Assembly: GCA_002729525.1 (NCBI GenBank)
Contig: PBYI01000054.1
Coordinates: 124,001-188,000 of the forward strand
Direction of reading: 5' to 3'
DNA: 64,000 nucleotides
Source: Nocardioides sp.
GTDB lineage: Bacteria; Actinomycetota; Actinomycetes; Propionibacteriales; Nocardioidaceae
The notes beneath the pieces were generated by a model, which ran no database searches, was not told the origin of the DNA, and saw only the letters and a list, made by a program, of their open reading frames with translations. Of this stretch, positions 1-64,000 are shown in pieces. Each line of letters starts with the position of its first letter. Within the stretch, counting starts at the first letter, position 1. The translations under genes and the position numbers were made by a program.

Positions 1-342
1 CCGGTCACCGACGCGGCTCTGCTGGCCGCCAAGGCCGACGGCCTCATCGCGGTGGTGAGGCACGGCAAGACCACCAAGGACCAACTCCAGCACGCGCTCG
101 AGCGCGTCGAGTCGGTCGGCGCCCGCTGCCTCGGCGTCGTGGTCAACCTGGCTCCGGCGAAGAAGAAGGAAGCCTCGGGCTACGGGTACGGCTATGGCTA
201 CGGGTATGGCTACGGGTACGTCGACGAGCCGGCCAAGAAGCCGTCCAAGGCCGTGCCGGTCGGCAGCCCGGACAAGGCCGCGAAGAAGGCCGCTAAGGAA
301 GCTGCCAAGCGCCGGAGCGGCGGCAAGCGCTCCTCCCGCTGA
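1..342 (+). CDS. C-terminal part of polysaccharide-biosynthesis tyrosine autokinase (BY-kinase, CpsD/CapB type), 5' truncated by window edge
   Basis: Frame open from base 1: ...TDAALLAAKADGLIAVVRHGKTTKDQLQHALERVESVGARCLGVVVNLAP, typical of the P-loop BY-kinase C-terminus, followed by a GYGYGYGYGYGYGYV tyrosine cluster and a Lys-rich tail. Confidence 0.75.
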   Translation, partial: PVTDAALLAAKADGLIAVVRHGKTTKDQLQHALERVESVGARCLGVVVNLAPAKKKEASGYGYGYGYGYGYGYVDEPAKKPSKAVPVGSPDKAAKKAAKEAAKRRSGGKRSSR

Positions 343-349
343 CCCCTCC

Positions 350-483
350 GGTGGTTGAGTAGCCGCGGAGCGACGCAGGAGCGCAGCGGCGTACCGAAAC
401 CCAGCGAGACGGGAGCAGGCCGCAACCACGCTCACGGCGGTTTCGACACCTCGTCGCCTAGCGGCCCCTCGGGCTCAACCACC
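350..483. repeat. Dispersed intergenic palindromic repeat (copy A)
   Basis: ggtggttgag (350-359) is exactly the reverse complement of ctcaaccacc (474-483); the internal gagtagccgcggagcgac...gcagcggcgtaccgaaacc resembles the repeats at 7230 and 16011 read on the opposite strand. Confidence 0.5.
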
Positions 484-1886
484 TACAAGGCAGCCCGCAC
501 GTACCGCTCCAACGCCACCGTCGCGTCCTCCGGCTCGAACCCCGTCGACCGCAGCTTCGCGAGGTCGAACGCACTGAGCATCGGCCGCGGCGCCATCTCC
601 TTGCCCGCGGAGTACTCCGGCGTGGTCGTCTCGCCCACGTCCGCAACATCCCGGCCCGCGAGCGCGAACACCCGCGCCGCGACCTCGTGCCACGACGTCA
701 CCGGGCCGCCGTTGCTGACGTGGTAGGTGCCGTACGCCGCCCCGGTGGTCACCAGGTGGTCCGTCGCCCGCGCGATCTCGTCCGCGAACGACAGCCGTCC
801 GGTCTGGTCGGTCACCACCGACGGCGACACGCCGCCGGCCGCCAGTCGCAGCATGGTCCGGACGAAGTTGCCGCCGTCGCCGACGACCCACGACGTCCGC
901 AGCAGGTAGTGCCGCCTGGCGGCGGCCACGGCGACCTCGCCGGCTGCCTTCGACTGCGCGTACACCCCGAGCGGCGCCAGCTGCTCGCTCTCGACGTGGT
1001 CGGCGACGGTGCCGTCGAAGACGTACTCCGTGGAGTAGTGGACCAGCGTGAAGCGGTGCTCGTTCGACAGCCGCGCGAGCTCGGCGGGGGCGACGGCGTT
1101 GACCGCCCACGCCGTACGCCGCCCCTCGGGCGTCTCGGCGGCGTCGACGGCGGTGTAGGCGGCGGCGTTGACCACGACGTCGTAGTCGTGCCACGGCACG
1201 TCCCACGACCCGGGAACGGCGAGGTCGAGCTCGAGGTCGGCGCCCGAGCCCGGACGGGCGGCGCCGTCGGCGTGGTCGAGCGCGCCGACCAGCGCACGGC
1301 CGACCTGACCCTGCGCGCCGAGCACCAGCGTGCGGCGCGGCGGGAAGCGCACCGCGTCGGCCAGCGACGGGTTCTGCCGATCCTTCTCCGAGATCTCCGA
1401 ATCCGCCAGCGGGATCGGCCACGGGATCGCCGCGGTCGGGTCGTCGAGCGCCAGCGCGGGGTAGGTGATGCCCGGGCGCCAGTGGTCGTTGACGAGGTAG
1501 GAGTAGGCGACCTCGTCGTCGAGGGTCTGGTAGCTGTTGCCCACGCCGCGCGGCACGAACACCGCCGTCTCGGGGGTGAGCTCGACGTGGAAGGTCGCGC
1601 CGTACGACGCCCCCTCGCGCAGGTCGACCCAGGCGCCGAAGGCGCGTCCGCCACTGACCGAGACGAGCTTGTCCCAGGGCTCGGCGTGGATGCCGCGGGT
1701 CGCGCCGCGGCGGGTGTTCCAGGAGACGTTCTGCTGGACCGGCTCGAAGTCGGGCAGGCCGAGGCCGACCATCTTCTGCCGCTGCCAGTTCTCCTTGAAC
1801 CAGCCGCGGGCGTCCTCGTGCAGGGGCAGGCGCAGGACGAGCAGCCCGGGGACCGGGGTGGTCTCGACGGCGAGGGCTGCGCTCAC
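483..1886 (-). CDS. Bifunctional dTDP-4-dehydrorhamnose 3,5-epimerase / dTDP-4-dehydrorhamnose reductase (RmlC-RmlD fusion)
   Basis: 467 aa ORF: N-terminal RmlC-like cupin (GLLVLRLPLHEDARGWFKENW, QQNVSWNTRRGATRGIHAEPWDK), C-terminal RmlD-like SDR (RRTLVLGAQGQVGRALVGAL...VVNAAAYTAVDAAE). Confidence 0.85.
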   Translation of the reverse strand: MSAALAVETTPVPGLLVLRLPLHEDARGWFKENWQRQKMVGLGLPDFEPVQQNVSWNTRRGATRGIHAEPWDKLVSVSGGRAFGAWVDLREGASYGATFHVELTPETAVFVPRGVGNSYQTLDDEVAYSYLVNDHWRPGITYPALALDDPTAAIPWPIPLADSEISEKDRQNPSLADAVRFPPRRTLVLGAQGQVGRALVGALDHADGAARPGSGADLELDLAVPGSWDVPWHDYDVVVNAAAYTAVDAAETPEGRRTAWAVNAVAPAELARLSNEHRFTLVHYSTEYVFDGTVADHVESEQLAPLGVYAQSKAAGEVAVAAARRHYLLRTSWVVGDGGNFVRTMLRLAAGGVSPSVVTDQTGRLSFADEIARATDHLVTTGAAYGTYHVSNGGPVTSWHEVAARVFALAGRDVADVGETTTPEYSAGKEMAPRPMLSAFDLAKLRSTGFEPEDATVALERYVRAAL

Positions 1887-1893
1887 CGGGCGC

Positions 1894-3927
<2,034 letters not shown>

Positions 3928-3936
3928 TCATGCAAC

Positions 3937-3967
3937 GAGGCCCCGACGCCGGTGGCGTCGGGGCCTC
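3937..3967. terminator. Hairpin terminator-like structure
   Basis: gaggccccgacgcc-ggt-ggcgtcggggcctc: perfect 14-bp stem with 3-nt loop, between a secreted-protein gene and gmd. Confidence 0.6.
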
Positions 3968-3985
3968 GAGGAACCGAGTAGAGCG

Positions 3986-4435
3986 TCAGCCCTTGCGGTT
4001 GTAGACCTTAACGGTCGACTTCGCGGTGGAGCGGGTCCACTTCGAGTCCTTGACCTTCAGGTAGACGACCTTGACGCGCCAGATGCCGCTGCCCTTCCCC
4101 TTGTTGATGAGGAAGTTGGCGTTGATGGTCTTCGAGGCGACACCGTTCTTCAGGCGCTTGTTGAAGAAAAACTTGGTGCCGCGCTTCGGGCCGTCGGCCT
4201 TGACGAACTTGAACCGCACGGAGCCGCGCGGGGTGCCGATCGAGTCGCCGGCGGTGACGCCAACGGCGAAACGGAGACGGTCGCCGCGGAAGCCCTGGGT
4301 CGGGCCGTTGAGCACCGTGGTGGTGTCGACGCAACCGGTGTACGGGCAGGCAGCGGAGGCCTGCGGCGACGGGACGGCTGCGAGGCCCGCCATGGTCAGG
4401 AGGGCCGCGAAAAGGCCCACGATCAACTTCTTCAT
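3986..4435 (-). CDS. Secreted hypothetical protein with Sec signal peptide
   Basis: MKKLIVGLFAALLTMAGLAAVPSPQASAACPYTG: basic n-region, hydrophobic core, ASA-A cleavage site. The in-frame ORF continues upstream to 4543 but the signal peptide marks the start. Confidence 0.65.
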   Translation of the reverse strand: MKKLIVGLFAALLTMAGLAAVPSPQASAACPYTGCVDTTTVLNGPTQGFRGDRLRFAVGVTAGDSIGTPRGSVRFKFVKADGPKRGTKFFFNKRLKNGVASKTINANFLINKGKGSGIWRVKVVYLKVKDSKWTRSTAKSTVKVYNRKG

Positions 4436-4587
4436 GTATCTACATCCCTGGGAGTCAAGGGCGCCCGTCCGGTGGGCCTGGCTCTTGCGGTAGTAGATCA
4501 CACATTGCCTCGGCCTGACCAAGCAGATCAGGAAAGTTCGCACGGACGAAACATTGGGGCCACCTGCGGCGATGCCCCGCGGGGCAC

Positions 4588-5391
4588 TCAGCCGGTGACG
4601 TCGAGGCGCTCCAGGACGGCCGCGGCGATCGCCGCGTGGCCCTCACTGCCCGGGTACGCGGTGTCGCGCTCGGAGACCTCGTAGCCCGTGGGGGCGATCG
4701 CGGTGCCCTCCTCCGCGTGGTTGCGGGCGACGGTGGCGAGGTCGGCGACCGGCACCACGGTCTCGCTGTCGGTGTCGTTGCAAGCGTCGCGGACGGCCTC
4801 GACGAGCTCGGCGTCCTCGTCGGGGTCGACGAACGGCTCCAGACAGACGATCTGCGCATCGGGGGAAGCGGCCTCCACCGCATCGACGAGCGCCGGGAAG
4901 GTGTCGACGAAGTCGGTCTGCGGGAACGTCGCCGAGTCGGTGCCGAAAGCGACGATCACGACGTCCATGCCGGTCGGCACGTCGTTCATCCGCAGCTCCG
5001 GCTCCGCGCCGGCCTCGCCGTCCACGTCGACCTCGACTGGGTAGCCGGCCGCCATGCCCTGCTGGACGAGCTCGGTGAAGCGGTCCTCGGGCTGCTTGGC
5101 GTACGACCCGGCGACGAGCGAGTCGCCGAAGATGCTGACCGCCAGCGGCCCGTCGTCCGGGAGGGTGATCTGGGCGTACTCCGCGCCCTTCGACGACCGC
5201 GCCTCAGCAGAGGTGTCGGTCGGGTCGTCGTCACCGCCGCCGCGCAGGGTCAGTGCCACCACGACGACCACGACGACAGCCAGAGCGACCAGGCCACCGA
5301 TCTGGAGCACGGTGCTGGTCGAGGCTCGGCCACGGTCGTCTCTGGGCTGGGTCACGGCGTCGAGGGTAGGTGATGGCCACCGCGAGACCAC
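4588..5391 (-). CDS. SGNH/GDSL-family hydrolase, membrane anchored
   Basis: N-terminal TM segment (VLQIGGLVALAVVVVVVVALTL) then GPLAVSIFGDSLVAGSYAKQPEDRF (GDS block) and a C-terminal YPGSEGHAAIAAAV His block. Confidence 0.75.
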   Translation of the reverse strand: MVSRWPSPTLDAVTQPRDDRGRASTSTVLQIGGLVALAVVVVVVVALTLRGGGDDDPTDTSAEARSSKGAEYAQITLPDDGPLAVSIFGDSLVAGSYAKQPEDRFTELVQQGMAAGYPVEVDVDGEAGAEPELRMNDVPTGMDVVIVAFGTDSATFPQTDFVDTFPALVDAVEAASPDAQIVCLEPFVDPDEDAELVEAVRDACNDTDSETVVPVADLATVARNHAEEGTAIAPTGYEVSERDTAYPGSEGHAAIAAAVLERLDVTG

Positions 5392-5401
5392 GGCGCCTGC
5401 G

Positions 5402-7141
5402 TCAGCACGTCGTCGCGGCCTCGGCGAAGCCCGTGCCCGACAGCGACGGGGTCGTCCGCACCACGGTGTCGTGGTCCTGGCCCGCGCCCGTCGTCGCCAT
5501 GAAGGTGATCCGGACGCTCTTGCGGTTGGTCAGCTCGACCTGGAGACGGGCGGCGGGGCGGTTGCCGTCGTACACGATGTCGGGCGTGACCGCGCGACCG
5601 TCGATCAGGAATCGGTAGAGGCTGCCGTTCGCCGGGCCGTACACCGAGACGTTGACGAGCTGGTTGCCCGGATCGGTGAAGTTCGCCCCGCCACCCGTGA
5701 TGTAGTCGGGCAGCTCCTGCGCCTCGGCCGGGTCGATCGTCTGCTCGAAGGTCACCGTCCCCGACAGCGTCTGGCGACCGTCGGCGGCGCACGAACGGGA
5801 CTCGACGTCGGTGAAGTAGTCGAGGTAGTAGGACATCTTCGACCCGGTGCCATCGTTGAACGCAATGTCGACGCGCCCCACGGTGTCGTCACCGGTGGTC
5901 GTCGCGCCCGCGACGACGGTGTCGGCCAGGACCGCGGCCGGCTCGTCGTCGTACGGGGTGACCAGGAAGCGACCCTCCCGGGCAGCCCTGCCCATCGCCT
6001 CGGCGAAGTCGAGCGGGGAGCCGAGATCCCCGGTGACGCCCTGGAAGATCGAGCGCGCCGCGCCGGCGAAGTAGGCGTCCTGCTCGGTGGGGTCCTCGTA
6101 GTCGAGGTAGACCTGGTTGAGGAGCTTCTGCACCGCATTGTCGGCGGTGATCTGGTCGCCGTCGACGTCGACCGGGCCGGTGACCTGGAGCAGGTAGCTC
6201 AGACCGACGACGTCGATCGAGAGCATGCCGTCGAGCTGCTGCTCGGGGTACTGGGTGTCCCAGAACGCCTGGAAGATCTCGACCGCGCGCGGCCAGTCCG
6301 GCGTGAAGTTGGGGTCCTGCCAGAAACGGGCGATCTCGACGCCGTACAACGCCTTCTCGGCGTCGGTCACCTCGGTGATCGGCTTCTCGGCGCCGTTGAC
6401 GTCGAAACTGGCGGACGAGCCCTGCTCCTCCATCGTCAGCCGGCCGTCCTCGGCGTGCACGACCGCCCACGAGCCCGGGAGCCCGGCGGTCGCGCGGAGC
6501 TCGGCGTTGTTCTGGAAGATGAAGAGGTAGTCCTTCGGGCCGTCGGCGCCGACCATCGGCGGCAGGACCTCGACGGTCTTCTGGGCCGAGCCCATCGCGT
6601 CGGCGAGGTCGCGGATCGTGTCGCGGTACTCCTCGAAGCGGCCCTTGAGCGGGCCGACGTACCCGTCGCTGCTCTCGGCCTCGACGAGGGTCGCGCCCTC
6701 CTCGAGCGCCTCGTGCGCCTGGGTCACCGGCTCGTCGAGGCTCTCGACGACGTCGACCTGGATCGCGCCGTCGACGAACGCGTCGTCGACCCTGTCGGCC
6801 ACGTCGGCGAGCGGGAGCACCGCCCCCTCCCCCACGACCTTGAGGCTCCGGCTCAGCGCCTGGATGCCGCTGACGTCGTCGCCGAACACCGGCAGGTGGG
6901 ACAGACCGTCCCACCACCAGCCGTCGACGCGACCGGCCGCGGAGTCCGCGCGGTCGACCAGCTCGGCCGCCGCGGCGTCGCGGGCCGCGGGGTCGTCGTC
7001 CTCGATCGCGGCGCGGATGACGTCGACCTGACTCTCGGCCGCCACGAGGTCCTGCTGGGTCTGGTACGCCGTCCAGGCGGTCCAGCCGACGGCGCCGACG
7101 ATGACGAGGGCGAGCACGGTCAGGGCGATCCGTTTCGGCAC
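5402..7141 (-). CDS. DUF4012-like domain membrane protein
   Basis: VPKRIALTVLALVIVGAVGWTAW TM segment; LPVFGDDVSGIQALSRSL..., KDYLFIFQNNAELRATAGLPGSWAVV typical of DUF4012. GTG at 7141 preferred over the longer ORF to 7582. Confidence 0.7.
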   Translation of the reverse strand: MPKRIALTVLALVIVGAVGWTAWTAYQTQQDLVAAESQVDVIRAAIEDDDPAARDAAAAELVDRADSAAGRVDGWWWDGLSHLPVFGDDVSGIQALSRSLKVVGEGAVLPLADVADRVDDAFVDGAIQVDVVESLDEPVTQAHEALEEGATLVEAESSDGYVGPLKGRFEEYRDTIRDLADAMGSAQKTVEVLPPMVGADGPKDYLFIFQNNAELRATAGLPGSWAVVHAEDGRLTMEEQGSSASFDVNGAEKPITEVTDAEKALYGVEIARFWQDPNFTPDWPRAVEIFQAFWDTQYPEQQLDGMLSIDVVGLSYLLQVTGPVDVDGDQITADNAVQKLLNQVYLDYEDPTEQDAYFAGAARSIFQGVTGDLGSPLDFAEAMGRAAREGRFLVTPYDDEPAAVLADTVVAGATTTGDDTVGRVDIAFNDGTGSKMSYYLDYFTDVESRSCAADGRQTLSGTVTFEQTIDPAEAQELPDYITGGGANFTDPGNQLVNVSVYGPANGSLYRFLIDGRAVTPDIVYDGNRPAARLQVELTNRKSVRITFMATTGAGQDHDTVVRTTPSLSGTGFAEAATTC

Positions 7142-7229
7142 GCGCGTCAAGGTACAGGCCGGCGCGTGGTGGGGGTGGGTGGTCGGGGGTGGTTGCGGTG
7201 GTTCGTCGGTCGTTGCGGTGGTCTGTTGG

Positions 7230-7360
7230 GTGCGGGCATCTCGATACGCCGGCTGCGCTCGTGCCTCGCTCCGCCGGCTACTCGATGACCGGAGGGGTGC
7301 GCTCGTTCCTCGCTCGTCCCCGGCTACTCGATGACCGGAGCCGGTGTTCGATGACCGGGC
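7230..7360. repeat. Dispersed intergenic repeat (copy B) with internal partial tandem units
   Basis: ggctactcgatgaccggag occurs at about 7276 and 7322, with a truncated ttcgatgaccggg at about 7346; starts with gcatctcgatacgccggctgcgctcgtgcctcgc. Confidence 0.6.
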
Positions 7361-7371
7361 GGGACGACGAA

Positions 7372-7401
7372 GGCCCCGCCGCTCCGGGGAGCGGCGGGGC
7401 C
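7372..7401. terminator. Hairpin terminator-like structure downstream of the DUF1416 gene
   Basis: ggccccgccgct-ccgggg-agcggcggggcc, perfect 12-bp stem. Confidence 0.65.
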
Positions 7402-7418
7402 TCGTGGGCGCAGGTGCG

Positions 7419-7715
7419 TCAGATGGTGATGCTGACCTCGGCGACCGAGCCGACCTGGGCGTGGACCTGGCGGTCCACCGGGTCGGCCTTCGGGGCCAGG
7501 GTGCGCAGGGTCCAGTCGCCGTCGCCGGCGAAGAACCGGAAGTGGCCGCTCGCCGAGGTCGGGACCTCGGCGGTGAACTCACCGGTCCGGTCGAGCAGGC
7601 GCACGTAGGCGTTGCCCACGGGCTCGCCGTCGCGCAGGACCTGGCCCTGGACGACGGCCTCCTTCTTCACGTCGATGCCGTCGAGGGACAGGCCGCCCTC
7701 GGTCGCTCCGCACAT
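7419..7715 (-). CDS. DUF1416 domain-containing protein (SseC-like)
   Basis: 98 aa MCGATEGGLSLDGIDVKKEAVVQGQVLRDGEPVGNAYVRLLDRTGEFTAEVPTSASGHFRFFAG; directly downstream of a sulfurtransferase gene, as in other actinobacteria. Confidence 0.85.
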   Translation of the reverse strand: MCGATEGGLSLDGIDVKKEAVVQGQVLRDGEPVGNAYVRLLDRTGEFTAEVPTSASGHFRFFAGDGDWTLRTLAPKADPVDRQVHAQVGSVAEVSITI

Positions 7716-7739
7716 CTCGTTCTCCTCGTCTCTCTCGGC

Positions 7740-8588
7740 TCAGGCCTGGCCGGGCTCGTCGCCGAGGGCGACCGGGACGCCGACGAGGGAGCCGTACTCG
7801 GTCCAGGAGCCGTCGTAGTTCTTGACGTTCTCCTGGCCCAGCAGCTCCTTGAGCACGAACCAGGTGTGGCTGGAGCGCTCGCCGATGCGGCAGTAGGCGA
7901 TGGTGTCCTTCTCGAAGTCGACGCCCGCGTCGCCGTAGATCGTGCGGAGCTCGTCGTCGGACTTGAAGGTGCCGTCGTCGTTCGCGGCCTTGCTCCACGG
8001 GACGCTGGCGGCGGTCGGCACGTGGCCGGCACGCTGGGCCTGCTCCTGCGGGAGGTGGGCCGGGGCGAGCAGGCGGCCGGCGTACTCGTCGGGGCTGCGG
8101 ACGTCGACGAGGTTCTGCACGCCGATCGCGGCGACGACGTCGTCGCGGAACGCGCGGATCGAGTGGTCCTGCTCGGTCGCGGTGTAGGAGGTCTTCTCGC
8201 GGGCCGGCAGCTCGGAGACCAGCTCGCGGGAGTCGAGCTCCCACTTCTTGCGGCCGCCGTCGAGGAGCTTGACGTCGGAGTGGCCGTAGAGCTTGAAGTA
8301 CCAGTAGGCGTAGGCGGCGAACCAGTTGTTGTTGCCGCCGTAGAGGACGACGGTGTGGTCGTTGCCGACCCCGCGGTCCGACAGCAGCGCCTCGAACTGC
8401 TCCTTGCTGACGAAGTCGCGACGGACCTGGTCCTGGAGGTCGGTCGTCCAGTCGAGCTTGATGGCGCCCTTGATGTGGCCCTTGTCGTAGGCCGTGGTGT
8501 CCTCGTCGACCTCCACGAGAACGATGGACGGGTCGTCGAGGTGGTCCTCGACCCACTGGGCGGTGACGAGCGTGGTGTCACGAGACAT
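7740..8588 (-). CDS. Thiosulfate sulfurtransferase (rhodanese, CysA/SseA type)
   Basis: MSRDTTLVTAQWVEDHLDDPSIVLVEVDEDTTAYDKGHIKGAIKLDW...TIAYCRIGERSSHTWFVLKELLG: two rhodanese domains with catalytic CRIGERS loop. Confidence 0.9.
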   Translation of the reverse strand: MSRDTTLVTAQWVEDHLDDPSIVLVEVDEDTTAYDKGHIKGAIKLDWTTDLQDQVRRDFVSKEQFEALLSDRGVGNDHTVVLYGGNNNWFAAYAYWYFKLYGHSDVKLLDGGRKKWELDSRELVSELPAREKTSYTATEQDHSIRAFRDDVVAAIGVQNLVDVRSPDEYAGRLLAPAHLPQEQAQRAGHVPTAASVPWSKAANDDGTFKSDDELRTIYGDAGVDFEKDTIAYCRIGERSSHTWFVLKELLGQENVKNYDGSWTEYGSLVGVPVALGDEPGQA

Positions 8589-8637
8589 GAGGTGAAGCCT
8601 TTCGGTCTGTGCGGAAGAAGTGGGGTGCCGGCGCCGG

Positions 8638-9105
8638 TCAGGCGGTGGCGCGCTTGTAAAGCAGGAAGAGCTCACAGCCCAGGCAGAAGCGGAAGACCGC
8701 GTTGAGCAGGGCGGCGACGAGCGCCAGACCGAGCGCGGCGTACGTCAGGGCATCGAGGCCGGTGACGAGGCCGAGGAACGCCGCCACCGAGAAGCCCAGG
8801 CCGACGGTCTGGGCGAACCGCGGCGGGGCCGGGTCCTCCAGGTGGTCGGGAGCCGCGAGGCGCGGGCGGACCCAGGTGCGGAACGCCCAGGCGATCGGGG
8901 TGTGCTGGACGCCGCGGGTCGAGCCGATCGCGAACAGGACCGTCTGGACCGCGACGAGCACCAGCGCGACCGGGCCGGGCCCGGCCAGCAGCGAGGCGAG
9001 CAGGACGACCGCGGTGATCGCGGCGGTGAACTGCGGGCCGCGGGGGTCGATCCCCGTGACGCCGGAGCTCTGGAGGCGCGTGGGCGCGGCGGAGGTGGTG
9101 GACAT
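8638..9105 (-). CDS. DUF4395 domain-containing membrane protein
   Basis: 155 aa hydrophobic protein: GIDPRGPQFTAAITAVVLLASLL...TRGVQHTPIAWAFRTWVRPRL; upstream neighbour of the sulfurtransferase. Confidence 0.8.
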   Translation of the reverse strand: MSTTSAAPTRLQSSGVTGIDPRGPQFTAAITAVVLLASLLAGPGPVALVLVAVQTVLFAIGSTRGVQHTPIAWAFRTWVRPRLAAPDHLEDPAPPRFAQTVGLGFSVAAFLGLVTGLDALTYAALGLALVAALLNAVFRFCLGCELFLLYKRATA

Positions 9106-9161
9106 GTCGACTCCTCGGACGACGAGTGGCTGGCGGGAGCGTCTGCCAGCAGGTCACACCA

Positions 9162-9184
9162 TAGTCGAGTAATTCAGTCGACTA
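9162..9184. promoter_or_regulatory. Perfect 7-bp inverted repeat, possible operator
   Basis: tagtcga-gtaattcag-tcgacta between the leader peptide stop (9208) and the DUF4395 start (9105). Confidence 0.35.
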
Positions 9185-9207
9185 AAGGATGTAAGTGACT
9201 GCCGGCG

Positions 9208-9285
9208 TCACCAGCAACGACACAGCGCCGAGCGCACGCGGCAGTGGTCCACTGCGCGGCGCTTGGTGAGCATGGTCGTCGACAT
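9208..9285 (-). CDS. Putative Cys-containing leader peptide (attenuator uORF) of the sulfur operon
   Basis: ATG TCG ACG ACC ATG CTC ACC AAG CGC CGC GCA GTG GAC CAC TGC CGC GTG CGC TCG GCG CTG TGT CGT TGC TGG TGA = MSTTMLTKRRAVDHCRVRSALCRCW. Resembles the actinobacterial putative leader peptide pattern (M..RRxVDLxRV..ALC..); a TATGGT -10-like hexamer sits 7 nt before the first ATG. Confidence 0.65.
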   Translation of the reverse strand: MSTTMLTKRRAVDHCRVRSALCRCW

Positions 9286-9367
9286 GCCGAGAACCATAGG
9301 GCGGCGCGACGGCGAATGCTCGTCGAGATCCCACATGGTGATACTCGAATCCATATTCTGAGATCGC

Positions 9368-9862
9368 CTAGGCGTGCGGCGTTGCCGGCAGGGCCGACTC
9401 GACCTGCGCGCGGGTGGGTGCGCCAGCAGCCCGGACGAGCTCCCGACCTGCGGCGTCGAGCACCAGCGTGGTGGGCGTGCGGGTGATCCCGAGGCGGCGT
9501 ACGACGTCGAGGTGGGACTCCGCGTCGACCTCGACGTGGGCGACGCCGTCGGTCGAGCCGGCGACGTCCTCGAGCACGCGGCGGGTGGCACGGCACGGCG
9601 CGCAGAAGGCGGAGGAGAACTGGAGGAGCGTGGCGCGCTCGCCGAGGTCGGACTCCCACGGCGTGCCGGCGAGCAGGCTGTCGGTCACGGGCGCCTCGCC
9701 CCCCTGGTCGTCGGTCGTCGGCTGGTCGGCAGTGTTGCTGCCGGTGCCGGTGCCGCCGACGGCGCGGGTGCCGCGGAAGCGTCCGTCGGTGGCGGCCCGG
9801 TAGAGGCCGAACGCGAGAGCGACGACGACGGCCGCGATCGCGACCCAGGCTCCGGTGCTCAT
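9368..9862 (-). CDS. Membrane-anchored thioredoxin-like protein
   Basis: N-terminal TM, then ATLLQFSSAFCAPCRATRRVLEDVAG with a CAPC active site. Confidence 0.8.
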   Translation of the reverse strand: MSTGAWVAIAAVVVALAFGLYRAATDGRFRGTRAVGGTGTGSNTADQPTTDDQGGEAPVTDSLLAGTPWESDLGERATLLQFSSAFCAPCRATRRVLEDVAGSTDGVAHVEVDAESHLDVVRRLGITRTPTTLVLDAAGRELVRAAGAPTRAQVESALPATPHA

Positions 9863-9905
9863 GTGTTCCTCAACGGGTCGGTGGGGGTGGGCATTCCTGA
9901 GGGCG

Positions 9906-10184
9906 TCAGCCGCCGGCGAAGGGCGGGAGAAACTCGACGGTGTCCCCGGGGACCAATCGGACCTCCTCGGGATCGGCGGAACCGACCGGGCGGTCCCCGA
10001 CGAGGACCGAACAGGCGGACAGGACCTTCTCCAGGTGCTGTCGCCCCCCCTCGGGGTGGTCGGCCACGAGACGTCGTCGCAGGTCGGCGAGGGTGAGCGG
10101 CTCGCTTATGTCGAGAATTGCCTGGTCAGAGCCGGTCGCCGCGCGGGCCGAGGCCCAGAAGTGCACCGTGAGGACATTCGTCAT
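9906..10184 (-). CDS. MoaD/ThiS family ubiquitin-like sulfur carrier protein
   Basis: 92 aa: VHFWASARAATGSDQAILDISEPLTLADLRRRL...VRLVPGDTVEFLPPFAGG, beta-grasp pattern ending in Gly-Gly. Confidence 0.85.
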   Translation of the reverse strand: MTNVLTVHFWASARAATGSDQAILDISEPLTLADLRRRLVADHPEGGRQHLEKVLSACSVLVGDRPVGSADPEEVRLVPGDTVEFLPPFAGG

Positions 10185-10325
10185 GAGGTACGTCTCATTC
10201 TTCCCACCAACCGTTCACTGTGACGTCCACGTTTCGTTATTCTTCCCGGCAGGTCACCTGACCACCATCTCCACCGGAGCTCAACGGCGCGTTTCGGTCT
10301 CTACCCCATCCGGGAGGAGACCCGC

Positions 10326-11066
10326 ATGAGCACGCTGCTTCTTCTGACCAGCGCCCTGCAGCCGTCCGCCGAGGTGCTTCCGGGACTGGCCCTGCTCGGC
10401 CACTCCGTGAAGATCCTGCCCGCCGAGGGCAGCGCCCTGCTCGAGGCCCCCGAGGCCGACCTGGTCCTCGTCGACGGCCGTGCCGAGCTCGCCGGCGCCC
10501 GCGACCTGTGCCGCCTGATCCGCGCCACCGGCACCGAGGTACCGGTCGTCCTCGTCGTCACCGAGGGCGGCCTGTCCGTCGTCAGCCACGACTGGGGCAT
10601 GGACGACGTCGTCCTGCACACCTGCGGCCCGGCCGAGCTCGAGGCCCGCATCAAGCTGGCCATCGGCCGCCTGAGCAGCGCCCGCGAGGCCGCCGACCCC
10701 GACGCCCACGTCATCCGCTCCGGCGAGGTCGTGGTCGACGAGGCGACGTACACCGCCAAGATCGGCGCCCGCACGCTCGACCTCACGTTCAAGGAGTTCG
10801 AGCTGCTGAAGTTCCTCGCCCAGCACCCGGGCCGGGTCTTCAGCCGCCAGCAGCTCCTCCAGGAGGTGTGGGGTTACGACTACTTCGGCGGCACCCGCAC
10901 CGTCGACGTGCACGTGCGTCGCCTGCGCGCCAAGCTCGGCCCCGAGCACGAGACCCTCATCGGCACCGTGCGCAACGTCGGCTACCGGTTCGTGCTCCCG
11001 TCGAAGGAGAAGGACGGCCTCAGCGACGCCGGCCGCGTCGTGAGCCGGGAGTCCGCCGAGGCCTGA
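10326..11066 (+). CDS. glnR: Orphan OmpR-type response regulator, nitrogen regulator GlnR
   Basis: [55 protein letters not shown]...[36 protein letters not shown] plus winged helix ([34 protein letters not shown]). The sulfurtransferase / glnR / mshD / pst neighbourhood resembles the Mycobacterium Rv0814c-Rv0821c region as I remember it. Confidence 0.8.
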
Positions 11067-11108
11067 CCTCTCCGGCTCCGATCGCTTCTGGGCGACGAGC
11101 CGCTCGAC

Positions 11109-11675
11109 TCACGACGCGTCGAGCGGCTCGTCATCGGCCCGCCGGAGGTCCTCGGCACGGCCGTCGGGGAAGACCGCGCACCGGCCCGTCCGCAGGGTGA
11201 TCGCGGCGTCGGTGCTGGTGTTCATCGGCACGGCGACGCCGACCGAGGCGCGCACGTCGCCCAGACTCAGTCCGGTACGTCGCGACCCGGTCCAGCCGGC
11301 GTCGACCACCGCGGCCTCCAGCTCGTCGACCGGCGGCTCGGCATCGTCTGCGTCGTCGGCGTCGGCCGCCGGGCGGCGCACGTCCATCCGGACCTCGTAG
11401 AAGACCCCCGTGCGGGGCGACATCCCGCAGTGCTCGAACGACCCGACGGGATCGACGACCACCAGGCCCGACTCGTCGATCGCGGCGAGCACGTCCTCGG
11501 CGGCACCGCGGACCAGCGCCCGGTCGTCCGACGCCTGGGCGCGAGCCTCGTCGAGCGCCGGCGGACCCAGCACGTCGCGCAGGATCGCTGATCCGAGGCC
11601 GAGCGGCTGGAGGAACGTCACCACCGCCGCGGCGAGGACGACGGCGGCGAGCGCAGCGCGGCGTACGACGGTCAT
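11109..11675 (-). CDS. Hypothetical membrane-anchored protein
   Basis: ATG at 11675 overlaps the stop of the upstream DUF1023 gene; MTVVRRAALAAVVLAAAVVTFLQPLGLGS TM segment. Confidence 0.55.
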   Translation of the reverse strand: MTVVRRAALAAVVLAAAVVTFLQPLGLGSAILRDVLGPPALDEARAQASDDRALVRGAAEDVLAAIDESGLVVVDPVGSFEHCGMSPRTGVFYEVRMDVRRPAADADDADDAEPPVDELEAAVVDAGWTGSRRTGLSLGDVRASVGVAVPMNTSTDAAITLRTGRCAVFPDGRAEDLRRADDEPLDAS

Positions 11676-13486
11676 GAGCCGCTCGGCCCCGTGCTCGACC
11701 TGCCGGGCTCGCCGACCGGCGCAGGCTCGCGGCCCCACTCCGGGTCCTGCGGCGCCCCCCACCACGGGTCGTAGGAATGAGGGGCCTCGTTGACGTCGGC
11801 GCCGCGGCCGTCGACGACCCGACCGATGTTGTAGAGCGACTCGCTGTCGGGGTCGTAGTAGCGGGAGTGCTCGTCCGGGTCGAGGTGCCACGACCGGTCG
11901 GCGGACTCCGCCTCGAAGCGGGTGGCGCCGAAGTCGTCGCTCGAGGGGTCGGTGCCGAGGCCTGCGCTGTTGCCGGTGAGCTGCGGGACGACACCGGACC
12001 ACTCCTCCAGCCCGACCCACCCCTCGTCGCCGAGCAGCGCGATCGGGTCGCGGCTGTTGCGGCCGACGTAGACGTGGCCCTCGGGGAGTCCGAGGTCGCT
12101 CGCACGGTCGTTGCCCTCCCCCGCGCCGGGGCTGCCGACGAGCACCGCGTCGTCGACGTCCGGGTCGTGGTCGTCGAGGGCGTGCGACAGCGTGGTCGAG
12201 CCGTAGCTGTGCCCGATCGCGGTGAGGTGGGGGTCGTCGGAGCGGGAGGCGCGCAGGCCGTCGAGGTAGTCGGCGAGCTGGCCACCGCCGGTCTCCGCAC
12301 GGTCCTCGGTGAGGGTGGCGGGGTCGTAGAGCTCGTCGGGGGCGTCGTAGCCGAGCCAGAACATCACCCCGACGCTGGACCCGTCGCCCTGCGAGCGGGC
12401 CGACTCGTAGACGTTGACGGCGTCCTGCGCGCTGTCGGGGAGGTCGTCGGTCGTCGTCGTGACGCCCGGGACCATCACCGCGAGGTCGTCGGCGGTGTCG
12501 AGGTCGCCGATGCCGAGCGCGACCCGGCCGTCGCCGTCGTACGCCCCGGGGTCGTAGAGGTGGAGGACACCGCCCGGGCGCTCGCCGGTGAGCGGGTCGA
12601 CGTAGTCGTCGACGGTGTCGAGCGCCTCCTGGGTGCGGCGGGCGTTGGAGAGGATCCGGCGCTCCTGCGGCGTCAGGTCGTCCGGATCCTTGCTGCCGAG
12701 GGTGGCGAGGTCGTCGTCGAGCAGCACCCGGTTGGCGTCGTCGCGGGCGGAGGCAGGGAGTCCGTCGCTGCCACCGACCAGGCGCGGGTAGGCGGCGACG
12801 ACGGCCTCGCGCTCGGCGTCGGTGAGGCCCTCCCACCAGGAGCGGAGCGCGCTCGGGCCGGCGCCGGTGCCGGGGGCGCCGGGGCGGGACATGGCTCCGA
12901 CCGCGAGCGGCGCGAGGCCGCCGCCGTCGGACAGCGACTCACCGAGGGTGTCGGCGGCTGCGAAGGCCTGGCGCAGGAGGTCCTCGTTGGCCCGGACGCG
13001 GCGCTGGAGGTCGTCGTGGTCGAGGACGAGCAGGCGGTAGCCCTGGGCGAGGTACGCCGCCCGCAGCTGGAGGCGCCCGACCTCGGCATCGGTGACGTCG
13101 GCGGCGCTCGCCGCCCGGACGTCGGCCAGCAGGTCGTCGCGGTCGCGGTCGAGACGGAGCTTGCGCCCGACCAGGTCGTCGCTGTCGTCGCGGAGGTCGC
13201 GGAGGGTGTCGGCGAAGGCGGTGATGGTGCGCGCGACCCGGGTCATCGTGGTGGCGAGCCGGTCGTGCTCGCCGCCGGCGCGGTGCGCGGCGGAGCGGTA
13301 GGCGACGTACCCACTCCCCCACCAGGCGTCGTGGAGGTCCTGGAGCTGCGTGCTCGCCTCGGCGACCTCCTCGTACCGTCCGGCGGCGGCGTAGAGCGTG
13401 GTGGCGAGCGCGTCGGCCTCGTCGGGCGAACCCTCCGGCGGGCGGATGTGGGCCGGCTCGGAGACCGGGACCTCGATCGTGGTCAC
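11672..13486 (-). CDS. DUF1023-type alpha/beta hydrolase with N-terminal helical (WXG-like) region
   Basis: 604 aa; LAVMVPGVTTTTDDLPDSAQDAVNVYES...HLTAIGHSYGSTTLSHAL: GHSYGS nucleophile elbow typical of DUF1023. Confidence 0.8.
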   Translation of the reverse strand: MTTIEVPVSEPAHIRPPEGSPDEADALATTLYAAAGRYEEVAEASTQLQDLHDAWWGSGYVAYRSAAHRAGGEHDRLATTMTRVARTITAFADTLRDLRDDSDDLVGRKLRLDRDRDDLLADVRAASAADVTDAEVGRLQLRAAYLAQGYRLLVLDHDDLQRRVRANEDLLRQAFAAADTLGESLSDGGGLAPLAVGAMSRPGAPGTGAGPSALRSWWEGLTDAEREAVVAAYPRLVGGSDGLPASARDDANRVLLDDDLATLGSKDPDDLTPQERRILSNARRTQEALDTVDDYVDPLTGERPGGVLHLYDPGAYDGDGRVALGIGDLDTADDLAVMVPGVTTTTDDLPDSAQDAVNVYESARSQGDGSSVGVMFWLGYDAPDELYDPATLTEDRAETGGGQLADYLDGLRASRSDDPHLTAIGHSYGSTTLSHALDDHDPDVDDAVLVGSPGAGEGNDRASDLGLPEGHVYVGRNSRDPIALLGDEGWVGLEEWSGVVPQLTGNSAGLGTDPSSDDFGATRFEAESADRSWHLDPDEHSRYYDPDSESLYNIGRVVDGRGADVNEAPHSYDPWWGAPQDPEWGREPAPVGEPGRSSTGPSGS

Positions 13487-13794
13487 AGCCGCGGACCGAT
13501 CCGGCCATCGAGCACGTCGACCGCCTGCGCGGCGTCGCTGTCGGCGGTGAGGTACGACGACGCGGCGTCGTCGAGGGCGGTCGCGAAGCCGGCCGCGATC
13601 TCGTCGCTCTGCCCGGCCCAGCCGCTCCAGCGGGCCAGGAATCGGGACGCCGCATCCTGGACGCGAGGCGGAAGACCGGCGACCGAGGCGTCGCCGAGCT
13701 CGGTGCTGGTCGTGCGCATCAGCCCGGCGAGCTCGTCCCAGCGCGTGCTGCCCTGCCGCAGCCGCGCCTGCTCGACGTACATCTCGGCGGTCAT
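13483..13794 (-). CDS. WXG100/ESX-like small helical protein
   Basis: 103 aa MTAEMYVEQARLRQGSTRWDELAGLMRTTSTEL...RFLARWSGWAGQSDEIAAGF; overlaps the start of the DUF1023 gene by 4 nt. Confidence 0.55.
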   Translation of the reverse strand: MTAEMYVEQARLRQGSTRWDELAGLMRTTSTELGDASVAGLPPRVQDAASRFLARWSGWAGQSDEIAAGFATALDDAASSYLTADSDAAQAVDVLDGRIGPRL

Positions 13795-14375
13795 GAGCCG
13801 GCTCCGGCCGCTCCGGCGGGTCGGAAGGTCCCGGTGCGCAGGCGGAGGGTGATCCGACCGGGGGCGCAGAACAGGGCGAGCTCCTCCCGCCCGAGGGCGT
13901 CGTCGGCGGAGCGGCTGGCCAGCACGCGGGGCACGCCGTCGGTCGGCGCGAGCACGCGCCAGCCCGCGTCGCGCAGGTGGCGGGCGGCGCGGGTGAGGGT
14001 CGTGGTGGGGTCGGCGGGGTCGGTGGTGCCGCTCGCGGCGGCCAGCGTGGTCTCCCGGCGGCGGAGCCCGTCGCGGCTGGTCAGCCAGCGAGCCGACGGG
14101 TCGCCCGGGGCCGCGTCGATGCCGGCGAGGAGGCGGGGCCACCAGCCGCGCGCCGCGTCGTCGGTGGACGAGGACCACTCGTCGGGGTCGCGGAGCGGCG
14201 GTGCGGGCGGCGCGAGGGCCGAGCGCCGCTGCTGCTCGGGGGTCTCGATGGGCTCGGAGGGCTCGGCGGCACCGGCGGGGCCGGGCAGGACCACCAGGTC
14301 GATGTCGGGATGGCGTCGGCGGAGCACCGACCAGAACGGGTCGGCGTCGACCCCCGAGGGACGACGGTCGGGCAC
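13791..14375 (-). CDS. Hypothetical protein in the WXG/DUF1023 operon
   Basis: 194 aa ORF overlapping the WXG-like gene by 4 nt (translational coupling). Confidence 0.55.
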   Translation of the reverse strand: MPDRRPSGVDADPFWSVLRRRHPDIDLVVLPGPAGAAEPSEPIETPEQQRRSALAPPAPPLRDPDEWSSSTDDAARGWWPRLLAGIDAAPGDPSARWLTSRDGLRRRETTLAAASGTTDPADPTTTLTRAARHLRDAGWRVLAPTDGVPRVLASRSADDALGREELALFCAPGRITLRLRTGTFRPAGAAGAGS

Positions 14376-14576
14376 GGCTGGACCTCCTGCGCGGTGGATC
14401 GGACTCGCAGGAGCCTTGCCGGGTCACGCCGGGGCAAACATGGGGGTGAGGTGGGGTGTGGAGAGTGACCGAGCCGGGTGACCCGGATTCCCCGCTCCAG
14501 CGGGGACTCCGGTGCCTCTCGCCCGAAGGATCAGCCGACAGACGCCGGAGAAGGCCGAGAGGCTGGACCCGCCGCG

Positions 14577-15548
14577 TCAGCCGCGGAGGTCGGGGCGCAC
14601 GTGCAGGCCGACCTCGGGGTCGACGAGCACCTCCTGCGCCGCCGCGATGCCGTCGACCATGAGCGGGGCGTCGACGGGGGTGTTCCGCTTGAGCAGGGAC
14701 AGCGCGATCGGGCCGAGCTCGTGGTGGCGGCCCGAGGAGCCGACCCAGCCGACCTGCTTCTCGCCGGCCAGCACCGGGGCGCCGTGGGCGGGGAGGCGGT
14801 TCTCGGAGCCGTCGAGGTGCAGCATCGTGAGGCGGCGGGGCGGCCGGCCGAGGGTGTGCACCCGGGCGACCGTCTCCTGGCCGCGGTAGCAGCCCTTGTC
14901 GAGGTGGACGGCCGGGCCGACCCAGCCGACCTCGTTGGGGATCGCCTTGTCATCGGTGTCGACGCCGAAGCGGGGCTCGCCGCGCGCGATCCGCAGTGCC
15001 TCGAAGGCCCACAGGCCGGCAGGCGGGCCGGCGGCCTCGGCGAAGGTGGCGAGCTCGTCGCGGGGCACGACCCGGTAGCCGTTGGCGGGGCGCCAGGTCA
15101 GCGCGAGCCGGTCGGTCACGTCGGTGATCTCGACGACCATCATGAAGCGCATCCGCACCAGGAAGTCGGTGAGCGCCGCGGCGGCCCCCGGCTCGGTCCA
15201 CACGGTGAGTGCCTCGCCGTCGTCGGTGCCGCGGAACTCGTGCTCCACCCGCCCCTGCGGACTCAGGATCAGCGCCTGCGTCTCCTCGCCCGGCTGCAAG
15301 TGCAGCAGGTGCTGGGTGGTGAGGTTGTGCAGCCAGGTCAGCCGGTCCGGACCGGCGATCCGGACCACGTCGTGGTGCGAGAGGTCGACGAACCCCTCGC
15401 CCGACTCCAGCAGCCGCTGCTCGCCGTTGAAGCTGCCGTAGTGCGCCGCCACCGGGGCGTCGGGGCCGTCGCCGGCGACCGCGCCGGGCAGGTCCAGCAG
15501 CGGGCTGCGCTGGATCTCGCGGGCGTCGTCAGTCGTGGTCGTGCTCAT
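14577..15548 (-). CDS. ygfZ: YgfZ/CAF17-like folate-binding protein
   Basis: DRLTWLHNLTTQHLLHLQPGEETQALILSPQGRVEHEF and the signature DKGCYRGQETVARVHTLGRPPRRL. Confidence 0.9.
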   Translation of the reverse strand: MSTTTTDDAREIQRSPLLDLPGAVAGDGPDAPVAAHYGSFNGEQRLLESGEGFVDLSHHDVVRIAGPDRLTWLHNLTTQHLLHLQPGEETQALILSPQGRVEHEFRGTDDGEALTVWTEPGAAAALTDFLVRMRFMMVVEITDVTDRLALTWRPANGYRVVPRDELATFAEAAGPPAGLWAFEALRIARGEPRFGVDTDDKAIPNEVGWVGPAVHLDKGCYRGQETVARVHTLGRPPRRLTMLHLDGSENRLPAHGAPVLAGEKQVGWVGSSGRHHELGPIALSLLKRNTPVDAPLMVDGIAAAQEVLVDPEVGLHVRPDLRG

Positions 15549-15999
15549 CGGGGCAGCACTCTCCTTCACAGGTGCCGAAGACGGTGAGGTGCGCGGCGTC
15601 CGGCACGAAGCCGTAGCGGTCGCGCAGCGTCTCGTTCAAGGGTGCCAGGGCCCCGGTGGCGACCGAGGTGACCTTCTTGCAGCGCCGGCAGACCAGGTGG
15701 AAGTGCTCGTGGTCGTCGTCGACGGCGTGGTACGTCGGAGCGCGGTCCGACAGGTGGGCGTGTTTGATCAGCCCGGCGTCCTCCAGCACCTCCAGGGTGC
15801 GGTAGACGGTGCTCAGGTTGACCGCCTCCGAGCGGGCGCGGACGTGGGCGTGGACCTGGTCCGGGGTGGCGTGCCGCAGCTCGCGGACCGCGGCGAGCAC
15901 CAGCTCGCGCTGCGGGGTCAGGCGCAGGCCGCGGGCGCGGAGGGTCTCGCGCCAGTCCTGGTCGCCGGGGTGGTCGGGGTGCGCGGGGTCGGTGGTCAC
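15529..15999 (-). CDS. Fur-family transcriptional regulator
   Basis: RGLRLTPQRELVLAAVRELRHATPDQVHAHV...LSTVYRTLEVLEDAGLI...HEHFHLVCRRCKKV and a CEGECCPDEHDHD tail. Confidence 0.9.
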   Translation of the reverse strand: MTTDPAHPDHPGDQDWRETLRARGLRLTPQRELVLAAVRELRHATPDQVHAHVRARSEAVNLSTVYRTLEVLEDAGLIKHAHLSDRAPTYHAVDDDHEHFHLVCRRCKKVTSVATGALAPLNETLRDRYGFVPDAAHLTVFGTCEGECCPDEHDHD

Positions 16000-16010
16000 G
16001 GTCGGTTCCC

Positions 16011-16077
16011 GGGTGCGGGCGTCTCGATACGCCCCGGTCGCTCGTCCCTCGCGACCGCGGCTACTCGACGACCGGGA
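16011..16077. repeat. Dispersed intergenic repeat (copy C)
   Basis: gggtgcgggcgtctcgatacgccccggtcgctcgtccctcgcgaccgcggctactcgacgaccggg; same arrangement as copy B, with a ggtcgc...gcgacc hairpin. Confidence 0.6.
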
Positions 16078-16081
16078 TCGC

Positions 16082-16573
16082 TCACTGGCGCTGGAGCTTC
16101 GCCCACAGGTGCGGCTGGAGATCCTGGCCCATCGCCTCCATGTCGTAGGCGTAGAGCAGCTCGCCGTCGACGTTGCCGTACATCCGGTGCCCGGAGACGA
16201 CCTCCTTGGCGGTCTCGGTGAAGCTCACGCCGGCGGTGCGCAGCTCGAGCTTGCCGCCCTCCGCGACGCCGTACCAGACCTCGGTGAAGCCGGTGTTGTG
16301 CGTGAGCAGCAGCTCGACCTTCCCCTCACCGACGCAACGCAGGAAGCCCGTCTCCTGCGCGGCCTGCCGCACCGTCTCGCCGTTCTCGTCGACGATCCAC
16401 GAACGGGCGAAGTAGTGCAGGAACGGGCGACCGTCCTGCTGGAAGGTCAGCTCCTGGCCGTACTCGAACGGCTCGATCGTGGGGTAGTCGCCACGACCGT
16501 GGCCGCCCCACGTGCCGAGGAGCCACGCGACCGGGCCGCAGGCGGGGTGCAGGTTGTCGGGGATCTGGAACAC
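16082..16573 (-). CDS. FABP/nitrobindin-like heme-binding protein (DUF1794)
   Basis: LHPACGPVAWLLGTWGGHGRGDYPTIEPFEYGQELTF is the nitrobindin GxWxGxG signature. Confidence 0.85.
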   Translation of the reverse strand: MFQIPDNLHPACGPVAWLLGTWGGHGRGDYPTIEPFEYGQELTFQQDGRPFLHYFARSWIVDENGETVRQAAQETGFLRCVGEGKVELLLTHNTGFTEVWYGVAEGGKLELRTAGVSFTETAKEVVSGHRMYGNVDGELLYAYDMEAMGQDLQPHLWAKLQRQ

Positions 16574-16638
16574 CCCGTCAGCCTACGGCTCCCCCGACCC
16601 GGACGTCGGGGGAGTCGTAGACGCCTGTCGGCCAGCGG

Positions 16639-16767
16639 TCAGGCGGTGGTGTGGTGCTGCTCGTGCCGCCGTCGATCGAAGTGGTAGCCCTCGTGGTGCG
16701 GGCAGGCCACGCCGTACTTCATCCTGCACTTCCACGTGCGCTGAGCACGCTTGATGTTCTTGAACAC
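16639..16767 (-). CDS. Small basic Cys/His-rich protein (42 aa, GTG start)
   Basis: Hand translation: (V/M)FKNIKRAQRTWKCRMKYGVACPHHEGYHFDRRRHEQHHTTA*. Not in the supplied ORF track. Confidence 0.4.
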   Translation of the reverse strand: MFKNIKRAQRTWKCRMKYGVACPHHEGYHFDRRRHEQHHTTA

Positions 16768-16899
16768 AAGAGACCTTCCCCATGCGAGTCGTCGGTGTCG
16801 CCTCGGGAGTGCACGTCACCCCGAGGCGAGAGATGCCTGATGTCGTGGGGGGACGACACAAGAATGTACGTCGCGCTGGTCACCGCTAGCGTTTTCTTC

Positions 16900-17262
16900 A
16901 TGGTGAGGGCATTGATCATCAAAATCGCCGCGGGTCCCGACCAGGCCGAGCGGGCCAACCAGGGACTCACCGTCGCGGCCGCGGGGACGGCCATGGGCGC
17001 CGCGGTGTCGCTGTGGCTGACCGGCGAGGCGGTGTGGTTCGCCGTCAGTGGCCGTCAGCCCGACCTCGGCCTGGAGCACGCGCAGCCCGCCGCTGACCTG
17101 CTCGAACAGGTGGCCGCATCGGGCACCGTCACCGTCTGCTCGCAGTGCGCTACCCGCCGCGACCTCACCGAGGGGGACCTCGTGGACGGCGCGCGGATCG
17201 CCGGGGCGGCCGCCTTCGTCGCCGAGAGCCTCGCGCCGGACGCCCAGGCTCTCGTCTACTGA
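16900..17262 (+). CDS. DsrE-family protein
   Basis: MVRALIIKIAAGPDQAERANQGLTVAAAGTAMGAAVSLWLTGEAVWFAVSGRQPDLGLEHAQP...VTVCSQCATRRDL; start at 16900 chosen by family pattern, upstream in-frame ATGs exist. Confidence 0.75.
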   Translation: MVRALIIKIAAGPDQAERANQGLTVAAAGTAMGAAVSLWLTGEAVWFAVSGRQPDLGLEHAQPAADLLEQVAASGTVTVCSQCATRRDLTEGDLVDGARIAGAAAFVAESLAPDAQALVY

Positions 17263-17274
17263 CACCCCGGGAGT

Positions 17275-18159
17275 GTGACCGAGATGACATCCGACACCGA
17301 CGCCTTCGCTGCGATCCGTGAGGTGCGTGAGGCCTGTGTGACCCATGACGGGCACGACCCGCTCGACGAGGCGGCCGACCTCGCCCTGCGCCACCACGGT
17401 CTCGACGGGGCGCTGCTCGAGCTCGCCGACGGACCCGACCGGGCCGAGGATGGTGGCTTCGCCCTCGTCCGCGACGGTGAGCTGCTGCTCGCCGTCTCCC
17501 CCGCCGCCCGCGGTCGCGGACTCGGCGCCGACCTCGCCACCCGGGTCGCCGCGGCCGGCGTACCGGTCGACCGGGCGTGGTCGCACGGCGGCCACCCGGC
17601 GGCGGAGGTGCTGGCGGAGCGGCACGGGTTCGAGGCGACACGGGGTCTGTGGGTCATGCGACGTCCGGTCGACGCCGACCACCCGCTGCCGCCGCTGGCG
17701 GCACCGGACGGCGTACGACTGCGGGGGTACGACGCCGCTGACCCCGCCGACGCCGCGGCCGTGCTGCGGGTCAACGCGGCGGCGTTCGCGCACCACCCCG
17801 AGCAGGGCGACCTCGACGAGGCCGGGCTGGCCGAGCGGGTGGCGGAGCCGTGGTTCGACGCCGACGGACTGGTGATGGCGGTCGAGGAGGCCGACGGCAC
17901 GCTGCTGGCGTTCCACTGGACCAAGCGGCACGACGCCCGGCTCGGCGAGGTGTACGTCGTCGCGGTCTCCCCCGAGGCGCAGGGTCGCGGCCTCGGCAAG
18001 GTCGTCACTCTTGCCGGGCTGCACCACCTCGCCGACGGCGGCGTGGAGGAGATCCTGCTGTACGTCGAGTCCGACAACGCCCCCGCCGTGGCGGTCTACT
18101 CCGGCCTCGGTTTCGCCCATGCCGCGAAGGACACGCACGTGCAGTACACCCGTCGGTAA
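17275..18159 (+). CDS. mshD: Mycothiol synthase (tandem GNAT domains)
   Basis: Two GNAT domains; SPAARGRGLGADLATRV and VVAVSPEAQGRGLGKVVTLAGLHHLADGGVEEILLYVESDNAPAVAVYSGLGFAH. Confidence 0.9.
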   Translation: MTEMTSDTDAFAAIREVREACVTHDGHDPLDEAADLALRHHGLDGALLELADGPDRAEDGGFALVRDGELLLAVSPAARGRGLGADLATRVAAAGVPVDRAWSHGGHPAAEVLAERHGFEATRGLWVMRRPVDADHPLPPLAAPDGVRLRGYDAADPADAAAVLRVNAAAFAHHPEQGDLDEAGLAERVAEPWFDADGLVMAVEEADGTLLAFHWTKRHDARLGEVYVVAVSPEAQGRGLGKVVTLAGLHHLADGGVEEILLYVESDNAPAVAVYSGLGFAHAAKDTHVQYTRR

Positions 18160-18168
18160 CATCCCGCC

Positions 18169-19959
18169 ATGAGCTCCCCCCAGACCGGCCGCTCCGGCGC
18201 CGCCCCCCGCGGGCCGTGGTGGCGACGGCGTACCGAGGGAGATGCCGGTACGCCGGCCCCGAGCGCACCGGCCGAGAGCGCGGTCGAGGTCACCGACGCG
18301 CCGGCCGAGGCGGACCCGCCGCCCACGGACGACCCCCACCCCCAGGAGGCCGAGGTGCCGCGAGACACCGGAGACGAGCTGCTCGACCGCATCGCGGCGT
18401 ACAGCCGCTTCGAGGAGCCGCGATCCGCGGACGAGTCCGACGAGTCCGACGAGTCCGAGGAGTCCGACGGGTCGCAGGCGTCCGCGCGGGACGTCGAGCC
18501 TGCCGAGGCCCCGGACTCGGCTGTTGAGGCTGCCGAGGTCACGGAGGCCGAGGCGGTCCAGCCGGACGGGCACGAGGAGCCGCAGGGCGAGCCCCTGCCG
18601 CTCGACGTGGTGGCGGAGGAGGTCGCCGAGCAGGCGCCCGACGGCACCGCGCAGGCGGAGGTGGTCGAGCCCGAGGCCACCACCCTGCGCGACGCCGCCG
18701 CCGAGGCCCGCCGGCGGATCGCGTCGGCCGAGGCCGCTCGCGACGAGGCGTTCCGGCTGGCCGAGGAGGCCGAGCAGGCCGCCGCCCGCGCCGAGGAGGA
18801 GGCGCGCGCAGCTGCCGAGGCCGAGCGGCGCCAGCGCGAGATCGCCGTCGCCGCCGAGTCCGCCGCGGCCGACGCCGCCATCGAGGCGGACGAGGCCCGG
18901 TACGCCCGCGAGGAGGCCGCTCGGGAGGCCGAGGAGCTGCGCGCCCGGCTCGCCGCGGTCGAGGCCCGGCTGGCCGAGCGCGCCGGCGCCGCACCCGCCG
19001 ACGCCTACCCCGACCCGACCGCGCTGGACGCCGCCATCGGCGACGCGCGCGACCTCATGTTCGCCACGCTCGACCGGGTGCTCGCCGAGCCGCCGGCGGT
19101 CGAGAGCGAGCCCGTGGACGACGACCAGGAGCCGGTCGGGCCCGAGGTCGAGCCCGAGGTCGAGCCGGAGCCGGTCACCGAGGTCGAGGAGCCCGAGGCG
19201 GAGGTCGACGAGCCCCCGCACGAGCCCGAGGAGCCCGAGGCGGAGGCCGACGAGCCCCCGCACGAGCCCGAAGACCTCGTCGTCGACGACGAGCCCGCCC
19301 TGGACGTGCCCGCCCTGGACGAGCCCGCCGTGGACGAGCCCGCCGACCCTGCCGACATTGCCGACCCCGACCCCGACGCAGCCACCGACCGCACCATGGT
19401 CGTGCCCGCGATCGAGGACGACGCGACCCAGGTCGTCCCGGCCATCGTGGTCGACGACCTCGACGACGCCCGCGCCGACGAGCCCGTCCCGGCTGCCCCC
19501 GCCGCGAGCACCGCGGCGCCGCGGGCGGACCGGCGTACGGGGCGTCCCTACCGGGCCGTGCGCCGCGGCGTCTCCGGCTGGGTCGGCGCCCTGCTGGCCG
19601 TCGCGGCCGCCGGTGCCGCGGTCTACCTCTTCCTCACCGACGGCGACCAGGCCGGCACCGCGGTCGCGCTGTTGGCGGTGGCCCTGCTCGGCGCGCTCTT
19701 CGCCTACCGGCGCATCGGCACCAGCAGCGAGGTGCTGCTGTCGGAGGCCGGCGAGCTGCGGCTGGTGGTGCGCGGCCACGAGTACGTCTTCGACCTCGCC
19801 ACCGAGGCCACCCGCCTGGACATGCAGGGCCAGCCCGGCGACCGCGACTGGGAGGTCCAGGTGCACCGCAAGGCCATGGCCCCCGTGATCGTCGACGGCG
19901 GCTCGGTCGATCCCCCACAGTTCACCGACGCGCTGCGCCAGTGGCGCCCGGACCTCTGA
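18169..19959 (+). CDS. Acidic/coiled-coil membrane protein with C-terminal two-TM + beta domain (family member 1)
   Basis: Long Glu/Pro/Ala-rich N-terminus, two TM helices (VGALLAVAAAGAAVYLFLTDGDQAGTAVALLAVALLGALFAYRRIG), C-terminal LLLSEAGELRLVVRGHEYVFDLATEATRLDMQGQPGDRDWEVQVHRKAMAPVIVDGGSVDPPQFTDALRQWRPDL. Confidence 0.7.
   Translation: MSSPQTGRSGAAPRGPWWRRRTEGDAGTPAPSAPAESAVEVTDAPAEADPPPTDDPHPQEAEVPRDTGDELLDRIAAYSRFEEPRSADESDESDESEESDGSQASARDVEPAEAPDSAVEAAEVTEAEAVQPDGHEEPQGEPLPLDVVAEEVAEQAPDGTAQAEVVEPEATTLRDAAAEARRRIASAEAARDEAFRLAEEAEQAAARAEEEARAAAEAERRQREIAVAAESAAADAAIEADEARYAREEAAREAEELRARLAAVEARLAERAGAAPADAYPDPTALDAAIGDARDLMFATLDRVLAEPPAVESEPVDDDQEPVGPEVEPEVEPEPVTEVEEPEAEVDEPPHEPEEPEAEADEPPHEPEDLVVDDEPALDVPALDEPAVDEPADPADIADPDPDAATDRTMVVPAIEDDATQVVPAIVVDDLDDARADEPVPAAPAASTAAPRADRRTGRPYRAVRRGVSGWVGALLAVAAAGAAVYLFLTDGDQAGTAVALLAVALLGALFAYRRIGTSSEVLLSEAGELRLVVRGHEYVFDLATEATRLDMQGQPGDRDWEVQVHRKAMAPVIVDGGSVDPPQFTDALRQWRPDL
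19195..19270 (+). repeat. 42-nt imperfect tandem repeat coding for acidic EADEPPHEPEEPEAE units
   Basis: gaggcggaggtcgacgagcccccgcacgagcccgag at 19195 recurs as gaggcggaggccgacgagcccccgcacgagcccgaa at 19237. Confidence 0.7.
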
Positions 19960-19966
19960 GCCGGCC

Positions 19967-20611
19967 GTGTCGACTGCTCCCGACCGGCCCGACGACGCGC
20001 CGGACGACGACACCCACGACCTGACCGCGCTCCGCGAGGAGCGTGACCAGCTGCTCGCCCGCGCCGAGGAGGCCGAGCGGATCGCGGAGCTCCTCGCCGA
20101 GGAGCTCGCCGACGTACGCCGCGAGCTCGCCGACCGCGAGAAGGCCGGGGGGACCGGCTGGTTCGAGAACGAGGACGACGTGTCTCCGGGCGAGCGCCTC
20201 GCCCCTGACGGCAGCGACCCGTCCCTGCTCAGCATCTCGCTCGCGGTGGGCGCCACGGTCGCGCTGCTGACGACCCTGCTGTCGGTGTTCAACCAGGGCG
20301 TGGTGTCGCTGACGACGTTTCTCGCCGCCGCGATCACCGCCGCGCTCGCCTGGTCGGCGTGGTCGACGCGGATCGTGGCGGTCGAGGTGTCGGTCGACGG
20401 CGGCGTGGTCACCGTGAAGCGCGGCCAGGACGTGCACCGGTTCGACCTGCGCAACGACGCGACGGCGTTCGAGGTGCGCGGGGTGCCGGGGCGCAGCGAC
20501 TGGCGGGTGCGGTTCGTACGCCGTGGGCTCCCGCCGATCGACGTGGACGCCCGGATGGTCGACGCCGACGACTTCATGGCGCGGGTGCGGCGGTACCGGC
20601 CCGAGGCCTGA
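19967..20611 (+). CDS. Coiled-coil two-TM protein, same C-terminal domain (family member 2)
   Basis: N-terminal coiled coil, two TM helices, C-terminal VEVSVDGGVVTVKRGQDVHRFDLRNDATAFEVRGVPGRSDWRVRFVRRGLPPIDVDARMVDADDFMARVRRYRPEA. Confidence 0.7.
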   Translation: MSTAPDRPDDAPDDDTHDLTALREERDQLLARAEEAERIAELLAEELADVRRELADREKAGGTGWFENEDDVSPGERLAPDGSDPSLLSISLAVGATVALLTTLLSVFNQGVVSLTTFLAAAITAALAWSAWSTRIVAVEVSVDGGVVTVKRGQDVHRFDLRNDATAFEVRGVPGRSDWRVRFVRRGLPPIDVDARMVDADDFMARVRRYRPEA

Positions 20612-20693
20612 TCTCTGTCCTGATCTCCGGCCCGATCCGGGACCGGCCCGGTCGGAGGGGTTAGCCCCGCCCGCCTCTGGGCACCGTCCCCCC

Positions 20694-21251
20694 GTGCGCG
20701 CTCCCCGCCCCACCCTCCTCGCCGTCGGCGTGGTCGCCCTGACGACGACGCTCGCGGGCTGCGCCGACGACGGCGCCGAGGCGACGCCGGGCAGTAGCGT
20801 CGGCACGGCCGACACGGCCGGCCCGTGCGTGCTCGACGACGGCGCGGTCACCGCCCTGGCCGGTATCGACATGCAGGTCGAGGCGCCCGAGGAGGGCGAC
20901 GGGCCGACGTACCTCTCCTGCACCGCGCGGTGGGCCGAGCAGAGCGACTACGGCACGCTCGACCTCACCTGGTCGGTGGCCGACCGGGTCGCGGCCGACG
21001 GTGAGCCGCTGTCGGCCGAGCTGGCGTCCGCCGGCGCGGTCGGCGAGAGCTCCCCGGCGATGCTCGCCGACGGGCAGGAGGCCGTGACGGTGGCCGGCGA
21101 CGTCGCCGGCAGTCCCACCGCCCGGCTCGCGACGTTCCTCGACGACGGCCGTGTGCTGAGCGTCGACGCGCTCTCCGTCGAGCGCACCCTCGACCCGACG
21201 ACCCTGCAGACCCTCGTCGTCGACGTCGCCGACACGTTCCTGGCCGGCTGA
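20694..21251 (+). CDS. Putative lipoprotein
   Basis: GTG start; LAVGVVALTTTLAGCADDG lipobox (LAGC). Confidence 0.65.
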   Translation: MRAPRPTLLAVGVVALTTTLAGCADDGAEATPGSSVGTADTAGPCVLDDGAVTALAGIDMQVEAPEEGDGPTYLSCTARWAEQSDYGTLDLTWSVADRVAADGEPLSAELASAGAVGESSPAMLADGQEAVTVAGDVAGSPTARLATFLDDGRVLSVDALSVERTLDPTTLQTLVVDVADTFLAG

Positions 21252-21261
21252 GGAGGCACCC

Positions 21262-22680
21262 ATGAGTGAGATCACCATCGTCTGGCAGAACCTCGACAAC
21301 CTGCTGACCTCGATGGGGCAGATCCGCGGGCAGGCGGTGGAGATCGACGACTACGTGTCCACGAGCGTCTGCTCGACCGCCGGCTTCGACTACGAGGCCT
21401 GCGTGCTGCGACCGATCGCCGACCAGCTCGGCACGGTCGCCGGCTACTTCACCGACGTACGCGAGCTCTTCGAGCGCCGGTGGGAAGGCGTCCAGGCGTC
21501 GCTGGTCACCACCGGCAAGGCCCACGACCGCACGGACAACGAGGTGTCGATCAACTGGGCGAAGGCCACCGGCGGCAGCTACGGCCCCTACGCCCCGTCG
21601 ACGCTCCCCGACGTCGACATCGAGGTCGAGCTGTTCCCGCTCCAGCCGGTCACGCCCAAGCTCTCGCCGCCCGACGACGGGGAGAGCCAGCTCAAGCACC
21701 CCGAGGAGTTCGACTGGGCAGCCGGCGCGTACGACGACGCCCGCGACACGATCAACGAGGGCATCGCCAAGCTCAACACGCTCCCGCAGATCCACATCAC
21801 GCCGCTGAGCAGCAAGAGCCTGCGCGACTACATCGTCTTCCCGCTCTCGGGCAACTACCTCAAGATCGGCGCCAACGCGAACGCCGCGACCCACACCAAG
21901 GACGGCATGCTCGTCTTCGCGGAGAACTTCGTGCGGATGTCGGGCAAGACCACCGCCGCGGTCGACGGCCGGGCGGGCGGCGCGCTCGCGCTGCACATCG
22001 GCCTGTACGGCGCCGTCATGGGCGCGGTCGGCGTCGCGGTGCAGGCCGGCGGCACGGTGTTCAACGACATCGCGAAGGTCTCGGAACGGATCGCCGTCGC
22101 GGTCGAGACCGCCATGGTCAAGATGCTCAAGATCCTCACCCGGGTCGCGAAGAAGATCATCACCAAGGTGCTCAGCTGGGTCGGCTGGCTCTCCCTGGCC
22201 ATCGAGGTCGCCGAGCGCGGCTGGGCGGCCATCACCGACATCTGGGACGACATCGTCGCCGCCAAGGACATCATCGAGACCTGCTGGGACCTCAAGGAGA
22301 AGATCGAGGCCTGGGCCGAGCGCTGCGCCGAGCGCCTCGACACCTTCAAGGAGATCGTCGACCTGGTCCGCGAGTTGCCGCAGGCGCGGGGCGAGGGCGG
22401 ACTGGAGAACCTGCCGCACGTCCAGGAGACCGTCTTCGAGAACGACCTCGCCCAGATCGACGTCGACTTCGGGGACGACCCCGGGCCCGGCGAGGACCTC
22501 GAGGAGGACCTCGACGACCTCAGCGCCGACGACGGTGGGGACGTCGACGACGACACCGACGACTATGAGGAGGGCGACGACCTCATCATGGCGCCGGGTC
22601 CGATCGAGCCGCCCCTGTACGTCGGCGAGGACGGCACCGTCACCGGCGGGGACAGCACCTACAGCGGAGGCATCGTGTGA
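21262..22680 (+). CDS. Hypothetical ESX/WXG-like N-terminal protein with acidic C-terminus
   Basis: 472 aa: MSEITIVWQNLDNLLTSMGQIRGQAVEIDDYV...FTDVRELFERRWEGVQASLVTTGKAHDRTDNEVSINW, helical/hydrophobic middle, Asp/Glu-rich C-terminal tail. Confidence 0.55.
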   Translation: MSEITIVWQNLDNLLTSMGQIRGQAVEIDDYVSTSVCSTAGFDYEACVLRPIADQLGTVAGYFTDVRELFERRWEGVQASLVTTGKAHDRTDNEVSINWAKATGGSYGPYAPSTLPDVDIEVELFPLQPVTPKLSPPDDGESQLKHPEEFDWAAGAYDDARDTINEGIAKLNTLPQIHITPLSSKSLRDYIVFPLSGNYLKIGANANAATHTKDGMLVFAENFVRMSGKTTAAVDGRAGGALALHIGLYGAVMGAVGVAVQAGGTVFNDIAKVSERIAVAVETAMVKMLKILTRVAKKIITKVLSWVGWLSLAIEVAERGWAAITDIWDDIVAAKDIIETCWDLKEKIEAWAERCAERLDTFKEIVDLVRELPQARGEGGLENLPHVQETVFENDLAQIDVDFGDDPGPGEDLEEDLDDLSADDGGDVDDDTDDYEEGDDLIMAPGPIEPPLYVGEDGTVTGGDSTYSGGIV

Positions 22681-23111
22681 GCGGCGACCGTCACGACCCC
22701 GGCGAGCAGGGCTTCTACAACGCGTCCGCGCCGCCGCCCGACTCCGCGACCCCGGACGGCGACCCGCTGGAGGACCTCCAGACCGCAGCGGTCGAGCGCG
22801 ACCTGATGGAGGCCATCGCCGAGGTCGAGCGGGTCAGCGCGGAGCTCGACGAGCACCTCGCCGCCGGCGGCGACCCGCTCGACCAGGTCGACGCCGAAGA
22901 CGTCGCGCTCGCGGAGGAGATCAGCTCCGCCGAGGACGCCCCGCTCCCCCTGCAGTCGCTGCGCCGCCGGGTCGTCGACGGCACGGTCACCTACCGCGAG
23001 GTGCTGGCCTACCCGGAGGAGCACACCGGCGCCGTCATGCTGATGGCCGCGGTGCTGCGGCGCCGGCTCGCCGACCTCCCGCGGCTGATGGAGCGTCCCC
23101 CCGGGTCGTGA
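22677..23111 (+). CDS. Small acidic hypothetical protein, translationally coupled
   Basis: 144 aa, GTG start overlapping the upstream stop by 4 nt. Confidence 0.55.
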   Translation: MSGDRHDPGEQGFYNASAPPPDSATPDGDPLEDLQTAAVERDLMEAIAEVERVSAELDEHLAAGGDPLDQVDAEDVALAEEISSAEDAPLPLQSLRRRVVDGTVTYREVLAYPEEHTGAVMLMAAVLRRRLADLPRLMERPPGS

Positions 23112-23135
23112 CCGGCCGTCGGGCCGCCGCAGTCC

Positions 23136-24176
23136 TCAGCCTCGGGCCAGCCCGGCCCGCAGCGCGTCGGCGATCTCCTCGACCGCCCCGCGCGCCGCAC
23201 GACCCACGCCGACCACGTTGAAGAAGCTGTGGATGTGGCCCTCGAACCGACGGCTCACCACGTCGACGCCCGCGGCGCGCAGCTGGTCGGCGTACGCCTC
23301 TCCCTCGTCGCGCAGCGGGTCGAACCCGGCGGTGCACAGGTACGCCGGCGCCAGGCCGGCCGGCACCGGGTGGCGCAGCGGGCTCAGCTGCTCGCTGGCG
23401 CGGTCGTCGTCGGAGCGGGCGTAGGAGGAGTCGGCGAGGTCCATGAACCCGCGGGTCAGGTAGAAACCCTCGTCGAACATCCGGGAGCTCGCGGTGTCGC
23501 CTAGCTGGTCGGTGGTCGGGTAGACGAGCAGCTGGTGGCGCAGCGGCAGGCCCTCGTGGGCGGCGTACCGCGCGACCCAGGCGGCCAGGCTGCCGCCCGC
23601 GGAGTCGCCGCCGACGCTGATCCGGGCGGGGTCGGCACCGACCCGGTCGGCGTGCTCGAGCAGCCAGCGGTACGCCGCCACCGCGTCGTCGTGCGCGGCC
23701 GGGAACGGGTGCTCGGGCGCGAGCCGGTAGTCGACCGACAGCACCCGTACGCCGGCCCGCTCGGCCAGCAGCCGGCAGGTGGCGTCGTGGGAGTCGAGGT
23801 CGCCGTACACGAAGCCGCCGCCGTGCAGGAACAGCAGCGTCGGGTCGGCGCCGCCGCCGACCGGGGCGGAGGTCGGCACGTAGAGCCGGCCCGGCAGGCC
23901 GTCGAGGTCGAGGTCGCGGATCTCCCGGATCGGCAAGTCGCCGCCGGACAGGCGGCTCTGTCGGCGGATCGCGCGTCGTCCGAGCGGGATCGGCAGCGTC
24001 TCGGCGCCGGGCTCGCGGACCAGCTTCTGCATGCGCAGGAGCAGCTGGGTCTCGGTCTCCAGCGTCAGGCCGTCCTTGACGACCGGGCGGCCGGCGAGGA
24101 CCCGCTGGACCGGGGTGGGGAGGGAGAGGACGAGGCGGAGGGCGGCGGCGTCGACGCGGTCCTTGAGGTGGCTCAC
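23136..24176 (-). CDS. Alpha/beta hydrolase, HSL-type lipase/esterase
   Basis: LFLHGGGFVYGDLDSHDATCR (HGGG) and RISVGGDSAGGSLAAWVA (GDSAG). Confidence 0.9.
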   Translation of the reverse strand: MSHLKDRVDAAALRLVLSLPTPVQRVLAGRPVVKDGLTLETETQLLLRMQKLVREPGAETLPIPLGRRAIRRQSRLSGGDLPIREIRDLDLDGLPGRLYVPTSAPVGGGADPTLLFLHGGGFVYGDLDSHDATCRLLAERAGVRVLSVDYRLAPEHPFPAAHDDAVAAYRWLLEHADRVGADPARISVGGDSAGGSLAAWVARYAAHEGLPLRHQLLVYPTTDQLGDTASSRMFDEGFYLTRGFMDLADSSYARSDDDRASEQLSPLRHPVPAGLAPAYLCTAGFDPLRDEGEAYADQLRAAGVDVVSRRFEGHIHSFFNVVGVGRAARGAVEEIADALRAGLARG

Positions 24177-24337
24177 CCGGGTGAGGCTAGTGCGCGCGGC
24201 GCGCCGACCGCGAGGTGTGTGCGACGCGGTGTCGCGGCGGCGTACGGGGTGGGGTACGGGGTGGGGTACGGGTGGGCGGCACCGGGGAGCCGCCTGCGTG
24301 TCACCCGGGTGTCACCGGGCGGTGGGACAATGACGTC

Positions 24338-26530
<2,193 letters not shown>

Positions 26531-26668
26531 CGCACGCCGCGCGCGGACGTCGTACGGCCTGCGGGCGGTGGGGCGTGTTCACCTGGAGGTCCTAGAGTGC
26601 CAGCCGGCGCCGGTGCCCTCCGGTCGCCCTCCGTCCCCGTCCGACCGCCCCGCCGAGGAGGCCGCCCG

Positions 26669-27286
26669 GTGCGCCTGTCGCTGCGCCGCTTCGACGCCGG
26701 CTTCGCCGACCTCTTCACCGCGTCGGCCGCCCACCTCGTCACCGGCGCCTCGCTGCTGGCCGAGGCGCTGGGCGAGGGAGTCGACCTGGACGACGTACGG
26801 GCCCGGATGGGGGCGGCCGAGCACCTCGCCGACGAGACCCGGCACGAGATCGTGCGGCGGGCGACGCAGACGTTCGTGACGCCGTTCGACCGAGAGGACG
26901 TCTACCGGCTCGCGTCGGCGCTCGACGACGCGATGGACGTGATGACCGCCGTCGTCGACCTGATCGGCCTGTACGACGCCCCGGCGCTGCCGCCCGAGTT
27001 GTCCGAGCAGGTCGAGCTGCTCCAGCGGTGCGCTGAGCTCACCCACGCCGCGATGCCGGCAGTGACGACGCCGCGGTCGCTGCGGGAGTACTGGATCGAG
27101 GTCAACCGGCTCGAGAACGCCGGCGACCAGAACCACCGCCGCTGCCTCGCCGCGCTGCTCTCCGGGCGCTTCAACACCCTCGAGATGATGAAGCTCAAGG
27201 ACATCGCGGGGTCGCTGGAGAACGCCATCGACCGGTTCGAGGTCGTGGCCGACGTCATCGAGACCATCGCGGTCAAGGAGGGCTAG
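26669..27286 (+). CDS. DUF47-family PhoU-like protein
   Basis: GTG start; all-helical, DETRHEIVRRATQTFVTPFDREDVYRLASALDDAMDVM; directly upstream of a Pit transporter. Confidence 0.85.
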   Translation: MRLSLRRFDAGFADLFTASAAHLVTGASLLAEALGEGVDLDDVRARMGAAEHLADETRHEIVRRATQTFVTPFDREDVYRLASALDDAMDVMTAVVDLIGLYDAPALPPELSEQVELLQRCAELTHAAMPAVTTPRSLREYWIEVNRLENAGDQNHRRCLAALLSGRFNTLEMMKLKDIAGSLENAIDRFEVVADVIETIAVKEG

Positions 27287-27293
27287 GACGCCG

Positions 27294-28289
27294 GTGGACC
27301 TCACCGTCATCATCGCGGTGGTCGTCGTCGCGCTGGTCTTCGACTACATCAACGGCTTCCACGACGCGGCCAACGCGATCGCCACGTCGGTGACGACCAA
27401 GGCGCTCACGCCGCGGGTCGCGCTGGTGATGGCGGCGGTGCTCAACTTCGTCGGCGCCCTGCTCGGCGAACGGGTCGCACGCACCGTCACCGAGACCATC
27501 TCGCCCGGCGCCGGCTCCGCCGGGCTCCTTGTCGTCGTCGCCGGTCTGCTCGGCGCGATCGGGTGGAACCTCCTCACCTGGTGGTGGGGGCTGCCGTCGT
27601 CGTCGACCCACGCGCTCATCGGCGGGCTCGTCGGTGCGGCCGTCGCGGCCGGCGTCACCGCGCACTGGGACGTCGTGCTGCGCGACGTGGTGCTCCCGAT
27701 GGTGGTCTCGCCGGTCGTGGCCTTCGGGGCGGCGCTGCTGCTGATGCTCCTCGTCCAGCGACTCTTCGCCCGGGTCTCCCCGACCCGGGTCTACAGCGGG
27801 TTCCGGCTCGCCCAGACGCTCTCCGCCGCCGGAGTCGCGCTCGGCCACGGCCTCCAGGACGCGCAGAAGACGATGGGCGTCATCTTCCTCGCCCTGGTCT
27901 CCGGCGGGTACGTCACCGACGGCGACCCGCTGCCACTGTGGGTGGTCCTCTCCGCCGCCACCGCCCTCGCCGCCGGCACGTACGTCGGCGGCTGGCGGGT
28001 CATCCGCACCCTCGGCCAGCGCCTCATCGACCTCGACCCTCCGCGCGGCTTCGTCGCCGAGTCGGTGGCGTCCGGGGTGCTCTACACCGCGGCGTACGCC
28101 GCCCAGGCCCCGATCTCGACCACGCACACGGTCACGTCGGCCGTCGGTGGTGCCGGCGCCGCCGGGGGGCTGCGGCACATCCGGTGGCGGGTCGCCCGGC
28201 GGATCGGCCTCGCCTGGCTCTTCACGTTCCCCGGTGCTGCTCTGCTCGCCGTCCTCGCGCACCTGGTGCTGCGGCTGCTGCCTGTGTGA
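27294..28289 (+). CDS. Inorganic phosphate transporter, PiT family
   Basis: DYINGFHDAANAIATSVTTKAL and VALGHGLQDAQKTMGVIFLAL signatures; multiple TM segments. Confidence 0.9.
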   Translation: MDLTVIIAVVVVALVFDYINGFHDAANAIATSVTTKALTPRVALVMAAVLNFVGALLGERVARTVTETISPGAGSAGLLVVVAGLLGAIGWNLLTWWWGLPSSSTHALIGGLVGAAVAAGVTAHWDVVLRDVVLPMVVSPVVAFGAALLLMLLVQRLFARVSPTRVYSGFRLAQTLSAAGVALGHGLQDAQKTMGVIFLALVSGGYVTDGDPLPLWVVLSAATALAAGTYVGGWRVIRTLGQRLIDLDPPRGFVAESVASGVLYTAAYAAQAPISTTHTVTSAVGGAGAAGGLRHIRWRVARRIGLAWLFTFPGAALLAVLAHLVLRLLPV

Positions 28290-28306
28290 CGGCCCCTTGT
28301 GGTCGG

Positions 28307-28365
28307 TAGTCCCTTACGTAAATCAAGGATTCAGGCCCTCGGACCTTGATTTGCGTTAGGGACTA
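28307..28365. repeat. 59-nt palindromic repeat, left copy (22-nt arm / 15-nt loop / 22-nt arm)
   Basis: tagtcccttacgtaaatcaagg-attcaggccctcgga-ccttgatttgcgttagggacta; 20/22 arm positions complementary. Confidence 0.85.
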
Positions 28366-28382
28366 TCCGGCAGACGCGAGTG

Positions 28383-29441
28383 TCAGGCCGCCCGAGCGCG
28401 ATAGCCGAGCAGGCGTCGCCGCTCCCCAGCGGTGAGCGACCTCCGGCGTTCGACCGTGTCGGTGGGCACCCACCAGGCGGGTTGCTCGACCGTCCACCGG
28501 CGTCCTGCGACCGGAAGCCGCGCCGCGGTCGCGTACGCGCCCTCGAGGTCGGCGACGAAGCGCCGGGTGTTCCGGAGGTCGGGCGCCATCATGGTCACCG
28601 ACACGATCCCGGCCGACACGAGTCCGCCCGTGCGTCTCACGTCGCGGTGCCGGTTGCTCGCCATCAGGTGGACGGCGCCGTCATACTCCGCGGCGACGCC
28701 TGCCACCGGGTCGAACAGGTCCGGCGTGGCGAGATGGCGCCCCTGCAGGTCGAAGACCGGGACGTTGCACAGCGGCGGTGGCAGCTGGCCGTCGCGAACC
28801 CACGCCAGGCGCATCAGGGTCTCGGTCGGAGACCAGCTGTTCTCCTCGCTCCAGCCGACCGCGTCGCGGGCCAGCGGTACGCCGGTCCAGGCGTTCTGCC
28901 TCGGTGTGAGGCAAGCGTCGATCTCCACTGTCGACACGAGGTCGTCGTACGCCGCCATGTCGGCCGCGACCACCGCCGCGGCGAGGTCATCGGCGTACCG
29001 CATCTCGTGCGACAACGACCAGCTCGCATCCGTGACGGGCAGCCCGTCGACCTCCAGCACGCGATGCGGCGCGGCGTTCTCCTCCCGGATGAAGATGCCC
29101 GCCTGGTGTCGGACGTGGTGTGTCCCGACCGCGATCTCGACTGGGCGCTGCGCTCCGGTGCGTGAGGTCCCGGAGAACCAGCGGCCGCCCATCCACCGGA
29201 GGGCCGCCCACCCGGTGACCGCACTGCCGACAGGGACGACCGGTCCGGCCTCGAGGATGCGCTGCTCGACGTCCGACGCCTCGACGTGAGCGGGGACGTA
29301 CCAGCCTCGCGACGTACGCCGCCAGTGACGCCCCTGGGTCTCGCTGCGCGTGGGTCCAAGCTCACCGTTCGGGTCGATGCGGACCGGCCGGACGAGGCCC
29401 GGGCGCGGCCCTGCGTGATGCGTCGCGCCGGAGGAGGTCAC
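28383..29441 (-). CDS. Putative nuclease with N-terminal AbiEi-like region and C-terminal DUF559/Vsr-like PD-(D/E)XK-type domain
   Basis: 352 aa; WVRDGQLPPPLCNVPVFDLQGRHLATPDLFDPVAGVAAEYDGAVHLMASNRHRDVRRTGGLVSAGIVSVTM matches the P-D-L-x-D...EYDG-x-H pattern of Vsr-like endonuclease folds. Confidence 0.6.
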   Translation of the reverse strand: MTSSGATHHAGPRPGLVRPVRIDPNGELGPTRSETQGRHWRRTSRGWYVPAHVEASDVEQRILEAGPVVPVGSAVTGWAALRWMGGRWFSGTSRTGAQRPVEIAVGTHHVRHQAGIFIREENAAPHRVLEVDGLPVTDASWSLSHEMRYADDLAAAVVAADMAAYDDLVSTVEIDACLTPRQNAWTGVPLARDAVGWSEENSWSPTETLMRLAWVRDGQLPPPLCNVPVFDLQGRHLATPDLFDPVAGVAAEYDGAVHLMASNRHRDVRRTGGLVSAGIVSVTMMAPDLRNTRRFVADLEGAYATAARLPVAGRRWTVEQPAWWVPTDTVERRRSLTAGERRRLLGYRARAA

Positions 29442-29569
29442 CGCACGACAGTCACCCCGAAGGCCGGCCCTCAGCAGGAGGCAGCGCGGGCCCTGTGGAT
29501 CGTGCGCACAGGTCGACCTGCTGTGGACGGGCCGCGGACGACCAGAGCGGCGAGGCGTACCGGGACCGA

Positions 29570-29628
29570 TAGTCCCTAACGCAAATCAACGAATCCGAGC
29601 CGCGAACCTTGATTTGCGTAAGGGACTA
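29570..29628. repeat. 59-nt palindromic repeat, right copy, inverted relative to the left copy
   Basis: tagtccctaacgcaaatcaacg-aatccgagccgcgaa-ccttgatttgcgtaagggacta; same 22-15-22 geometry, near-identical to the reverse complement of the left copy. Confidence 0.85.
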
Positions 29629-29652
29629 CCCGGCCATGGGACAAGTCCACCC

Positions 29653-30432
29653 TCAGCCGAACCGACCCGAGATGTAGGCCTCGGTCGCCTCATTGTCGGG
29701 GTTCGAGAACATCTTCTTGGTGGGGTTGAACTCCACCAGGTGGCCGGGCTCGCCGGTGGCCTTGAGGTTGAAGAAGCCGGTCTCGTCGGAGACGCGGGCG
29801 GCCTGCTGCATATTGTGGGTGACGATCACGATCGTGTACTCGGACTTCAGCTCGTGGATGAGGTCCTCGATCGCGGCGGTCGAGATCGGGTCGAGCGCGG
29901 AGCACGGCTCGTCCATCAGCAGCACCTGCGGCCGTACGGCGATCGCGCGGGCGATGCACAGGCGCTGCTGCTGGCCGCCGGACAGACCCATGCCCGGGCG
30001 GTCGAGGCGGTCCTTGACCTCGTTCCAGAGGTTGGCGCCCTTGAGCGAGCTCTCGACGATGTCGTCGGCCTCGGCGCGCTTCATGCGCTTGGCGTTGAGC
30101 TTGTTGCCGGCCAGCACGTTGTCGTAGATCGACATCGTGGGGAACGGGTTCGGCCGCTGGAAGACCATGCCGATCTGGCGGCGCACGGCCACCGGGTCGA
30201 CGGTCGGGTCGTAGAGCGACTGGCCGTCGACGACGACCTTGCCCTCGACGCGTGCGCCCGGGATCACCTCGTGCATCCGGTTGAGCGTGCGGAGCACGGT
30301 GGACTTACCGCAGCCCGACGGGCCGATGAAGGCGGTCACCTGACGCGCCTTGATCGTCATGTTCACACCCTCGACGGCGAGGAAGTTGCCGTAGTAGATG
30401 TTCAGGTCGGAGACGTCGATGCTCTTGGCCAT
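29653..30432 (-). CDS. pstB: Phosphate ABC transporter ATP-binding protein
   Basis: [67 protein letters not shown]. Confidence 0.95.
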
Positions 30433-30456
30433 GGGATTCCTTTCGGGGCCGTCGGG

Positions 30457-31539
30457 TCAGCGGCCGGTCTTGGGACTGAAGTAGGCGCCCACCACGCGGG
30501 CGAGCAGGTTCAGTCCCATGACGATGATGATCAGGACGAGGGCCGCACCCCAAGCCCGCTCGAGCTGGGCGGCGACGTACTCCGGCTTCGCGCCACCCTT
30601 GGTGGCCTCGGAGAAGATCAGGACGGGCAGGGTCGCCATGCCGCCCTCGAAGGGGTTCCAGTTGACCGAACGCAGCGTGCCGGCGATCAGCAGCAGCGGC
30701 GCGGTCTCGCCGGCGACACGGGCGACCGCGAGGGTCGCGCCGGTGACGATGCCGCCGAGCGCGGTGGGGATGACCACCTTGGTGATGGTGCGCCACTTGG
30801 GTACGCCGAGCGCGTAGGCGCCCTCGCGGAGCTCGTTGGAGACGAGCTTGAGCATCTCCTCGGTCGAGCGCACGACGATCGGGATCATCAGCACCGACAG
30901 CGCGATGGAGCCGCCGATCGCCAGGCGCGGCAGCGGACCGAGCAGCAGCGTGAACAGCGCCAGCGCGAAGAGACCGGCGACGATCGAGGGGATGCCGGTC
31001 ATCACGTCGACGAGGAACGTGAGGATCCGCGACATGCGGTTGCCCTTGCCGTACTCCACGAGGTAGACCGCCGCCATGATGCCGACCGGCACCGAGATCA
31101 GCGTCGCGATGAGCGTGATCACCAGGGTGCCGATCACGGCGTGCAGGATGCCGCCGCCGACGCCGATGACGCCGGACTGGTCAGAGGTGAAGAACTCGAC
31201 GCTGAACGCCGGGGCGCCGCGCTCGATGACGGTCCAGGACACCGCGATCAGGGGCAGCATCGCGATGACGAACGTCGACCACACCAGCGAGGTGACGAGG
31301 CGGTCGATCGCGCTTCGCTTGCCCTCGACCGCCGAGGACCAGGCGGGGAGGACGACGATGAACGCCACCCAGCCGAGCACGAGCCAGCCCGCGATGTTCC
31401 AGCCGAGCAGCAGCGCGACCAGGCCGGCGGCGCCCCACGCCACCACGGCGGCGAGGACGGGGCCGATCGCGGGCAGCTGCGGGTTGGTGAGCGGCTGGAG
31501 GTCGCGGTCGAGCGACGCGGTCTTGTCGAGGTCAGCCAC
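30457..31539 (-). CDS. pstA: Phosphate ABC transporter permease
   Basis: Multiple TM; MRLPLP...YLVEYGKGNRMSRILTFLVDVMTGIPSIVAGLFALALF, GVPKWRTITKVVIPTALGGIVTGATLAVARVAGETAPLL (EAA loop). Confidence 0.95.
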   Translation of the reverse strand: MADLDKTASLDRDLQPLTNPQLPAIGPVLAAVVAWGAAGLVALLLGWNIAGWLVLGWVAFIVVLPAWSSAVEGKRSAIDRLVTSLVWSTFVIAMLPLIAVSWTVIERGAPAFSVEFFTSDQSGVIGVGGGILHAVIGTLVITLIATLISVPVGIMAAVYLVEYGKGNRMSRILTFLVDVMTGIPSIVAGLFALALFTLLLGPLPRLAIGGSIALSVLMIPIVVRSTEEMLKLVSNELREGAYALGVPKWRTITKVVIPTALGGIVTGATLAVARVAGETAPLLLIAGTLRSVNWNPFEGGMATLPVLIFSEATKGGAKPEYVAAQLERAWGAALVLIIIVMGLNLLARVVGAYFSPKTGR

Positions 31540-31542
31540 GGG

Positions 31543-32487
31543 TCACTCCTTGACCTGGCCGCGGGTGGCGAGCCAGCGACCGAGGAAGTTGACGGCGAAG
31601 GTCACCACGAAGAGCACCAGACCGCCGGCGATGAGCACGTTGGCCTTGGTGCCGGAGGCGTTCGCGTAGTTGAGGGCGATGTTGGCCGCGATCGTGGAGG
31701 GGTTCTGCGACGAGATCAGGTTGATCGTGATGACACCGCTGGCCGAGAGCACCAGCGCGACGGCCATCGTCTCGCCGAGCGCGCGGCCCAGGCCGAGCAT
31801 CACCGAGGAGACGACGCCCGAGCGGGAGTAGGGGAAGACGGCCATCCGGATCATCTCCCAGCGGGTCGCACCGAGGGCGAGCGCCGCCTCCTGATGCATG
31901 ACCGGGGTCTGCGCGAACACCTCCCGGCACAGCGCGGTGATGATCGGGAGCACCATGACCGCCAGCACCAGGCCTGCGGTGAGGATGGTGCGTCCGGTGG
32001 TGACCGGCCCCTTGAAGAAGGGCAGGAAGCCGAGGTTGTCGTGCAGCCACTGGTAGATCGGGAAGACCCAGCCCTGCAGCGTCTCGCGGCCCCAGAGGCC
32101 GTAGACGACCGACGGCACGGCGGCCAGCAGGTCGATCACGTAGCCGAGGAACCGGGCGATCTTGCGCGGCGCGTAGTGACTGATGACCAGCGCGACTCCG
32201 ACGGCCAGCGGCGTGGCGATGAGGAGCGCGATGATCGCGGCCAGGATCGTGCCGTAGAGCAGCGGCCAGATGTAGACGACGATGTTGTCGGCGCCGTACG
32301 CCTGGTCACCGCTCGCGCTGAGGGCCGGGACGCTCTCGACGACGAGGAAGATCGCCACGCCGGCGAGCGCCAGCATGATGAGGACGCCCGCGCCGAGGGC
32401 TGCGCCGGAGAAGACGGCGTCACCGCGGCGTCGCGGCGTACGCTCCGCGGCCTGCTCCTGCGGCTCGGCCTCGGTGCTGGTGGACAC
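31543..32487 (-). CDS. pstC: Phosphate ABC transporter permease
   Basis: Multiple TM; ISHYAPRKIARFLGYVIDLLAAVPSVVYGLWG and ALGATRWEMIRMAVFPYSRSGVVSSVMLGLGRALGETMAVAL. Confidence 0.95.
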   Translation of the reverse strand: MSTSTEAEPQEQAAERTPRRRGDAVFSGAALGAGVLIMLALAGVAIFLVVESVPALSASGDQAYGADNIVVYIWPLLYGTILAAIIALLIATPLAVGVALVISHYAPRKIARFLGYVIDLLAAVPSVVYGLWGRETLQGWVFPIYQWLHDNLGFLPFFKGPVTTGRTILTAGLVLAVMVLPIITALCREVFAQTPVMHQEAALALGATRWEMIRMAVFPYSRSGVVSSVMLGLGRALGETMAVALVLSASGVITINLISSQNPSTIAANIALNYANASGTKANVLIAGGLVLFVVTFAVNFLGRWLATRGQVKE

Positions 32488-32545
32488 TCAGGTCCCTCCC
32501 TGTTGGATCTGCGGGGCACGGGATAGCCGTACCCCGATCGCGGGC

Positions 32546-32584
32546 GGAGGCCCCGGCTGCCATCATCGGCGAGCCGGGGCCTCC
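32546..32584. terminator. Hairpin between pstS and pstC
   Basis: ggaggccccggct ... agccggggcctcc, perfect 13-bp stem with 13-nt loop, downstream of the pstS stop. Confidence 0.6.
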
Positions 32585-32612
32585 GACGCTATCTGTTCTG
32601 CGCGTCCGAGCG

Positions 32613-33722
32613 TCAGCCGACGGTGATCTGGTCGACGATCGCGCGGGCCTGCTCCTCGAGGTCGGCCGACAGCGGGGCCGAGCCGGCCTCGTTCGAGCCG
32701 AGCTCCTGGCCGGCGTCGCTGAGGATGTAGGACACGTAGGCCTTCACGAAGTCGGCGTCGGACTGCTCGGCGTACGTCGGGCAGGCCAGCAGGTACGACG
32801 TCAGCGTGATCGGGTAGGTGCCCGCCTCGGCGGTGGTGTAGTCGAGGTCGAAGATCATCTGGTTGTCGCTGGAGCCCTCGACCTTCGGCGAGACGTCGAG
32901 GATCTTCGCCGCGGCCTCGGGGGTCGGGGCGACGAAGTCGTCGCCGACGCCGATGTTGGCGACGCCGAGGTCGCCGGCCTGGCTGGCGTCGGCGTAGCCG
33001 ATCGCGTTCTGGCCGTCACGGACCTCGGTGACCACGCCGGAGGTGCCCTGGGCACCGGTGCCGCCGTAGGAGTTCGGCCACGACTCGAACACACCCTCGC
33101 TCCACGCGTCGCCGACGGCGGTGGTGAGGTAGTTGGTGAAGTTCTCGGTGGTGCCCGACTCGTCGGAGCGGTGCACGGCGTTGATCGGGGCGCTCGGGAG
33201 GCTCGCGTCGGGGTTGTCGGCCGCGATGGCCTCGTCGTCCCACTGGGTGATCTCGCCGGAGAAGATGCCGGCGAGGGTCTCGGGGGCGAGGTTGAGCTCG
33301 TCGACGCCGTCGACGTTGAAGATGATCGCGATCGGGCTGATGTAGCTCGGGATCTCGATGACGTCCTCGCCACCGCACCGCTCGACGGCGTCGCTGAGCT
33401 CGCCCTCGTCGTCGGTCAGGTAGGCGTCGGAGCCGGCGATGAGGTAGCCGCCCGAGACGAAGTTCTCGCGGCCGCCGCCGGAGCCGATGGGCTCGTAGGT
33501 GACCTCGACGTTCGGCTGAACATCGGTGAAGCCGACGGACCAGGCGGTCTGGGCGGCCTCCTGGGTGGAGGCACCACCGATCGTGTACTGACCGGAGAGC
33601 GAGCCCTCCTCGACGCCGCCTGTGGCGTCCTCGGAGCCGCTGTCGTCGGACCCGCACGCGGTCAGGGCGAGGGCCAGGGCCGCGATGCCGGGGACGATGG
33701 CCCGGCGCATGGAAGTGCGCAT
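32613..33722 (-). CDS. pstS: Phosphate-binding lipoprotein
   Basis: ATG at 33722; IAALALALTACGSDD lipobox; QYTIGGASTQEAAQTAWSVGFTDVQPNVEVTYEPIGSGGGRENFVSGG, VHRSDESGTTENFTNYL. Confidence 0.95.
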   Translation of the reverse strand: MRTSMRRAIVPGIAALALALTACGSDDSGSEDATGGVEEGSLSGQYTIGGASTQEAAQTAWSVGFTDVQPNVEVTYEPIGSGGGRENFVSGGYLIAGSDAYLTDDEGELSDAVERCGGEDVIEIPSYISPIAIIFNVDGVDELNLAPETLAGIFSGEITQWDDEAIAADNPDASLPSAPINAVHRSDESGTTENFTNYLTTAVGDAWSEGVFESWPNSYGGTGAQGTSGVVTEVRDGQNAIGYADASQAGDLGVANIGVGDDFVAPTPEAAAKILDVSPKVEGSSDNQMIFDLDYTTAEAGTYPITLTSYLLACPTYAEQSDADFVKAYVSYILSDAGQELGSNEAGSAPLSADLEEQARAIVDQITVG

Positions 33723-33799
33723 TACAAGTGTCTCCTGAGGTTCAGAACTGCGGACGGCGGCGACGCTAGGAGCGCCAGGTGACCGGATGCCGCGGCGAA

Positions 33800-33817
33800 G
33801 GTGAACGAGAGGCGAAC
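33800..33817 (-). promoter_or_regulatory. PHO-box-like direct repeat (PhoP binding) upstream of pstS
   Basis: Minus strand reads GTTCGCC-TCTC-GTTCACC (11-nt periodicity); another GTTCACC at 33866-33872. Confidence 0.5.
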
Positions 33818-33900
33818 CCGACGTGCTGCTTCGACGTCGCGATGAGGTCCGGATCACGTCCGGAGGGTGAACACGCCTGTCAGGGACTTGACGGACGGCG

Positions 33901-34773
33901 TCAACGGCGGGGCGAGTGGCGCTCCACGGCGACCACCTCGCGCTTGCGCACGTGCAGCACGAGCATGTCGCCGGGGTCGAGACCGGGGTCCTCGGCGCCG
34001 AGGGCGTCGATGAGCAGCGGCAGCACCGGACGGTGCGAGCACACGACCACGCCGCGTTCGTCGGAGAGCATCTCGTCGACCACGCGGGCGACGCCCTTGG
34101 AGGTCACGTCCTCCTCGGAGATCCGAGGACGCGACTCCTGCTCCCAGCCCGTCGTCGAGGTGTACGGCGCGACGGTCTGCACGCAGCGCTCCGACGGCGA
34201 CGTCAGCACGCGCGTGACGTCGTACGCCGCCAGCAGCGGCACGAGGCGGTCGGCCTGTTCGAACCCGAGCTGCACGAGGGGACGCCGTGCGTCGTCGCCG
34301 CCCCAGCCCTTGCGCGAGCGCGCCTTGCCGTGGCGCAGGACGATGATCGCGCGGGTCTTCTTGCGGTAGCGCAGCGCCTCCTCGAGCACGCCGCGGTCGC
34401 GGTCGTAGGTGAGGAGCTCGGCCGCCTCGGGTGCCGGCACCCAGCGCACCTCGTCGACCTCCTCGTTGGGCCGGAAGCCGCTCACGTCGCCGTCACCCAC
34501 GGGCCGCCCGACCCAGTAGTGCACGACCTTGTGCCGGCCTCCCTCGACCGGGTAGCGCAGGGAGGTCAGCGGGCGGCACAGACGCACGTGCACGTCGGTC
34601 TCCTCCGAGACCTCCCGCACGGCCGCGGCGACCGGGTGCTCACCGGGGTCGAGCTTGCCCTTGGGGAACGACCAGTCGTCGTACTGCGGACGATGGACGA
34701 GCAGCACCCGTCGGCCGGGGCGGAACACCACGACACCGGCTGCCTGCACGTCCTTGCGGGGCGACTCGGGCAC
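33901..34773 (-). CDS. Nudix hydrolase / histidine phosphatase fusion (MutT1-like)
   Basis: GKLDPGEHPVAAAVREVSEETDV Nudix box and IIVLRHGKARSRKGW histidine phosphatase motif. Confidence 0.9.
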   Translation of the reverse strand: MPESPRKDVQAAGVVVFRPGRRVLLVHRPQYDDWSFPKGKLDPGEHPVAAAVREVSEETDVHVRLCRPLTSLRYPVEGGRHKVVHYWVGRPVGDGDVSGFRPNEEVDEVRWVPAPEAAELLTYDRDRGVLEEALRYRKKTRAIIVLRHGKARSRKGWGGDDARRPLVQLGFEQADRLVPLLAAYDVTRVLTSPSERCVQTVAPYTSTTGWEQESRPRISEEDVTSKGVARVVDEMLSDERGVVVCSHRPVLPLLIDALGAEDPGLDPGDMLVLHVRKREVVAVERHSPRR

Positions 34774-34794
34774 GGCGCCTAGTCTCACACCACC

Positions 34795-35895
34795 ATGACC
34801 TCCGAGCACGACCCGGCTCCCCCGGGACCCTCGCACTCCGGCCGACGCCGCCGGGTGCTGCTGGTGGGCGCCCTCGCCCTGGTGGTCGTGGTCGCCGCGA
34901 CCGCGGTCGCGCTGCTGCTGCGCGGCGACGGGCGCACCCGCCTCCAGGAGGCGATGGCGCTCACCCCGGCGGACGCCGCGCGGCTGAGCTGGACCGACTG
35001 GGCGGGCGTGCGCGCCGAGCTCGGCCTCGACCTCGGCGACGACCCGCGCACCGCCGACGTACGCCGGCTGCTCGACCGGGGCTTCGACGCCGACCTGACC
35101 TCCACCTCGGCCCTGGTGTCCTCGGCGGCGGAGATGCAGAAGGGGTTCGACTTCTCCCCGGCGACCCTGGAGTGGGAGCTGTTCCGCCAGGGCGACACCG
35201 GGGCGTCGATCCTGATGCGGCTGGCCGACACCACCGACGTCGAGGACGTCGCGTCGGCCCTGCGGGCCCTGGGGTACGCCGAGCCCGACGACGCCGACGG
35301 CACGTGGTCCTCGGACAGCGAGTCGCTGCCGATCTCGGCCCGGGTCACCCCCGAGCTGGCGTTCATCGCCCTCGACCGCGAGCGCGGCGTCGTCGTGGCG
35401 GCCGACTCGTCGGCCGGCGTCGACCAGGCGCGCGAGGCGCTCGACGAGGACGTGGCCGGCCCCGACGTTCCGGACGACGTGGTGGCGGCCCTCGGCTCGC
35501 CCCTGTCCGCGGCGCTCTACACCGGCTCCCAGGTGTGCCGCCAGCTCGCGATGGGCAACGCCGACGCCGACGCCCAGGCCGAGGCCGACAGCCTGCTGGC
35601 GCGGGCCGGGGACGTGAACCCGTTGACGGGGTTCGGCATCGCCGCCCAGCCGGACGGGTCGGTCGTGGTCGCGATGGGGCTGGAGACCGAGGAGCAGGCG
35701 CGCGCGAACGCCGACACCCGCGCGGCGCTGGCGACGGGCTCGGCGCCCGGACAGGGGGGCTCGTTCCCGGAGCGCTTCACGCTCGCGGAGACGACCGCCG
35801 ATGGCACCGTCGTACGGATGGTGCTCGACCCGGTGCCGGGGTCGTACGTGCTGTCGGACCTCAGCACCGGACCGGTGCTGTTCGCGACCTGCTGA
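34795..35895 (+). CDS. Hypothetical membrane-anchored protein
   Basis: 366 aa with N-terminal TM segment VLLVGALALVVVVAATAVALLL. Confidence 0.6.
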   Translation: MTSEHDPAPPGPSHSGRRRRVLLVGALALVVVVAATAVALLLRGDGRTRLQEAMALTPADAARLSWTDWAGVRAELGLDLGDDPRTADVRRLLDRGFDADLTSTSALVSSAAEMQKGFDFSPATLEWELFRQGDTGASILMRLADTTDVEDVASALRALGYAEPDDADGTWSSDSESLPISARVTPELAFIALDRERGVVVAADSSAGVDQAREALDEDVAGPDVPDDVVAALGSPLSAALYTGSQVCRQLAMGNADADAQAEADSLLARAGDVNPLTGFGIAAQPDGSVVVAMGLETEEQARANADTRAALATGSAPGQGGSFPERFTLAETTADGTVVRMVLDPVPGSYVLSDLSTGPVLFATC

Positions 35896-35902
35896 GGACC
35901 GG

Positions 35903-36052
35903 CTACTGGTCCTCGAGCCCGAGGATCCGGTCGATCTCGTCGGCGGTGAGCGGTCCGTCGGACTCGCTGGCCGCGATCATGAGGTTGGTGGTGAGCTCGA
36001 CCTCGCCGAGCAGGTCCGAGTCCTCGAGGGTGACGTCGAACTGGTCCTGCAT
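35903..36052 (-). CDS. Small acidic hypothetical protein (49 aa)
   Basis: MQDQFDVTLEDSDLLGEVELTTNLMIAASESDGPLTADEIDRILGLEDQ; well-formed small ORF with ATG at 36052. Confidence 0.5.
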   Translation of the reverse strand: MQDQFDVTLEDSDLLGEVELTTNLMIAASESDGPLTADEIDRILGLEDQ

Positions 36053-36299
36053 CCCGGCCTCCTTCCGCTCCCGATGCGCTGATGGATGCCTGTCATCTCC
36101 CACGATAGACCCCCTCCCCCCACCCTGCATGGTCACTTCGGGTGGTTCGGGGCGGATCCCGTCGGATCGACCGGGCCAGCCCGCCCCGGGGACAGGATGT
36201 CCCACCCGGGGGAAAGCGAAACCCCCGGGCGGCCGTACCGGTCCCGGGGGTGTCGCTGCTCGCTCGTGGAGACGGCCGCGGACGTGCCGCGGCGCCTCG

Positions 36300-36503
36300 T
36301 CAGAGCGGGACGACGTTCTCGGCCTGGGGGCCCTTGGGGCCCTGGGTGACGTCGAACTCGACCTTCTGGTTCTCGTCGAGGGACTTGTAGCCCTGCGTCT
36401 GAATCGCCGAGTAGTGCACGAAGACGTCGTCGCCGCCGTCCTCCTGCGCGATGAAGCCGAAGCCCTTCTCGGCGTTGAACCACTTCACGGTGCCCTGAGC
36501 CAT
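36300..36503 (-). CDS. cspA: Cold shock protein
   Basis: [55 protein letters not shown]1/RNP2 motifs. Confidence 0.95.
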
Positions 36504-36872
36504 GCGCTCTGCTACTTCCTTCGTCGGGGCGGGAGCCGCCCCCTCGGCGGCCCACAGCAGACGGTGACACGTCGCTCCGACCCGTGATGTGGCACCACAA
36601 ACCGAAATCCCGTTGGATCACAAACTCCGCGGGCATCAGACCTCTTGGAACTCTGCGCCTGCTGCGTCACCGACACTACCAACGCGACGAGCGCGTGAAA
36701 CCCCGCGGACCGTCCTGTGGAGGACCGGTCTCGTGAACTCTCCGAGTCGGGCCGGTTACCGGTGGCGACGCGTCCAGGTGTGGACGGCGCGGGTCGAGTC
36801 GTACGCCGCGGCGACTACGCTCGTGCGCGGGCACGGAGCACGACCGGAGAAGGGTCGTCCTTCCGCACCCGA

Positions 36873-36945
36873 GGGCCTCTAGCTCAATCGGCAGAGCTGA
36901 GGACTTTTAATCCTTAGGTTGTGGGTTCGAGTCCCACGGGGCCCA
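36873..36945 (+). tRNA. tRNA-Lys (anticodon TTT)
   Basis: GGGCCTCTAGCTCAATCGGCAGAGCTGAGGACTTTTAATCCTTAGGTTGTGGGTTCGAGTCCCACGGGGCCCA: acceptor, D, anticodon (CTTTTAA loop) and T arms fold; CCA not encoded. Confidence 0.95.
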
Positions 36946-36972
36946 CCGCCCGGACCGTCACCCGCTCGGCGC

Positions 36973-37890
36973 TCAGGCGCGGCGGTGACCGGCGCCGTCG
37001 ACGTACCCGACGACCCGGTTGAACAGCGACGTGACGCGGTTGAGGTCGACCTCTCCGGTGCGGGCCGGCTCCGAGAGCTCGCGCACGAGGTCGCGGGCGC
37101 CGTGCACGCGGGCACCGACGGCGACCTTGGCGCACACCCGGGAGGCCTCACGGACGGCGACGGGGTCGACGGTCCAGACGGCCTCAAAGATCCGGTCGCG
37201 GTCGGCGACGCGGCGCTGCCCGGGCAGCTCCAGAGCCGTCATGGCGACGGGCAGGTCGGGGCCGTCGCAGACGACAGCCCACTCGCGACGCATCGGGTGG
37301 CCCGTCGACAGCGAGACCCGACGCGGCATGGTCGTCGAGGCGACCTCGGGGGCGAAGTCGGCGAACGCCCACGTCGACGTGGTCGTCGCGGCGAGGTCGG
37401 TCCAGCGGTCGAGGGCGGAGTCGAAGTGCTCCTCGCGCTGGAACGCCCCGAAGACGTGCGCGCGGACCGAGCGGACGGCGAACTCGTCCTCGATGGCCCA
37501 GGAGAGGCCGAGCAGCGTCGACTTCGTCAGCCGTTGCGGCTGCAGCTGCGGGTGGGTGTCGCGGAGCCTGCCGAAGATCGACTGGACGTCGTCGTCCGGC
37601 TCGTCGACCCGCACGGCCTGCTGGGCCTGATCGATCGCGACCTCCAGACGTACGCCCTGCTCGCGTCGACGCACCACGTCACGCACCAGGTCGACGACCT
37701 GCTCGTCGTAGCGGCGGTGGCCGCTGGCACGCCGCTGCGGCACGGGGAAGCCGTACCGCGTCTCCCACATCCGGAGCGTCCCGGTCGAGACCCCGGTCCG
37801 CTCGGCGAGGTCACCGATGGTGAGCGCGCCACTGGACGTCTCACGCTCCACGTTAGACATCGCGTTCATGTTCTCAGCTCCGAGTTCCAC
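36973..37890 (-). CDS. MerR-family regulator with DICT sensory domain
   Basis: LTIGDLAERTGVSTGTLRMWETRYGFPVPQRRASGHRRYDEQVVDLVRDV HTH; C-terminal DICT-like WTDLAATTTSTWAFADFAPEV...RREWAVVCDGPDLPVAMTALELPGQ. Confidence 0.8.
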   Translation of the reverse strand: MELGAENMNAMSNVERETSSGALTIGDLAERTGVSTGTLRMWETRYGFPVPQRRASGHRRYDEQVVDLVRDVVRRREQGVRLEVAIDQAQQAVRVDEPDDDVQSIFGRLRDTHPQLQPQRLTKSTLLGLSWAIEDEFAVRSVRAHVFGAFQREEHFDSALDRWTDLAATTTSTWAFADFAPEVASTTMPRRVSLSTGHPMRREWAVVCDGPDLPVAMTALELPGQRRVADRDRIFEAVWTVDPVAVREASRVCAKVAVGARVHGARDLVRELSEPARTGEVDLNRVTSLFNRVVGYVDGAGHRRA

Positions 37891-38029
37891 ACCTTGTGGA
37901 GATCCATGTGCACAAGTGCCGCTCGGGCGGCAAGGGGATCATGCCTGGACCGATCGCGCGTCGTGACAGGCGGTCTCCCTCGACCACCTGCCCCACGACG
38001 TCACGCCGGTCCCGGCGCGGGGAGTCAGG

Positions 38030-38695
38030 TCAGCTGACCAGCGCGGGCTCGAGCTCGGCACGCATGCCCTGGGCGAGGCCCCAGAGGACTGCCTGCGTAC
38101 GGCGCTCGACGCCCATCTTGCGGTAGGCGCTGCGGATGTAGGTCTTGACCGAGTTGATCGACAGCGTGAGCGTCTCGCCGATCTCGCGGTTGCTCATGCC
38201 GGCCACGATGAGGCTGATGATCTCGGCCTCGCGCGGGGTCAGGCCGACGCTCTCACCGGGGCGGCTGGCCGGCTCGGGCTCGACCACGGGCTCCGGCTCG
38301 ACGTGGGCACGGGCGGCCTCGGCGGCGGCCGGGGAGTCCTCGAAGCGACCCTCGGCGAGGCGCTCGAGGGACACGACCAGCTGAGAGGCGGTCAGCGACT
38401 TGCTGAGGTAGGGGCTGGTCGAGGTCGCGGGCATCTCGTCGGGCGAGGCCCAGGTGAAGACCGCGGCGGTCGCGCCACCCTTGGCCTGGAGGTCGCGCAG
38501 CATCGACTGCGACATGCTCGACTGGCCCATCGGCTCGTACAGGACGACGTCGAGGTCGTCGGGGTGGGCAATCGCGTCGCGGGTCTCGACGAGGGTGATG
38601 CGGCCCTCGTAGGACTTCATCAGGGCCGTCAGGCCGGCAACGGAGAGCTCGTTGTCGTCGACCAGCGTCACGCGGAGCGGGCTGCTGTCGTTCAT
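38030..38695 (-). CDS. NarL/LuxR-type response regulator
   Basis: RVTLVDDNELSVAGLTALM receiver and VGLTPREAEIISLIVAGMSNREIGETLTLSINSVKTYIRSAYRKMGV HTH. Confidence 0.85.
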   Translation of the reverse strand: MNDSSPLRVTLVDDNELSVAGLTALMKSYEGRITLVETRDAIAHPDDLDVVLYEPMGQSSMSQSMLRDLQAKGGATAAVFTWASPDEMPATSTSPYLSKSLTASQLVVSLERLAEGRFEDSPAAAEAARAHVEPEPVVEPEPASRPGESVGLTPREAEIISLIVAGMSNREIGETLTLSINSVKTYIRSAYRKMGVERRTQAVLWGLAQGMRAELEPALVS

Positions 38696-38751
38696 CAAGG
38701 ATCCTCCCAAGTTCGACGACCTCGAATCTCGACGTCGTGTGTAAGAATGTA

Positions 38752-38764
38752 GTTGAAGTTCAAC
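38752..38764. promoter_or_regulatory. Palindrome GTTGAA-g-TTCAAC upstream of the LuxR-type regulator
   Basis: Perfect 6-bp dyad in an AT-rich intergenic region 57 nt upstream of the start codon. Confidence 0.3.
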
Positions 38765-38992
38765 GCATTGTCTACACAGACCTACATGTTGTGCGGAACG
38801 CGTGCAGGTTTGACGTTCCCCTGGGTGTTCAGGTTCAACCCTCGAATCATCAACAAGTTTCCTATGTGTGTTGAGGTATGCGGCCGGCTCGGCCCCGGAG
38901 GCCCCGGAGGCCGCGGTCCCGGCGGTGCCGAGCCGAGGCGCGAGTGGTGGACTGGGGTGGGGCGGCGAGCGAGCGGTGAGTGGCGAGCCGGC

Positions 38993-41251
38993 TCAGGGCG
39001 CGCGCAGGGCGGCGCTCAGACCGCCGACGGACACGACGTAGCGCCGGGTGGGTCGGGTGAAGGCGAGCAGGTCACTGGCGCGCCCGCTGTCGTCGGTGAC
39101 CACGCGGCGACCGCGCAGGAGCCGGCCCCGGGCGTTGTAGACACGCACCCGGTACCCCGTCGCGGAGCGCAGGCCGGCGACGTACACGGCGTAGTAGGCG
39201 CAGCCGTCATCGCGCCCGCAGCGCTGGTCGGTGGCGACCACCCGCAGGGCCGGGGCCTGCGAGGTGCCGCACACCTCACGCGCGGGGCCGGTCTGGCGCC
39301 CTCGCTCGGCGCTCACCGCGACGGACCGAACCTCCAGGCACACCCGCCGTCCGCCCTGGGCCGTCGGACGGACCGCCGAGGCGGGCGCCCGCCTCCAGCC
39401 GTCACCCAGGCGCACCTGGGCCGCGATCCGGAAGCCCTGGCGGGTGCGGGGCTTGATGCGGAAGGTGACCGCGCGGTACCCCGCCGTGGTCTGCACCTTC
39501 GGAGCCTTCGGGCGCGGCCAGGGGTCCAGCCCACCGACGCGGGTCTTGCGGCCGCCGACCCGCTGGCCGTCGACCTGGTAGATCGGCTGGACGGTCGCGC
39601 CGTACGGACCGCCGTTGTCCTCGAACCGCACCGTCTGGAAGGTGTCGGTCGTGCGCCAGGTGCGCCCCTGGGAGCGCACGAGGTAGGCCTTGAGCGGCGT
39701 GCCGCCCGGCAGCACCACCGGCTGCCAGGCGATGCCGCTGCTGCGGGCGCTGTCGCCGGTCTTGCGTACGCCGACCACCGGGGGCCGCGCGCAGACCACG
39801 ACGTCGCCGGCGGCCGCCGCGGCCTCGTCGGACTCGGCGCCCAGCGTCTCGGCGACGAGCATCGCGGCGACCGCGGAGGTGCCGACCCGGGTGAGGCAGG
39901 CCGGTCGGTCGAGACCCCACTGGCGGGCCACCGGCGCGGCCCAGCCGTCGGCGCAGTCGAGCGCGGCGGCGTAGAAGTCGGTCGCCTGGGCGGTCGTCCA
40001 CTCGCCGGTGGCACCGCCGTCGGCGCCCACGAGGCCGTCGCGGCGCAGGCCCCGCAGCCGGTCGGTGCGCACCAGGTCGGCGGCCGCGCAGGTCAGCGCG
40101 GCCTGGTCGAGCACCTCGGGGACGTCGAGGCTGCCGGGCAGAGTCTCGACCGCCCGCTCCTCCTGGGCGCTGAGCGGTCCGAACCCGAGCCGGCCGGTGG
40201 CATAGGCCCACCCTCCGGCACTGGCCGCCACGACCAGCAGGAGGGCGACCAGACCGACGAGGATCCGCGTGCTCAGGCGTCGACTGGTGTCGACCGCTCG
40301 CGGCTCCCGGGTCGTCTCCTGGGTCGTCTCCTCGGCCGTCTCGGTCGGCAGCTGCTCCGTGTCGTCCTGCTCGGCTGGCGCGTCCGCGAGCGGGGCCTCG
40401 ACCCGGGAGACCTCGACGGTGTCTCCGGCGCCGGCCAGCGGAGCGGCGAGCAGACCCGCGGCCCGCGCGGCGGACGGACGGGCGGCCGGGTCACGGGCCA
40501 GCAGCCGCTCGAGGGGCACGGCCAGCGCACGGGCGGCGGCGAGCGGCGTACGACGGTCGTCGCGGGCGCGGGACCGCACACCGTCGGCGGGCTCGACCAG
40601 GCCCGGTGGCGGCGACGGGTCGGCGTACGGCGGGTGGCCCTCGACCGCGGCGTGCAGCACCGCGCCCAGCGACCACACGTCGGCGGCGGGGTCGGGCTCG
40701 ACGCCGTCGAGCACCTCGGGTGCGGCGAAGGCGACCGCGCGGAGCGCGGTGGCGGGCGAGGAGCCGGGGGTGGTGCGGAGCACGCCGGCGTGGGCTACCC
40801 CGGCGAGCAGCACCCGCGGCCCGTCGAGGCGCACCTGGGCGGGGTCGATCCCGCCGTGCACCACGCCGGCCCCGTGCAGTGCCGCCAGGGCGGCGGCGAG
40901 CTCGTGGCCGACGGAGGCGGCGGCCTCGGGCCCGAGGGGCCCGTCGACGGTGAGCCGGGCGGCGAGGGTGCCGGCGGCCACGTGCGTGCCGACCACCGAG
41001 AGGTGGGTGTCGTCGCGCACGACCCCGAGCACCGGGACGACCCGGTCGTCGCGCACGTCCTGCGCTGCCCGGGCCTGCCGCTCGAGCCGGTCGGCGACAC
41101 CGGGGCCGAGGGTCGCCAGCGCGTAGCGGCGCACCTCGACGCGCTCGGCGCCCGCACCGCCCTCGGCGTCGTCGGCCAGCCAGACCTCGCCGAGCGCGTC
41201 GGCACCGACGCGCGAACGGAGGGTCCAGCGGGAGGCGAGCGCGTCCTCCAC
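38993..41251 (-). CDS. Transmembrane protein-kinase-like protein, probable pseudokinase
   Basis: Kinase C-lobe retained (AVAFAAPEVLDG...AADVWSLGAVLHAAVEGHPPYADPS) but HRD reads HGG and DFG reads AGV; TM RILVGLVALLLVVAASAGGWAYA and an extracytoplasmic domain. Confidence 0.75.
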   Translation of the reverse strand: MEDALASRWTLRSRVGADALGEVWLADDAEGGAGAERVEVRRYALATLGPGVADRLERQARAAQDVRDDRVVPVLGVVRDDTHLSVVGTHVAAGTLAARLTVDGPLGPEAAASVGHELAAALAALHGAGVVHGGIDPAQVRLDGPRVLLAGVAHAGVLRTTPGSSPATALRAVAFAAPEVLDGVEPDPAADVWSLGAVLHAAVEGHPPYADPSPPPGLVEPADGVRSRARDDRRTPLAAARALAVPLERLLARDPAARPSAARAAGLLAAPLAGAGDTVEVSRVEAPLADAPAEQDDTEQLPTETAEETTQETTREPRAVDTSRRLSTRILVGLVALLLVVAASAGGWAYATGRLGFGPLSAQEERAVETLPGSLDVPEVLDQAALTCAAADLVRTDRLRGLRRDGLVGADGGATGEWTTAQATDFYAAALDCADGWAAPVARQWGLDRPACLTRVGTSAVAAMLVAETLGAESDEAAAAAGDVVVCARPPVVGVRKTGDSARSSGIAWQPVVLPGGTPLKAYLVRSQGRTWRTTDTFQTVRFEDNGGPYGATVQPIYQVDGQRVGGRKTRVGGLDPWPRPKAPKVQTTAGYRAVTFRIKPRTRQGFRIAAQVRLGDGWRRAPASAVRPTAQGGRRVCLEVRSVAVSAERGRQTGPAREVCGTSQAPALRVVATDQRCGRDDGCAYYAVYVAGLRSATGYRVRVYNARGRLLRGRRVVTDDSGRASDLLAFTRPTRRYVVSVGGLSAALRAP

Positions 41252-41400
41252 GTGTCCTCCTCGTCGGGCGCCGACAGACTCGCCGGACGAGAATAGGGGT
41301 CCGTACCAGCCACTCCCGGCGGCACCACCTGAGGTGAGTGGCCGGTCTCATCACCCCGAACGACGCGACAAGCGGGTCCGCGCGCGCCTACTTTGGGGAC

Positions 41401-42522
41401 ATGTCGTCACGCCACCCCCATGGCGCGGAAGACCCGGCGGACCTGCTCGGTCGCTGGGAGGCCCACCGCGGCACGCCCGCACGGGGCGGGCGACGGGCCG
41501 ACCGGGCGGCCGAGGAACGGCCCGACGAGGTCGGCGACGAGGCTCTCGTGACCGGCGAGACCAGCGGCGCCGCTCCGCACGACCCCGACGGTGCGGAGGC
41601 CCCTGCGGGCCTCGCGGCGACCGACGAGCACCCCGACCCGGTGGACGACGAGACGGGCGACGAGGCGGACCAGGCGGACGAGGCGGTCGCTCCCCCGATC
41701 CCGCTGCGGCCGGAGGTGGACGCGCCGCTGGCGGTCGTCCACCAGCTGCGTCCGCCCACGCGCGAGCCGGACCCCGAGCCCGACACCCCGACCGCTCCGG
41801 CCCGGCCCGACCCGACCCACCGGTCACGGTCCCGCCGCGACGCAGCAGTCCCGCAGGCACCCGACCAGACGGCGGCCGGCCAGGAGGTCCTGCGCGCGCT
41901 CGGCGCCTACGTACCCGTGGTCGAGGAGCCGCCCTCAGCGCTCGCCCCCGCCGGCCCACCGAGCACCTCGCCCGGCCCCTGGTCGCGCGACACCGAGACC
42001 CCGACCGAGCCACCCCGAGCACCCACGGCGCGCGAGCCACGCGCCCGGCGCACGCGGGCGTCGTACGACGTGGAGGAGGGCGCGGGGCGCACCACCGACG
42101 TGGAGTTCGCGCCGAAGGTGTTGGCGCGTCGTGTCGTAGGTCTGCTGCTCCTGGTGGCGCTCGTGGCGACGGCCGCCTGCGGCTACCTGGTCAGCCTCGA
42201 GAGCAACGTGCTCAGCATCGGCCTGCTGGCGTCGAGCGGCGTCGTCGTCCTCGTGCTGTACGCCGCCCGTGCGGGGTCGACGCCGATGGTGCTGGCGATC
42301 CGCTCCGGCCAGCTCGAGGTGCGGCACGGCAAGGACCGCGACGTGTTCGACCTGACCAGCCGCTACACGCGGATCGAGGTCGTCGGCCGACCGGGTCGCC
42401 CGGGCTGGCGGGTCGTGCTGGGCCGCTTCGGGCGCGCGCCGCTGGTCATCGACCGGTCAGTCGTCGACCCGAAGGCGTTCAGCGACGCCCTGCGCCGCTA
42501 CCGGCCGAACACCCCCGCGTAG
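41401..42522 (+). CDS. Two-TM protein with the same C-terminal domain (family member 3), divergent from the pseudokinase
   Basis: Disordered N-terminus, two TM helices (VVGLLLLVALVATAACGYLVSL...ILSIGLLASSGVVVLVLYAA region), C-terminal LAIRSGQLEVRHGKDRDVFDLTSRYTRIEVVGRPGRPGWRVVLGRFGRAPLVIDRSVVDPKAFSDALRRYRP. Confidence 0.7.
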   Translation: MSSRHPHGAEDPADLLGRWEAHRGTPARGGRRADRAAEERPDEVGDEALVTGETSGAAPHDPDGAEAPAGLAATDEHPDPVDDETGDEADQADEAVAPPIPLRPEVDAPLAVVHQLRPPTREPDPEPDTPTAPARPDPTHRSRSRRDAAVPQAPDQTAAGQEVLRALGAYVPVVEEPPSALAPAGPPSTSPGPWSRDTETPTEPPRAPTAREPRARRTRASYDVEEGAGRTTDVEFAPKVLARRVVGLLLLVALVATAACGYLVSLESNVLSIGLLASSGVVVLVLYAARAGSTPMVLAIRSGQLEVRHGKDRDVFDLTSRYTRIEVVGRPGRPGWRVVLGRFGRAPLVIDRSVVDPKAFSDALRRYRPNTPA

Positions 42523-42558
42523 GCGAGGGCGTCCGGTCGGGTCGTCGTACGGAGGAGG

Positions 42559-44034
42559 TCAGCCGACGGAGACGCCGCGCTGGCCGGAGTCGGTGAGGCG
42601 GGACTCCTGCTCGGCGTTCTGCTCGAGGCGCTCGCGCTGGTCCTGCTCGGCCTGCTCGGCGATCGAGTCGTAGTAGCCCGGGGGCGACACCAGGTCGGCG
42701 GCACCGCGGTCGAGGCGGGAGAGCGCCGAGCGGGCGAAGATCTGCTGCTCCGTGGCAGTCCGCTCGGACCGGCCACGGCCGAGGAACGAGACGAACCAGT
42801 GCATCACCGCGGTCACCCGGTTCTTGAACCCGGTGATGTAGAAGAGGTGCACCGCGAGCCACATGACCCAGGCGACGAAGCCGGTCAGGCGCACCTTGCC
42901 TACGCTGGCGACGGCGCGGAAGCGGCTGATGGTGGCCATCGAGCCCTTGTCGAAGTACTTGAACGGCCCGCCGGACGGCTTGCCCTTGAGCCGGCCGTCG
43001 ATCTCCTTGGCGGCGTGCTTGGCGCCCTGGATCGCGACCTGCGCGACGCCGGGGAGGTTGTTGAGCGAGATCATGTCGCCGACGACGAAGACCTCCGGGT
43101 GGCCCGGCAGGGTCAGGTCGGGGTTGACGCCGATGCGGCCGGCGCGGTCGACCGGCGCGCCCGACTGCTCGCCGAGCTGCTTGCCCAGCGGGCTCGCCTG
43201 CACGCCGGCGGCCCAGACCTTGCACAGCGAGTCGATGCGCTCGGTGCGACCGGACTTGAACTTCACGACCAGGCCGCGCTCGTCGACGTCGGTCACCATC
43301 GCGCCGAGCATGACCTCGACACCGAGGTCCTCCAGCGCCTTCTGGCTCCAGTGACCCAGGCGTGAGCCGAACGGCGGCAGGACCTGGTTGGCGGCGTCGA
43401 CCAGGATGACCCGGGCCCGCTTGGTGTTGATCGCGCGGAAGTCCTTCTTGAGGGTCCGCTTGGCGAGCTCGGCGATCTGGCCGGCCATCTCGACCCCGGT
43501 CGGGCCGGCACCCACGACCACGAAGGTCAGCAGGTGGTCGACGTCCTCGCCGCGCAGCGCGCCCAGCTCGGCCATCTCGAAGGCGCCGAAGATGCGTCCG
43601 CGCAACTCCAGGGCGTCGTCGATGCTCTTCATGCCGGGGGCGAACTCGGCGAACTGGTCGTTGCCGAAGTAGGACTGCCTGGCGCCGGCGGCGACGATGA
43701 GCGAGTCGTACGGCGTGGTGATGCCACGGCCGAGCACCTCGGAGGTGACGGTCCTCGCCTCGAGGTCGACCGTCGTCACCTCGCCCAGGAGCACCCGGGC
43801 GTTCTTCTGGCTGCTCAGGATCTCGCGCGTCGGAGGGGCGATCTCGCCCTCGGAGAGGATGCCGGTCGCCACCTGGTAGAGCAGCGGCTGGAAGAGGTGG
43901 TGCGTCGTCTTCGCGATCATCGTGACGTCGACGTCGGCGTTCTTCAGCTGCTTGGTGGCGAACAGGCCACCGAAACCGGACCCGATCACCACCACGTGGT
44001 GACGGTCGGACGGCTTCGCGACGACATCGGCCAT
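42559..44034 (-). CDS. ndh: Type II NADH dehydrogenase (NDH-2)
   Basis: HHVVVIGSGFGGLFATKQLKNADVDVTMIAKTTHHLFQPLLYQVATGILSEGEIAPPTREIL; VVGAGPTGVEMAGQIAELA; C-terminal membrane helix. Confidence 0.9.
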   Translation of the reverse strand: MADVVAKPSDRHHVVVIGSGFGGLFATKQLKNADVDVTMIAKTTHHLFQPLLYQVATGILSEGEIAPPTREILSSQKNARVLLGEVTTVDLEARTVTSEVLGRGITTPYDSLIVAAGARQSYFGNDQFAEFAPGMKSIDDALELRGRIFGAFEMAELGALRGEDVDHLLTFVVVGAGPTGVEMAGQIAELAKRTLKKDFRAINTKRARVILVDAANQVLPPFGSRLGHWSQKALEDLGVEVMLGAMVTDVDERGLVVKFKSGRTERIDSLCKVWAAGVQASPLGKQLGEQSGAPVDRAGRIGVNPDLTLPGHPEVFVVGDMISLNNLPGVAQVAIQGAKHAAKEIDGRLKGKPSGGPFKYFDKGSMATISRFRAVASVGKVRLTGFVAWVMWLAVHLFYITGFKNRVTAVMHWFVSFLGRGRSERTATEQQIFARSALSRLDRGAADLVSPPGYYDSIAEQAEQDQRERLEQNAEQESRLTDSGQRGVSVG

Positions 44035-44333
44035 GATCAAGCTCTCCTCAGTACCTCGGTGACTCTCTCCGGGTAACACCATGGTCGCGAGATCTGATCC
44101 GAATTGCTCACCCGCACGCGCGTCTGCTGCGTCACAGCGTTCGCTCGGGCGGGTCAGCGCGCGGTCAGCGCGTGGTCAGAGCGTGGTGGTGCCTCGGTCC
44201 GAGGTCGGAGAAATTTCATCCACCGTGTTTACCGGCACGCGCGTCGGGTAGATCCTGTCGGAACCGGCTCCCCACCCCGTGCGCCGCACGGGTAAGCCAG
44301 ACCAGACCAGCCCGACGTCGTGGGAGAGAGACA

Positions 44334-45284
44334 GTGCCGCTCAACAGACCCGGCCTCGCGCTCAGCGCCGGGGCCAGTGGTGTGGCGGACGCGCGACGCT
44401 GGGTGGCCTCCACCTTCCGCGACATCGAGCGCGAGGACCTCGTCGAGTGCGGCGAGCTGGCGGTCTCCGAGCTGGTCACCAACGCTCTGCTGCACGGCGC
44501 CGGCCCGATCAGCGTGCGCGTGCGCGGCACACGCGAGCACCCCCGTGTGGAGGTGCGCGACGGTTCGGTCGAGCCGCCCGAGCTGCCCACCGAGGGGGGC
44601 GGGGTCGAGCTCGACGGCGTCCTGCTGACCTTCGGCCGCGGTCTCACGATCGTCGCCCGGGCCTCCGACGCCTGGGGCGCGGAGATCGAGGACGACGGCA
44701 AGGTCGTGTGGTTCACCCCCGTCGCGGAGTTCTCCGACGGCGAGGGCGCCCCCGGGCGCATCACGGGCGTCGTGCCGGCCGGCGAGGCCACCGGGGAGCA
44801 CCCGACCGACCTCCTCCGCATCGAGCTGATCGGCGTACCCGTCCGCGACTACGTCACCTTCCAGCTGCACTTCCGCGAGCTGCGGCGCGAGGTGCGTCTG
44901 CTCAGCCTGGCCCACGAGTCGGACTACCCGCTCGCCAAGGACCTCTCCGGCACCTTCGACCGCCTCGGGCGCTTCCTGCTCGACGCGATCGACCGCGACG
45001 AGGTCGTCGCCGCCGAGGCCCTCGGACGCGACACCATCGATGTCGATACCGTGATGAGCGCCCGCGTGGCGCGCAGCATGCACCGCTTCGTCGAGCTGCT
45101 CGACCTCACCGACGCCTTCTGCCGCGAGGAGAAGATGCTGTCGCTCGCGCGCAGCCCGGAGCAGCGTGCGTTCCAGGCCTGGTTCCTCGGCGAGCTGGTC
45201 CGCCAGGCCAGCGGTGAGTCCGCACGCCCCTGGGTCGGCACCGGCGCCGTCTCGGCACCGGTCCCCCGCACCAGCGTGTCCTGA
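44334..45284 (+). CDS. HATPase/anti-sigma (RsbW-like) ATP-binding protein
   Basis: GTG start; ARRWVASTFRDIEREDLVECGELAVSELVTNALLHGAGPISVRVRG: ELVTNAL N-box. Confidence 0.8.
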   Translation: MPLNRPGLALSAGASGVADARRWVASTFRDIEREDLVECGELAVSELVTNALLHGAGPISVRVRGTREHPRVEVRDGSVEPPELPTEGGGVELDGVLLTFGRGLTIVARASDAWGAEIEDDGKVVWFTPVAEFSDGEGAPGRITGVVPAGEATGEHPTDLLRIELIGVPVRDYVTFQLHFRELRREVRLLSLAHESDYPLAKDLSGTFDRLGRFLLDAIDRDEVVAAEALGRDTIDVDTVMSARVARSMHRFVELLDLTDAFCREEKMLSLARSPEQRAFQAWFLGELVRQASGESARPWVGTGAVSAPVPRTSVS

Positions 45285-45305
45285 GCGGCGCGCCCGCTGC
45301 ACCCC

Positions 45306-46334
45306 TCACCCGGCGCGCGAACCGGTGCCCACCGAGCGCAGGTGGCGCAGCGAGAGCGCGTACGACGCCGCCAGGGTGGTCTCGGCGTACGGCACCCCGC
45401 GGTCCAGGCAGTAGGCCCGCACCACCGGTCGCGCACGGCGCAGGTTGGCGCGCGGCATGCTCGGGAAGAGGTGGTGCTCGATCTGCATGTTGAGGCCGCC
45501 GAAGGCCGCGTCCAGCACCCGTCCGCCGCGCACGTTGCGCGAGGTGAGCACCTGGCGCAGCAGCGGGTCACGCGCGGTCTCCGCGTCGAGGACCGGCATC
45601 CCCTTGTGGTTGGGCGCGAACGCGCAGCCCAGGTTGAGACCCTGCAGCCCCTTGTGCGCGGCGACCAGGGCCAGGGCCTGCCAGGGACCCGCCGTGGTGA
45701 GCGCGACCAGGACGACGTACGCCGCCAGGTGAGAGAGGAGGGTGAGCGCCTCGGCCGCCCGCCAGCGAAGCCCCGGCGTCGCCACGGCACGCAGGCTCGA
45801 CACGTGCAGGTTGAGCGCCTCGAGCAGGAGCAGGGGCACGAACATCGTCGCCTGGTGGCGGGTCCACCAGGCGGCCGCACCGGTCCGGCCGCGAGCCTGG
45901 GCGTCGTCCCACACCAGCACGCCGGCCCGGACATCGGGATCGGTCTCGAGGTCGTTGGGGTGTGCGTGGTGCGCGTTGTGCTTGGCGACCCACCAGCCGT
46001 AGCTGAGCCCGCTCAGCAGGTTGCCGCACAGCAGCCCGAGCGCACGGGACCGGCCGGCCCCGCGGACGACCTGCCGGTGGCCCACGTCATGACCGAGGAA
46101 GCTGGTGCGTACCGCGAGCACGGCCAGGACCGGGCCGGCGGCGACGACCCACCAGCTGCCCGCGACGGCGAGCATCGCGGCCACCACGACGACGTACGTC
46201 GCCAGCAGGGCCCCGAGCTGGGCCGCGTGCCGCCGGGGCCGACGCCGCATCAGGCCGGCCGACCGCACGTGTCGGGCGAGCTCGGCGTAGCCGCCGGTGA
46301 CGTCGGGTGCACCGGCCCGAGCCTGCGTGCTCAC
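45306..46334 (-). CDS. Membrane fatty acid desaturase
   Basis: Three histidine boxes: GHDVGHRQ, HNAHHAHPN, QIEHHLFPSMPRANL. Confidence 0.9.
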   Translation of the reverse strand: MSTQARAGAPDVTGGYAELARHVRSAGLMRRRPRRHAAQLGALLATYVVVVAAMLAVAGSWWVVAAGPVLAVLAVRTSFLGHDVGHRQVVRGAGRSRALGLLCGNLLSGLSYGWWVAKHNAHHAHPNDLETDPDVRAGVLVWDDAQARGRTGAAAWWTRHQATMFVPLLLLEALNLHVSSLRAVATPGLRWRAAEALTLLSHLAAYVVLVALTTAGPWQALALVAAHKGLQGLNLGCAFAPNHKGMPVLDAETARDPLLRQVLTSRNVRGGRVLDAAFGGLNMQIEHHLFPSMPRANLRRARPVVRAYCLDRGVPYAETTLAASYALSLRHLRSVGTGSRAG

Positions 46335-46762
46335 GCCGACGGCTCCACCCGGCCGGAGGCCGCGTCGGCGAGCCGCCCCACGGCCTCACGCTCGGAGAGG
46401 CCGGGCGAGAGCACCTCGACGCGGTGCCGCTCCCCGTCGTGGGTCGTCAGCACCAGCAGGCGGGTGTCATCGCGCGGGAAGCAGCCGGTCTTGACGCGCC
46501 CGCCGGGCACCGGCACGGCGCGAGGCCGGTCGTCCCAGTCGGGCGGCGAGTACAGCACCCGCACGATCCGGCCCCGGGCGTGCGGCCACACCGGGTAGAG
46601 CGAGCCCAGCTCGTCGGCCAGGACCCGGCTGCGTGGCCACCAGATGCCTGCGCTCGCCGCGTCGTCGACGGGAGTGGGTGAGAACCGGGCGGCCCACCCG
46701 TCCGCGTGATCCGGCTGGTCCGGCTGGTCCGGCTGGCGATCGGGCTGGGACAACGTGGCCAT
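46331..46762 (-). CDS. DUF5994-family protein
   Basis: RFSPTPVDDAASAGIWWPRSRVLADELGSLYPVWPHARGRIVRVLYSPPDWDDRPRAVPVPGGRVKTGCFP. Confidence 0.65.
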   Translation of the reverse strand: MATLSQPDRQPDQPDQPDHADGWAARFSPTPVDDAASAGIWWPRSRVLADELGSLYPVWPHARGRIVRVLYSPPDWDDRPRAVPVPGGRVKTGCFPRDDTRLLVLTTHDGERHRVEVLSPGLSEREAVGRLADAASGRVEPSA

Positions 46763-46923
46763 GGGCCACCGCCTCGGGCTCGCTGCTCCCCCGGGACCTG
46801 ACTGGTCCGGGAACCGCAGTGCTTCCTCCACCGTACGGCCCGGCCCCGACCTCGGCCCCTTCGTCGACGAACGGCCCCGCGTCGCGTTCGCCGCCTCCCA
46901 GAGCATGGCCTAGCCTGCCGCGC

Positions 46924-47339
46924 GTGCCCCGCCGCGTTCCCGCCAGCCGGCTCGTCGTCGCCGTCGCCGCCGGTGGTGCCGTGGGCGCGTCCCTGCGGTA
47001 CGCCGCCGGCGTCCTGGTGCCCGACGGCGACGGCTTCCCGTGGACGACGTTCGCGGTCAACGTGGTCGGAGCGTTCCTCCTGGCGGCCCTGCCCGCTCTG
47101 GACGCCGTACGCCGCTCGCAGACGTGGGCGGTCGGCCTCGGACCCGGTCTGCTCGGCGGGTTCACCACGCTGTCCGCGACCTCCGAGCAGGGTCGGGCGA
47201 TGCTCGACGCCGGTCACGTGCGGCTCGCGGCCCTCTACCTGCTCGGCACGCTGGGCGCGGCGCTGCTCGCGGTCCTGCTGGCCGACCGGCTGACGCCGCG
47301 CCGGGTCCAGGACCGGGTCGCCGCCGAGGGCGGCGACGA

Positions 47340-47343
<4 letters not shown>
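46924..47343 (+). CDS. crcB: CrcB fluoride channel subunit 1
   Basis: GGAVGASLRYAAGVL...FPWTTFAVNVVGAFLLAALPAL...GPGLLGGFTTLSATSEQG. Confidence 0.9.
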
Positions 47344-47675
<332 letters not shown>

Positions 47676-47691
47676 GGGCTCCGGGCCCGGC

Positions 47692-48048
47692 TCAGCCGTA
47701 GCCGAGGGCGTGCAGGCGCTCCTCGTCGATACCGAAGTGGTGCGCCACCTCGTGCACGACGGTGATCCGGACCTCGCGCTCGAGCTGCTCGAGGGTGTCG
47801 CAGAAGTCGAGGAGCGGGCCGCGGAAGACGAAGATCCGGTCGGGCAGGGCGCCCGCCCACATGTCGTTGCGCTCGGTCAGCGCGACGCCGTCGTACAGGC
47901 CGAGGAGGTCGTCGGGCTCCCCCTCGGGAGGCTCGTCCTCGACGAGCACCACGACGTTGCGGACGTGCCGGGCCAGCTCGTCGGGGATGCCGTCGAGCGC
48001 GCGCTCGACGAGGGCGTCGAACTGCTCGTCGTCGAGGTCCAGCGGCAC
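47692..48048 (-). CDS. Minimal zincin metallopeptidase family protein
   Basis: 118 aa: ERNDMWAGALPDRIFVFRGPLLDFCDTLEQLEREVRITVVHEVAHHFGIDEERLHALGYG with HEVAHHFGID. Confidence 0.85.
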   Translation of the reverse strand: MPLDLDDEQFDALVERALDGIPDELARHVRNVVVLVEDEPPEGEPDDLLGLYDGVALTERNDMWAGALPDRIFVFRGPLLDFCDTLEQLEREVRITVVHEVAHHFGIDEERLHALGYG

Positions 48049-48100
48049 CGGGCCATCGTCGCAGGAGGCGCCAAGGCAGGCGGTCGGCGCGAGAAATGTC

Positions 48101-48133
48101 GAACGCCCCGGACCGTGACGGTCCGGGGCGTTC
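48101..48133. terminator. Hairpin terminator-like structure
   Basis: gaacgccccggacc-gtgac-ggtccggggcgttc: perfect 14-bp stem. Confidence 0.65.
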
Positions 48134-48137
48134 GCAC

Positions 48138-48161
48138 TGGCGACCCCGACGGGACTCGAAC
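48138..48161 (-). other. tRNA 3'-end fragment, candidate attachment site of an integrated element
   Basis: Reverse complement GTTCGAGTCCCGTCGGGGTCGCCA = T-loop (TTCGAGTC), acceptor 3' strand and CCA; the rest of a tRNA is absent (the adjacent 5' T-stem side is GAAAG and does not pair). Confidence 0.65.
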
Positions 48162-48379
48162 TTTCATGAGGCTCGGTGCCGCCCGTGCCCCTCGGTGTCT
48201 CTAGGCGCCCTGCGCTGCCGATTCGGTGGGGCGGTCATGGCGCTCAGACGCCCGCCGTCCTCTGGTTTGCCCCCGGTCCGTGACCGATTTCGTGACCACC
48301 GCCGACACACCGAGCCCCTGAGGCGACGACCGTGCGCGGTCGCCCTCCGTCCGCAACCCGACTCGTCGACAGGACCAGC

Positions 48380-48805
48380 ATGACCACCGCACCGAAGCCC
48401 ACACCCAGCCTCGAGGACTGCCAGGCGGAGACCGCTAGCGAGGCGATCGAGCGCGCCGCGGCGCTGCTCGCTGCAGCGACCATGGCGCACCCCGACGGCG
48501 CAGAGCTCGTGGCGCTGATCGCCACCGAGGCGACCCGGCTCCTGCCGCGCGGGATGAGCCTCGTCGACGGCCGCCCCGGCTCGTGGGAGGCCAGCCTGGT
48601 CGAGCAGCTCGTCGAGCCGACCGCCGTCTCGGACGGGCCGGGCCCGACGCCGCTCGACCTTGAGTGTCCGCGGTGCAGCGCGCCCGCTGGACAGGGCTGC
48701 TGGAACCCGAGGACGTACGTCGACAACCGGCACCCGCACCGCGAGCGGGTCGCGGAGACGAAGATGAACGACCTCACATTCTCGCCCGAGTACGGGTGGT
48801 GGTGA
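48380..48805 (+). CDS. Phage-type small zinc-ribbon protein
   Basis: 141 aa; LDLECPRCSAPAGQGCWNPRTYVDNRHPHRERVAE, a CxxC...C...H pattern common in actinophage small proteins. Confidence 0.55.
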   Translation: MTTAPKPTPSLEDCQAETASEAIERAAALLAAATMAHPDGAELVALIATEATRLLPRGMSLVDGRPGSWEASLVEQLVEPTAVSDGPGPTPLDLECPRCSAPAGQGCWNPRTYVDNRHPHRERVAETKMNDLTFSPEYGWW

Positions 48806-48912
48806 CGGCGATGCGCACGGGCCTCGGTGAGAGGGTCGTCGGCCGTGAATACCCACACCTCACCAGCCCACGAACCCAGTGCACACAGCGATTTCGCGGC
48901 GGTGGTTCGCGC

Positions 48913-49161
48913 ATGAGCGCCGTCACCACCGCGGCCGGAGACGCGCTCGACGAAGGACGAACCTGGCACACCACGGGGACGGCCGCGGCGTACAGCGGCT
49001 ACCACCCCACCACCCTGGTTCGGCATCTGCAGTCCGGCGAGCTGCACGGCTTCCAGCGAAAGACGAAGGGGCGCTGGCGCATCCACGTCGACTGCCTCGA
49101 CGCCTGGCTGGTGGGCGAGACGTGCACGCACGCCGCACCGACGGCGAAGGGCAGGAGGTGA
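48913..49161 (+). CDS. Excisionase-like HTH protein
   Basis: HTTGTAAAYSGYHPTTLVRHLQSGELHGFQRKTKGRWRIHVDCLDAWLVG: MerR/Xis-like winged helix pattern. Confidence 0.6.
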   Translation: MSAVTTAAGDALDEGRTWHTTGTAAAYSGYHPTTLVRHLQSGELHGFQRKTKGRWRIHVDCLDAWLVGETCTHAAPTAKGRR

Positions 49162-49270
49162 GTACCGCGAAGCCCGTCACCACGACGGCATGACCGCAAC
49201 GGCCCCGGGCCGGCGTTGGCGCGCCAGCCCGGGGCCTTGGATCCGAACTCGACATAGGAGCTCGATTCCC

Positions 49271-49672
49271 ATGCAGAACAGTACGAACAACGAGGACGTG
49301 GCGCGCCACGTCACGGCCACCGACGACCTGCTCGCGGTGTCCAGACCGGCCGGCCTGCCCGACACCGAGTGGGCCGAGCTGCGACGTGAGGCCGGGGAAG
49401 CCCTGCGCCGCAGCCTGGCCCGCGTGGCCGGTCGCTGCCACGTCGAGTGGTGCACCGACGCCGGCCTGCCCGGGCACGACTCGCAGCACACCAGCGACCG
49501 CGTCTACGTCGAGGGGTCGCCCAACGCCGCGTGGCTCGAGCTGCCGGCGCACGAGCCCGACGTGACCATGGTCGTCGTCCGTGCCGACGGCGCCGAGGAC
49601 CGCGTCAGGATCGCCGCGGCCGCCGCCGCGAAGTGGGCGGCCGGTCAGGCAGCTCGGCAGGGCGCGAGGTGA
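49271..49672 (+). CDS. Hypothetical protein (DUF6907-like)
   Basis: CHVEWCTDAGLPGHDSQHTSDRVYVEGSPNAAWLELPAHEPD. Confidence 0.4.
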   Translation: MQNSTNNEDVARHVTATDDLLAVSRPAGLPDTEWAELRREAGEALRRSLARVAGRCHVEWCTDAGLPGHDSQHTSDRVYVEGSPNAAWLELPAHEPDVTMVVVRADGAEDRVRIAAAAAAKWAAGQAARQGAR

Positions 49673-50142
49673 CCGGGGGCGCGCTGGCCACGACCCCGAC
49701 CGCGGGGGCGTCCGGCCCGGGGCCGGCGACGTACACCGCGGCAGAGGCGGTCCGGGCCGCCGGCGTCTCGCGCACGACCGTCAACCGGTGGTGTCGCGAG
49801 CACGTCGTCGACGCGGTGCTGGTGGACGGCGTGTGGCTGCTGGACGGGCCGTCCACGCGTGCCGCGGGCAGGGCGTGGGCGGACGAGCGCGAGCGGCGCC
49901 GCAGCGGGCCCGTACCGACGCCCGGGCACGACGAGCTGCTCGCGGAGCCTCTCCTGCGACTGGTGGCGCTCCAGGGCGGCGAGGACGCCCTCGGGGTGGC
50001 CAGGGGCAGCGCGGAGCGTCGCGCGCTCGAGCGGGCCCGCAGCAGGGGCGTGCTGACCTGGTGGACGGCCGACCGTCTCGCGGTCACGGTGCTCGGGATG
50101 ACGCCGTGGGAGGTGTGGGGCACAGCCTGGTCGGCCGCGTGA
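49669..50142 (+). CDS. HTH-domain hypothetical protein
   Basis: GTG start overlapping the upstream stop; YTAAEAVRAAGVSRTTVNRWCREHVVDAVLVDGVWLLDG. Confidence 0.5.
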   Translation: MTGGALATTPTAGASGPGPATYTAAEAVRAAGVSRTTVNRWCREHVVDAVLVDGVWLLDGPSTRAAGRAWADERERRRSGPVPTPGHDELLAEPLLRLVALQGGEDALGVARGSAERRALERARSRGVLTWWTADRLAVTVLGMTPWEVWGTAWSAA

Positions 50143-50243
50143 GCAGACCAGGGGCTCCGTGGACCAGGGCGGTGGGTTCTGCTGCCGCCCTGGTCCTGCC
50201 CGAAGAACCGGCGGGCGGTGGCTCGGGTACCTAGCCTGCCGCC

Positions 50244-50687
50244 ATGAGGGTCGCCGTCACCGTGCTGCTGACGTGCCTGCTGACCGCGTGCGGCGGCAGC
50301 GGTGACCCATCGACCAGCGCCGCCTCCCCACGCGTGAGCACCACCAGCACGGCAAGTTCACCGGCGACCGCGGACACGAGCGAGGCACCGGCTGCCGAGC
50401 TGCTGACGCTCCGCGAGACCTGCCCGCTGCTCGAGGCCGCCGCACCCAAGGGGTTCAACCCGCCGCGCAAGGCCTGGGCGCGCTTCCTCGAGTACCTGTG
50501 GGACCTGGAGGGCACGGTCGACGTCGAGACGCAGAACGTGCTCGACATGGTCGCGCCGGACATCCTGCCGAGCACCGTGCCGACCGATGGGGCCGAGGAG
50601 TTCCTCGACGCCTTCAGCGGCATCACCGAGGCCTTCTCTACCCTCGGCCGGCGCTGTCGTGCGGTCGGCTCGAGTTCGTTCAGCTGA
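50244..50687 (+). CDS. Putative lipoprotein encoded in the element
   Basis: MRVAVTVLLTCLLTACGGSGDPST: signal sequence with LLTAC lipobox. Confidence 0.6.
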   Translation: MRVAVTVLLTCLLTACGGSGDPSTSAASPRVSTTSTASSPATADTSEAPAAELLTLRETCPLLEAAAPKGFNPPRKAWARFLEYLWDLEGTVDVETQNVLDMVAPDILPSTVPTDGAEEFLDAFSGITEAFSTLGRRCRAVGSSSFS

Positions 50688-50779
50688 GCCACCCGATCGG
50701 CGAACAAGTGCGAGCAGAGCGGTCCCGGTGTGGGTACCGTCGGCGCCGTACGGCACGTACGACACCCAGGGGAGGCGGC

Positions 50780-51931
50780 ATGGCGGGCAAGCCCTCACCG
50801 GTGACCCCTGCGGTCGTCGCCTGGGCCGTTGAGCAGGACGGCCGCAGTGTCGACGAGCTCGCCGTCACGCTCAAGGTCGATCCGGAGACGCTCCGAGGCT
50901 GGATGCGCGGCGATGTGCAGCCGACTGTGGGCGAGGTATCCCGGCTCGCTCAGCGGCTGAGGCGCCCTCGTGCGCTCTTCTTCCTCCCGAGCGCTCCGAC
51001 CAGCAGTGCCATCCCGACAGCCTTCCGCCGGCCCCCCGGCAGCGATCCGGGCCACCGCGTGTCGCAGCCTGCGCTGCTCGCTGCACGCCGTGCGTACCGC
51101 GTGCAGCGAGCCGTTGCTGACGCGCGTGAGGGCTACCTCGGCCCGGTTCCGCTGCCCCGCGCAGACGAGACTGCTGACCGCCCGGCCGACGTCGCCGCCA
51201 CGGTCCGGCAGTGGCTGCAGGTTGCGGACGACCAGACCTGGGGTGATGAGTACGCGGCCCTCAACGACTGGCGGCGTGCGCTCGACGACCGCGGCATCCT
51301 CACCTTCGCGCTCCAGCTTGGCCCGGACGAGGTGCGTGGGTTCGCTCGCTGGGACGAACTCGCGCCGTTGATCGTCGTCAACACCGTCCGCGTGCCGCCT
51401 CAGGTCCGGCTCTACACGATCGGGCACGAGCTCGCCCACCTCGTGCTCCGCGACTCGGCGGCTTGCGTCGAGCCGCGTGGCGATCGGATGCTGGTCGACT
51501 CCCCCACCGAGCGCTGGTGCGAGATGTTCGCCGCCACGCTGCTGATGCCGGCAGCCGAGGTGCGCGCGCTGATGCGCGCGCGAGGCGTCGACCGCGGCCA
51601 GGGCGGCCTCGATGCAGTCAGCGCGGTGCAGCGCCGGTTCCGCGTGAGCGGGCGCGCGGCGGCGGTGCGCCTGCAGGACCTCGGCTACGCGGTGGACGGG
51701 CTGTACGCGCGAGTGCTGGCGACCTTCCGCCCCAAGCAGCCCAAGAAGGGCACCGAGCAGACGCCGATGAGCCCCCCTCGGCACACACAGCGCCTCCGGG
51801 AGTACGGCGAGCACACCCTCGAGACCGTGCTGGCGTCACTGCCCGAACGGGACGCACTGTCGGTGCTGCGCATGCAGGTAGACGACGTGCGCAAGCTCGC
51901 CGACGAGGTCCCGAGTGTCACAGCCCTCTGA
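50780..51931 (+). CDS. XRE-type HTH + ImmA/IrrE-family metallo-endopeptidase
   Basis: N-terminal HTH (VDELAVTLKVDPETLRGWMRGDVQPTVGEVSRLAQRLRRP); LYTIGHELAHLVLRDSAA (HELAH) and WCEMFAATLLMP. Confidence 0.85.
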   Translation: MAGKPSPVTPAVVAWAVEQDGRSVDELAVTLKVDPETLRGWMRGDVQPTVGEVSRLAQRLRRPRALFFLPSAPTSSAIPTAFRRPPGSDPGHRVSQPALLAARRAYRVQRAVADAREGYLGPVPLPRADETADRPADVAATVRQWLQVADDQTWGDEYAALNDWRRALDDRGILTFALQLGPDEVRGFARWDELAPLIVVNTVRVPPQVRLYTIGHELAHLVLRDSAACVEPRGDRMLVDSPTERWCEMFAATLLMPAAEVRALMRARGVDRGQGGLDAVSAVQRRFRVSGRAAAVRLQDLGYAVDGLYARVLATFRPKQPKKGTEQTPMSPPRHTQRLREYGEHTLETVLASLPERDALSVLRMQVDDVRKLADEVPSVTAL

Positions 51932-52502
51932 CCCGCCCGAGGAGTTCGACGAGTGGGCCGCTGGACTCGCCTCGGCCGACGCCGAGGCACCGCCGCTGAT
52001 CGTCATCGTCGACACCTGCGTGCTCGTCGACATCAAGAAGCACGTGTCCGTCGGAGGCGGGGCTCAGTGGGACCTGCTCTCGGCGATGATGGGCCTGGTC
52101 GAGGAAGGGCGCCTGATCTTCCCGTCGCAGGTGCACAAGGAGCTCACCGAGATGCAGCACCCGGATGCGCCGGGCGCGTGGACGGGGAAGGCGTACACGA
52201 AGGTGAAGATCAAGGGGGCGTCAGACCAGGCCCTGAGCGACATCCTCGCCGTCGCACCTGACCTGATCGATCCGGACGCAGAGGACTCGTTCGAGAAGGC
52301 CGACCCGTACATCCTCGCGCTCGCCTTCGAACTGCGTTCCGCCGACGATCCGTACGACGCCGTAGTGGCCACGACGGACGCTGTCGACCGACACCCACGC
52401 ATCGCTCTGGCGACCGCGTGCGGGCTCTGCGGCGTACCGGTGTGGGACTTCGATGCGTTCGTCCAGTGGGTACTTGACCCCGATCCGTCCGCTCTGGGTT
52501 GA
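51915..52502 (+). CDS. DUF4411-type PIN-like protein, probable partner of the ImmA/IrrE protein
   Basis: IVIVDTCVLVDIKKH...GLVEEGRLIFPSQVHKEL...KADPYILALAFE...DAVVATTDAV: PIN-like acidic residues; overlaps the upstream gene by 17 nt. Confidence 0.7.
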   Translation: MSQPSDPPEEFDEWAAGLASADAEAPPLIVIVDTCVLVDIKKHVSVGGGAQWDLLSAMMGLVEEGRLIFPSQVHKELTEMQHPDAPGAWTGKAYTKVKIKGASDQALSDILAVAPDLIDPDAEDSFEKADPYILALAFELRSADDPYDAVVATTDAVDRHPRIALATACGLCGVPVWDFDAFVQWVLDPDPSALG

Positions 52503-52525
52503 CACGCTCTGCAGGCTATTGAGCC

Positions 52526-52759
52526 ATGAACGAAGAGGACCTCGAAGAGCTCAGCCGCCTGACCGCCGAGCAGGAGGCGTTGAACGAGCGTGTCCAGAGG
52601 GCGTACGAGTCGCGCGGCATCCCCAGCAACGTCGCGGCGTTCGTTCCGCTGGTGGCTGTCGAAGGCCAGGGGTCAGAGCTCGAAGCCCTCGCTGCCGACG
52701 CGGAGAGCCTCAGAGAGCGGACAGCGGCGTTCTTTCGCCGGGTCGGCCCAGCAGACTGA
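52526..52759 (+). CDS. Small hypothetical protein
   Basis: 77 aa coiled-coil-like ORF (MNEEDLEELSRLTAEQEALNERVQRAYESRGI) just downstream of DUF4411. Confidence 0.45.
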   Translation: MNEEDLEELSRLTAEQEALNERVQRAYESRGIPSNVAAFVPLVAVEGQGSELEALAADAESLRERTAAFFRRVGPAD

Positions 52760-52780
52760 TCTGACGCAGTCGCCCGACCA

Positions 52781-55700
52781 TCAGCGGCCGCCACCGATCC
52801 CTGGTGGTCTCTTGTCTCGATGAGACTTCGCCGCGGCGCCGTTGATCACCTTGCCCACGGACTTCGCGTTGCGTTCTGCACGTCGGTCGGCGGCCCGCTC
52901 GCGGGCGGCGTCGCGCTTCCTCTCGGCGATCTCCATGCGTCGCTCCCGCTGTCGCGCCTCCGCGCGGATCTCGCGGACCTCGTCCCGCAGCTCGCGCACG
53001 ACCTGGGTCTGCACGTCGATCTTCTCGCCGAACACCGCCGCCCCGATCGCCTCGCCCGCGGCGCCGGTGACGCGCTGCCGTACGTCGTACAGCCGCTGGT
53101 AGCGCCGCAGACCGTCCTGGCCGAGCGCGAGCAGCGCCTGCGCCTTCTCCAGCGAGTTCGCCTCCGCGAGCGCCGCCCCGTTGACGCCGTTGCGCTCCAG
53201 CCGGGCGATCGCCATCTGGTAGGCGCGGCCCTCGGCGGTGTTGTCGCGGAGGGTGCCGAGGATGTCTGGTGCGCCACCGCGGCCGCCGGCGGCCCAGATG
53301 TCGGTGCCGGCTCCGGCGAACAGGTCGTCGCGGAGGCTGGACACGGCCTCGCCGCGCAGCGTGTTCTTCTCGTTCTGCAGGCCGCGGCGGGCGTCGCTCT
53401 CGCGGTCGAGGGTCTTCTCGGAGATCTTGAGCTGCTTCTCGGTGGCCTTGAGCTGGGACCGGACCTGCTGGAAGGCGTAGGAGGTGGACCGCACCTCGCC
53501 CTCGAGGTACGTCAGGGACCGGTGGCGCTTCCGCCCATCGCCGGAGGTGTCAGCGGCATCGGCGTCAGCGCCGCGCAGTCCGCCCCGGGCATACCAGGCG
53601 ACGTCGCCGCCCAAGAGCGCGGCGGTCTCCTCGAGGATGCCCCGGGCCCGAGGACGGCGGCTGTCGTTGGCGAGCGGGATGTACGCCTCGCCGCCGGTCT
53701 CGGGCTCGCCCCACACACGCATGTGACGACCGATCATCGGCTGGTGGCCGTTGGCCACATCACCGGGGCCGCCCGGGCCGCCGGGGAAGAGGTTGCCGCG
53801 AGCGCTCTCGGTGGTGATGTCCCCGACACGGCTGCCGGACCCGCCGACGTGGCGGGTGCGGACGGTGACGGTGACGTCCTTGTCGTGGAGGCTGGCCAGC
53901 GCCCCACGCACGGTCCCGATGCCGTTGAGGGCGTCGCGGATCACCGCGATGACGTGCGGGTCGGCGGTGATCCGGGCGAGGTTCATCAGCAGCGCGCGGA
54001 CGTTCTGCTCGCCGGCGTGGAACTTGCCCACCTCGAGCGCCACGGCCGGGTCCGCGACGGTCAGGCCGAGGGCGTCGAGCATCTGCTCGACCTGCTTGAC
54101 CTGCCGGCGCGGGTCGCTGACGTCGACGTCGATCTCGGGCGTGATCTCCTTCTTGTCGACCAGCTCCAGGTCCTCGAGGTACTTCCGGATCTCGTGGTTC
54201 CCGAGCTCGAACTGCTTCAGCGCCTTCCGGGCGTCCTCCCGGAGCTCGTCCATGAACCGGGTCTTCGCGGCCTTGCCGTCGATCTGGTCGTACATCTGCA
54301 GACCCGCACGCGCGAACGCCTCCAGCGCGTCGCGGTTGGCCTGGCCCTTGCGGGTGTTCTCGTCGAGGCTCTTGCCGTTGTCCTTGATCGAGTCGGTGAC
54401 GTCATCGATCGCGGCGGCGTAGGCGGTGGTCGCGCCGTACTTGTCGAGGAACCCAAGCGCCCCGGCGAGCTCGCCGCTCAACCCGCGGGTGGCGCGGGCG
54501 GTGTCGTCGATCTGGCCCTCGAGCTCGTTGAAGACCGCGGTGAAGGTCTCCACGTGGGTCGCGGCCGGGGTGGCGTTGAAGCCGCGCTGCCACTCCAGCG
54601 CCGACTTCCCGACCTCGCGGGCGGCCTCGGCGGCGTCGTCGCTGTTGACGATGAACTCGTTCCACGCGCCCTTGAGCCAGTCGACGGGGTTGCGGGGGAT
54701 CTTGGAGAAGTCGTCAAGCCACTCAGACGGGCTGCGGTAGTCGTCGACCGACGCCTGCCAGGCGTCCTGCTCCTCGCGCAGCGACCGCAGGCCCTCGCGG
54801 AGCCCGTCGATGTCGCCGGTGGCGGCGGCGTCCTGGACGGCTGCGATCGCGGTCTCCAGGTCGGCGTTGGCGTCGGTGATGTCCTGGATGGTGCCGATGG
54901 TCGCGCCGAGCGCGATGCCCAGCGGCCCGCCGAGGGTGCCGATCATGGCGCCCATCTCGGAGTTGCTGGCGCCCACGGAGTCGTTGAGGTCGGTCGTGGC
55001 CAGCGCGAGCCCGGCCAGCGGCGCGGTGGCCATGGTCGCGGCCCGGCTGAACTGGCCCACCGACCGCCGCGCGGCGAGCGTCTCGGCGCTGGCGTAGCGG
55101 GTGGACTGGCCGGCGCGATACACCACGGTGCCGTACTCGCGAGCGGTCGGGATGCCGGCCTTCATGCCTGCGACCTGGCGGCCGAACACGCCCTGCAGGC
55201 CCCCGCCGGCGGCGAGCTGCCCGGCGGCGGCCTGACCGAACACGGACTGCTGCAGGCGGCTGGTGACCGCCAGGGAGCGGTTGTACACCGACAGGGCCGC
55301 CATGCCCGCGAAGATCGGGGTGCCGAGGTCGGAGTCCGCGACGGCGCCGAGGATGGTGACGAGCTTGGTCAGCGTCTCCAGGACCGGCCCGGAAAGCGGC
55401 TCCGCGGCCTGGACCATCTGCACCAGCGCGTCGGTGGTCTCCACGAAGAAGTCACGGACCAGCGGCGCGTGCTCGGTGGCGTAGTCGAGGAACGCCTGCA
55501 CGTCGGCGCGGCCCTTGTCCGACGACGCCCACCGGTCGAAGGTGTCGGCCAGGCCGGTGAGCCACTCCATGCCGGCCTGGTTGGTGGGGACCGCGGACTC
55601 CCACATCTCGGTCAGCCCGTGGGTGAAGTCGCCGACGAGCTTCCCGGTGTCGGTGATGACGCCGGGCATCTCCTCGTCCAGCATCCGCCAGAAGTCCGCC

Positions 55701-56449
55701 CACCGCGGCGAGGCGAGGGACTCGGCGCCGTCGGCGACGGCCTGCGCGCCGGCCTCGGAGACGTGCTCGAGGAGCCGGGCGACCTTCGGGGCGAGGTCCT
55801 CGCCGTGCTCGAGGGACTCGATGAGCCCGGGGAACCACCCGGCGGCCGCGGAGTCGCGGAGCATGGTCAGGGTCGGCTGGAACCCGTCGAAGGCCGCGAC
55901 GAACGCGCGGGCGTCCGGGCCGAGCTGCCTCAGCGCGTCCTGCGACTTCGCGAGGTTCGCGAGCGTCGGGTCGGCCTGGTAGTCGTCGAGGGCACTCACG
56001 GCGTCCGCGACACCGTGGAACGCGGTGATCAGCGACCCGACGGCCAGCACGCCCCCGGTGGCGGCCGTGGCCACCGTGGTCAGCGCCGGCGCGACGACCG
56101 AGGTCAGCGGGATCGTGGCCGGCCCCAGGACCGCCAGACCCTGCCGTAGCAGCCGCACCCGGCCTGACAGCTGGTCGATCTCCTTCGACGCGTCCCGCGA
56201 GCTGCGGCGTACGCCGGTGAGCCCACGGTCGACCTCGAAGGTGGCGCGGCTGACGCCCTGCAGCTCGCGCTCGGACCGCTGCAGCCGGGGGCTCGCCTGG
56301 TCCAGCTCGCGGTTCATGCCGCGGAGGTTCCCGCCGGCGGACCCGAAAGCCTTGTCGGTCTCGCGCCCCGCGCGGCGCATGTCGGCGATGTACTTCGCGA
56401 CATGGGCGTCCATCCGGACGGTGACCGACCGGACCGTCGTCGACGACAC
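52781..56449 (-). CDS. Phage tail tape measure protein
   Basis: 1222 aa; long helical N-terminus (RGLTGVRRSSRDASKEIDQLSGRVRLLRQGLAVLGPATIPLTSVVAPALTTVATAATGGVLAVGSLI), hydrophobic core, C-terminal HQPMIGRHMRVWGEPETGGEAYIPLANDSRRPRARGILEETAALLGG. Confidence 0.85.
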   Translation of the reverse strand: MSSTTVRSVTVRMDAHVAKYIADMRRAGRETDKAFGSAGGNLRGMNRELDQASPRLQRSERELQGVSRATFEVDRGLTGVRRSSRDASKEIDQLSGRVRLLRQGLAVLGPATIPLTSVVAPALTTVATAATGGVLAVGSLITAFHGVADAVSALDDYQADPTLANLAKSQDALRQLGPDARAFVAAFDGFQPTLTMLRDSAAAGWFPGLIESLEHGEDLAPKVARLLEHVSEAGAQAVADGAESLASPRWADFWRMLDEEMPGVITDTGKLVGDFTHGLTEMWESAVPTNQAGMEWLTGLADTFDRWASSDKGRADVQAFLDYATEHAPLVRDFFVETTDALVQMVQAAEPLSGPVLETLTKLVTILGAVADSDLGTPIFAGMAALSVYNRSLAVTSRLQQSVFGQAAAGQLAAGGGLQGVFGRQVAGMKAGIPTAREYGTVVYRAGQSTRYASAETLAARRSVGQFSRAATMATAPLAGLALATTDLNDSVGASNSEMGAMIGTLGGPLGIALGATIGTIQDITDANADLETAIAAVQDAAATGDIDGLREGLRSLREEQDAWQASVDDYRSPSEWLDDFSKIPRNPVDWLKGAWNEFIVNSDDAAEAAREVGKSALEWQRGFNATPAATHVETFTAVFNELEGQIDDTARATRGLSGELAGALGFLDKYGATTAYAAAIDDVTDSIKDNGKSLDENTRKGQANRDALEAFARAGLQMYDQIDGKAAKTRFMDELREDARKALKQFELGNHEIRKYLEDLELVDKKEITPEIDVDVSDPRRQVKQVEQMLDALGLTVADPAVALEVGKFHAGEQNVRALLMNLARITADPHVIAVIRDALNGIGTVRGALASLHDKDVTVTVRTRHVGGSGSRVGDITTESARGNLFPGGPGGPGDVANGHQPMIGRHMRVWGEPETGGEAYIPLANDSRRPRARGILEETAALLGGDVAWYARGGLRGADADAADTSGDGRKRHRSLTYLEGEVRSTSYAFQQVRSQLKATEKQLKISEKTLDRESDARRGLQNEKNTLRGEAVSSLRDDLFAGAGTDIWAAGGRGGAPDILGTLRDNTAEGRAYQMAIARLERNGVNGAALAEANSLEKAQALLALGQDGLRRYQRLYDVRQRVTGAAGEAIGAAVFGEKIDVQTQVVRELRDEVREIRAEARQRERRMEIAERKRDAARERAADRRAERNAKSVGKVINGAAAKSHRDKRPPGIGGGR

Positions 56450-56452
56450 GCC

Positions 56453-56785
56453 TCAGCCCTCCTCGGGCTCGTCGCTCATGGGTCGCGAGAGCTCGTCGAT
56501 GGCGAAGAGCAGCACCTCGAGCGACACCAGGAGGCTCTTGGCGCCGTGGTCCAGGTGCTTCATCTGCCGCAGGAGGGCGAAGTGCCCAACCGCGCGCCGC
56601 TTCTCGTCCGCCGACATCCCGGCGACCGTCCGGACCATGGCGTTGAGGCGGAGCAGCAGGCTCGGCGGCCACGCGTCGAGCGCATCACGCAGGGACTGCG
56701 GATCCGTCGCGGCCACGACGTCTTGTGCGTGGAGCACCTCGATGACGTCCCGAGGCAGCAGAGGCACCTCGCGGTCGACGCTCAT
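56453..56785 (-). CDS. Hypothetical protein upstream of the tape-measure gene
   Basis: 110 aa, coupled to neighbours; no motif recognised. Confidence 0.5.
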   Translation of the reverse strand: MSVDREVPLLPRDVIEVLHAQDVVAATDPQSLRDALDAWPPSLLLRLNAMVRTVAGMSADEKRRAVGHFALLRQMKHLDHGAKSLLVSLEVLLFAIDELSRPMSDEPEEG

Positions 56786-57771
56786 CGGGCGAGCGCCGGA
56801 GAGGGGCCGACCAAGCCAGCACCCCGGTCAGCACCCTCCCCTGCACCCCGCCCGGCGGACTCGAGGGCGGCCAGGTGGGCGCGGGCCTCGGCCAGCTCGC
56901 GGGGCAGCTCGGTCTCGCGGGCACGCAGCCACTGCAGGTGGGCATCCTCGACAGCCCCCTCCTGGTCGGCGAGGCCGCGGCGGGCCTCTACTCGCGCCGG
57001 CAGGTCCTCGATCGCCTGCTCCAGCTCATCGACTCGCCTACGGGCGTGGTCGACTGATCGCAGGAACGCCGGCGTCGGCACGAGAGCCCCCGCGCCGCGC
57101 ACGCAGTCGGGGTAGGCCTCGGCGGCCATCGTGCGCCACTCCCGCAGCAGCGGCTCGGGGTCGCGACCGGCGGCGAGCTCGCGCAGCACGGTGATGTGCC
57201 GCTGCAGCTTGCGCGCACGGTTGCGCATCCGTGCGCTGCGGGGCGGACCGACCTCACCACCGGGGGAATGCACGCCACCGGTCTGCCAGGCAATCTGCGA
57301 CACCACTCGGTCGTGCTCCTGACGACTGATGTACCGCCCCTCGTGTCGCTCGAGCTGCGCGAGCAGCCGTGCGGTCTTCGCGTCGTGCTCGGCGAGCGCC
57401 GCCTCCACGGCGGCGAGATCCGGCTCCAGCGCGTCAGCCTCGGCCGCGAGATACTCCGCCTCCGCGACCATCACCCGCAGGCGCTGCGCCTCGGCGGCCT
57501 TACCAGCCAGCATGGAGCGCGACTCCAGCCGGCTGATGGTGCCGGCAACCTCGTCGAGGCTGCCCGGGTCGTCGAGTAGCGCCGCGCCGGAGCGCTCCCG
57601 CAGGGCCTCCAGCTCGGCCTGCGCCGTCGCCTGCTCGGATTCCCAGCGGCCGAGGGTCTCGCGCGCTGCCTCGACCTCTGCGCGGGCCCGGGCGACGGCG
57701 TCCGGCGCTGCGTCGAGCCCGCCCTCGGGCCGGCTCTCGGTGGTCGCGGTGTCGGGGGAGTCCTTGGTCAT
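56782..57771 (-). CDS. Coiled-coil hypothetical protein
   Basis: 329 aa, long Ala/Glu/Arg/Leu heptad-rich segments; 4-nt overlap with the next gene. Confidence 0.5.
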   Translation of the reverse strand: MTKDSPDTATTESRPEGGLDAAPDAVARARAEVEAARETLGRWESEQATAQAELEALRERSGAALLDDPGSLDEVAGTISRLESRSMLAGKAAEAQRLRVMVAEAEYLAAEADALEPDLAAVEAALAEHDAKTARLLAQLERHEGRYISRQEHDRVVSQIAWQTGGVHSPGGEVGPPRSARMRNRARKLQRHITVLRELAAGRDPEPLLREWRTMAAEAYPDCVRGAGALVPTPAFLRSVDHARRRVDELEQAIEDLPARVEARRGLADQEGAVEDAHLQWLRARETELPRELAEARAHLAALESAGRGAGEGADRGAGLVGPSPALAR

Positions 57772-58112
57772 CGCTGTCCTCCCTCGTCGGCGCACATGAG
57801 GCGAGCGAGTGCGACCTCCCGGTCGTGCCACACCCGTGCCGCGACGAGCGCGTCGAATGCCGGTTCGTGCAGGGTTCCGTCGGCTCGGGTAGGCAGGTCG
57901 TCGAGCAGATCCCGCGGCGCCTCCAGACCCCATGAGTCGAGACACGCGGCGGCGCGTCCCTCGGCCGCGATGGCAGCCGACTCACGGCGAAGCGATGCCG
58001 TCTCGGCCTCGATCTCGCCCGCCCGGAGAGCGGCCGACTGCAGCTGGATCAGCTGCCTCTGACGGACGCGCACCATCCCGGGCGCCGGGCGCCACCACGC
58101 GAGGCGCATCAC
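57768..58112 (-). CDS. Hypothetical protein
   Basis: 114 aa; 4-nt overlaps with both neighbours. Confidence 0.5.
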   Translation of the reverse strand: MMRLAWWRPAPGMVRVRQRQLIQLQSAALRAGEIEAETASLRRESAAIAAEGRAAACLDSWGLEAPRDLLDDLPTRADGTLHEPAFDALVAARVWHDREVALARLMCADEGGQR

Positions 58113-58492
58113 CGGCCGGCGCCCTTGGACGATCCGGCGCTCTTGGATCCGCGCCGAGCCTCCGCCAACTGCGCCCGCTCCGTCTTCACGTGCCCGGCCT
58201 CCTCGAGCTGGCGTGCCTTTGCCTCGATGGCGGTGCGCATGATCGGCGACATCGCGGCGCCTCCGATCCCGCTCGAACGCAGCGACGTGGCAGCGTCGGC
58301 GAACCCGAAGTACCTCCCCGACTCGAGCATCCGGACGCCGAGGTCGGCCTCAACGAGGGTGAACCCGCACTCCACGAAGGCGTCCCTGACCGGCTTGGTC
58401 GCGCCCTGCGCAGGTGAGGTGAGGCCCAGGGCCTTGTCGATGCCATCGACGTAGCGCTTGCGCTCCGCCTCGCTCAGCGGCTTGTCCGTCAT
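58109..58492 (-). CDS. Hypothetical protein
   Basis: 127 aa MTDKPLSEAERKRYVDGIDKALGL...; 4-nt overlap with the upstream gene. Confidence 0.5.
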   Translation of the reverse strand: MTDKPLSEAERKRYVDGIDKALGLTSPAQGATKPVRDAFVECGFTLVEADLGVRMLESGRYFGFADAATSLRSSGIGGAAMSPIMRTAIEAKARQLEEAGHVKTERAQLAEARRGSKSAGSSKGAGR

Positions 58493-58995
58493 CGCGCGTT
58501 CTCCTGCTCTCGGCGCCGGGCCTCCAGGTCCAGCGACAGTCGGTCGATCTGCCACGGTCGCCCCCGACCTGGCCCCCGGACGGCGACGAGGCACTCGGAG
58601 TGGCACAGCTTGCGCACGTACTCCTCCGACACCCGGAGCCTCGCCGCCGCCTCGGGGACCGTTACCTCGAGGGGACGCCCCGACTCTGCTCCTTGACTCG
58701 ACTGCGGAACTTCCGCAGTACCGCAGACGCCGGGTTCCCGTGTGGGCGAGGTTCCGAAGACGGCCGCGTGCCACTGCCGCCCGGACTCCCGCAGCTGCGC
58801 GACCGCCGCGAGCAGGTGGTCCGCGAGCTCCGGCTGCGCTGCGCGCACGCTGTGCGCCTTGTCCTCGAGCGTCGAGCCGAAGTCGCGGGCGATCACGTAG
58901 CCGGCGTCGGGCGCAACCACGGCCGGGAGCAGCGGGCGGCGACCCGTGCCCGCACTGCGCGGCCGGGCTGCGGTCACGTCTCCCACGGGCACCAC
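58489..58995 (-). CDS. HTH-domain DNA-binding protein
   Basis: C-terminal VTVPEAAARLRVSEEYVRKLCHSECLVAVRGPGRGRPWQIDRLSLDLEARR (excisionase-like HTH). Confidence 0.55.
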   Translation of the reverse strand: MVPVGDVTAARPRSAGTGRRPLLPAVVAPDAGYVIARDFGSTLEDKAHSVRAAQPELADHLLAAVAQLRESGRQWHAAVFGTSPTREPGVCGTAEVPQSSQGAESGRPLEVTVPEAAARLRVSEEYVRKLCHSECLVAVRGPGRGRPWQIDRLSLDLEARRREQENAR

Positions 58996-59384
58996 CGGGT
59001 GTCGATGCCCTCCGGCGGCCCGAGGTCTGCGTGCACGTCGCCGTGGGCGTCGGTGGCCTCACGGAGGACCGGGCCGACGGCCTCCCACACCGGACCGCCG
59101 AGCAGCCGCAGCGTGCCGCCGTTGGCCGGGTCGGGCCGCGACAGGCACGCCTCGTCGTACGACACCAGCAGCTCAACGACCTGGCCGACACCGAAGAGGC
59201 CGGGCCCGATCACCCCGAACTCGCGTGTGAACACCGGCGAGGTGGTGAGCCAACCGTCGGCGTCGATGTACACCGCCGCGCCCTCCCGGGCACTGTCGAG
59301 CTCGGCGTAGTGCGCAACGGCCATCGCGGCGGGCCCGCTCTCGCTGTCGCGCCACATCACGACCCAGTCCGCGTGCGCCTTCAC
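58974..59384 (-). CDS. Hypothetical protein
   Basis: About 136 aa using GTG at 59384 (VKAHADWVVMWRDSESGPAAMAVAHYAELD); the track start at 59456 is less likely. Confidence 0.45.
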   Translation of the reverse strand: MKAHADWVVMWRDSESGPAAMAVAHYAELDSAREGAAVYIDADGWLTTSPVFTREFGVIGPGLFGVGQVVELLVSYDEACLSRPDPANGGTLRLLGGPVWEAVGPVLREATDAHGDVHADLGPPEGIDTRWCPWET

Positions 59385-59593
59385 GACCGCGCCCCTCGGT
59401 TGCCGTTTGGACGTGTCAGAGCGCAGCGTCGATCCGACCCCGACGGGATGCGGCATCCCGCCGAACGCGAGGCACGGACAGCCCGAACACCGCAGGTCAG
59501 CGGCTCGCGGGGCGCCGTACGCCGCGCGAACGACGCCCGGTGGTCACACGGTTGGTCACGGGCTGGCCCGGAAACGGTCACGATCGCCCTCCT

Positions 59594-59851
59594 TCAGGTC
59601 GACAGGAACATCACGCCGAGACGGCGCTGTTGGATGCGGATCTGGAGCCGGCGGCGGTCCTTGCGCGGGATGAGCACGAGCGCGGTCTCGCCGGCGATGG
59701 CCATGGCGACGCGGAGCAGCGACTCGCGGTCGAGCACCTCGAGCTCGGCGCGCATGCGCGGCACAGCGGAGTCGTGGTCGCCGGCGTCGAGCGCCGCCTC
59801 GATGACCTCGTAGGCCCGCAGCACCACCTCGGCATCGGAGAGGTCCATCAC
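59594..59851 (-). CDS. Small hypothetical protein
   Basis: 85 aa, overlapping the upstream stop by 4 nt. Confidence 0.5.
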   Translation of the reverse strand: MMDLSDAEVVLRAYEVIEAALDAGDHDSAVPRMRAELEVLDRESLLRVAMAIAGETALVLIPRKDRRRLQIRIQQRRLGVMFLST

Positions 59852-60552
59852 CGCCCACGCCCCTGCGGCAGCTCGGCGCGCTCGGCGACGCGTCGGAACT
59901 CCTCCGGCACGACGACCAGCGCCAGCGACCGCTGCTCCTCGGTGAGCCGGAGCCGGTCGAGCACCACGCGCATCACGGCGGCGAGCTCGCGGCCGGCGTC
60001 CGCGTCGATCCTCACGCGCTTCTGCTCCAAGCCCAGCGCCTCGATGCTCACCAGGGTCTGGCGCAGTTCGCGCAGGAGTCGCGTCCAGATGACCGCGGTC
60101 GCCCCCGCCCGGTCAGACTCGACGTGCGCCGCGAGCACCGACACGGCGTGCTCGAGGCGGCCGGCGAGCGACATCAGCGCGGTGACGGAGTCGGTGACCG
60201 GTGCGGCGTCCGGGTCCCAGATGCGCTCGAGCAACCGGGTTGCCTCGGCCTCGGCCTTGCGCCGCTGAGCGGCTGCTCGAGCCTGCGGCGACGCTCCGCC
60301 GTGCATCCGGCACACCGTCATGCCCTCGACCGCCCAGCCGCGACAGCGCGTGCCGGATCGGGCCGTCGCGGTGCAGCGACGCGGGTGCCCCTCCGAGCTG
60401 ACGCCTCGCCCACCTGCATGGGGTCGCGTTTCGCCCTCGGGCTTCACGGGGTCGGCCGCGCGCTCCCGGGCGGCATCCGCGCGCTCCCGGGCGGCATCCG
60501 CGCTGGCATCCGCGCTGGCGTCGGCGCCCGGCGCCGGACCCTGCGACGTCAT
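59848..60552 (-). CDS. Phage-type HGG-motif protein (CxxxxxxGxxCxxxAxxGxxxCxxHGG)
   Basis: RRCTATARSGTRCRGWAVEGMTVCRMHGGASPQARAAAQRRKAEAEATRLLERI; N-terminal repetitive ADASADASADAARERADAARERAAD. Confidence 0.65.
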   Translation of the reverse strand: MTSQGPAPGADASADASADAARERADAARERAADPVKPEGETRPHAGGRGVSSEGHPRRCTATARSGTRCRGWAVEGMTVCRMHGGASPQARAAAQRRKAEAEATRLLERIWDPDAAPVTDSVTALMSLAGRLEHAVSVLAAHVESDRAGATAVIWTRLLRELRQTLVSIEALGLEQKRVRIDADAGRELAAVMRVVLDRLRLTEEQRSLALVVVPEEFRRVAERAELPQGRGR

Positions 60553-60689
60553 CGCACACCTCCGCACGCAGCGGGGGCGAGCCCCGGAGATGCACCGTCC
60601 CGGCGTTGGGTCGGCCGCATCACCCGGCCCCTGAGTACCGCGCCCGACACCCAGCGAGTCGACGCTCCTACCGACTGAGCCGCGGCCGC

Positions 60690-60811
60690 TGTGCAGGATG
60701 TGCAGGGTGGGTTGGTTGACACCGATACGCGCGTACGCGTGGCGTTGCTGAGCAACCCTGCACATCCTGCACACTGCACAGGCGTTCCAGTACGGGAGCA
60801 ACCCTGCACAT
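60690..60811. repeat. Inverted and direct iteron-like repeats upstream of the HGG gene and downstream of the primase gene
   Basis: tgtgcaggatgtgcagggt (60690-60708) is the exact reverse complement of accctgcacatcctgcaca (60755-60773); gagcaaccctgcacat occurs at 60750-60765 and 60796-60811. Confidence 0.75.
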
Positions 60812-60829
60812 GCCCTCTGACCTGGTCGT

Positions 60830-63412
60830 TCATGCTGCTGAGCCCCCCTCGTGGGCGTCTTCGTCAGCGCCGCGGAAACGGACGCCGATCCAAGCGGAGT
60901 ACTGCGTGGGCAGCGCGGCATAGGCCGCTGTCGGGAAGGGGGAGGCCGCGGTGCCTGCACCCGGCCGGGAGAGGCCGTCCTCACCTCGAACGCGGGCCTT
61001 CCGCACACCGGCCCCGATGACCGACTCGTGGTCGGCGAACCGGGTCAGGAACGTCTTCTGGCTCCAGTCCTGGTGGCCTCGTGTGCGCACGTAGCTGTTG
61101 AAGTCCCCGGCGAGGTCGTCGCTGGCCACGTGGCGACCGTCAGCCGCGGCCCCGACGACCAGACGCTCGTGGATGTAGGCGAGCACCAGGTCGGAGTTCT
61201 CGCGCCAGTCCAGCGTGTCGGCGACGACGCGGCCGGGTGGCGCCGAGAAGAGCCGGTCTGCGGCGTACCAGCTGCGAGCACCGGCGACGATCCACGCGAG
61301 CACGGCCTCGTGGGCGCCGTCCCGCCCCTCGAGGAGCCGTTCCCGGATGCCGGCGACGGACGGGCGCTCGTGGGCGCGCGAGGCGGGCTGCCCCGGGGCG
61401 ACGAAGGTGTAGGGGAACCGCAGCAGGGCCAGACGGCGCCAGGTGCCGTGGTCGGTCTCGGCGACGACGGGCGTGTAGTTCGTGGTGAGCACCAAGGAGT
61501 GGGTCGCCTGCCAGGTGACGTTGTCGCGGCGGATCGCCCGCGCGGTGATCGTCGGCGTGCCCAGCACGTCCTTGAGCCGCTTCACCGGGAGCTTGCGGCC
61601 CTCGGGCGTCTCCTCGATGAGCGCCAGCCGCGCCCCCCGCAGCGTCATGAGCTCGGTCGGGTGGTCGCTGGGGTGCGCCATCAGCACGCGCTCGGGAACG
61701 GTGACGGCGTGCTCCCCGAGGGCTCGGACGACGGCGCCCATCAGCGTCGTCTTGCCGTTGCTGCCTGAGCCCTGCAGGACGGGGAGGACGTCGTCGCTCG
61801 TCGGGTGGCCGGTGGCGGCCTGGCCGAGACGCTGCTGCAGCCAGGGCACGACGTCGTTGGGCAGCGCCGCCAGCGCGGCAGCCCAGTCGCTCGAGGCAGC
61901 ACCGGGCAGGTACGGCGTCGAGGTGCGGCGGGTGAGCAGCAGGTCCGGGTCGTGCCCGAGCAACTCGCCGGTGGAGAGGTCGACGACGCCGTTACCGACG
62001 CACAGTAGGTGCGGGTGCGCGTCGAAGCGCTCCGACTCCACGCCCACGACGCCCTTGGCGAGCCGGAGCAGCCCCCCGATGCGTGACGCAGAGAGAGTGG
62101 CCGACAGCTCCTTGAGCCGGTCCTTATCGGCGCCGGCGGCGGCCTCGCGGGCGTGCTGGTCGATCAGGTCGCGGCGTACGACGTCGAGGACGTCGGTCTC
62201 CTCCACCGACGACCAGCAGCCTGCGCGGTACCGCATCCAGCCGAGGCCACCCGACCAGAGGTACCTGCCACGCAGGGCGCGGCCGGCGACGGTCTCCGAC
62301 AGGTGCGCGTCCCGGAGCGAGCGCGGGTTGTGCGCGTGCCCAGTCGGCGGGGCAGCGGAGGAGGCGCCTGCAACGGCCGGTGGGAGCGGTGCCCACGCCC
62401 CGGGCGCAGCTGGTGCCGGCAGGGTCAGACCCATCCGCTCGTAGAAGGCCGCGTCTCGCTCGGAGTCGCTGCGCGGGTACGGCAGCGGGTCGAGGCGCGC
62501 TGACTGCGTGCGCCACTTCTCCTCGGCGTCGTCGAGGCGCCAGCCGTTGTCCGTCGGCGCGTGGGCGAGCAGCAGCTCTCGTGCGACGGCGAGGTCCAGG
62601 TCGCTCCACGCCGCCCGCGCCAGGCGCCCGAGCTTCAGCGCAGCGTCGGCAGTGAGCTTCTCCCAGCCGCGGCCCCGCTCGTCGGTGTGCCCGGGCGGCC
62701 ACGTCGCAGCGGCGTCGAGCTCCTCGAGGACAGCGTCGACGACGGTCTCGGTGTACCGCGAGAGCCGGCGCTGGTCGTCCGGGCTGAGGTCGGCGTGCGG
62801 CGGGCCGTCGTACGCCTCGGCCGCGGCGTTGGGCTGCTCGTGCCCACGGGTGGCGCCGATGCGCTGGGCCAGGACCGCACCCGAGGTGTCGACGAGCTGG
62901 CCACCGAGCAGGGCTGACAGCTCGGCCGGATCCGGCGCCGGCATCCACCGGTAGGCCCCCGAACGCCCGTCGACCTTGGACGGCTTCACGGTCGGGGCGA
63001 TGAACACGAAGCCGGCGCCGCGGCCGTCACGGTCGCCCGCCTTGATGTCGATGCCCGGCCAGAGGTCCGGCTTGGTCCTGACACCGAGGGAGGCGACGAA
63101 GAGGTGGGCGCCGGCGGACGGCGTCGACGCTGCGGCGTAGTGCCGAGGGCGCAGGCCGCCCAGGACGGCGACGTCGGCACCGTTGCGGGGGTCGACGTCG
63201 ATCACGTCCAGACCGCGGCCGGTGACCATGCACATCGCCATGCCGGGCTGCCAGGTGTCGACGACGCGCGGGTCGGCCGGTGTCTGCTGCCACCGCGGCG
63301 GTAGCCGGAACCCGACCTTGCTCCCGGGGTCGGCGGGGGCGGTGAAGACCGGGATGCCGGCGGCGGCGAGCGCGCGGGCGACGTCGAGCGCCGCCGCTTC
63401 CTCCGGGCTCAC
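60830..63412 (-). CDS. Bifunctional DNA primase/polymerase plus D5/P4-type phage primase-helicase
   Basis: N-terminal prim-pol (CMVTGRGLDVIDVDPRNGADV...STPSAGAHLFVASLGVRTKPDLWPGIDIKAGDRDGRGAGFVFIAPT); C-terminal P4-like helicase (VLPVLQGSGSNGKTTLMGAVVRALGEHAV, LALIEETPEGRKLPVKRLKDVLGTPTITARAIRRDNVTWQATHSLVLTTNYTP). GTG start in a GTGA overlap with the upstream stop. Confidence 0.85.
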   Translation of the reverse strand: MSPEEAAALDVARALAAAGIPVFTAPADPGSKVGFRLPPRWQQTPADPRVVDTWQPGMAMCMVTGRGLDVIDVDPRNGADVAVLGGLRPRHYAAASTPSAGAHLFVASLGVRTKPDLWPGIDIKAGDRDGRGAGFVFIAPTVKPSKVDGRSGAYRWMPAPDPAELSALLGGQLVDTSGAVLAQRIGATRGHEQPNAAAEAYDGPPHADLSPDDQRRLSRYTETVVDAVLEELDAAATWPPGHTDERGRGWEKLTADAALKLGRLARAAWSDLDLAVARELLLAHAPTDNGWRLDDAEEKWRTQSARLDPLPYPRSDSERDAAFYERMGLTLPAPAAPGAWAPLPPAVAGASSAAPPTGHAHNPRSLRDAHLSETVAGRALRGRYLWSGGLGWMRYRAGCWSSVEETDVLDVVRRDLIDQHAREAAAGADKDRLKELSATLSASRIGGLLRLAKGVVGVESERFDAHPHLLCVGNGVVDLSTGELLGHDPDLLLTRRTSTPYLPGAASSDWAAALAALPNDVVPWLQQRLGQAATGHPTSDDVLPVLQGSGSNGKTTLMGAVVRALGEHAVTVPERVLMAHPSDHPTELMTLRGARLALIEETPEGRKLPVKRLKDVLGTPTITARAIRRDNVTWQATHSLVLTTNYTPVVAETDHGTWRRLALLRFPYTFVAPGQPASRAHERPSVAGIRERLLEGRDGAHEAVLAWIVAGARSWYAADRLFSAPPGRVVADTLDWRENSDLVLAYIHERLVVGAAADGRHVASDDLAGDFNSYVRTRGHQDWSQKTFLTRFADHESVIGAGVRKARVRGEDGLSRPGAGTAASPFPTAAYAALPTQYSAWIGVRFRGADEDAHEGGSAA

Positions 63413-64000
63413 CACTGAGCCGGCGGGGTCGGACGCGAGGCAGGACGCAGGGCGTGCGACGGGTAGAGCAGGTGGTAGGCGGGGAGCAGGGGGACGATGC
63501 GGATCTCCTCGAGGTGACGGTCGGCGTCGGGCCCGCACGAGATGCACTGCTGGTCGGGGAAGACCCGGCAGGGGACCCGCGTCAGCGCCCCGTAGTGAGA
63601 GCTGCGACGCTCGCGGACCTCCGCGGTCGGCGGGACCACCGGCACGTCGAGGTGACCCGCGCGGCTCGGACGGCTCGCGACCCAGCGCCCGGACGCGTCC
63701 GGGATCTCGTGGACGACGTACGCCGCATCGATGGCGCCGCCGGCGCGGTAGGTCACGCACCTGTCGTCCGGGTCGTCATCGTGCGCGGGACACCGCAGGC
63801 ACCTCGAGCACACGGCCACGCCGTCGTTGCGGCAGCGCCCGCAGGTGAGGCAGTGCAGGGCCTCGGCGAGCTCGCAGGCCATGGCGGGGTTGAGGGCCGC
63901 GAAGCTGGTGTGGTCGGCGTGCCTCAACTCCATGCAGGTCCAGCAGGCCTCGGCGTAGTAGTTCTCCTGCTCGACGACGTTCCGGCAGTGCGGGCACCCG
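63409..64000 (-). CDS. Cys-rich zinc-ribbon hypothetical protein, 5' end beyond window
   Basis: Frame open to the window edge: GCPHCRNVVEQENYYAEACWTCMELRHADHTSF...LHCLTCGRCRNDGVAVCSRCLRCPAH: multiple CxxC knuckles. Confidence 0.55.
   Translation of the reverse strand, partial: GCPHCRNVVEQENYYAEACWTCMELRHADHTSFAALNPAMACELAEALHCLTCGRCRNDGVAVCSRCLRCPAHDDDPDDRCVTYRAGGAIDAAYVVHEIPDASGRWVASRPSRAGHLDVPVVPPTAEVRERRSSHYGALTRVPCRVFPDQQCISCGPDADRHLEEIRIVPLLPAYHLLYPSHALRPASRPTPPAQW

Follow-up and report, generated by a model that had tools for sequence, protein, structure and literature searches.

The window, a 64,000-nucleotide stretch of a Nocardioides contig, contains a phosphate region in which ppk1, a DUF47/PhoU_div gene, a PHO4-type pit gene and the pst ABC genes lie around a minus-strand gene of 352 aa (28383–29441), placed between pit (PHO4) and pstB. 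A sequence-only reading of this DNA had recognized the phosphate setting, and we recovered the same neighbors. The gene is enclosed by two 59-bp palindromes, unstranded features at 28307–28365 and 29570–29628, the right one inverted relative to the left. Each is a dyad of two 22-bp half-sites around a 15-bp spacer or, drawn as a hairpin, a 22-nt arm, a 15-nt loop and a 22-nt arm. Both palindromes occur exactly where that reading had placed them, with the layout it had given, and form an inverted pair that is 81% complementary over 63 nt; its description of the copies as near-identical holds for the arms but not for the loops, which are not conserved between copies. The stretch upstream of the gene up to the right palindrome (29442–29569, minus strand) is presumed to hold the promoter, and scans of the palindrome-gene-palindrome unit, this upstream region included, returned no sigma-70 or terminator consensus. 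An Rfam scan of the window gave no match in the palindromes, its sole match being a tRNA gene at 36873–36945.

The window protein matched no Pfam, NCBIfam or PADLOC model, and a PDB sequence search with it gave no match. DUF559 (PF04480) scored above the Pfam gathering threshold neither in this protein nor in the other 26 members of a 27-member family alignment, in which E207, D241, H258 and D267, among other residues, are invariant. These four residues belong to a nuclease-like C-terminal domain (approximately residues 200–300; 28542–28844, minus strand), for which a Vsr/DUF559/EDxHD fold is predicted from a structural model and from fold matches. The AlphaFold2 model of the protein was a confident one, with a mean pLDDT of 89.6 and a pTM of 0.88. 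Its C-terminal domain matched Vsr and DUF559 models of viral proteins, at a probability of up to 1.00 and an E-value of 1.9e-3 at best, as well as the catalytic domain of the EDxHD homing endonuclease I-Bth0305I (3r3p; probability 0.85, E 0.48) and the endonuclease-like NGO0050 (3hrl; probability 0.41). As model-based evidence these matches appear weak in E-value yet consistent, all of them falling on the C-terminal domain, and together with the invariant residues they suggest a Vsr/EDxHD-like active site. Distant homologues within the order match DUF559 directly and AbiEi_1 weakly.

Family members are common in the genus: homologues were found in 127 of 150 Nocardioides genomes at E ≤ 1e-30, with one to five copies each, and none was found in the plasmids and viral contigs searched. 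The host genome (G000; 5.02 Mb, 71 contigs) has only two family genes, the window gene and a paralogue (C41), which are 53% identical, and the near-identical multicopy units that are a classical insertion-sequence trait are absent.

Searching the host genome with the left palindrome copy recovered some 15 sites, with E-values down to 2.5e-18, besides the right copy (E 1e-12 to 4e-13). Because of these further genomic matches, the left and right palindromes are not a product of chance, and the palindrome is clearly not restricted to one locus. Because most of the genomic copies are solo, the palindromes are dispersed cognate elements and not terminal repeats private to the unit, contrary to the earlier reading that they behave like terminal inverted repeats. 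Arms are conserved among these copies and the 15-nt loops are not, so the suggestion that the loops are related fails genome-wide. The asymmetry noted at arm position 9, T in one arm and A in the other, is found in about 6 of the 15 genomic copies, and five are symmetric C/C. In relatives, up to 37 copies per genome were found (reversed control pattern, 0), and genomes of another clade carry 2–27. Closely spaced or tandem palindromes or half-sites were seen in four genomes (G180, locus L239; G175, L226; G057, L049; G174, L086), and at L239 three palindrome copies stand in a row.

The genomic copies tend to lie behind genes. Flanks were readable for 172 palindromes. At 149 of these, one or more coding frames end toward the palindrome, and at 61 two do. 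We considered whether the TAG at the palindrome tip usually serves as the stop codon of the neighboring gene and rejected the idea: the count of 87/357 sides without filtering shrank to 27/218 gene ends once a coding filter was applied.

The association between palindromes and the protein family was assessed with a strict bracketing test, in which the left and right palindromes had to match each other. Mutually matching palindromes bracketed 59 of 74 core loci in testable relatives and 14 of 20 intermediate loci, as compared to 0 of 290 control positions. Hence, the palindromes do not flank unrelated genes at random, an outcome that the sequence-only reading had named as one that would speak against it. 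The 30 distant DUF559/AbiEi-like homologues came from elsewhere in the order, from other genera and families; 15 of them were bracketed (controls 0/280) by palindromes of different sequences and lengths. Near the gene, hairpins occurred at 2.72 per kb, and in the remainder of the same loci at 0.077 per kb. At two loci (L098 and L104) the gene appears, by flank comparison, to be inverted at the pit-pstB site, and palindromes were not detectable there; an inversion followed by decay is possible.

Each protein lineage appears with its own palindrome. The two copies at one locus matched each other with a score of 43, as compared to 12 for copies from different loci, and protein distance correlated with palindrome distance over 68 non-redundant loci (Mantel r 0.52; 0/2000 permutations) as well as over the 27 loci at the pit-pstB site alone (r 0.62; 0/2000 permutations). 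This co-divergence partly reflects shared descent. Paralogues within one genome carry unlike palindromes; for the second paralogue of the host genome (C41) a separate family, GGAAGTGGACGTTTCC..., was found at about six sites. When several comparisons rather than one dedicated count are combined, then among the relatives compared AGTCCCTNACG-type copies are found genome-wide where the family gene is flanked by the AGTCCCTNACG type and are absent from nearly all genomes whose gene has another flanking type, the exception being G083, which has a second paralogue. The clade with TATCTAGGGACG and AGTTAGGGACG palindromes differs in that the upstream palindrome has a conserved loop (about GATCGGGGGTT), which other loops are not; this was seen at L077, L085, L109, L121, L126, L093 and L097.

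We next consider what kind of element the palindrome is. Of 187 copies, 153 measure exactly 59 in length. [G]TAGTCC opens most of the arms, and TCGTAC or a similar sequence a few of them; this tag is paired inside the palindrome. Within a genome the half-site is bipartite: its outer block, of about 12 bp, is conserved, 3–4 variable bp follow, and a partly conserved inner block precedes the spacer; across families the palindrome center shows a weak GGCC preference. A conserved hairpin, whether of RNA or of single-stranded DNA, should show excess matching between the arms of one copy. In five genomes the observed and permuted numbers of within-copy arm matches were 113 versus 116, 57 versus 65, 37 versus 40, 72 versus 74 and 54 versus 59, counted over variable positions only, as the first nine positions are fixed by the search pattern and are uninformative. 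We therefore rejected a hairpin or RNA structure as the conserved feature. The comparison of arms suggests that they do not covary, and a duplex DNA dyad of two independently recognized half-sites appears to fit better than a hairpin.

Full palindromes are also adjoined by 27 extra single half-sites, all outward-facing (control stretches, 0) and nearly all at distances of 21–22 or 31–32 bp, with one at 41 and two at 64 and 73; around the family gene they are found on the outside. Either central cutting of an older palindrome, leaving its halves, or tandem slippage could have produced them; the one at L226 looks like slippage. As related species share some of the 27, independent events are few.

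An alternative would have the palindromes insulate the gene, either as bidirectional transcription terminators or as RNA hairpins. Their position just downstream of genes speaks for this, but the scanned region holds no terminator-like site, Rfam gave no match, the arms do not covary, and the sequence is private to each protein lineage. A terminator would also leave the co-divergence of protein and site unexplained, and we regard this explanation as very improbable.

Comparison of orthologous sites indicates that both palindromes and whole units vary in position. Of approximately 81 family loci, 39 lie at pit-pstB by both flanks and 12 at a second site, the others being elsewhere or at a contig end. 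Members at pit-pstB are spread through the protein tree, with at least 14 changes between this site and elsewhere; in several relatives pit-pstB lacks the gene, and in one of them (G032) it holds a solo palindrome. The possibility raised earlier, that all relatives carry the gene at the same syntenic position, is thus borne out for about half of the loci only, and position otherwise varies. A comparison of filled and empty loci was informative at a site flanked by genes for a LuxR-type regulator and an ABC transporter (labels read from flanking translations): four genomes have the complete unit there, and in three others 10–16 bp separate the stop codons with no unit between them. Solo copies vary likewise. 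At one solo-copy site of the N. furvisabuli group, G176 has no palindrome, G174, G175, G180 and G181 have the TAGTCCACCGGG type, and G172, G173, G177, G178 and G179 have other palindrome families. A short intergenic gap between convergent genes (L225, 13050–13320; orthologous in L228–L239) carries palindromes of five or more families across related species and none in one of them. Either such gaps are hot spots or palindromes have been replaced in place.

These genome comparisons show that palindromes spread and that the unit occasionally relocates. A classical cut-and-paste transposon, with the palindromes as its terminal inverted repeats, would account for a unit that is present or absent at one site and for the 14 or more changes of gene site on the tree. 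However, most copies are solo palindromes, the one to five gene copies per genome are divergent with no identical multicopy units, and the family is absent from the plasmids and viral contigs searched. Nor was a target-site duplication found at the filled and empty sites compared, where no exact insertion boundary was definable. We consider such a transposon highly unlikely. The unit is mostly a long-term resident that relocates occasionally, not an actively hopping insertion sequence. The original proposal of a palindrome-plus-nuclease selfish unit, resembling REPIN/RAYT with a different protein, is supported by the dispersal, the association with the family and the variable position.

The palindromes might instead be fixed operator or architectural sites, serving a regulon or acting as a barrier between convergent genes, with the nuclease fold kept for binding and nothing mobile. 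A duplex dyad without arm covariation would suit this role, the extra half-sites in steps of about 10 bp suggest cooperative binding, and at most copies one or both neighboring genes end toward the palindrome (149/172; both at 61). Weighing against it, the catalytic set is invariant in 27 members, the number and positions of palindromes vary widely, and orthologous sites can be empty or occupied by other palindrome types, with whole units present or absent. On balance, fixed sites of this kind seem unlikely.

To our knowledge, a resident enzyme gene accompanied by a population of short cognate palindromes has been described mainly for REPIN/RAYT pairs. In these REPtron or TnpA-REP systems a resident gene is flanked by repeats, non-autonomous palindromes are dispersed in the genome, and each enzyme lineage has a private repeat (PMC3116915, PMC3733652, PMC8266576). 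The likeness to the present system is considerable: a resident chromosomal gene is flanked by short palindromes with many dispersed extragenic copies, two conserved inverted half-sequences enclose a variable spacer of fixed length, and paralogues of one genome each have their own repeat. This shared anatomy is what would favor a RAYT-like process, in which an enzyme that works on folded single-stranded DNA moves the palindromes as hairpins. Yet the Y1 transposase domain (PF01797) was found in 0 of 12 palindrome-bearing genomes, the host included, while 5 of 14 control genomes were positive. The enzyme associated with the palindromes has the predicted fold of a nuclease rather than of a Y1/HUH transposase, and the arms of one copy do not covary. 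We judge a RAYT-like process improbable. There are further differences. The repeat appears to behave as a duplex dyad, a recognition mode read from the sequence, and copies number in the tens, not hundreds. The GTAG or CGTC tag, which is unpaired at the hairpin foot in REPINs, would correspond here to the paired tag at the arm start. The system is therefore not a member of REPIN/RAYT, as the Y1 transposase is absent and both the enzyme and the recognition mode differ, even though the population anatomy is alike.

The explanation we favor, at a probability of roughly 60%, is that the gene encodes a DNA-binding, dimeric Vsr/EDxHD nuclease that has the 59-bp duplex dyad as its cognate site, accompanied by a REPIN-like population of sites. 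To the observed bracketing, dispersal, protein-site co-divergence, filled and empty sites, fixed length and absence of RAYT, we would add, by inference, dimer binding to duplex DNA, central cleavage and nuclease-driven copying. In this scheme a nuclease dimer would bind the dyad so that each subunit contacts one half-site; the half-sites are bipartite, about 22 bp long, and lie on either side of the non-conserved 15-bp spacer. The cognate nuclease would cut near the dyad center, and the break would then be repaired by copying in a palindrome or, in rare cases, the entire palindrome-gene-palindrome unit. Short non-autonomous sites would in this way multiply in the genome, mostly between gene 3′ ends, with two of them bracketing the nuclease gene. 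As protein and half-site diverge together, each lineage and paralogue would come to have a private palindrome. Binding of a dimer to a dyad agrees with the fixed length and unconserved spacer, with the lack of arm covariation and with the phased extra half-sites.

The closest sensible PDB fold match offers a partial parallel. I-Bth0305I has a compatible E-D-H-D set and is reported to dimerize on a target of nearly 60 bp (PMC3943268), the same size as the 59-bp dyad. Unlike an enzyme of this type, the window gene is in neither an intron nor a phage, it does not interrupt its site, and its presumed target is multicopy and extragenic. The location of the gene between two intact presumed targets counts against the nuclease-and-dyad reading, as a classical homing enzyme would cut them.

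The distant DUF559/AbiEi-like homologues, multicopy actinobacterial proteins of which half of those examined are palindrome-bracketed, raise a broader possibility, although the window protein itself matches no Pfam or PADLOC defense model. Actinobacterial nucleases of the Vsr/DUF559-fold superfamily may constitute selfish or domesticated site-nuclease systems, each with a private duplex palindrome, a central cut and copying of palindromes or of the bracketed gene into new and existing sites. We hold this generalization tentatively, at slightly less than even odds; if true, it would amount to an enzyme-independent reinvention of the REPIN lifestyle by a nuclease superfamily. In the open-licence literature we found no paper linking DUF559/AbiEi-like proteins to palindromes and no published description of the palindrome-nuclease system. 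This widespread, undescribed pairing of a nuclease with cognate palindromes looks like an independent counterpart of REPIN/RAYT built on a different enzyme. Why REPIN/RAYT pairs persist is an open question (PMC3116915), and with another, unrelated enzyme showing the same population structure, the essential parts of such a pairing can be compared directly. The pairing also provides functional context for a large set of unannotated actinobacterial nucleases, and its dozens of diverged protein-site pairs form a natural data set for decoding the specificity of Vsr-fold nucleases for a site of about 60 bp.

Three individual loci showed unusual arrangements. The pit-pstB gap at L186 (G021), approximately 1.3 kb long, holds a seemingly different gene with inverted repeats of its own nearby; this gene is possibly a broken DUF559/AbiEi-like gene with an internal stop. 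At L353 (G142), the site that carries the unit in G148 holds a solo palindrome whose type (GGTTCAACTACCGAATTCGTC) is unrelated and which may stem from a different nuclease of this superfamily. Finally, at L357 (G148) a remnant half-site of the G033 type (TAGTCCCGGGTCA) lies immediately to the right of the right palindrome, next to palindromes of the current type, which hints that one palindrome type was replaced by another in place.
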